Of a stretch of DNA of 27,523 nt, positions 1-27,523 are shown one piece after another (the stretch's first letter is position 1; each line of letters opens with the position of its first letter). The stretch is taken from positions 1 to 27,523 of the IMG/VR virus record IMGVR_UViG_3300031841_001120; one strand, given 5' to 3'. Below the pieces are notes generated by a model. It was not told the origin of the DNA. It was given only the letters and a program-made list of their open reading frames with translations, and did no database searches. Position numbers and translations under genes: made by a program. The DNA is from a virus.

Positions 1-1
1 T

Positions 2-367
2 CCTGAGAGCGCAGAAATACTAGATAGGATTGCCGGTCTGTCTATACCGGACAATACGCAGGATATTGCCTCAATCAGAGCGCAGGTTGAGGCATTACAG
101 ACAGAGATTGAGTCGATTACGGATTCGATCATTGAGGTACGCGACGAGATTACGAGAATCCCGCCGCCGGACCTATCAGCTATTGCAACCAAGTCGGAGC
201 TTTCTGCCGTTAGATCGCTGGTCGGCAAGCTGTCTAACTATGACGATATGCAGGTTAAACAGATGCTTGAAGCCATCATAACTAACACAGAGGCGCTACC
301 GGATGACATTGAGAGGGTTAGTAGGAAGGCTGACCTAATGCTCGATAACCAAATGAAATTATTCTGA
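2..367 (+). CDS. C-terminal part of a coiled-coil phage protein (5' truncated)
   Basis: The reading frame is open from base 2 with no stop before TGA at 365-367, giving 121 residues; the start lies upstream of the window. The sequence is rich in E, D, I, S and A with regularly spaced Leu/Ile/Val (for example IRAQVEALQTEIESI), so an alpha-helical coiled coil is likely. A short Pro-Pro-Pro break near residue 55 separates two helical stretches. Its TGA overlaps the ATG of the next gene (TGATGA), so the two are translationally coupled, and its place directly before the small terminase suggests a packaging or virion gene. I do not recognise a family and assign no function. Confidence 0.7.
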   Translation, partial: PESAEILDRIAGLSIPDNTQDIASIRAQVEALQTEIESITDSIIEVRDEITRIPPPDLSAIATKSELSAVRSLVGKLSNYDDMQVKQMLEAIITNTEALPDDIERVSRKADLMLDNQMKLF

Positions 368-651
368 TGACTGAAGAAGCAAAGAACGTACCACCGAAAA
401 GGCGTGGACGCCCAAAGGGTAGCTCAAACAAGGCATCTGCCGCGCAGATCGCCAAGGTTACCGCTGACGGCAAGCTATCACCCCTTGAGTATCTGGCGTC
501 TATCTATCAGAACCCAAGCGAAGAGAAGAAAGACAGGATCGAGGCCGCTAAAGCCGCCGCGCCCTATATTCATTCCCGTCTCTCTACTACTGAAGTCAAG
601 GCGGCAGTTACGGAATTGTCGCACGAAGAATGGCTAAAGAGCTTGAAATAA
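367..651 (+). CDS. terS: Terminase small subunit (AT-hook type)
   Basis: This 94-residue protein probably recognises the packaging site on concatemeric phage DNA and hands it to the large terminase. Residues 11-19 form an AT-hook-like minor-groove motif (KRRGRPKGS), followed by a helical region. The segment PLEYLASIYQNPSEEKKDRI (about residues 39-58) and the following AAKAAAPYIHSRL are typical of a short terminase-small-subunit family in podo- and siphophages. The ATG overlaps the upstream stop, and the 3' end overlaps the start of terL by 22 bases. No clear Shine-Dalgarno site is visible, which fits coupling to the upstream gene. The position directly before terL strengthens the call. The assignment rests on motif recognition and gene order. 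Confidence 0.8.
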   Translation: MTEEAKNVPPKRRGRPKGSSNKASAAQIAKVTADGKLSPLEYLASIYQNPSEEKKDRIEAAKAAAPYIHSRLSTTEVKAAVTELSHEEWLKSLK

Positions 652-2150
652 CCCGGTTGCGTCTGAAAGACGACTTCGATTTTTACGCAAGAAACTGCTT
701 ATACATACGATCTAAATCGGGCGAGGTTAAATCGTTCGAGATGAACAAGGCGCAGAAGTACATTCACGCCTGCATCCAAGAGCAGAAAGAGAAGACCGGC
801 AGGGTTAGGGCAATTGTCCTCAAGGGCCGACAGCAGGGCGTATCGACCTACACAGAGGCTCGGTATTACTGGAAGGTAACGCACAGGGTTGGCGTTAGGG
901 CGTTCATCTTGACGCACGAGGCTGACTCTACGGCATCGCTGTTTGAGATGGTGGAGCGTTACCACAAGGAAGCGCCACAGTTTGTAAAGCCATCGACTGG
1001 CGCATCCAACGCAAAAGAGCTCGCGTTTGACGAGTTGGACTCGGGCTACAAAGTAGGAACGGCAGGCAATAAGTCAGTAGGTCGAGGCTCAACGATCCAG
1101 TATTTCCACGGGTCGGAGGTGGCGTACTGGCCTAACGCGGCAGAACACGCAAAGGGCATCTTGCAGGCAGTGCCTGATGAAGAGGACACAGAGATCATTC
1201 TGGAGTCCACTGCCAACGGAATCGGCAATTACTTCTACCAGCAATGGCTAAAGGCTGAGGCGGGGGAAGGTGGCTTTCAAGCGATATTCGTGCCTTGGTA
1301 CTGGCAGGAAGAGTATCGGAAGTTTGGCCTTGGCCTAAAGCGCACTCCCGAAGAGGAGAAGCTGGTAGAGTTGTATGGGCTCGATGACGAGCAGTTAGCG
1401 TTTCGCAGGGCGAAGATTGCGGAGCTTTCTGCGGATGGTACTGACGGCCTTGTAGCGTTTAGGCAAGAGTACCCAATGACGGCTCAGGAGGCTTTCCAAG
1501 TCTCTGGTGGCCACAGCCTGATTAGGCCAGAGCAAGTAATTCAGGCCAGAAGAAACAAGGTATTAGCGATAGGTCCGCTGATTATTGGCGTTGACCCCGC
1601 AAGATTTGGTGACGATAGGACAGCGATAGTTCGCCGTAAGGGCAGGGCGGTGTATGACCTAGAGGTCTACGAAAAACTGTCAACTATGGAAGTCGCTGGC
1701 ATTGTCCACAGCATCATCAAGGAAGAAAACCCCGATCAGGTGGCTATCGACGTTGGTGGTCTGGGTGCTGGTGTTGTTGACCGCCTCGAAGAACTTGGCC
1801 ACGGGAATGTGGTTGTTGGAATTAACTTCGGGAGCGCGGCTCTTGACCCAAAGAAGTTTGTCAATCGTCGAGCCGAAATGTGGTGGGAACTCAGAGACTG
1901 GTTAGACGGTGATATGCCGGTAATGATCCCTGATCGGGATGACCTGCATACAGATCTCGTTGCGCCGCAGTACAAGTACGACTCGAATCAGAGACGAAAG
2001 CTAGAAAGCAAAGACGATATTAAGAAGCGCGGGATGCGGTCTACGGACTGTGCCGATGCGCTGGCGCTCACGTTTGCTGAGCCACTAATCAAAGATGAAT
2101 TTGAGATGCCGACATCACCGTCAATTGTTGACAAGGTGGCTGGTTACTAA
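630..2150 (+). CDS. terL: Terminase large subunit (ATPase and nuclease)
   Basis: This is the packaging motor: it cuts concatemeric DNA and pumps it into the prohead through the portal. The 506 residues fit the usual length. The ATPase domain shows a Walker A-type loop at residues 65-73 (KGRQQGVST), a Walker B-type strand ending in HGSEVAYW (160-167) and a coupling motif ESTANG (192-197). The RNase H-like nuclease domain shows three acidic clusters: D322 in GVDPARFGDD, D374 in AIDVGG, and D473/D476 in DCADAL. These would bind the two catalytic metals. The start at 630 lies inside the end of terS; a weak GAAG precedes it, consistent with coupling. No truncation or missing catalytic residue is seen. 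Confidence 0.97.
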   Translation: MAKELEITRLRLKDDFDFYARNCLYIRSKSGEVKSFEMNKAQKYIHACIQEQKEKTGRVRAIVLKGRQQGVSTYTEARYYWKVTHRVGVRAFILTHEADSTASLFEMVERYHKEAPQFVKPSTGASNAKELAFDELDSGYKVGTAGNKSVGRGSTIQYFHGSEVAYWPNAAEHAKGILQAVPDEEDTEIILESTANGIGNYFYQQWLKAEAGEGGFQAIFVPWYWQEEYRKFGLGLKRTPEEEKLVELYGLDDEQLAFRRAKIAELSADGTDGLVAFRQEYPMTAQEAFQVSGGHSLIRPEQVIQARRNKVLAIGPLIIGVDPARFGDDRTAIVRRKGRAVYDLEVYEKLSTMEVAGIVHSIIKEENPDQVAIDVGGLGAGVVDRLEELGHGNVVVGINFGSAALDPKKFVNRRAEMWWELRDWLDGDMPVMIPDRDDLHTDLVAPQYKYDSNQRRKLESKDDIKKRGMRSTDCADALALTFAEPLIKDEFEMPTSPSIVDKVAGY

Positions 2151-2161
2151 AGGGAAGTCAT

Positions 2162-4357
2162 ATGCACGACGATATGGGCTATAAGGCGGAAGGGCCAGAA
2201 GATCTTGAGCTTGAAATTGCGGAGCGTCTTCACGTTTTTGCGTCTCGCCTAAGCAAGCTGTGCCACGAGCAGGTAGCGAAGCGAAGCCAGATTGAGCAAC
2301 GCTGGCTAGAAGATCTCCGTCAGTATCACGGGGAATACTCTGCTGATGAGGCGTCAAGACTGGCTAGGGCTAAGGGCTCAGAGGTCTACGTCAACATCAC
2401 GCGAAATAAGACAAATGCGGCAGAAGCACGTCTTCAGGATATGCTCTTCCCAACGGATGATCGCAACTTTGCTATTCAGCCAACGCCAGTTCCTGAGCTT
2501 GATGCACTAGCGGAAAGAAGCCCTCAGAGCCCAGATGATCCGGCAATCTATGCTCGCGAGCAGGTGGCGCTTGCCAAGAAGTCTGCGGAGCTAATGCAGG
2601 AAGAGATCGACGATCAGCTCGTTGAGTCTCGCTACCAGATTAAGGCGCGTGACGTTATTCACGATGCCTGCCAGTTAGGCACGTCTGTTATCAAAGGCCC
2701 AATCATTATCGGCAGAACCAAGAAGCGCTGGGATGTTATGCCCGATGGTATGAGTGTGCTTCAGGTGGTAGAGGCGTTAGAGCCTACGGTAGAGCGCATC
2801 GACCCTTGGGACTTCTTTCCTGATATGTCGGCTCGCACAATCGACGAGGCGGAGTTTGTGTTTGAGCGCCGCCGAATGTCCAAGAAGCAACTACGCGAGA
2901 TGGCAAAGCTACCCGGCGTTTTGGTAAGTCAGGTGCGAGAGCTGGTCAAGGGCTCTGCCAAGTCAACGCATATTGCAAGAGATTTCATCGACGATATCCG
3001 CAACATCACCGGCATCAACACGGTAGGTGAGGGCAACAAGTACGAGATCTGGGAGTATCACGGCCCTATCTCAAAGTCAGAGCTTGTAGACGCGCTGTAT
3101 ATGCAGGAGGGCGGAATCGACGAGACTGACGTTGACGAGCTAGATGATGAGGTAGATGCAGTTGTTTTCTTTTCCGGTGAGAAGGTTATCAAAGTCGCCG
3201 TCAACCCAATGGAGACTAATGACCGTCCCTTTGCGGTCTTTAACTGGGAAAAGGACGAATCCTCAATTTTTGGTTTTGGCGTTCCCTATCTCATGCGGAA
3301 CCCACAGCGAGTTATTAACGCCTCTTGGCGAATGATGATGGATAACGCGGGTCTGGCGGTAGCGGATCAGCTTGTTGTCAACAAAGAGCTTCTCTCCCCG
3401 GCTGACGGTAGCTGGGAGATGACGCCTAAAAAGGTTTGGTATCTGCGCGATAAGACGCGATCGGTAGGCGAAGCGTTTGCCTCTTTTTCAACGCCAAGCC
3501 ATCAGGTGGATCTTGCAAACATTTTCTCGATGGCGCGACAGCTTGCCGATGAGGAAACCAACTTGCCACTGATCGCTCAGGGCGAGATGGCTCCGCACGT
3601 TACGAAAACATCGTCGGGTATGGCGATGCTGATGAACAGCTCAAACATCGTGCTTCGCAAGGCGGTTAAAAACTGGGATGACGACGTAACCCGTCCACTG
3701 ATTACCCGCTTCTACGACTGGAATATGCAGTTCAGCGATAACCCGGCTGTTAAGGGTGATTTTGCTATTGAGGCTCGGGGATCGTCGGCGCTCTTGGTAC
3801 GCGAGAAGCAACAAGAGAACCTCATGATCTACGCAAACATTTCTGCTCAGAACCCAGAGCTGTTCAAGCGTCGAGACTGGGCAGGCTTGGATCAGGAGAT
3901 CGCCAAGTCCCTTGAGGTTCCATACGAGCTGATTACTAAGCCGCAGGCTGAAATCACAGAGATGGAAGAGCAAGAGATGGCAATGGCTGAAGCGCCTAAC
4001 CCAGAGATGGAGGCCGCTCAGTTCGAGATGCAGATGAAGCAGGCGGAGTTCCAGCTTGAGCAACAGAAGTTGCAGGTTGAGGCGCAGATCAAGGCTAACC
4101 AGTTCCAGCTCAAGGAAATGGAAATGCAGATGGATCAGCAGATGAAGCAGGCTGAAATGGCTCAGGAAGAGCGCATTAAGGTTGCTGAGATTGCGGCTAA
4201 GGCGGAGATGACTGAGCGACAGCTACAGGCGCGTATGGCGATTGACTCTGAGAAGAATCGCACTAACCGCGATAAAGCCGCCGCTGACACCAACATCAAG
4301 CTGACCACAGCACAGCTTAGAGCGCAGAACCTAGAAAAAGGATTCGATAGCTACTAA
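2162..4357 (+). CDS. Portal protein with long C-terminal coiled coil
   Basis: Likely the dodecameric portal ring at the packaging vertex, through which DNA enters and leaves. The 731-residue length, the position between terL and scaffold, and segments such as SRLARAKGSEVYVNITRNKT and ERIDPWDFFPDMSA fit podovirus portals (T7/P22-type size). Residues 340-560 contain the conserved core, including IFGFGVPYLMRNPQRVINA and TKTSSGMAMLMN. From about 600 to 725 the protein is a Met/Gln/Glu-rich helix with hydrophobic residues spaced by 11 (A628, V639, L650, M661, I672, M683, I694). This could form a barrel-like extension inside the capsid as known for P22. An AGGGAAG ribosome site lies at 2151-2157. 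Confidence 0.9.
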   Translation: MHDDMGYKAEGPEDLELEIAERLHVFASRLSKLCHEQVAKRSQIEQRWLEDLRQYHGEYSADEASRLARAKGSEVYVNITRNKTNAAEARLQDMLFPTDDRNFAIQPTPVPELDALAERSPQSPDDPAIYAREQVALAKKSAELMQEEIDDQLVESRYQIKARDVIHDACQLGTSVIKGPIIIGRTKKRWDVMPDGMSVLQVVEALEPTVERIDPWDFFPDMSARTIDEAEFVFERRRMSKKQLREMAKLPGVLVSQVRELVKGSAKSTHIARDFIDDIRNITGINTVGEGNKYEIWEYHGPISKSELVDALYMQEGGIDETDVDELDDEVDAVVFFSGEKVIKVAVNPMETNDRPFAVFNWEKDESSIFGFGVPYLMRNPQRVINASWRMMMDNAGLAVADQLVVNKELLSPADGSWEMTPKKVWYLRDKTRSVGEAFASFSTPSHQVDLANIFSMARQLADEETNLPLIAQGEMAPHVTKTSSGMAMLMNSSNIVLRKAVKNWDDDVTRPLITRFYDWNMQFSDNPAVKGDFAIEARGSSALLVREKQQENLMIYANISAQNPELFKRRDWAGLDQEIAKSLEVPYELITKPQAEITEMEEQEMAMAEAPNPEMEAAQFEMQMKQAEFQLEQQKLQVEAQIKANQFQLKEMEMQMDQQMKQAEMAQEERIKVAEIAAKAEMTERQLQARMAIDSEKNRTNRDKAAADTNIKLTTAQLRAQNLEKGFDSY

Positions 4358-4536
4358 TGGCAATAGACATTAACTCACTGACTTGGAAGTCAGTCCTCAA
4401 GTTTGTTGAGCAAGAGCGTCAGGACGCAATCCAGATGCTTATTGCTGACAGAGATTCAGAGCGACAGCGCGGAGCGTTAGTCATTCTGGAAAGGCTGGAG
4501 GCGCTTGCGTCTCTTGAAGACACCACTGACCAATAG
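4357..4536 (+). CDS. Small helical protein between portal and scaffold
   Basis: A 59-residue ORF starts at an ATG that shares its A with the portal stop (TAATG) and ends at TAG 4534-4536. It fills the gap between portal and scaffold exactly. The product begins MAIDINSLTWKSVLKFVEQE and is predicted to be two short amphipathic helices. There is no separate ribosome binding site, so translation probably depends on reinitiation after the portal. Small ORFs are frequent at this position in podophages, but I do not recognise a family. Tight coupling, a sensible composition and the absence of any alternative gene make it probably real; a role in head assembly is only an inference from position. Confidence 0.65.
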   Translation: MAIDINSLTWKSVLKFVEQERQDAIQMLIADRDSERQRGALVILERLEALASLEDTTDQ

Positions 4537-4556
4537 CCGCCTTCGGGCCGCTGGAG
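4535..4556 (+). promoter_or_regulatory. Leader hairpin upstream of the scaffold gene (copy 1)
   Basis: GCCGCC-UUCG-GGCCGC forms a stem with one C.C mismatch and a C(UUCG)G tetraloop, extended by an A4535-U4552 pair. The GGAG ribosome binding site at 4553-4556 follows immediately, six bases before the ATG at 4563. The same arrangement recurs at 6596-6617 before the next large intergenic start. No U-tract follows, so this is not a terminator. Confidence 0.45.
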
Positions 4557-4562
4557 TATGGC

Positions 4563-5411
4563 ATGACCAACGAAACTGAAGAGCAGTCCTTCGAGGACGC
4601 ATTCGATGAGCTGGCGGAAGGTAAAACCGCCGAAGAGCAACCCGAACTTGAATTTGAGACCGAAACCGAGGAGGTAGAGGATGTACAGCTACGGGAAGGG
4701 CAAGAAGAAGAAGAAGACGAAGGGCAAGTAGAGGCTGAGCCTCAACCCGAGTTTTCTTTGGAAGAAAGGCTGGAGGAAGCAGAGCGTCAAGCTCAACTCT
4801 GGCAACACAAGTACAACTCTGATTTAGGCAGGCAAAACGCTTATCAGAGGAAAGTTTCTGAATACGAAAAAGAGATTCAGCAACTTAAAAAACAGGCAGA
4901 ACGATCCGAAAGCCCAGATAGCATGACGCCATCTGAGTGGAAGGCGCTACAAGAAGATTACCCCGACATCGCTCAAGGTGTTCAGTCACAGTTTGCCCAG
5001 CTACAAGCTCGGCATCAGGCTGAGATCGAAAGCATTAGGCGTGAACTTCAGCCCATCCAAGCTCAGGCGCAAGAAAGCTATGTGCAGGATCAGTTCAGGA
5101 TTTTAGAGATGGAGCATCCAGACTATCGAGAGATAGCGCAATCGGAGAGCTTCAAATCGTGGGTTCAATATCAGCCCCAGAACATCAGGGATATGATTAC
5201 TAGCCAGCAGGCGGGAGATGCCGCTTATTTGCTACGGACCTACAAGAATGACTTGATGCCCGGTCAACAGGCATCCACAGAATTGAAGTCGCGACGAGAG
5301 AAGCAACTTCGACAAGCTCAGACCGTTCCTCAAAGAGGAGGAAGGTCACGATCTAATATGCCGCCAGAAGATGACTTCGAAGCCGCATTTGATTACTTCG
5401 CCTCTAAGTAG
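4563..5411 (+). CDS. Capsid scaffolding protein
   Basis: Likely the internal scaffold that guides coat assembly and is removed before or during DNA packaging. The 282-residue protein lies between portal and major capsid genes, the standard scaffold position. The first 75 residues are strongly acidic (runs such as EGQEEEEDEGQVEAE). Residues 70-190 are Gln/Glu/Lys-rich coiled coil, and the C-terminus is short and mixed-charge (KSRREKQLRQAQ, then a helix EDDFEAAFDYFASK), as in coat-binding tails of known scaffolds. GGAG at 4553-4556 supports the ATG at 4563; an upstream ATG at 4558 stops after two codons. The call rests on composition, length and gene order rather than on a catalytic motif. Confidence 0.82.
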   Translation: MTNETEEQSFEDAFDELAEGKTAEEQPELEFETETEEVEDVQLREGQEEEEDEGQVEAEPQPEFSLEERLEEAERQAQLWQHKYNSDLGRQNAYQRKVSEYEKEIQQLKKQAERSESPDSMTPSEWKALQEDYPDIAQGVQSQFAQLQARHQAEIESIRRELQPIQAQAQESYVQDQFRILEMEHPDYREIAQSESFKSWVQYQPQNIRDMITSQQAGDAAYLLRTYKNDLMPGQQASTELKSRREKQLRQAQTVPQRGGRSRSNMPPEDDFEAAFDYFASK

Positions 5412-5559
5412 AGAGTCTGAGTTTATGACTAACACCCAAACAATGACGTTACCTAGCGCCGCCGCGAAAGCCGCATTAGTGATGGTTTCCTCATTGGGTA
5501 GGTGATCGGTCGATTGATACTTTAATTTGCCAATCAACACTCAATAGGAGACTTTAACA
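5412..5559 (+). other. Intergenic leader of the major capsid gene
   Basis: This 148-base gap has no convincing terminator. AGGAG at 5546-5550, nine bases before the ATG at 5560, is the ribosome binding site. A TTGATA at 5514-5519 resembles a -35 box but has no matching -10 at normal spacing, so I do not call a promoter. A 26-codon ORF (5425-5505) without a good ribosome site is present but unsupported. Confidence 0.5.
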
Positions 5560-6552
5560 ATGGCAACAACTAGCTATGCTTCGCTTACACAGCGGACCCA
5601 AGCGTATGCGGCAAAAGAAATGCTCGCTCACGCAGAACCCATCCTTTGTCTTTCAAAGTTTGGTATGACCAAGCCAATGCCAAAGAACAAGGCGCAGACT
5701 GTTAAGTTCCGCCGCCCCGAACCTTTTGCTGTGGCGACAACTCCACTGACAGAAGGTGTTACACCTACCGCTACTCAGATGACTTATACCGATGTAGAAG
5801 TCGTTCTGAGCCAGTACGGTGACATCGTTGAAATCACTGACGTTGTTCATGACTTGGCGGAAGATCCTGTACTCAAGGACTCGGCAATGATGTGTGGTGA
5901 GCAAGCCGCAGAGACTATCGAGACTTTGATGTGGGGTGTTATTCAGGGTGGAACTAATGTGTTCTACAGCAACGGCTCAGCTCGTACTGACGTTAACACT
6001 GCCATCAGTCTTGATCGTCAACGCGCTATCACTCGTCAGTTGAAGTCACAGCGAGCTAAGAAGGTTACTTCTATGCTGTCTTCTTCTGTCAAGTATGGCA
6101 CTGAAGCGGTTGATGCGGCGTTCATCGCGTTTGCACACACCGATCTAGAAGCGGACATCCGTGACTTGGCTGGTTTTGTTCCTACTGAAAAGTACGGCTC
6201 AATGAAGGCTCTGCCTTACGAGGTCGGAAAAGTCGAAGATGTACGTTACATCCTGACTCCTGTGCTTTCTTCTATCGAAGATGCAGGTGGTGCGCCGGGC
6301 TCTACAGTCCTTTCTACATCTGGCACTCAAGCTGACGTATACCCAGTTGTTTACGTCGGTAAGGATGCTTACGGCCACGTTGCTCTGAAGGGTGCGGAAG
6401 CTATTACTCCCACCATCATCAACCCCGGTCAGGTAGACAAGTCCGACCCTCTCGGCCAGAAGGGCATTGTTGGCTGGAAGACTTACCACAAGTCATTCAT
6501 CGCCAATCAGGCTTGGATGTGCCGCTTAGAATGTGCCGCTTCGGTAATCTAA
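5560..6552 (+). CDS. Major capsid protein, N4-gp56 family
   Basis: The coat protein that builds the icosahedral head. The 330 residues show the features I associate with the N4-gp56 capsid family: a segment TPLTEGVTPTATQMTYTDVE near residues 62-81, then LSQYGDIVEITDVVHDLAED, GEQAAETIETLMWGVIQGGT, AFAHTDLEADIRDL, PTEKYGSMKALP, and near the end DPLGQKGIVGWKTYHKSF. The family presumably has the HK97 fold common to tailed phages. The gene follows scaffold and is bracketed by a strong ribosome site and a strong terminator at 6564-6590, consistent with high expression. Start and end agree with family expectation, and nothing appears truncated. Confidence 0.95.
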   Translation: MATTSYASLTQRTQAYAAKEMLAHAEPILCLSKFGMTKPMPKNKAQTVKFRRPEPFAVATTPLTEGVTPTATQMTYTDVEVVLSQYGDIVEITDVVHDLAEDPVLKDSAMMCGEQAAETIETLMWGVIQGGTNVFYSNGSARTDVNTAISLDRQRAITRQLKSQRAKKVTSMLSSSVKYGTEAVDAAFIAFAHTDLEADIRDLAGFVPTEKYGSMKALPYEVGKVEDVRYILTPVLSSIEDAGGAPGSTVLSTSGTQADVYPVVYVGKDAYGHVALKGAEAITPTIINPGQVDKSDPLGQKGIVGWKTYHKSFIANQAWMCRLECAASVI

Positions 6553-6563
6553 GAAAACCCAGC

Positions 6564-6590
6564 AAGGGGGCTTCGGCCCCCTTATTTTTA
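6564..6590 (+). terminator. Rho-independent terminator after the capsid gene
   Basis: An 8-bp stem, AAGGGGGC (6564-6571) paired with GCCCCCTT (6576-6583), is capped by a UUCG tetraloop closed by C-G and followed by ATTTTTA. It lies 12 bases after the capsid stop. It would end or attenuate transcription after the highly expressed capsid gene. Confidence 0.92.
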
Positions 6591-6595
6591 ACTAA

Positions 6596-6617
6596 TGCCG
6601 CCTAATGGCCGCAGGAG
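6596..6617 (+). promoter_or_regulatory. Leader hairpin upstream of the 6624 gene (copy 2)
   Basis: GCCGCC-UAAU-GGCCGC with a U6596-A6613 closing pair folds like the copy at 4535-4556, including the internal C.C mismatch. GGAG at 6614-6617 follows with the same one-base spacer, and the ATG is at 6624. The stem is kept while the loop changes completely. Confidence 0.45.
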
Positions 6618-6623
6618 ACTTTT

Positions 6624-7022
6624 ATGTCAGAAGTAAACCTTTACAACCTATCGTTAGATCAGCTCAAGGAGCAGGCTCGCATTCTGGGCATTGTCATTAA
6701 AGGCAACCCCAGCGCGGATACTCTTCGCACCCGAATCAAAGCGGCTGTTGAGATTGAGCCGCCAGCAAATCAGAAAGTAAAAAAGGAAGAAGACCCAAAC
6801 CGAAAGAAGGACTGGATCACAATCGTCATAGATCAGGACGAAAAGGATCAAGCTCCAGTTTTTGTTGGCGTTAATGGAAAGAGCTACTACATCCGCAGGG
6901 GTGAACCAGTAGCTGTGCCACCGCCGGTTGTAGAAGTTCTTGGTAACGCGAAGCAAGTCGTTCTTAATAAAGATGGTAGCTCGCGAACAGTTCCAACATA
7001 CCCATTTAGAGTTGAGAAATAG
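6624..7022 (+). CDS. Putative head-completion protein with SAP/HeH-like N-terminus
   Basis: A 132-residue protein directly after the capsid terminator and before the adaptor. Residues 1-40 (LYNLSLDQLKEQARILGI, then a second helix with TLRTRIKAAVE) look like a SAP/HeH-type helix-extension-helix, a fold often used for nucleic-acid contact. A charged linker (about 45-66) joins it to a beta-rich C-terminal half with WITIVIDQDEKDQAPVFVGV and SYYIRRGEPVAVPPPVVEVL. Proteins of this build commonly follow capsid genes in podophages, and a structural or head-completion role is inferred from position. AGGAG at 6613-6617 supports the start. No enzymatic motif is visible. Confidence 0.6.
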   Translation: MSEVNLYNLSLDQLKEQARILGIVIKGNPSADTLRTRIKAAVEIEPPANQKVKKEEDPNRKKDWITIVIDQDEKDQAPVFVGVNGKSYYIRRGEPVAVPPPVVEVLGNAKQVVLNKDGSSRTVPTYPFRVEK

Positions 7023-7024
7023 CT

Positions 7025-7648
7025 ATGACTTTTTTGGAGCTTTGTCAGCGTCTTGTCAGAGAGACAGGTATTGCAGATACCGGCCCATCATCAACAGTCG
7101 GTCAGACTGGCGATATGCGGCGCATTGTTGATTGGACTAACGACGGCTGGCTAAAGATCCAGTCTATGCGGAAAGACTGGGCGTGGATGTGGGCCACTGG
7201 CTCCTCCACGCTCACCGCAAACACCTACCTAGTAACGCTCCCTTCTACCGTAGAAGATATTGAGCGAGTGTCTCTGGGTGAGAATTTTTTGCAGAAGCTA
7301 ACTTACGACGAGTTTGCAGATGCTTACCGTACCGTTGAAGCAGGCGAGCCTACAGCTTGGGCAATCAGGCCAGACGGTCAGCTTGCATTTAACGCAAAGC
7401 CTAGTGCAGATAAGACAGTTACTTACGAGTATTACAGCGTTCCGGTCTCGATGATCGAAAACTTTGATGCGCCCGGTATGCCCGATCAATACCATATGCT
7501 AATTGTCTACTCGGCTCTTCGCGATTATGCCTTGTTTGACGACGCCTTAGAGCTAGAGAAGAAGGCGCTGATTAACTACGAGATGATGCTTGCCGCTCTG
7601 GAGCGAGATCAGCTACCCAAGATTCACGCGCCGGACTGTCTTGTATGA
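7025..7648 (+). CDS. Head-tail adaptor protein
   Basis: Probably the ring that binds below the portal and connects it to the nozzle, the role of gp11-type tubular proteins in T7-like phages and of adaptor proteins in SU10-like phages. The 207-residue protein starts MTFLELCQRLVRETGIADTG, followed by a region around MRRIVDWTNDGWLKIQSMRK; this helical opening is typical of phage adaptor proteins. The middle (residues 60-150) is beta-rich and the C-terminus is a long helix. It starts three bases after the preceding gene and shares ATGA with the following nozzle gene. The call rests on sequence pattern, length and position; the exact subfamily is uncertain. Confidence 0.75.
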   Translation: MTFLELCQRLVRETGIADTGPSSTVGQTGDMRRIVDWTNDGWLKIQSMRKDWAWMWATGSSTLTANTYLVTLPSTVEDIERVSLGENFLQKLTYDEFADAYRTVEAGEPTAWAIRPDGQLAFNAKPSADKTVTYEYYSVPVSMIENFDAPGMPDQYHMLIVYSALRDYALFDDALELEKKALINYEMMLAALERDQLPKIHAPDCLV

Positions 7649-9129
7649 TTACACCCAGTTACTTCCCGCTAATTGGAGGATGGAACATTGAAGCTCCACC
7701 GCTTGCTACTCAGCCGGGTGAAGTCCTTGATGCTACTAATTATGAGTGTCTTATTGGTGGCGGCTATCGTCGTATTTACGGCTATGATTTATATGATGGG
7801 CAGGCTACTGCTTCTCAGTCAGTACCCGGCACGGGCTCTGTCTTGCTTGTTCACATTTACAAGAACGAGCTTTACGCGATTCGCGAAGATGGTGCCGCCG
7901 CTCGACTATACAAGGCCACCACCTCCGGCTGGTCAGAGGTTAATAACGCCTTTACGTGGTCGCTCGGCGGAAACTATAGAGCCGTCAACTACAACTTCTT
8001 CGGGCAAGACGCTCAAGAAGAAATGTATATCGTTAATGGCGTTGATAAGGCAGTCCGTTTTGATGGGACTACACTTACCCAAATAACGACCGGCGTAGGT
8101 ACTGACGACCCTTCCTGCGTTGCTGGATACCGAACACAGTTATTCTTGGGTGTGGAGTCTAGTCTGGTTGCAAGCGAGCCCGGCAACCCCTCTGGATACG
8201 ACCCCGTTCAGAACGCCTTTGAGGTCGCTGTAGGAGACACAATCACGGACCTTATGGCGGCACCAAGCGCATTGATTGTTGGCTCTGAGAACAAGACACA
8301 GCTCCTTTCAGGGGATACAAGCGCTAATTTCCGCTTGGATACGATGACAGAGATCGGCCCTTACCCAAGGACGATGGCAAACATCGGTGGTCAGGTAATT
8401 GGCCTAGATCAGCAGGGTGTTATGAGCCTTACTGCAACTCAAGCATACGGCAACTTCTCGTATGCGCTTTTGAGCCAGAAGATTGCTTCATATATGAGCA
8501 ACTTCCCGTTAGGTTCTTTGGCAGTAATTAGTCGTGCGTCTAGCCAATATCGACTGTATAATGGCCGTCAGGGGCTCTACTTTACCTTCGCGGGGACCGA
8601 GCTAATCGGCGCTATGCGAGTGGCCTATGCTCACTCCGTAGAGTGCGCTTGCGAAGGCTTATTTCCCAACAACGAGCCTGTTTCATTTTTCGGATCTGAT
8701 GATGGCAATGTCTACCAGCTAGAGGTAGGCACGAACTTTGCTGGCCAAGAGATTTACGCTTACCTCGTAACCAGCTTTCACCATCACGGATCTCCATCGC
8801 AATACAAGCGATTCCGCATGATCCAGCCAGACCTATCTGTAGATGGGGACTCAACAACGCTGGCTGTTAGCGGCACCACCGATTACGGCAAGGGACTGTA
8901 CTCAAGAGGCAATACTGGCTCTCTAGGGCAGACCAATGGTGCGCTATGGGATTTTGCGGTATGGGATCAGTTTTACTGGGACTCTGTGTATCACCACGAC
9001 GCCAGAGTCCGCCTGAGTCTAGTAGGAAAGAACCTTGCAATTCTTATGAGTTCAACGTCCGCCACAGACTCTGTTCACACGCTCTATGGCGTTACGGTGC
9101 ATTTTTCTCCAAGGAGACTCGCTAGATGA
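7645..9129 (+). CDS. Tail nozzle / tail tube terminal protein
   Basis: A 494-residue, almost entirely beta-structured protein located between adaptor and fibre, the place of the nozzle (gp12-like in T7, gp10-like in P22). It would form the distal tube through which DNA exits and to which fibres attach. The N-terminus (FPLIGGWNIEAPPLATQPGE, then YECLIGGGYRRIYGYDLYDG) is characteristic of such proteins. It is followed by repeated blade-like segments such as YKNELYAIREDGAAARLYKA and EEMYIVNGVDKAVRFDG, suggesting a propeller-like core. It overlaps its neighbours by ATGA on both sides. The function is inferred from order, size and fold; no catalytic motif is present. Confidence 0.72.
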   Translation: MITPSYFPLIGGWNIEAPPLATQPGEVLDATNYECLIGGGYRRIYGYDLYDGQATASQSVPGTGSVLLVHIYKNELYAIREDGAAARLYKATTSGWSEVNNAFTWSLGGNYRAVNYNFFGQDAQEEMYIVNGVDKAVRFDGTTLTQITTGVGTDDPSCVAGYRTQLFLGVESSLVASEPGNPSGYDPVQNAFEVAVGDTITDLMAAPSALIVGSENKTQLLSGDTSANFRLDTMTEIGPYPRTMANIGGQVIGLDQQGVMSLTATQAYGNFSYALLSQKIASYMSNFPLGSLAVISRASSQYRLYNGRQGLYFTFAGTELIGAMRVAYAHSVECACEGLFPNNEPVSFFGSDDGNVYQLEVGTNFAGQEIYAYLVTSFHHHGSPSQYKRFRMIQPDLSVDGDSTTLAVSGTTDYGKGLYSRGNTGSLGQTNGALWDFAVWDQFYWDSVYHHDARVRLSLVGKNLAILMSSTSATDSVHTLYGVTVHFSPRRLAR

Positions 9130-12100
9130 CAAACCAATATGTACCCGATCTAACTCCGCTTGGCTCTGGAGATCTTGCACGATCGGCTGACGTTAATGAT
9201 CGTTATGAGAATACGGTATCGGGATTCGATAGATTACCTACGCCAAAGGTAGGCGAGCAGGGATTCTCTGCCGCAGTACCCGTAGGCACTCCTGTAAACG
9301 CAGATCACGCAACAACCAAGAACTGGGTTGAGACTGCGATGACTTCGCAGGTCAATATTGCAGAGGGACACGCAGATGACGCAGAAGCGGCCAAACTTGC
9401 GGCCCAGACATCCGAAGCAAACGCTCTGTCCTCCGCTAATACAGCATCGACTCAAGCTGGCGTAGCAACTACCAAGGCAGGTGAGGCGGCTACATCGGCA
9501 AGCAATGCGGCGACAAGCGCAACCAATGCCGCCACATCTGAGAGCAACGCGGCCACTTCAGAAAGCAACGCGGCCACCTCAGCAAGTAACGCATCCACAA
9601 GCGCATCAAGCGCATCTTCTTCGGCAACGGCGGCTCAGACAGCAGAAACCAATGCTGTAGCCGCATACGATTCGTTTGATGATCGTTACCTCGGCCCTAA
9701 ATCGGCTGACCCTAGTACTGATAACGACGGAAATACACTTTTAACTGGTGCGCTGTACTTTGACACCAACAACGGAACAATGAAGGTTTGGGATGGAACC
9801 TCTTGGGATCCCGCATATGTTCCGCCAGATCTTCTTACTCTTGATGAAGTGACCACCAACGGCAACACAACCACTAACGCCGTAACGGTTGGCCAATTTA
9901 CATCAACAAATCCTTCCGTAAACTTCACCAACCTCGGCAACACCACATCGACAACCGATCCTGTATTGATGATTACAGCGGCAGGTCTTGTTCAGGAAAG
10001 ACTCCTTGGTTCTAACGCATTTAACAGCAACACATACGACAACTATCAGGGTTGGCAGTTAAACGGGGGTAGCAGTACAGAAGCTATTGGCAAAAACGAA
10101 ACTGTTACCTTTACAGGCGCCGGGGGTGCAACGGTAACAAACTCCGGTAACACGGTAACAATTAACTCTACTGACACTAACACCACAGACTTCAACGTGT
10201 CGGCAAGTGGCGGCACTGCGGAGAATATCTCTGCTGGCGAGACGGTAGATTTTGCTGGCACTGGCGGCATCTCTGTTTCCCGCACAGGAAACAACTTTAC
10301 GATTGACGGCTCTGCGGCTGGTACAACTGAGTTATCAACCGATACAACGCCTCAGCTCGGCGGTACGCTTGATGCCAATGGCAACACCATTGATATGGGC
10401 GTTAACGTCATTACTGATACTGCGGTAGGCAACTGGAACACAGCCTATAACGACAAGATCACAAGCTCGACTTTTGACATAAACAACGGCAACTTGACTT
10501 TGAATCAGGTCGATGGTGGAACGGTCGTTGTAAACCTCGATGGTCGTTACGGCGCAATCACCGGATCACTTACAACGTCAACTACGTTTGGTGGTGATGT
10601 AACCGGCACCTACAACACTATATCTGTTACCAATGACAGCCACGGTCACTCGTTTGCAAACCTTCTTAACAAGGGATTAGGCACTGGCACTTACACCACA
10701 ACAGGCGCTTACTCCGCACCTGAGCTTATTACAGCGGAAGTTCGAACCAACAACGGCACACAGCTTGTTCTAAGTGGCGGTGATTCTTCTACTCAGGCAA
10801 CAGGCCAGACTGGTGAAAAGGTTTATCTCAACGCAGAAAATGGCATAGAGATTGTTTCCTCGCCAGACAACTGGGCAAGTGGCTGGGCTGGTCGTAAGAC
10901 AGCGACAATCAACGACTCATCAGGCAACTCATCATTGCCCGGCAATCTTGGCTTGACAGGGAATCTTACCGCCGCCGCCATCACGGGCACTGGCGACCTA
11001 GTTGTTGATACAGACACGCTGTTTGTTGACGCATCGACTGATCGGGTTGGCGTGGGAACTACGTCTCCGGGCGTAGATCTAGATATACACAGCGCGGGTG
11101 ACACGGTATTAAGAGTATATACCAGCGGGACTGGAGTGTCAGACGACACCATCATTCGCACACAAATTGCCGGCACTACCGCAAGTAACTACATTTATTT
11201 CGGCGATGCAGATGACATAAATACTGGGCAAATACGCTACGTCCACAGTGACGACAGTATGCGGTTTTATGCTGGCGCAACAACGGAAAAAATTAGAATA
11301 AGCTCCACTAATATTGGCTTTAGAGATGCCGCTGGTGAGATCGCTAGATTTGACAGCGCCAGAAACCTCACCGTCAATGGAATTGGTATCTTCGGGGGCA
11401 CATCTGTAAGCGGCGGAGAAGGCGGCGAGCTTCGCCTTACGATGCCCCCAACGACAAACCTTTCTGGTACTCACGTAACGCTAGACGCGCAGACAAACAG
11501 TGTGCGCTTCTTTGAGTCAGGCGGTACTACCCGAGGGGCTACATTAGACCTTACCGGATGCGCCGCCTCTGCTGGATCAACAATCTGGCACTCAGGCAAC
11601 GACGGTGCGAGTTCAGGTCTCGATGCCGATCTGCTTGATGGTCTTCAATCTGCCACTACCGCAACAGCAAGCACAATTGTAGCTCGTGATGCGAATGGCG
11701 ATACCAATATTAGGTACTGCTATACAAGCTACCTGAATATGAGTCATACCACAGGGACAAGAAACTCTGACACCATATTCTATTCCTCGGATGACAACTT
11801 CCTTCGCAAAAACAATGCTACCGGAATGCGATCTTCCCTCAATGTCCCAACTAGAACTGGAGGGGACGCAAGCGGAACTTGGGGTATTAGCATCACTGGT
11901 AATGCCGCGACTGCGACAAGTGCGACAAGCGCGACAACCGCCACAAGTGCCACAAGCGCGACAACCGCAAGCAGACTTGTCTCAACAACCACAACCACAG
12001 CAACAAACAAAACACTTGCTGACGGTGAGTTTTGTACGGTTACAGCTTCAGGAAGAACTATTACACTGCCTGCTTCACCTACTGCGGGTGACAGGGTTTA

Positions 12101-12251
12101 CATTAGCGTGGGCAACTTCACCGACACGACTGTCGGCAGAAACTCACAGAACATTATGGGATTGGCAGAGAATATGACAATCGACAAGGCGTATGTAGGA
12201 CTTGAGTTCGTGTACTCAGGCAACGCAACTCAGGGCTGGAGGATCATCTAA
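9126..12251 (+). CDS. Tail fibre protein
   Basis: A 1041-residue fibre for host attachment. Residues 1-75 form the likely tail-binding base (SADVNDRYENTVSGFDRL). Residues 76-180 are an Ala/Ser/Thr/Asn-rich heptad coiled-coil shaft with eight 7-residue units at about 121-176. The middle is beta-repeat shaft, with two similar segments (ETVTFTGAGGATVTNSGNTV and ETVDFAGTGGISVSRTGNNF) and fibre motifs such as GDVTGTYNTISVTNDSHGHS and RVGVGTTSPGVDLDIHSAGD. Near residue 830 comes GLDADLLDGLQ, then GGDASGTWGISITGNAATA, familiar from T4-type long fibres. No C-terminal peptidase S74 chaperone is evident. AAGGAG at 9111-9116 supports the start. Confidence 0.88.
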   Translation: MTNQYVPDLTPLGSGDLARSADVNDRYENTVSGFDRLPTPKVGEQGFSAAVPVGTPVNADHATTKNWVETAMTSQVNIAEGHADDAEAAKLAAQTSEANALSSANTASTQAGVATTKAGEAATSASNAATSATNAATSESNAATSESNAATSASNASTSASSASSSATAAQTAETNAVAAYDSFDDRYLGPKSADPSTDNDGNTLLTGALYFDTNNGTMKVWDGTSWDPAYVPPDLLTLDEVTTNGNTTTNAVTVGQFTSTNPSVNFTNLGNTTSTTDPVLMITAAGLVQERLLGSNAFNSNTYDNYQGWQLNGGSSTEAIGKNETVTFTGAGGATVTNSGNTVTINSTDTNTTDFNVSASGGTAENISAGETVDFAGTGGISVSRTGNNFTIDGSAAGTTELSTDTTPQLGGTLDANGNTIDMGVNVITDTAVGNWNTAYNDKITSSTFDINNGNLTLNQVDGGTVVVNLDGRYGAITGSLTTSTTFGGDVTGTYNTISVTNDSHGHSFANLLNKGLGTGTYTTTGAYSAPELITAEVRTNNGTQLVLSGGDSSTQATGQTGEKVYLNAENGIEIVSSPDNWASGWAGRKTATINDSSGNSSLPGNLGLTGNLTAAAITGTGDLVVDTDTLFVDASTDRVGVGTTSPGVDLDIHSAGDTVLRVYTSGTGVSDDTIIRTQIAGTTASNYIYFGDADDINTGQIRYVHSDDSMRFYAGATTEKIRISSTNIGFRDAAGEIARFDSARNLTVNGIGIFGGTSVSGGEGGELRLTMPPTTNLSGTHVTLDAQTNSVRFFESGGTTRGATLDLTGCAASAGSTIWHSGNDGASSGLDADLLDGLQSATTATASTIVARDANGDTNIRYCYTSYLNMSHTTGTRNSDTIFYSSDDNFLRKNNATGMRSSLNVPTRTGGDASGTWGISITGNAATATSATSATTATSATSATTASRLVSTTTTTATNKTLADGEFCTVTASGRTITLPASPTAGDRVYISVGNFTDTTVGRNSQNIMGLAENMTIDKAYVGLEFVYSGNATQGWRII
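9486..9653 (+). repeat. 21-base repeats encoding heptads in the fibre shaft
   Basis: Eight consecutive 21-base units encode variants of AATSxSN. The first five are clear and the last three degenerate. They lie inside the fibre gene and build its coiled-coil shaft. Codon variation between units shows the protein pattern is maintained rather than freshly duplicated. Confidence 0.75.
11913..11966 (+). repeat. 9-base/27-base repeats in the fibre C-terminal region
   Basis: Six 9-base units of the type GCGACAAGY or GCGACAACC encode Ala-Thr-Ser/Thr triplets (residues 930-947). They also read as two 27-base units differing at only two bases, which indicates a fairly recent duplication just before the terminal tip domain. 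Confidence 0.75.
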
Positions 12252-13345
12252 TGAGTTCATTATCAGGATTTTTTGGTGGCGGAGGCGGCTCAACCCCCCC
12301 GTTGTATTTGAGTGAGTCTGGCACATATTACTTCCCAGTAGGCGGCACAGTTGACATTTATTGTATTGGCGGCGGCGGTGGCGGCGGCGGATCGTCATCC
12401 ACAGGAATAGGCGGAACTGGTGGCGGTGGCGGCGGAACGGCAGTCAAACGGTCTGTTACCGTTACGGCGAACGATACGCTTACTATCTCGTGTGGCGCTC
12501 GGGGTATTAAAAATCCTAACAACGCTGGAGGTACAGCGTCGGCTGGCGGAACAACAACAGTAAACTCAAATAACATTGCTGGCTTTACGCAACTCACTGC
12601 AAATGGCGGTAATGGAGGAACGCTTGCGACACTAACGACAGCAGGAACCCCAATTGCTGGAGGCACCGGAGGAAATGGCTCTGGTGGAGATGAGAACTTT
12701 ACTGGCGGCTCAGGTGGCACGATAAATTACAACCTCAACAATGGATCAAACTCTGGCAATGCAATAGTCCTTGCGACTGGGGGTGGTTCTTGCGGGATAA
12801 ATAGAAATGGCTTTAGCGGCGGTAATATCAACATAAACACCGGCTTGACCAGCGCAAGCGGAAGGGCAACCGGCGGCGGCGGAATTGGTGGCAAAGGAAC
12901 TGATTTAAATAGCAACAATAACGCTTATGAGGCCTCTCAAGGTGGCGGCACTCTTGCGGGCAGTATGCCTAATGTTAGCAATGACTATCACGGTGCAAGT
13001 TTTATTCCACTCGGTGGCGGCGCTCCCCCCTCTACTAGTGATGATTATGATACTGCTTATAACAGAATCTTGGCAGGCGGATCTCAAGGCAGATCAAATA
13101 CAAATGTTGGGCCTCGAGCCGACATTGGGGCGGGAGCAGGCGGTAATAGTTCGGTCAGTCAGTTCGATGAAAGTGCCGCTACGATGTTTGGCGGCGGTGG
13201 CGGCACAAAATATACAGGCACTAACAACGGGTCCTATCCCGGCAACGGTGGTCTTGGTGGTGGCGCTGGCGGCGGCGAATATCACAACAGTCCATTGTCT
13301 ATGAATGGCGGCGGTGGCGTCGTTTATATAGTCTACAAGGGGTAA
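12251..13345 (+). CDS. Glycine-rich tail-tip adhesin-like protein
   Basis: A 364-residue protein with many poly-glycine runs (up to eight in a row), directly after the tail fibre. The N-terminal part, SESGTYYFPVGGTVDIYCIG, followed by glycine stretches, matches the opening of glycine-rich domains in phage tail proteins. The C-terminus ends in the strand VVYIVYKG. Known glycine-rich fibre-tip adhesins (gp38 of S16/T-even type) pack polyglycine II helices and display variable receptor-binding loops; by analogy this may be the receptor-binding tip of the adjacent fibre. It begins at TAATG with GGAGG at 12238-12242. Low-complexity composition limits certainty about the fold. Confidence 0.65.
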   Translation: MSSLSGFFGGGGGSTPPLYLSESGTYYFPVGGTVDIYCIGGGGGGGGSSSTGIGGTGGGGGGTAVKRSVTVTANDTLTISCGARGIKNPNNAGGTASAGGTTTVNSNNIAGFTQLTANGGNGGTLATLTTAGTPIAGGTGGNGSGGDENFTGGSGGTINYNLNNGSNSGNAIVLATGGGSCGINRNGFSGGNININTGLTSASGRATGGGGIGGKGTDLNSNNNAYEASQGGGTLAGSMPNVSNDYHGASFIPLGGGAPPSTSDDYDTAYNRILAGGSQGRSNTNVGPRADIGAGAGGNSSVSQFDESAATMFGGGGGTKYTGTNNGSYPGNGGLGGGAGGGEYHNSPLSMNGGGGVVYIVYKG

Positions 13346-13349
13346 GAAA

Positions 13350-13676
13350 ATGTATTACGTTCCAAAACAAGGCTATTGGAATATTCAAGATTCAGACGGC
13401 AATACCGTTAACAGGATAAATGGCAGTGAAGAGTTTGTAGCTCAAAACTACGATCATTATGAGTGGGTGGAGATTCCAGTAGATCCAGAGCCTTTTGCTA
13501 GGAGCTGGAGAGACGAAGAGCTGGCCAAGACGGACGATTTTGCGAAGCTCCCAGACTACCCGCATCACGCTATTTTATTAGAGTACAGACAGGCTTTAAG
13601 AGACTGGCCAAGCACTGTAGACTTCCCTGATACCTTACCGGAATCATTGGAGTCCCGTATTGAAAACGCCTCTTAA
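13350..13676 (+). CDS. Tail-assembly-chaperone-like protein
   Basis: A 108-residue protein that may help the fibre or adhesin fold. Its C-terminal half has the pattern of Phage_tail_APC-type proteins: WRDEELAKTDDFAKLPDYP at about residues 53-71, then YRQALRDWPSTVDFPDTLPE. The N-terminal half (YWNIQDSDGNTVNRINGSEE) could be a small binding domain. It follows the adhesin by four bases with AAGGGG at 13337-13342 as ribosome site, the usual place for a fibre assembly helper. It overlaps the oxygenase gene by 17 bases. The family link is by recognised motif and position; the chaperone role is inferred. Confidence 0.65.
   Translation: MYYVPKQGYWNIQDSDGNTVNRINGSEEFVAQNYDHYEWVEIPVDPEPFARSWRDEELAKTDDFAKLPDYPHHAILLEYRQALRDWPSTVDFPDTLPESLESRIENAS
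13649..13652 (+). promoter_or_regulatory. Ribosome binding site supporting a TTG start
   Basis: GGAG seven bases before TTG 13660 lies within the end of the preceding gene. There is no in-frame ATG before the conserved core of the oxygenase, so this site fixes its start. Confidence 0.6.
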
Positions 13677-14244
13677 TACACCTGATTTTATTCTGCATAA
13701 AGAGTCCGCATATTCTGAGGAATACTGCGCTAAAGTCATAGAGCAATTTGAAAAGGCTCAGTCCGTTGGCAACGTCATAGACAGGCAGGCTAACGGAGAG
13801 GGATACAAGCTAAGAAAAGACGACTTAGCTTACTATCCATTTAAGGAAACTGAAGCTGAAGCGTTAGATGTTGTCGCTGATTTCAACCAAGTATTTTGGG
13901 GTGAGGTTTACTCTGAATACTCGGGGAAGTGGCAGATACTAAACGACTTTGACAAGCACCATATCTGGCATCACAAGGTCCAGAAGACGGAGCCTACTGA
14001 GGGCTACCACGTCTGGCATACAGAGAATATGAATCGGCAGTCGGCCAACAGGGTGTTGACTTATATTCTCTACCTTAACGATGTCGAGGATGGTGGAGAG
14101 ACAGAGTTCTTGTACTACTCGAAAAGGTTTAAGCCAAAGGCGGGAGACATCCTACTTTGGCCAGCAGGGTTTACACACACGCACAGAGGCAATCCACCTC
14201 TGAGCAACACTAAATACATCATGACTGGATGGGTCGAATTTTGA
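13660..14244 (+). CDS. 2OG-Fe(II) oxygenase (prolyl-4-hydroxylase-like)
   Basis: A 194-residue dioxygenase expected to use 2-oxoglutarate and O2 with Fe(II) to hydroxylate a protein or small substrate. The double-stranded beta-helix core shows the first metal motif as H120-T121-E122 (in YHVWHTEN), GGET at 145-148, a distal histidine in WPAGFTHTHRG (H173 or H175) and K185 in the 2OG-binding position (TKYIMTGW). The metal motif is therefore HxE, not the usual HxD; I believe related phage oxygenases share this. The start is TTG. It is the last gene before the 14266 terminator and sits with the fibre and adhesin genes, so hydroxylation of a virion or host-surface protein is conceivable but unproven. 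Confidence 0.85.
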   Translation: MKTPLNTPDFILHKESAYSEEYCAKVIEQFEKAQSVGNVIDRQANGEGYKLRKDDLAYYPFKETEAEALDVVADFNQVFWGEVYSEYSGKWQILNDFDKHHIWHHKVQKTEPTEGYHVWHTENMNRQSANRVLTYILYLNDVEDGGETEFLYYSKRFKPKAGDILLWPAGFTHTHRGNPPLSNTKYIMTGWVEF

Positions 14245-14247
14245 CTT

Positions 14248-14325
14248 ATGAATCATTTCGCAGAGAGCGCCCTAGTGGCGCTTTTTTTATACCTAGCAAT
14301 TTTTGCCATCACTGAGCTGGTTTAA
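14248..14325 (+). CDS. Candidate 25-residue membrane peptide overlapping a terminator
   Basis: An ATG three bases after the oxygenase stop opens a 25-codon frame ending TAA at 14323-14325. It encodes MNHFAESA followed by a hydrophobic stretch (LVALFLYLAIFAI), which could span a membrane. No proper ribosome site is visible; termination-reinitiation from the oxygenase gene is the only plausible route. Bases 14266-14288 of the frame are also the terminator hairpin and U-tract, and the U-tract codes for Phe/Leu. The hydrophobicity may therefore be a by-product of the terminator. Confidence 0.25.
   Translation: MNHFAESALVALFLYLAIFAITELV
14266..14288 (+). terminator. Rho-independent terminator after the tail gene block
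   Basis: AGCGCC (14266-14271) pairs with GGCGCT (14277-14282) around the loop CTAGT, followed directly by a run of T to 14288. It lies 22 bases after the oxygenase stop and separates the tail genes from the internal-protein module. Confidence 0.9.
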
Positions 14326-14337
14326 CGGAGACTAAAT

Positions 14338-16863
14338 ATGGCGATCCACTATCAACAGCCAAATTTGGAGGAGTTCGATAATCGATCCCGACAAAATCAA
14401 ACAGGCTTACTACAACGATCTCCGGCAATTGCCTTTGGCACTGGAGGCGATGCGGCCCCAGCTCCAAGTGGTATGCCAAGCCCCGCAAAGCCTATGGGCG
14501 CTACTGTTAATCAGCAAGCAAATGCGGCGCAGATGTCAAATATGGCGGCTAAGCCCGGATCAACGCCTGTAGCGACAGCGCAAACTACTCAGGCAAGGTC
14601 TCAGGGCTATGACCCAGCTCAGATTGGCGATGCTACTCAGGCGCAGGTTCAGGAGGCTGAAGCAGTTACTCGCGCAGTACAGAACAATGAGCTATCTCAG
14701 CAACAGCTAGAGAATATGCTTGCCTCTAACTCTCCCTTGATGCGCCGTGCGGCGGCTCAGGGATTGCAGGTAGCGGCATCACGAGGTCTCCTAAACTCCA
14801 GTATGGCGGCAGGCGCGGCACAGGCGGCATTGATTGATGCGGCGGCACCTTTTGCGCTTCAGGACGCTCGCACATTCTCCGACACTGCGGCACAGAACCA
14901 GCAGGCCCAGAATCAGGTTAATCTGGCTAACGCTCAGATGGGCACTGAGACTAACATCTTTAACGCTGGCCAGCAGAACGAGAACCAGCGTATTGATGCG
15001 TCATCACAGAATCGCGCTAGTGAGTTTGGTGCAGACGCTAGAAACCAAGCCTCATTGTTTAACGCAGGCGAAGCAAACCAGACATCTCGCTTCAACGCTG
15101 ATTCTCGTAATCAGGCGACTCAGGCAGATGCAGATCGCTCTCAGGCTCGATTCCTTCAGGATGACTCTCAAGAGTTTGAATCTGGTGAGAGACAGCTTGA
15201 TCGAGATGAGCGCTCAACTGATCGCGATTTTGACGCCGAACAGCGACAGCTTGATCGCGACTTTACCTCTAGTGAGTCAGCACTTGATCGTAACTTCCAG
15301 TCTACCGAAAGGGCGGCTGATAGAGAGCTTACTCGAAGCGAGAGCGCACTGGACCGAATGTCTGCGGCAGAGCTTCAGGATCAACGCATCCAGACTGAGC
15401 TACAGATTCAGGACATTCAAAACAACTTCCAAGGAACCCAAGCAGAGCTGGATCGCTTACAGCAGTTAGAGGTTCAGAAGAACGACATTGACGCAAGGCT
15501 TGAGCTTCAGGAAAACGAGCAAGATTTTCAGTCTACAGAGCGCCAAGCGGATAGAGACTTCCAGTCAAGTGAATCTGCATTGGATCGACTCTCAACTCAA
15601 GAACTTCAAGACGCTCGCATTGCCAATGAGCGCGAGATGCAGGACATCCAGAACAACTTCACTGGAGAGCAGTCACAGCTCGATCGTCTGCAACAGCTTG
15701 AGGTACAGCAGAACGATATTGATGCGCGTCTTGAGATTGAGCGAGAGCGCCAAGAGTTCCAGTCAGGCGAGAACCAAGCAGACCGTGATTTCCAGTCTAG
15801 CGAGCGAGCCCTTGATCGAGATCAGGAGCGCGGCCTATTAGAGACTGAGCTTGACTTCCGTGGCACTCAGGCAGAGCTTGACCGTATGTCTGCCGCAGAG
15901 TTGCAGGATGCCCGTCTCGCTAATGATCGAGAAATGCAGGAAATCCAGAACAACTTCCAAGGAACTCAGGCGGAGCTTGATCGGATTCAACAGCTTGAGA
16001 TGCAGAACAACGACATCAACGCTCGTATTTCACTGCAAGAAAGCGACCAGAGCTTCCGCGCAGACCAGAGCGCACTTGATCGTGAGCAACAGCGCGGACT
16101 CCTTGAAACAGAGCTTGACTTCAGAGCAGGCGAATCTCAAGCGGATAGAGAGTTCCGGTCTCAAGAAGCACAAGAAGATCGTGACTTCCGGGGCGATCAG
16201 GCTCAGCGAGATCGTGACGCGCAGGCTGAATACCAGAGCATACAGAACACGTTTGCGGCGGCGGAAGCACAGCTTAACCGCGATGCCTCTGCGGAGGCTC
16301 AGGCTTCAGCGCAGGCGTTCTCCGAATGGCAACAAACAAACCAGCAAGAATGGTCGGCCATTCAAGCTGATCTTGATCGTCAGTTCCAAAGAGAAAACAT
16401 TGACCAGCAGTCTGCAACGATGATCTTGGGTCAGACAATGACCTCTATCGGCGCGATCTACGCAGATCCAAACCTAACGCCACAGCAGAAGGCTCAGGCC
16501 GTTGCGAACCTTCAGAACCTTGCGACATCAATGCCTGAGCTTCTGGCTAGAATCCAAGATCCTGATTACGACGTTGTTAATCCCCTGCCTATTGACGACG
16601 GAAACGACGACGGCGGAAACGACGACGGCGGCAATGATGATGGCGGTAATGATGATGGCGGCAATGATGATGGCGGAAACGACGACGGTGGTAATGATGA
16701 TGGTGGCGATGATGAGCAGACTTGGACGCCTCCTTCTAATTACGTTGATTATGGAAACGGCAACTACCTAGACCCAGAAACTGGCGACATCTACAACAGT
16801 GACGGCGAGGTTATAACCACGATTCCTACTGACGACCTTCCTGACATTCCGAATCTTCCGTAG
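14338..16863 (+). CDS. Giant hendecad-repeat (rod-like) virion protein
   Basis: An 841-residue protein of unknown family. Residues 1-207 are Gln/Ala-rich with a helical part (LASNSPLMRRAAAQGLQVAA). Residues 208-262 hold five and residues 280-693 hold 37 consecutive 11-residue repeats, interrupted only by a 17-residue linker and one 7-residue insert; the consensus is F-Q-S-x-E-x-x-L-D-R-D. Eleven-residue periodicity predicts one very long, nearly straight alpha-helical coiled coil, about 60-70 nm if continuous. A short globular helix follows (ATMILGQTMTSIGAIYADPN), then seven GGNDD-type repeats (16600-16704) and a tail with YGNGNYLDPETGDIYNSDGE. CGGAG at 14326-14330 supports the start. Position suggests an internal or ejection protein. 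Confidence 0.85.
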   Translation: MAIHYQQPNLEEFDNRSRQNQTGLLQRSPAIAFGTGGDAAPAPSGMPSPAKPMGATVNQQANAAQMSNMAAKPGSTPVATAQTTQARSQGYDPAQIGDATQAQVQEAEAVTRAVQNNELSQQQLENMLASNSPLMRRAAAQGLQVAASRGLLNSSMAAGAAQAALIDAAAPFALQDARTFSDTAAQNQQAQNQVNLANAQMGTETNIFNAGQQNENQRIDASSQNRASEFGADARNQASLFNAGEANQTSRFNADSRNQATQADADRSQARFLQDDSQEFESGERQLDRDERSTDRDFDAEQRQLDRDFTSSESALDRNFQSTERAADRELTRSESALDRMSAAELQDQRIQTELQIQDIQNNFQGTQAELDRLQQLEVQKNDIDARLELQENEQDFQSTERQADRDFQSSESALDRLSTQELQDARIANEREMQDIQNNFTGEQSQLDRLQQLEVQQNDIDARLEIERERQEFQSGENQADRDFQSSERALDRDQERGLLETELDFRGTQAELDRMSAAELQDARLANDREMQEIQNNFQGTQAELDRIQQLEMQNNDINARISLQESDQSFRADQSALDREQQRGLLETELDFRAGESQADREFRSQEAQEDRDFRGDQAQRDRDAQAEYQSIQNTFAAAEAQLNRDASAEAQASAQAFSEWQQTNQQEWSAIQADLDRQFQRENIDQQSATMILGQTMTSIGAIYADPNLTPQQKAQAVANLQNLATSMPELLARIQDPDYDVVNPLPIDDGNDDGGNDDGGNDDGGNDDGGNDDGGNDDGGNDDGGDDEQTWTPPSNYVDYGNGNYLDPETGDIYNSDGEVITTIPTDDLPDIPNLP
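14959..16416 (+). repeat. 33-base coding repeats (hendecads) with 231-base super-repeat
   Basis: About 42 units of 33 bases encode 11-residue repeats. A larger period is visible: blocks beginning SAAELQDQR, STQELQDAR and SAAELQDAR at 15361, 15592 and 15889 are 7 and 9 units apart, and QERGLLETELD recurs as QQRGLLETELD eight units later. This shows growth by block duplication in whole-unit steps. Confidence 0.85.
16600..16704 (+). repeat. 15-base tandem repeat encoding G-(N/D)-D-D-G
   Basis: Seven 15-base units encode Gly-Asn-Asp-Asp-Gly. Units 1, 2 and 6 use GGA-AAC-GAC-GAC; units 3, 4, 5 and 7 use GGC/GGT-AAT-GAT-GAT. The linked codon choices indicate whole-unit duplication or conversion. 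The encoded Asp/Asn/Gly tract may bind calcium or simply be a flexible acidic linker. Confidence 0.9.
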
Positions 16864-17300
16864 TGATTAGACCAGCTACTCTTTCAGATATAGCGGCAAT
16901 CGCTGATATTGCTATTGAATCGGTTTCAATAGATCCGCTTCCCGTTCGCGTTGATCCTGATTCGATCAAGGACACGATCAGGGAGGCGGTATCTAGCAAT
17001 CAACACTTTGTCTGGGTGTCTGAGATCGACGGGAAGGTTGTTGCGGCTGTAGGCGCTATGAGCGAGAGATCGTTTTGGTATGAGCGCCAGCAGTGTTCGG
17101 TTATGTTGTACTACACAAGGGTGCCGGGTGAGGGCATCAAATTACTTCGTGAGCTTGGCAGATGGATCAAGTCCAGACCAGTCATCAAGGTGGCTGTAAT
17201 GGAGCTTGAGCCTAACGCTGATCCTCGTCTTATTAAATTTTTAGGGCGCATAGGCTTTTCGCGTCTCAGTATGAACTGTTCCTATGTGAGGGGAATGTAA
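16863..17300 (+). CDS. GNAT-family N-acetyltransferase
   Basis: A 145-residue protein with the GNAT pattern: the first strand and helix IRPATLSDIAAIADIA (2-17), a strand pair FVWVSEIDGKVVAAVGAM (49-66), the central region SVMLYYTRVPGEGIKLLREL (79-98) where acetyl-CoA normally binds, and a C-terminal strand-helix with FLGRIGFSRL. The R/QxxGxG/A acetyl-CoA loop is degenerate (VPGEGIK), so activity is uncertain. The start is GTG overlapping the previous stop (TAGTG), with no strong ribosome site, indicating coupling. Such GNAT genes are common among phage internal-protein genes. The substrate is unknown; it may modify a virion or host protein. Confidence 0.75.
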   Translation: MIRPATLSDIAAIADIAIESVSIDPLPVRVDPDSIKDTIREAVSSNQHFVWVSEIDGKVVAAVGAMSERSFWYERQQCSVMLYYTRVPGEGIKLLRELGRWIKSRPVIKVAVMELEPNADPRLIKFLGRIGFSRLSMNCSYVRGM

Positions 17301-18256
17301 TGAGCAAGGTTGTTAAGAAGGTTACCCGAGGCATCAAGAAGGTAGTCAAGGGCATCAAGAAAGGCGTTTCTAAAGCGTGGAAGGCGATTAAGAAAAGCAA
17401 GATCTTAAAGGTCATTGCTACTGCGGCACTGGTTTACTTCGGAGGTGCGGCACTTATGGGGGCTATGGGAGGTGCCTCCGCCGGAACGGGCTTTATGGGG
17501 TCTCTCAGCGGGGCGTTTAAAGGCGCTGTTGCTGGGGTTAAGGGCGCGTGGGCAGGCGTTACTGGCGCGGCCACTGCCGGTAGCTTTAAAGGCGCGGCGG
17601 CATCACTAAAAGGCGGCATCACTGGCGCATACGGTGCAGGCGCTGGTGCTGTTGCTCCTGCGGCGGCAAGCGCGGCTACTCCACTAATGACTGCGGCAGG
17701 GAACCCCATACCAGGGACAACTGATTTCGCGGCGTCTTTATCACAGTCACAGGGCGCGGCAAGCGCGGCACTTGCTCAAGGCGGACAGCCTGCATTGACA
17801 TCGACAATTGGCTCAAGCGGCGCAACCCTAGGCTCCGGTGCGGCGACTGGCGGCGCTTCCACACTTAATATGGGCGCGGCAATGCCCAGCCTCTCTCAAG
17901 GCGCAAACTTGGGTTCTGGTGGTGCGGGGCTTTTAAGTCAGGCGGGACAGAAAGCGGCAGAGGGCGGCTTCTGGTCATCGACTGGTGGCGCGGCGGCGAT
18001 CATGACTGGCGGTCAAATGCTTTCTGGATACGCTCAGGGCCGCGCTCAGGAGGATATGTACCGACGAGAGCAGGCTCTTCGCGAAGAGGAGCTTGAGCGA
18101 TACGGTCTTAACATTGGCTCTTATATCCCCCAAGTTCGCTGGAACCCAGAGACTCGGCAGTACGAGGTTATGGGATCAGAAAGCACCCAGCCGCTTTCAG
18201 GACAAAATTCAGGCTATCCAAACTTTGGGCGCAGAGCCCAAGGCGTATTGGGCTAG
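17300..18256 (+). CDS. Lysine-rich amphipathic, probable internal/ejection protein
   Basis: A 318-residue protein of unknown family. Residues 1-37 contain 14 Lys and one Arg and no acidic residue, arranged as an amphipathic helix in 11-residue steps (VVKKVTRGIKK, VVKGIKKGVSK, AWKAIKKSKIL). Residues 38-60 are hydrophobic (VIATAALVYFGGAALMGAMG) and could enter a membrane. The first acidic residue of the whole chain is D142. The middle is Gly/Ala/Ser-rich and low complexity, and residues 235-275 are a charged helix (YRREQALREEELERYGL). This build suggests DNA or membrane contact during genome ejection, by analogy with internal virion proteins. GAGGGG at 17288-17293 supports the TAATG start. Confidence 0.65.
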   Translation: MSKVVKKVTRGIKKVVKGIKKGVSKAWKAIKKSKILKVIATAALVYFGGAALMGAMGGASAGTGFMGSLSGAFKGAVAGVKGAWAGVTGAATAGSFKGAAASLKGGITGAYGAGAGAVAPAAASAATPLMTAAGNPIPGTTDFAASLSQSQGAASAALAQGGQPALTSTIGSSGATLGSGAATGGASTLNMGAAMPSLSQGANLGSGGAGLLSQAGQKAAEGGFWSSTGGAAAIMTGGQMLSGYAQGRAQEDMYRREQALREEELERYGLNIGSYIPQVRWNPETRQYEVMGSESTQPLSGQNSGYPNFGRRAQGVLG

Positions 18257-18266
18257 GAGATAGAAA

Positions 18267-18842
18267 ATGCAAGGACTAATTGAGCAAGCAGGCTCTACAC
18301 AAGAAGAGATGTCGCCTAAAGAGGCGATGATGTCTGGAAGCGACCCTGAGAATATGGGCGATGAGGCGCTTACAAAGGCAATCGACTTTGTGGGTGAGCG
18401 TCTTTACCAAGACGATATGGCGACCGAGATCGCTAAGACGTTTGATGGCGCTCCTACTGCCGTTCCTCAGATGATCGCTATGCTGGCATACAAACTTGCT
18501 CAGTCGGCTGACACAAAAACTGGCGGTGAAATCCGCGAGGAAAACCTGTCAGTCCTCGGTGTACTAACACTAGGCGAAGTCCTAACGGTAGCCGAAGCAA
18601 CTGGTATGCAGATTGATGGTGCTACTGCCTCTAAGGCAATGCAGGAGATGGTCCTTATCTACGCTGAAGACAACGGCGTTGACACGACTGAGCTTGCCGC
18701 CGCTATGGGGCAGGTGGATGACAACGAAGTAGATATGGTCTCCGAACAGCTACCAGATGATTTCGACACTCAGCTCGATAGTATTCCTGATGAGGAAGAA
18801 GAGATGGAGCAGGAGATGGCAGAAGGGGAAATGATGTCATGA
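18267..18842 (+). CDS. Acidic putative virion protein
   Basis: A 191-residue protein of unknown family, strongly acidic overall. Residues 1-130 appear helical (DEALTKAIDFVGERLYQDDM, then AVPQMIAMLAYKLAQSAD and LGVLTLGEVLTVAEATG), and the C-terminus is a Glu/Asp/Met-rich tail ending in EEEMEQEMAEGEMMS. AGGAGA at 18255-18260 is a good ribosome site. The gene follows the lysine-rich protein by ten bases and overlaps the next gene by ATGA, so the three are probably translated together. Opposite charges of this and the upstream protein allow a complex, but that is speculation. Confidence 0.6.
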   Translation: MQGLIEQAGSTQEEMSPKEAMMSGSDPENMGDEALTKAIDFVGERLYQDDMATEIAKTFDGAPTAVPQMIAMLAYKLAQSADTKTGGEIREENLSVLGVLTLGEVLTVAEATGMQIDGATASKAMQEMVLIYAEDNGVDTTELAAAMGQVDDNEVDMVSEQLPDDFDTQLDSIPDEEEEMEQEMAEGEMMS

Positions 18843-19519
18843 GCTTGGGTTTACTAGGAGCCCTCGGTGGTCTGGGAAAAGGGATCACGCAATACGGCCA
18901 AACGCTATTTAGCGAAGCTATTGAAGAGAAGCGTGAAGCTCGCCTGCAAGCTATTCGTGATAAGGAATACGCTCGCGCTCGTGCGGACGCTGTAGCGGAT
19001 AGGCAGGTAAATCAAGATTTTCAGAGAGAGCTTGCTCAAGAAACCCGCGCTTTCCAGACGTCAGAGAGGGAAGCTCGCCAAGGATTCCAAACAACCGAAA
19101 GAACTGAGTCTCAAAATTTTCAGTCCCAAGAAAATCAAAAAACTCGTGATGCACGACTTTCAGGTATGCAAGTTGGAGCTGACGGCACTGTATATGTTCT
19201 TGAGGGTGGAGAGCTTGTCAATAAGGGCCAGATTGACGTTAGCGATAACAGAATCAATAACGTGCTTAAAGCCTACTCTGAGCTTAACCGAAGCCTGATT
19301 AGTCAAGATGCAACAAGAGATGACGATACGTTTGCTCAGGACTTTGCTCGACTTGATGCGCTGTCTAGTCAGGTCTTTAGTGCCCTCGAAGTTGACGCTT
19401 CCAGCCCTGCCCAGATATGGGCTCAGATCGGGCTCAGAGGTAACAAGCAAGCTGAGATCGAGAAGTTTAAAAACACTTATCCAGACTGGTATAGGAATAA
19501 CGTAGTCGGGGGCAACTAA
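18839..19519 (+). CDS. Second hendecad-repeat putative virion protein
   Basis: A 226-residue protein. It starts with a short hydrophobic Gly/Leu helix (LGLLGALGGLGKGI), followed by a charged coiled coil. Residues 61-104 hold four perfect 11-residue repeats beginning at F61, F72, F83 and F94 (FQRELAQETRA, FQTSEREARQG, FQTTERTESQN, FQSQENQKTRD). These resemble those of the 841-residue protein upstream. The C-terminal half appears globular (DGTVYVLEGGELVNKGQIDV, then a helical part ending GNKQAEIEKFKNTYPDWYRN). Overlapping both neighbours (ATGA, TAATG), it belongs to the internal-protein block. No enzyme motif is seen; a structural partner role is inferred. Confidence 0.65.
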   Translation: MSLGLLGALGGLGKGITQYGQTLFSEAIEEKREARLQAIRDKEYARARADAVADRQVNQDFQRELAQETRAFQTSEREARQGFQTTERTESQNFQSQENQKTRDARLSGMQVGADGTVYVLEGGELVNKGQIDVSDNRINNVLKAYSELNRSLISQDATRDDDTFAQDFARLDALSSQVFSALEVDASSPAQIWAQIGLRGNKQAEIEKFKNTYPDWYRNNVVGGN

Positions 19520-22500
19520 TGGCCAAGTACGGCGGTTTTTTTGATGAGTTCGACGGGCCATCTAGTAGTAGCGCTTTCGGCGGTTTCTTTGACGAGTTTG
19601 AGACTCAGCCAGAGCCAGAGCCTTTTAAGAGCAATCTTTTCGCCTCATTCGGCATAGGCGCAAATAATCTTCTCGGTTCGGTAGGTAGTCTTTATGGTCT
19701 CGTATCTGGCGATATGGACAATATGGCTACCCGTCAGGCGGAGCGTGGCCGCGAGTTTTACGAGCAGTTTAAGACGGACGAGCTTTTAGAGAAGCAGGCC
19801 GATCTTCAGGCTCGTGTTGACTCTGCTGATGGTGAGCTTGCAAAGGCAGGCGAAGCTGTCTGGGGGACTGTCACCGATCTTGACTTGCTTGGCAATTTTG
19901 TCCTTGAGCAATTGCCAATGGCAGTTCCCGGAGGCGCTGTTGCGAAAGGAGCCTCGCTTCTCACTAAGTCTGCAAGGGTTGGAGCTGGCGCTGGTGTAGT
20001 TGCTGGCGGTGGACTGCAAGCCGGTGATGTGGGCGGTAGCGTCTTTGATGACCTTCAAGCATTGCCGGATGATATTTGGAATCAAAACCCAGAGTTTGTT
20101 GCCCTGTCAGAGCAGGTCGGCAGAGAGGAAGCAAAGAACGAGATAGCTCTCGATGCGTCAAGAAAAGCGGCCAGCATATCTGGAGTTATATCTGGCGTTA
20201 CTGCTGGCGCACTGCCAAACACCATCGAAAGAACCCTAGCCAGAGGCGGCGTTAAAGGCGATGGATTCTTCTCTCGGGCGCTCAAAGGCGTTGGTAGCGA
20301 ATCACTGCAAGAGACGCTTGAAGAAGGCGGCGGTCAGATTGCAGGTAACATCTCCGTACAGCCCATTGACCCAACGCGAGAAACCTTTGAGGGCGTCGGT
20401 CAGGCGGCAGGTCTTGGCGCGTTAGGTGGCGGCATACTAGGCGGCGGTGTAGCTGGCCTATCCTCCCCAATGCAGGCGGCAACAGAGAATGCAGAGGCCG
20501 CTAGAGCAGATGCAGTCGCCAATGGTGGTGATAGCCTTGATGCCGCAACTGCCGCGTCTGGAGGCTTTGCAAACACAGATCTCTCCGCGCTCCGCGAGCG
20601 CATGAACATCGAGGAGCCAGCTCCTTCCACCATAGAACTACCAGAGCTTGCCAACCAGTTCGATCAGGACACGCTACAGCCAACGCCTTTCCAGCCGATT
20701 GTTACGCCAACACCTTTCGAGCCTCAGCAAGAAGTTCCCCAGCTACCCTTTGACCTAACGGAAGAGATTCTTTTTGCCGACAGGGTAAACCAGCCAGAGC
20801 GAGCTACTCGTCTCCGCAACGCACAAGCTATCTATGATCGCGCCCAAGGTACGGCAGATGAGGGATTGAGGGCGCGACTCATCGAGCGAGCCAACGCGAT
20901 TGTCGGCACTGAGATGTCTCAGGAGTTCTTGCGTCAACCCCCTGTTCGAGATCCAAGCGAGCCCTTGGAAGGCCCAGTCATAACCGCAGACACAGACGTT
21001 AATTTCGATGCGTCATACGTTGAGCAAGGCCCAGTGGTTAGGACTCAACGTCGCCCACTTTTAACCCAAGATAACGTCATCTATCAGGAGCCCGTAGAAG
21101 GCGCTCCAGACACCGTTTACCAAGGATCTAGGGGCGATGGCTTTGCCACTAGAAAAGGCGCTGACGCGGCAATGAAGAGCCGTCAGAAGGCAGAGCCGGG
21201 GTTCAACTGGGAAGTATTTCAAGATCCAAACACAGAGCGCTTTGCACTTGCTGGATTTAGACGCGAGCGTAGGCAGGCAAACCCAGAGTCGGTTAATAAC
21301 TTTATCGACCAGACTAACCAAGCGGCACAGCCTGAGCCTGAGATCCGCGACACAACCCAAGGACTGCGTGAGTCGTATGAAGCCGCGTCTGATCCAGAGA
21401 TGGAGTCGCGCTTAATCGAGATTGAGGATCGTATTGAGCAAGCGCAGGAAGTACCGCCACGCTCAACTAGCGCACAGGACGTTGACGTACTAACGGCAAT
21501 CACTCGCCTTGGCGGCATACAGACTGACGAAGCAATTGCTCAAGGTATAGACCCTGAATCATTCAGAGGCTACTCAGGTCTTGGTAGGCCAGTGAGAAGA
21601 AACGGCCTTAGCTTTGATGATATGGGAGAGAAGCTCGCAGAAAACGGTTTCTTCCCGGAGCGTCCCACAGCCAATGAAGTCTTGGATCTTTTCACAACGG
21701 CCATTCAGTCTAACGAGCGCATATTTGTTGGCGAGAGTAGAGCTGATATCCCTAGCCTAGAGGCTGAGCAGGCAGAGATATCGCGGACTCTCATTGAGCT
21801 TCAGGATGAGTTCGGCCCATTAACTGACGACGAAATAGCATTCGTTGACCAATATTATCAGGAGTCTTTTGATGCCAGCTATGGATCGCAAAGAGAACCA
21901 ACCCAAGTCGAATCCGAAGAACGAGATGTTGGATCGTTTGACGAGGGAGCAGGAAGAACAACTTTACAGCCGCCCATTGGAGATCAGACCGGAGCTGAAA
22001 CTCTCAGCGAGAGACAAGCTACAGGTAGTGATGCAGAGATTGGAAGCGTTCAGGAAGACGACGGACTAGATACGTCATTCCAGCGAGGAGCTACTCGAAG
22101 ACCCGTCATTAACGATGAACAGTTCAATTCTGTCCTCGATAGGGTCGTCGGTCAGGACGGGGATGCCCGTAATAGAATAGACGTGCGCTCGTCTTTTGCG
22201 GAACTTCCTGAAGAAATTCAGCAGGCGGCGAGAGATCAAGGCTCCGACGGAAATGACATTAGCGCGGTTTACCATAGAGGGACAGTATACCTCGTCAAGG
22301 GTAAGCTCGCGACAGAATCACAGGTTGAAGAGGCGCTCCTGCACGAGGGTACTCACGGCGGCGTGATGGATATGTACCGCGATCAGGGTGTCAACAAAGC
22401 GCTGAATCGTATGTGGACTGCAATGGGCGGACAGAAGGGCTTCGATAAGCTGGCTCGTGAGCTGGGCATCGAGGAGAATGTGCGCCCTTACATCAGCGGG

Positions 22501-25500
22501 ATGAAGGGATCTAGCTTAGATCAAGACACCCGCAACGCAGTTCTTGTCAACGAGATGCTTGCTTACACAGGACAGCAGGGATCTAAGAAGTTACAGCAAC
22601 GTACCCGTGAAGCCATTGGTGCTATCCGCGAGTGGCTCCGCAACAACACATTCCTGAAGCTGTCGCGTATGCGAGCAAGCGATATTTCTCTGGTCGCCAA
22701 GAGAGCACGAAACAACTTCCTGAACAATCAGTCTAACGCTCAAGAAGGTCGTCCATCTTTCATTATGGGCGAGCGTACCAGAGCAAAGCAGACGCCTTTA
22801 AAGCTGTACTCCAACACTGAGAAGGTCATCATTGACCAAGGCGACAAGCTCTTTAAGCCTTCCAAGAAAAACCCAGACGCCAGCGTTCGTGGCGACCAGA
22901 TCTTCTCTTTCCTTAAAGGCAAAGGCATTAAGAAGGACGAGGCTCAGTACACTGAGATTGAGAAGTTCCTAACCGAAGATCCTAGCCGTCGCTTTACTCG
23001 TGATGAGGTGATTGAGTTCCTGCGTGATGAAGCGCCAGAGCTGGATGAGCGATTCGAGGCTACAACAAAGACTGGATTTGAAATAGGCGAAAAGGGTCTC
23101 GAATACTCTGAGCCTGAAGTGCAGGATAGCGAGCAATACTACGAACATATCTGGGACGACATCCAGTACGAAATAAAAAGCGGAGACTTCGAAGGCCGGG
23201 CAGGCGATGTAATTAGCAACTTCATTTCTGGCAATGAGCAGGAGGTTTATGACTTCCTTTCAAGCGGCGTGTTTGATGAGGATGTGACTTCAAAAGCCAG
23301 AGAGGAGTATCTAAGCAAAGGCTCGCGCCCACAGGCTGGGGTTTATGCTTTTGTAAATGAACTTGGGGTGGACACAGTTTACCCAGAATTAGCCGCAGAA
23401 TTTGAAAGCGAAATTGACGACGTTGCGTGGGTCACTGCGCGTGAGGATTACATAAACTCATCCCCATACAACACTGTTACTTTGCTCGACGACCTTGATG
23501 GAGTATTTAGCGCCCAGATTAATGGAAGCGATGACTATGGATGGACGTATGACATACGCACACGTTTAACAAACTTTAACGATGGACCATACTATGATCT
23601 TGACGAGGCCAAAGTTCAGGTACAAAACGTCCTTAATGAGCGCGGATATCTAGATGACTTTATTTTTGGCGATGTCGAGTTCCTCGATTACTTAAAGGAC
23701 GTTAAGGAAGAAAACTGGGATCAGTACCGCGAGTTTGTCACAACCATCGACAACAAGTGGGGCACTTACTACTCCGGCCATTTCGGTGAAGACGCCCTGT
23801 TCAACGTACTCGCAACCGACAGGACTAACGCGCTAGGCAATGTCCTCATGATCGAGGAGATGCAGTCTGACTGGCAGAGCGATATCCGCAGAGCTGGAGG
23901 CCCAAGAGATCAGGGCAGGATTGATGAGGGCAAGAAAGAGTTAAATGACATCGACTTAGAGTCGCAACGCATCTTACTTCGGATTAGCACAATAGAGCAG
24001 AACACAGAAGCAAGGCTAATAGACCCTGAGATATCTAAGGTTATTGGTGAGGAGTTTGGGGTCAGCCGGATGGATGCTCCCGGAGTCTTAGATCCGACTC
24101 CTAGTTACAATAAATTCTTGCGAACTGCTAGGCGATTTTTTGCGGATAAAATTCAGGGCAATGAGCTTCCCCCCTTCCAGACCTCAAAGTTAGAAGAGGC
24201 CATAAAAAAGATTGTTGATCTTGACCCAGACCTTGATAGAAATCTTCAAGAGCTTGCGGAGCTAGAGGTTCAGAGCAGAGAGATAAGCCGCGTTCGTGAT
24301 GACGCGAGAAGAAGACTTGCCTCAGCAGAAAGAGCGCCGCCCAATGTCCCCTTCACTGAAGATCGTTATGCAGAGCTTGCGCTCAAGCGGATGCTTATCA
24401 CCGCAGTAGAAGAAGGCAAGGACGCCTTGATGATCTCAAGTGCCGCTCAGCTCAATGAGCGATGGGGTCGATTCTACGAGCAGATCTATGACAAGAAGCA
24501 CGTTAGCACGATAGGCAAGCTACTCGGAGTTAAGCCTTATCCTGTAGACGTTCAGGGTCTTGATGCTACTGCCGCTTACGAGAACGCCTTAAAGGCCGCA
24601 GGCCAAGTAGAAGTTAAATACAAGGACCAGTATTCCGACAACAACAGGTATACGTTCTCAGCCATTTTCCCTAGCGGTAGCGAATATCTCGGCTACGAGA
24701 TGCTCGACATCTATACCGACAAGGGTATGGAGGCCGCGAAAAAGCAGGCAGAAGAAAAGCTCAGAATGATGCTCATGCAGAGAGCAGGCATTCGTGGCTG
24801 GGCCGCGCCTATTTCTGACGAGTTCAAGCAGAAGGTTACAGAGGAAGGCTTGCCGATGTTCCAGAGGGACTCGGCCAGAATCTATCCTAAGCGACCCCCT
24901 GAAGAGACTATCGCTGATAAGTTTATCCGAACCTTCCAAGACAAGATGGTTGGCTTAAAGCGTACTCAGCAGTTCATCGAAGAGACGCAAGAGCGCAAGC
25001 TGGACTTTGATGAGGATGCCTACCTAGCTGAAGAGGCTTTCTACGGTAAGACCGAAGAGGATTTGCGCCAGCTAGAGGTTCGACTGATTCGTCCGTTTAT
25101 CGAGTTACTTGAGAAGACCGGTATTAGTGTTGCCGATCTCGACGAGTATTTGATGGCGCGTCACGCACCAGAGCGTAACCGCAAGATTGCGGCAATCAAC
25201 GACAAGCTACCTGATGGCGGCTCCGGTATGACTAACGCTGAAGCGGCTGAGGTTATCCAGCGCGTAAACAGATCTGGAAAGCTGGCCGACTACAATCAGC
25301 TTGCCAACCAAGTCTACGCAATGACTCAGCTAACGCGAGATCTCGTTAAGGCCGGGGGCTTGGCTTCTGATGAAGAAGTTAGCTCTTGGGAGAGTATGTA
25401 TGAAAACTACATTCCATTGCGTGGATTTGCTGACGATGAGGTTGACTCTAACGGTAACAGGATTCGAACGGGCAGAGGCTTCGATATACGAGGCAAGGAA

Positions 25501-27523
25501 TCTCGCCGCGCACTAGGCCGTAGATCGAAAGCTAAGAGCCCAACAGCTCAGGTTATTGCTGACCTTACAGAGAAGACTATCCGCAACAGAAAGAATGAGG
25601 TTGGCCAGACCTTCCTTAATCTTGTTGAGGGCAACCCAGATCCTGATATGTGGGAGGTTTTCACTGACGCCAATCCAGACACCGAAGAGCAGTTCCGTAA
25701 CGGCAGTGTCCGAGAAGGCCCGGTCAATATGGCAGGGTCTGACAAATACTATGCAGTGAAGCGGGATGGCGTTGTTCATTACATCAAGGTCAAGGATCAG
25801 CGGCTACTTAACGCAATGCAGAATGTCGGCCCTGAGCGACTGAGCGCAGTGACTAAGGTTGTTGCGGGAATGACTCGCTTCTTGGCTTCGGTCAATACCT
25901 CGTACAACCCGCAGTTCGTTGTCACCAACTTTGCTCGTGATATTCAGGCGGCGGCTCTTAATTTGGCGGCAGAGGCCACAATGGAGGGCGGCAAGCTAGA
26001 CGGGAATCAAATTGCTGGAAAGGTTGTTGCTGGCACAGTAAAGGCTATCAGGGCGATCAGGTCGTCCAACAAGCAAGATGCAGTTAATGACGACTCAGAT
26101 CCAGAAGCTACTGAATATCGTCGGTACTACCAAGAGTTCTTAAATGACGGCGCTAAGACTGGCTACTTTGACTCTCCCGATGTGGACACAATCGCCGCAG
26201 ATCTGGAGAAGAAGTTAGGCAGGGCTGGCCCCGGCACTAAGAATGAATTGCTGAAGGCAGGCACCAAGATTGCTGAGTTGGTTGAGAAGTACAACAGCGC
26301 AGTAGAAAACGGCGTCCGACTATCGGCTTATATCGAGGCTAGAAAGGCAGGCGTTGATCGTAAGCAGGCCGCATCTCTGGCTAAGAATATGACAGTCAAC
26401 TTTAACCGCAAGGGCGAGATAGGCACTTTCCTTAACTCGCTGTATATGTTCTTCAATGCCGCAGTTCAGGGAACGACTCAGTTCCTGCGAACACTCAGTC
26501 CCCTTCAAGTCAACAGCCAAGGCAACATTCAGGTGCAGAGAAATCTAAACCTAGCCCAGAAAATAGCTGGAGGCATCGTTGCTGGTGGAGCTGGCTTTGC
26601 ATCTCTGATGAGAGAGATGGGCGGTGAGGATGATGACGGCGAAGCCTACTGGGACAAGATACCCGCAGGCATACGCGAGAGAAACTTCATCATTATGAAG
26701 CCCGGATCTGGTGGCGATTATTACAAGCTACCCCTGCCTTACGGTTACAACTTCTTCTGGAATCTTGGCGATTCATTAGAGGGTGTACTCAAGGGCTCAC
26801 AGCGTAGACGAAATAATGTTCTAGGCGATCTGGTTTCCAGCTTCACAACATCGTTCTCTCCATTCAGTTTGCATAGGGCGGATAATGCGGCACAGCAGGT
26901 AGCTCTAACGATCAGCCCAAGCATTGTGTTGCCAGTCACTGAGCTTGCAGTAAACACCAACTACTTTGGCGAGAAGATCTACCCAGAGAACTTCCCCGGC
27001 GGAGCGCAAAAGGCTGATGCCTATCTGTACTGGCCCTCTACAAAGGAGCCCTATGTTCGGGTAGCGAAGTTCTTGAATGACGTTATTGGAGGCGGTTCTG
27101 AGTACCGATCTGGCGAGCTTATGGGTATCTCTACAGACGTTAGCCCAGAGACGCTACAGCAGATAATCGAGTACGCAGGCGGCGGTCTATTGCGAACGGC
27201 AACGGGGACGGGTGACTCTATCTTTAGGCCCGTTACCGGCAGACAGCTAGAGATTGCTAACGTACCGTTTGCTCGGGTGCTTGTCGGTAAGGACCAGTCT
27301 GACTACGGGGACATCGACACCTTCTACGAGAGACGGCAGGAGATCATTAACGCCCGCAAGGAGTACAATGATGCCCCTGACTCTGAGGCCAGAAGAGCAA
27401 GCGACGAGGGCTTTGATGGGATACGCAGGCTCTATCCGCAAGCCAACAATGTCTACAAGAGATTGCGTAGCATCCGCGAGCGCGAGATGAGAATACGAGA
27501 TCGAGACGATCTAAGCCCTGCCG
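19519..27523 (+). CDS. Giant polyvalent / internal virion protein (3' truncated)
   Basis: Open for 2668 codons to the window end without a stop. The start is at TAATG with GGGGG at 19508-19512. In order: two GGFFDEF motifs (5-11, 21-27); an Ala/Gly-rich region with ESLQETLEEGGGQIAGN near 265; linkers; a helical segment near 655-735; a disordered acidic linker (about 780-850) overprinted by another ORF; a zincin-like domain (858-1080) with H942-E943-x-x-H946 and possible third ligand E1012; a region with GHFGE (1420-1424) and IEEMQSDW (1445-1452), continued after a coiled-coil insert by LALKRM near 1620 and GLPMFQR near 1777; a helical region; and an LPD38-like segment (about 2115-2340). Such proteins are thought to be injected with the genome. 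Confidence 0.85.
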   Translation, partial: MAKYGGFFDEFDGPSSSSAFGGFFDEFETQPEPEPFKSNLFASFGIGANNLLGSVGSLYGLVSGDMDNMATRQAERGREFYEQFKTDELLEKQADLQARVDSADGELAKAGEAVWGTVTDLDLLGNFVLEQLPMAVPGGAVAKGASLLTKSARVGAGAGVVAGGGLQAGDVGGSVFDDLQALPDDIWNQNPEFVALSEQVGREEAKNEIALDASRKAASISGVISGVTAGALPNTIERTLARGGVKGDGFFSRALKGVGSESLQETLEEGGGQIAGNISVQPIDPTRETFEGVGQAAGLGALGGGILGGGVAGLSSPMQAATENAEAARADAVANGGDSLDAATAASGGFANTDLSALRERMNIEEPAPSTIELPELANQFDQDTLQPTPFQPIVTPTPFEPQQEVPQLPFDLTEEILFADRVNQPERATRLRNAQAIYDRAQGTADEGLRARLIERANAIVGTEMSQEFLRQPPVRDPSEPLEGPVITADTDVNFDASYVEQGPVVRTQRRPLLTQDNVIYQEPVEGAPDTVYQGSRGDGFATRKGADAAMKSRQKAEPGFNWEVFQDPNTERFALAGFRRERRQANPESVNNFIDQTNQAAQPEPEIRDTTQGLRESYEAASDPEMESRLIEIEDRIEQAQEVPPRSTSAQDVDVLTAITRLGGIQTDEAIAQGIDPESFRGYSGLGRPVRRNGLSFDDMGEKLAENGFFPERPTANEVLDLFTTAIQSNERIFVGESRADIPSLEAEQAEISRTLIELQDEFGPLTDDEIAFVDQYYQESFDASYGSQREPTQVESEERDVGSFDEGAGRTTLQPPIGDQTGAETLSERQATGSDAEIGSVQEDDGLDTSFQRGATRRPVINDEQFNSVLDRVVGQDGDARNRIDVRSSFAELPEEIQQAARDQGSDGNDISAVYHRGTVYLVKGKLATESQVEEALLHEGTHGGVMDMYRDQGVNKALNRMWTAMGGQKGFDKLARELGIEENVRPYISGMKGSSLDQDTRNAVLVNEMLAYTGQQGSKKLQQRTREAIGAIREWLRNNTFLKLSRMRASDISLVAKRARNNFLNNQSNAQEGRPSFIMGERTRAKQTPLKLYSNTEKVIIDQGDKLFKPSKKNPDASVRGDQIFSFLKGKGIKKDEAQYTEIEKFLTEDPSRRFTRDEVIEFLRDEAPELDERFEATTKTGFEIGEKGLEYSEPEVQDSEQYYEHIWDDIQYEIKSGDFEGRAGDVISNFISGNEQEVYDFLSSGVFDEDVTSKAREEYLSKGSRPQAGVYAFVNELGVDTVYPELAAEFESEIDDVAWVTAREDYINSSPYNTVTLLDDLDGVFSAQINGSDDYGWTYDIRTRLTNFNDGPYYDLDEAKVQVQNVLNERGYLDDFIFGDVEFLDYLKDVKEENWDQYREFVTTIDNKWGTYYSGHFGEDALFNVLATDRTNALGNVLMIEEMQSDWQSDIRRAGGPRDQGRIDEGKKELNDIDLESQRILLRISTIEQNTEARLIDPEISKVIGEEFGVSRMDAPGVLDPTPSYNKFLRTARRFFADKIQGNELPPFQTSKLEEAIKKIVDLDPDLDRNLQELAELEVQSREISRVRDDARRRLASAERAPPNVPFTEDRYAELALKRMLITAVEEGKDALMISSAAQLNERWGRFYEQIYDKKHVSTIGKLLGVKPYPVDVQGLDATAAYENALKAAGQVEVKYKDQYSDNNRYTFSAIFPSGSEYLGYEMLDIYTDKGMEAAKKQAEEKLRMMLMQRAGIRGWAAPISDEFKQKVTEEGLPMFQRDSARIYPKRPPEETIADKFIRTFQDKMVGLKRTQQFIEETQERKLDFDEDAYLAEEAFYGKTEEDLRQLEVRLIRPFIELLEKTGISVADLDEYLMARHAPERNRKIAAINDKLPDGGSGMTNAEAAEVIQRVNRSGKLADYNQLANQVYAMTQLTRDLVKAGGLASDEEVSSWESMYENYIPLRGFADDEVDSNGNRIRTGRGFDIRGKESRRALGRRSKAKSPTAQVIADLTEKTIRNRKNEVGQTFLNLVEGNPDPDMWEVFTDANPDTEEQFRNGSVREGPVNMAGSDKYYAVKRDGVVHYIKVKDQRLLNAMQNVGPERLSAVTKVVAGMTRFLASVNTSYNPQFVVTNFARDIQAAALNLAAEATMEGGKLDGNQIAGKVVAGTVKAIRAIRSSNKQDAVNDDSDPEATEYRRYYQEFLNDGAKTGYFDSPDVDTIAADLEKKLGRAGPGTKNELLKAGTKIAELVEKYNSAVENGVRLSAYIEARKAGVDRKQAASLAKNMTVNFNRKGEIGTFLNSLYMFFNAAVQGTTQFLRTLSPLQVNSQGNIQVQRNLNLAQKIAGGIVAGGAGFASLMREMGGEDDDGEAYWDKIPAGIRERNFIIMKPGSGGDYYKLPLPYGYNFFWNLGDSLEGVLKGSQRRRNNVLGDLVSSFTTSFSPFSLHRADNAAQQVALTISPSIVLPVTELAVNTNYFGEKIYPENFPGGAQKADAYLYWPSTKEPYVRVAKFLNDVIGGGSEYRSGELMGISTDVSPETLQQIIEYAGGGLLRTATGTGDSIFRPVTGRQLEIANVPFARVLVGKDQSDYGDIDTFYERRQEIINARKEYNDAPDSEARRASDEGFDGIRRLYPQANNVYKRLRSIREREMRIRDRDDLSPA
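21872..22069 (+). CDS. Candidate 65-residue gene overprinted on the giant gene
   Basis: In the +1-shifted frame relative to the giant gene, ATG 21872 follows AGGAG (21860-21864) by seven bases, an ideal ribosome site, and the frame runs 65 codons to TAG at 22067-22069. The product is charged and helical with a normal-looking composition (EMLDRLTREQEEQLYSRPLE, then IRPELKLSARDKLQVVMQRL). The host frame over the same bases reads as a disordered Asp/Glu/Ser/Gly/Gln linker without hydrophobic core residues. That pairing is what is expected where a real small gene is overprinted on a tolerant linker. No family is recognised. Confidence 0.45.
   Translation: MPAMDRKENQPKSNPKNEMLDRLTREQEEQLYSRPLEIRPELKLSARDKLQVVMQRLEAFRKTTD

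Follow-up and report, generated by a model that had tools for sequence, protein, structure and literature searches.

The question raised by this locus is whether an open reading frame (ORF) of 65 codons that lies out of frame within a giant phage gene encodes a protein and, if it does, how that protein would be made and what it might do. The DNA analyzed, called the window here, is a viral IMG/VR record of 27,523 bases whose late genes all run in one direction and include those for terminase, an SU10-like portal and adaptor, and capsid. Locus L002 comes from a near-identical contig that carries an integrase, so the phage is probably temperate. One product of the window (7645-9129) matches PHROG 5107, which is labelled amidase; its position amid virion genes suggests a structural protein. 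The gene that contains the ORF is a giant multidomain ORF with an LPD38 domain amid virion genes and as such qualifies as LPD38/DarB-like. Its product also matches PHROG 616, and, among cultured phages, those of Vibrio, Burkholderia, and Escherichia encode its nearest relatives, which are DarB-like or LPD-domain proteins. Its main features are as follows.

19519..>27522, plus strand: giant DarB-like polyvalent (LPD38) gene containing the nested ORF; last gene, exceeding the window end
21478..21768, plus strand: conserved main-frame module (amino acids 654-750) just 5' of the nested ORF, found by sequence similarity
22342..22356, plus strand: HEGTH metallopeptidase-like motif in the main-frame domain 3' of the linker, seen in the translation
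26650..27270, plus strand: LPD38 domain (amino acids 2378-2584 of the giant protein), Pfam PF18857, E=2.6e-33

On its motif alone, the HEGTH domain might be a zinc peptidase. Giant proteins of the LPD kind are held to be packaged and injected and contain enzymatic domains (Iyer et al. 2017, PMC5512222), and the DarB-like giant protein gp69 was detected in JC1 virions by mass spectrometry (PMC9144972); that the giant protein of the window is virion-carried and injected is inferred by homology only.

The nested ORF meets the definition of an overprinted gene, as it has its own start and ribosome-binding site, uses a different frame, and lies wholly inside another gene. Its signals are listed below.

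21836..21838, plus strand: nested-frame TAG, 11 codons 5' of the ATG, read from the sequence
21860..21864, plus strand: Shine-Dalgarno (SD) sequence AGGAG, 7 bases 5' of the ATG, in the main-frame codons CAG GAG; identical in the relative L003
21872..22069, plus strand: predicted nested gene (family A) of 65 codons, ATG to TAG (22067-22069), +1 to the giant frame; comparative evidence

A preliminary description of this DNA had pointed to the AGGAG seven bases before the ATG at 21872, to the 65-codon +1 frame behind it, and to a product of helical, charged appearance written over a low-complexity acidic linker, and all of this was borne out. The predicted product (MPAMDRKENQPKSNPKNEMLDRLTREQEEQLYSRPLEIRPELKLSARDKLQVVMQRLEAFRKTTD) is basic, with an isoelectric point of 9.2, against 4.1 for the acidic main-frame segment encoded by the same bases, and AlphaFold2 predicted two helices (residues 15-33 and 46-64) with a pLDDT of 74, with only two sequences as input. 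A strong SD sequence precedes just two of the sense ORFs that start with ATG, lie out of frame within the window's genes, and span 30 codons or more: this one and another of 40 codons. No promoter was found 5' of the nested gene, and folding of the RNA just upstream of its start gave no signal (z=0.01).

Whether the ORF is under selection could be judged against a single divergent relative covering the region, L003, which has 85% nucleotide identity over the giant gene; the window and L002 being identical, family A consists of two independent sequences only. L003 retains the nested start, SD sequence, and stop, has no nested-frame stop, and carries a 12-base insertion within the nested ORF that preserves both frames. 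The two nested products are 91% identical over aligned residues. Main-frame changes at codon positions 1, 2, and 3 number 9, 2, and 4 in the overlap and 224, 124, and 843 in the whole gene, so that the first position accounts for 9/15 of the changes in the overlap versus 19% in the gene (Fisher P = 4e-4) and the third-position rate is reduced relative to the gene (Fisher P = 1e-6). Since main-frame position 1 is nested-frame position 3, this shift is what coding in the nested frame predicts. When 66-codon windows were moved along the giant gene, both the gene-wide minimum of third-position changes (2, versus about 21 typically) and the point where first-position changes most exceed third-position ones fell on the nested ORF. 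When codon changes from the remainder of the giant gene were resampled 100,000 times, no replicate attained the nested-frame identity seen in the real pair (59 codons; simulated mean 39.8, maximum 55), and none attained its third-position suppression. The preliminary description had named unsuppressed synonymous change and frequent nested-frame stops in close relatives as results that would refute the gene; in the one divergent relative available, neither was found.

Other ORFs were examined in the same way. Among other-frame ORFs of at least 40 codons on both strands of the giant gene, no other sense ORF had the same pattern against L003; antisense ORFs with high identity were discounted as evidence for genes, as their third positions are shared with the main frame and their changes are not shifted. 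Two further +1 ORFs, 14837-15469 (210 codons) and 15908-16423 (171 codons), lie without SD sequences inside a repetitive coiled-coil gene (14338-16863) and are probably an effect of repeat composition; no divergent relative covers that region. Positions 20905-21300 of the window also have few third-position changes relative to L003 (9 to 11 per 66 codons, about 21 being typical), and no out-of-frame ORF with a fitting pattern of change was found there. A third such stretch adjoins the nested start.

21790..21871, plus strand: nearly unchanged relative to L003 (one third-position change in 28 codons); unexplained, and not general in families B and C, described below

These stretches bear on the most sceptical explanation, namely, that there is no gene and that the signal arose by chance, from an RNA element, or from a stretch that diverged little or was recombined. 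That family A comprises two lineages only, that a second low-divergence stretch exists at 20905-21300, and that the 80 bases before the ATG are almost unchanged as well all speak for it. Low divergence alone, however, would not shift changes to main-frame position 1, and no RNA fold signal lies just upstream. The explanation is refuted by independent families in other giant genes (B, C, and E), which have the same position pattern at much greater divergence, and we regard it as scarcely tenable. On this comparative evidence, and without expression data, 21872-22069 almost certainly represents a real protein-coding gene.

These other families, a recurrence that the preliminary description had not noticed, came from a survey of 77 LPD38-region loci, in which a pairwise scan made 431 out-of-frame ORF tests on main-frame alignments. 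In this blind scan, the nested ORF of the window ranked first of the 431, and other +1 ORFs were among the top matches. Six families, A to F, cover 32/77 survey loci, many of them redundant, and many LPD38 giant genes have no such nested ORF. The nested ORFs mostly have an SD sequence and an ATG and overlap low-complexity linkers that come immediately behind a conserved domain. Family B has members in 18 viral contigs and one genome of Vreelandella sedimenti (consensus M..EQM..A...HRAA.RLL.QGKS.E.VNQYL..TPL..IK.DN) and family C in 13 contigs (consensus MPINKQS.TWKTLNQLPK.RILQALKNG); AGGAG or a similar sequence precedes the ATG in most members of both, and all true members are nested at +1 in ORFs of more than 1,300 codons. 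A supposed genomic member of family B (L133) was discarded as a chance match inside another protein. Cultured Vibrio phages have a weak, consistent family C homolog (E~1e-5 in a small search with a model lacking Vibrio sequences). Vibrio phages have, 5' of their nested family C gene, a module homologous to amino acids 654-750 of the window's giant protein (35% identity, E~1e-4). Family E comprises four contigs; between two of them, L074 and L075, main-frame changes number 15, 5, and 5 at the three positions, and identity is 0.89 in the nested frame versus 0.80 in the main frame.

The remaining families are less well supported. Family D (two near-identical loci) and family F (three remote loci sharing a '..LPLT...Y..LAY' motif) are leads only; the ORFs of two of the family F loci, L023 and L080, follow a similar main-frame domain. 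Family G, found in the Burkholderia phages BcepMigl, BcepIL02, DC1, CSP3, and JC1, is a +1 ORF of 107 amino acids that follows AAGGAGG within their DarB-like gene; when JC1 is one of the sequences compared, its changes favor position 1 (P~1e-3 and 2e-4).

L023, 7076-7471: family F nested +1 ORF
L080, 5940-6146: family F nested +1 ORF
L084, 1-264: family F nested +1 ORF
L142 (BcepMigl), nucleotides 4771-5092 of the giant gene: family G ORF, unannotated, 107 codons

An enterobacterial +1 ORF (L055, L056, and kin) was rejected because its score was due to local main-frame divergence, third positions still being the most changed. Judged by these patterns, at least four unrelated families of predicted nested +1 genes (A, B, C, and E) exist in giant genes; D, F, and G are probably nested gene families as well, on weaker evidence. 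None of the nested ORFs is annotated in the records fetched, which include those of cultured Vibrio and Burkholderia phages, and it is probable that a class of small phage proteins has so far escaped notice.

Families B and C, at their greater divergence, allowed a second look at selection. The nested product was more conserved than the overlapped linker in 88/90 pairs of family B and 29/33 of family C. Since these comparisons used alignments of the nested products, which favors the nested frame, and since the pairs are not independent, more weight was put on the pattern of change and on the 431-test scan, which used main-frame alignments. Relative to the 200 codons upstream, the main frame changes within the overlaps about half as often at third positions and more often at first positions. 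Family B also has a stand-alone homolog, WP_342632622.1, a protein of 118 amino acids encoded on a conjugative plasmid of Marinobacter sp. SBY-1.

L140 (NZ_CP152381.1), 8959-9315: gene for WP_342632622.1, near a DNA methyltransferase and helicase pair

Residues 17-67 of this protein match the family B profile (55 bits, 45% identity), and a zinc-ribbon/IBR-like tail follows at the C terminus; no giant gene lies beside it in the plasmid stretch fetched. At the level of homology, this stand-alone gene confirms the protein nature of family B. A structure model of family B consists of three helices (pLDDT 89), for which no structural relatives were found at useful significance, and in the phage collection all nested families detected were confined to giant genes.

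For family A itself, searches gave no such support. The preliminary description had proposed that the product might occur elsewhere as a separate phage gene; no match was found among phage proteins or any known family, and nothing usable emerged from Pfam, PHROGs, PADLOC, PDB, the phage and plasmid collections, or genome contigs. The best PDB sequence match (E=0.06) covers a short coiled-coil stretch. Foldseek returned no credible match for family A or B, and no homology was detected between family A and family B or C (hhalign probabilities below 1%) or between B and C. A degenerate DNA pattern for DKLQVVMQ had one match, in an unrelated frame (L099), and was taken as chance. The local, distant relatives L004 and L006 were ruled out as a source of a nested homolog: they lack the upstream module and have none. 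In L006, similarity to the window's giant protein begins at amino acid 835, near the end of the nested ORF.

How would the product be translated? We propose independent initiation at the ORF's own SD sequence and ATG on the late mRNA of the giant gene, which would yield a basic, helical protein of 65 residues from 21872-22069; translation itself is unobserved. Instead, +1 frameshifting could carry ribosomes from the giant frame into the nested one, so that a shortened giant protein would end in 65 alternative residues. In family A, 11 codons free of stops precede the ATG in the nested frame, and the AGGAG lies three bases ahead of a TTT, a spacing that resembles the prfB frameshift stimulator. 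At the locus L091 (4860-5834), an upstream module runs in frame into two family B-like segments, either as a natural fusion or in a decayed gene; this giant gene is apparently broken, which weakens it as a precedent. In family A, the TAG at 21836..21838 confines frameshift entry to the 33 bases before the ATG, and the main frame has neither a stop nor a clearly slippery site. Families B and C have a nested-frame stop 0 to 6 codons (often 0 or 1) before the ATG, with an SD sequence mostly at normal spacing, which supports independent initiation and leaves frameshifting little room. We consider frameshifting very improbable.

To place the nested genes within their hosts, 150 main-frame residues on each side were compared within families. 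The upstream domain was homologous in all comparisons, and the downstream part was often unrelated. Vibrio phages agree at 96 to 99% upstream versus no similarity downstream, and the same held in family E, in most family B pairs, and in part of family C. The nested gene thus tends to travel with the preceding domain, although this linkage could merely reflect recombination breakpoints at linkers.

The nested product may act as a stoichiometry-linked partner of the giant protein's upstream domain, made from the same mRNA, for instance as an assembly or packaging chaperone, a co-packaged cofactor, or an inhibitor. With giant proteins held to be packaged and injected, and one of them found in JC1 virions, we judge such a partner to be the most likely function. 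The assignment remains tentative and short of an even chance, as it is inferred and no physical tie to the giant protein has been shown. Of the two functional suggestions in the preliminary description, an internal-start partner of the giant protein fits best, by inference, and an early or regulatory peptide has no support because the ORF sits in a late virion-protein gene cluster.

Two other roles compete with that of a partner. The product could be a free-standing accessory protein (for host takeover, anti-defense, or lysis timing) that works independently of the giant protein and for which the linker is merely space. Most overprinted proteins of viruses have accessory roles (review PMC8227390), linkers are the cheapest sites for overprinting, and the family B domain stands alone on a plasmid, joined to a zinc-ribbon-like tail and without an adjacent giant gene in the fetched stretch. 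Against this, several unrelated families occupy equivalent sites in genes of one kind and remain joined to the domain before them, and the phage collection yielded no nested family outside giant genes. We judge a free-standing role to be about as likely as that of a partner. The second role is that of an antitoxin or inhibitor that would hold an enzymatic domain of the giant protein inactive inside the cell that makes it, in the manner of RpnS and RpnL. In its favor, enzymatic domains occur in giant polyvalent proteins (PMC5512222), inhibitors encoded as genes within genes have been described (PMC10327210), and every nested family keeps to a single upstream domain. This role seems unlikely, however: RpnS is in frame and the nested ORF is not, the upstream modules have no demonstrated enzyme activity, and toxicity or inhibition data are absent. 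For the explanation as a whole, that is, a real nested +1 gene with independent initiation, belonging to one of several families and having an inferred partner function, we estimate a probability of about 0.8.

Overprinting itself is already known. Like B, E, and K of phiX174 and Rz1 within Rz of lambda, the nested ORF is completely enclosed out of frame, has its own start, and encodes a small, probably accessory product; lambda Rz1 is likewise nested at +1. An embedded Rz1 was also noted for JC1 (PMC9144972). Unlike these cases, the host gene is here a giant virion-borne polyvalent gene, the overlapped sequence is a low-complexity linker, unrelated families recur at equivalent places, and no membrane, lipoprotein, or lysis features were seen in the nested product. 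RpnS is read in the RpnL frame and is identical to the C terminus of RpnL (PMC10327210); the nested ORF resembles it as a small internal-start product that might control a large one, and differs in being at +1 and sharing no sequence with the giant protein. WP_342632622.1 has an N-terminal segment homologous to family B, not detectably to family A of the window, and differs from nested family B in being a stand-alone gene with a zinc-ribbon-like C-terminal part. The containing gene is of the same kind as those for the large polyvalent, LPD38/DarB-like antirestriction proteins, with homologs in Lessievirus and Vibrio phages; the account of these proteins in PMC5512222 does not contain the word 'overlapping', and no description of a nested out-of-frame gene was found in it. 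The recurrence of unrelated nested +1 genes over giant-gene linkers was not found in the literature searched, of which coverage was partial, or in the annotations fetched.

It is conceivable, if still short of probable, that giant genes are modular, with each cassette consisting of a main-frame domain and a linker in which a nested +1 gene encodes a small partner specific to that domain, that whole cassettes recombine, and that unrelated partners arose repeatedly by the same route. Nested out-of-frame genes in tailed phages have hitherto been mostly single cases, and the predicted families described here form a recurrent, unannotated class, in containing genes of 8 to 14 kb that occur in cultured phages and many prophages. 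The low-complexity linkers after conserved domains are thus a place to look for hidden proteins. The nested genes and their giant genes also offer natural pairs for studies of overprinting, with the stand-alone homolog as a reference, and the nested products are candidates for partners or regulators of the poorly understood injected antirestriction proteins.
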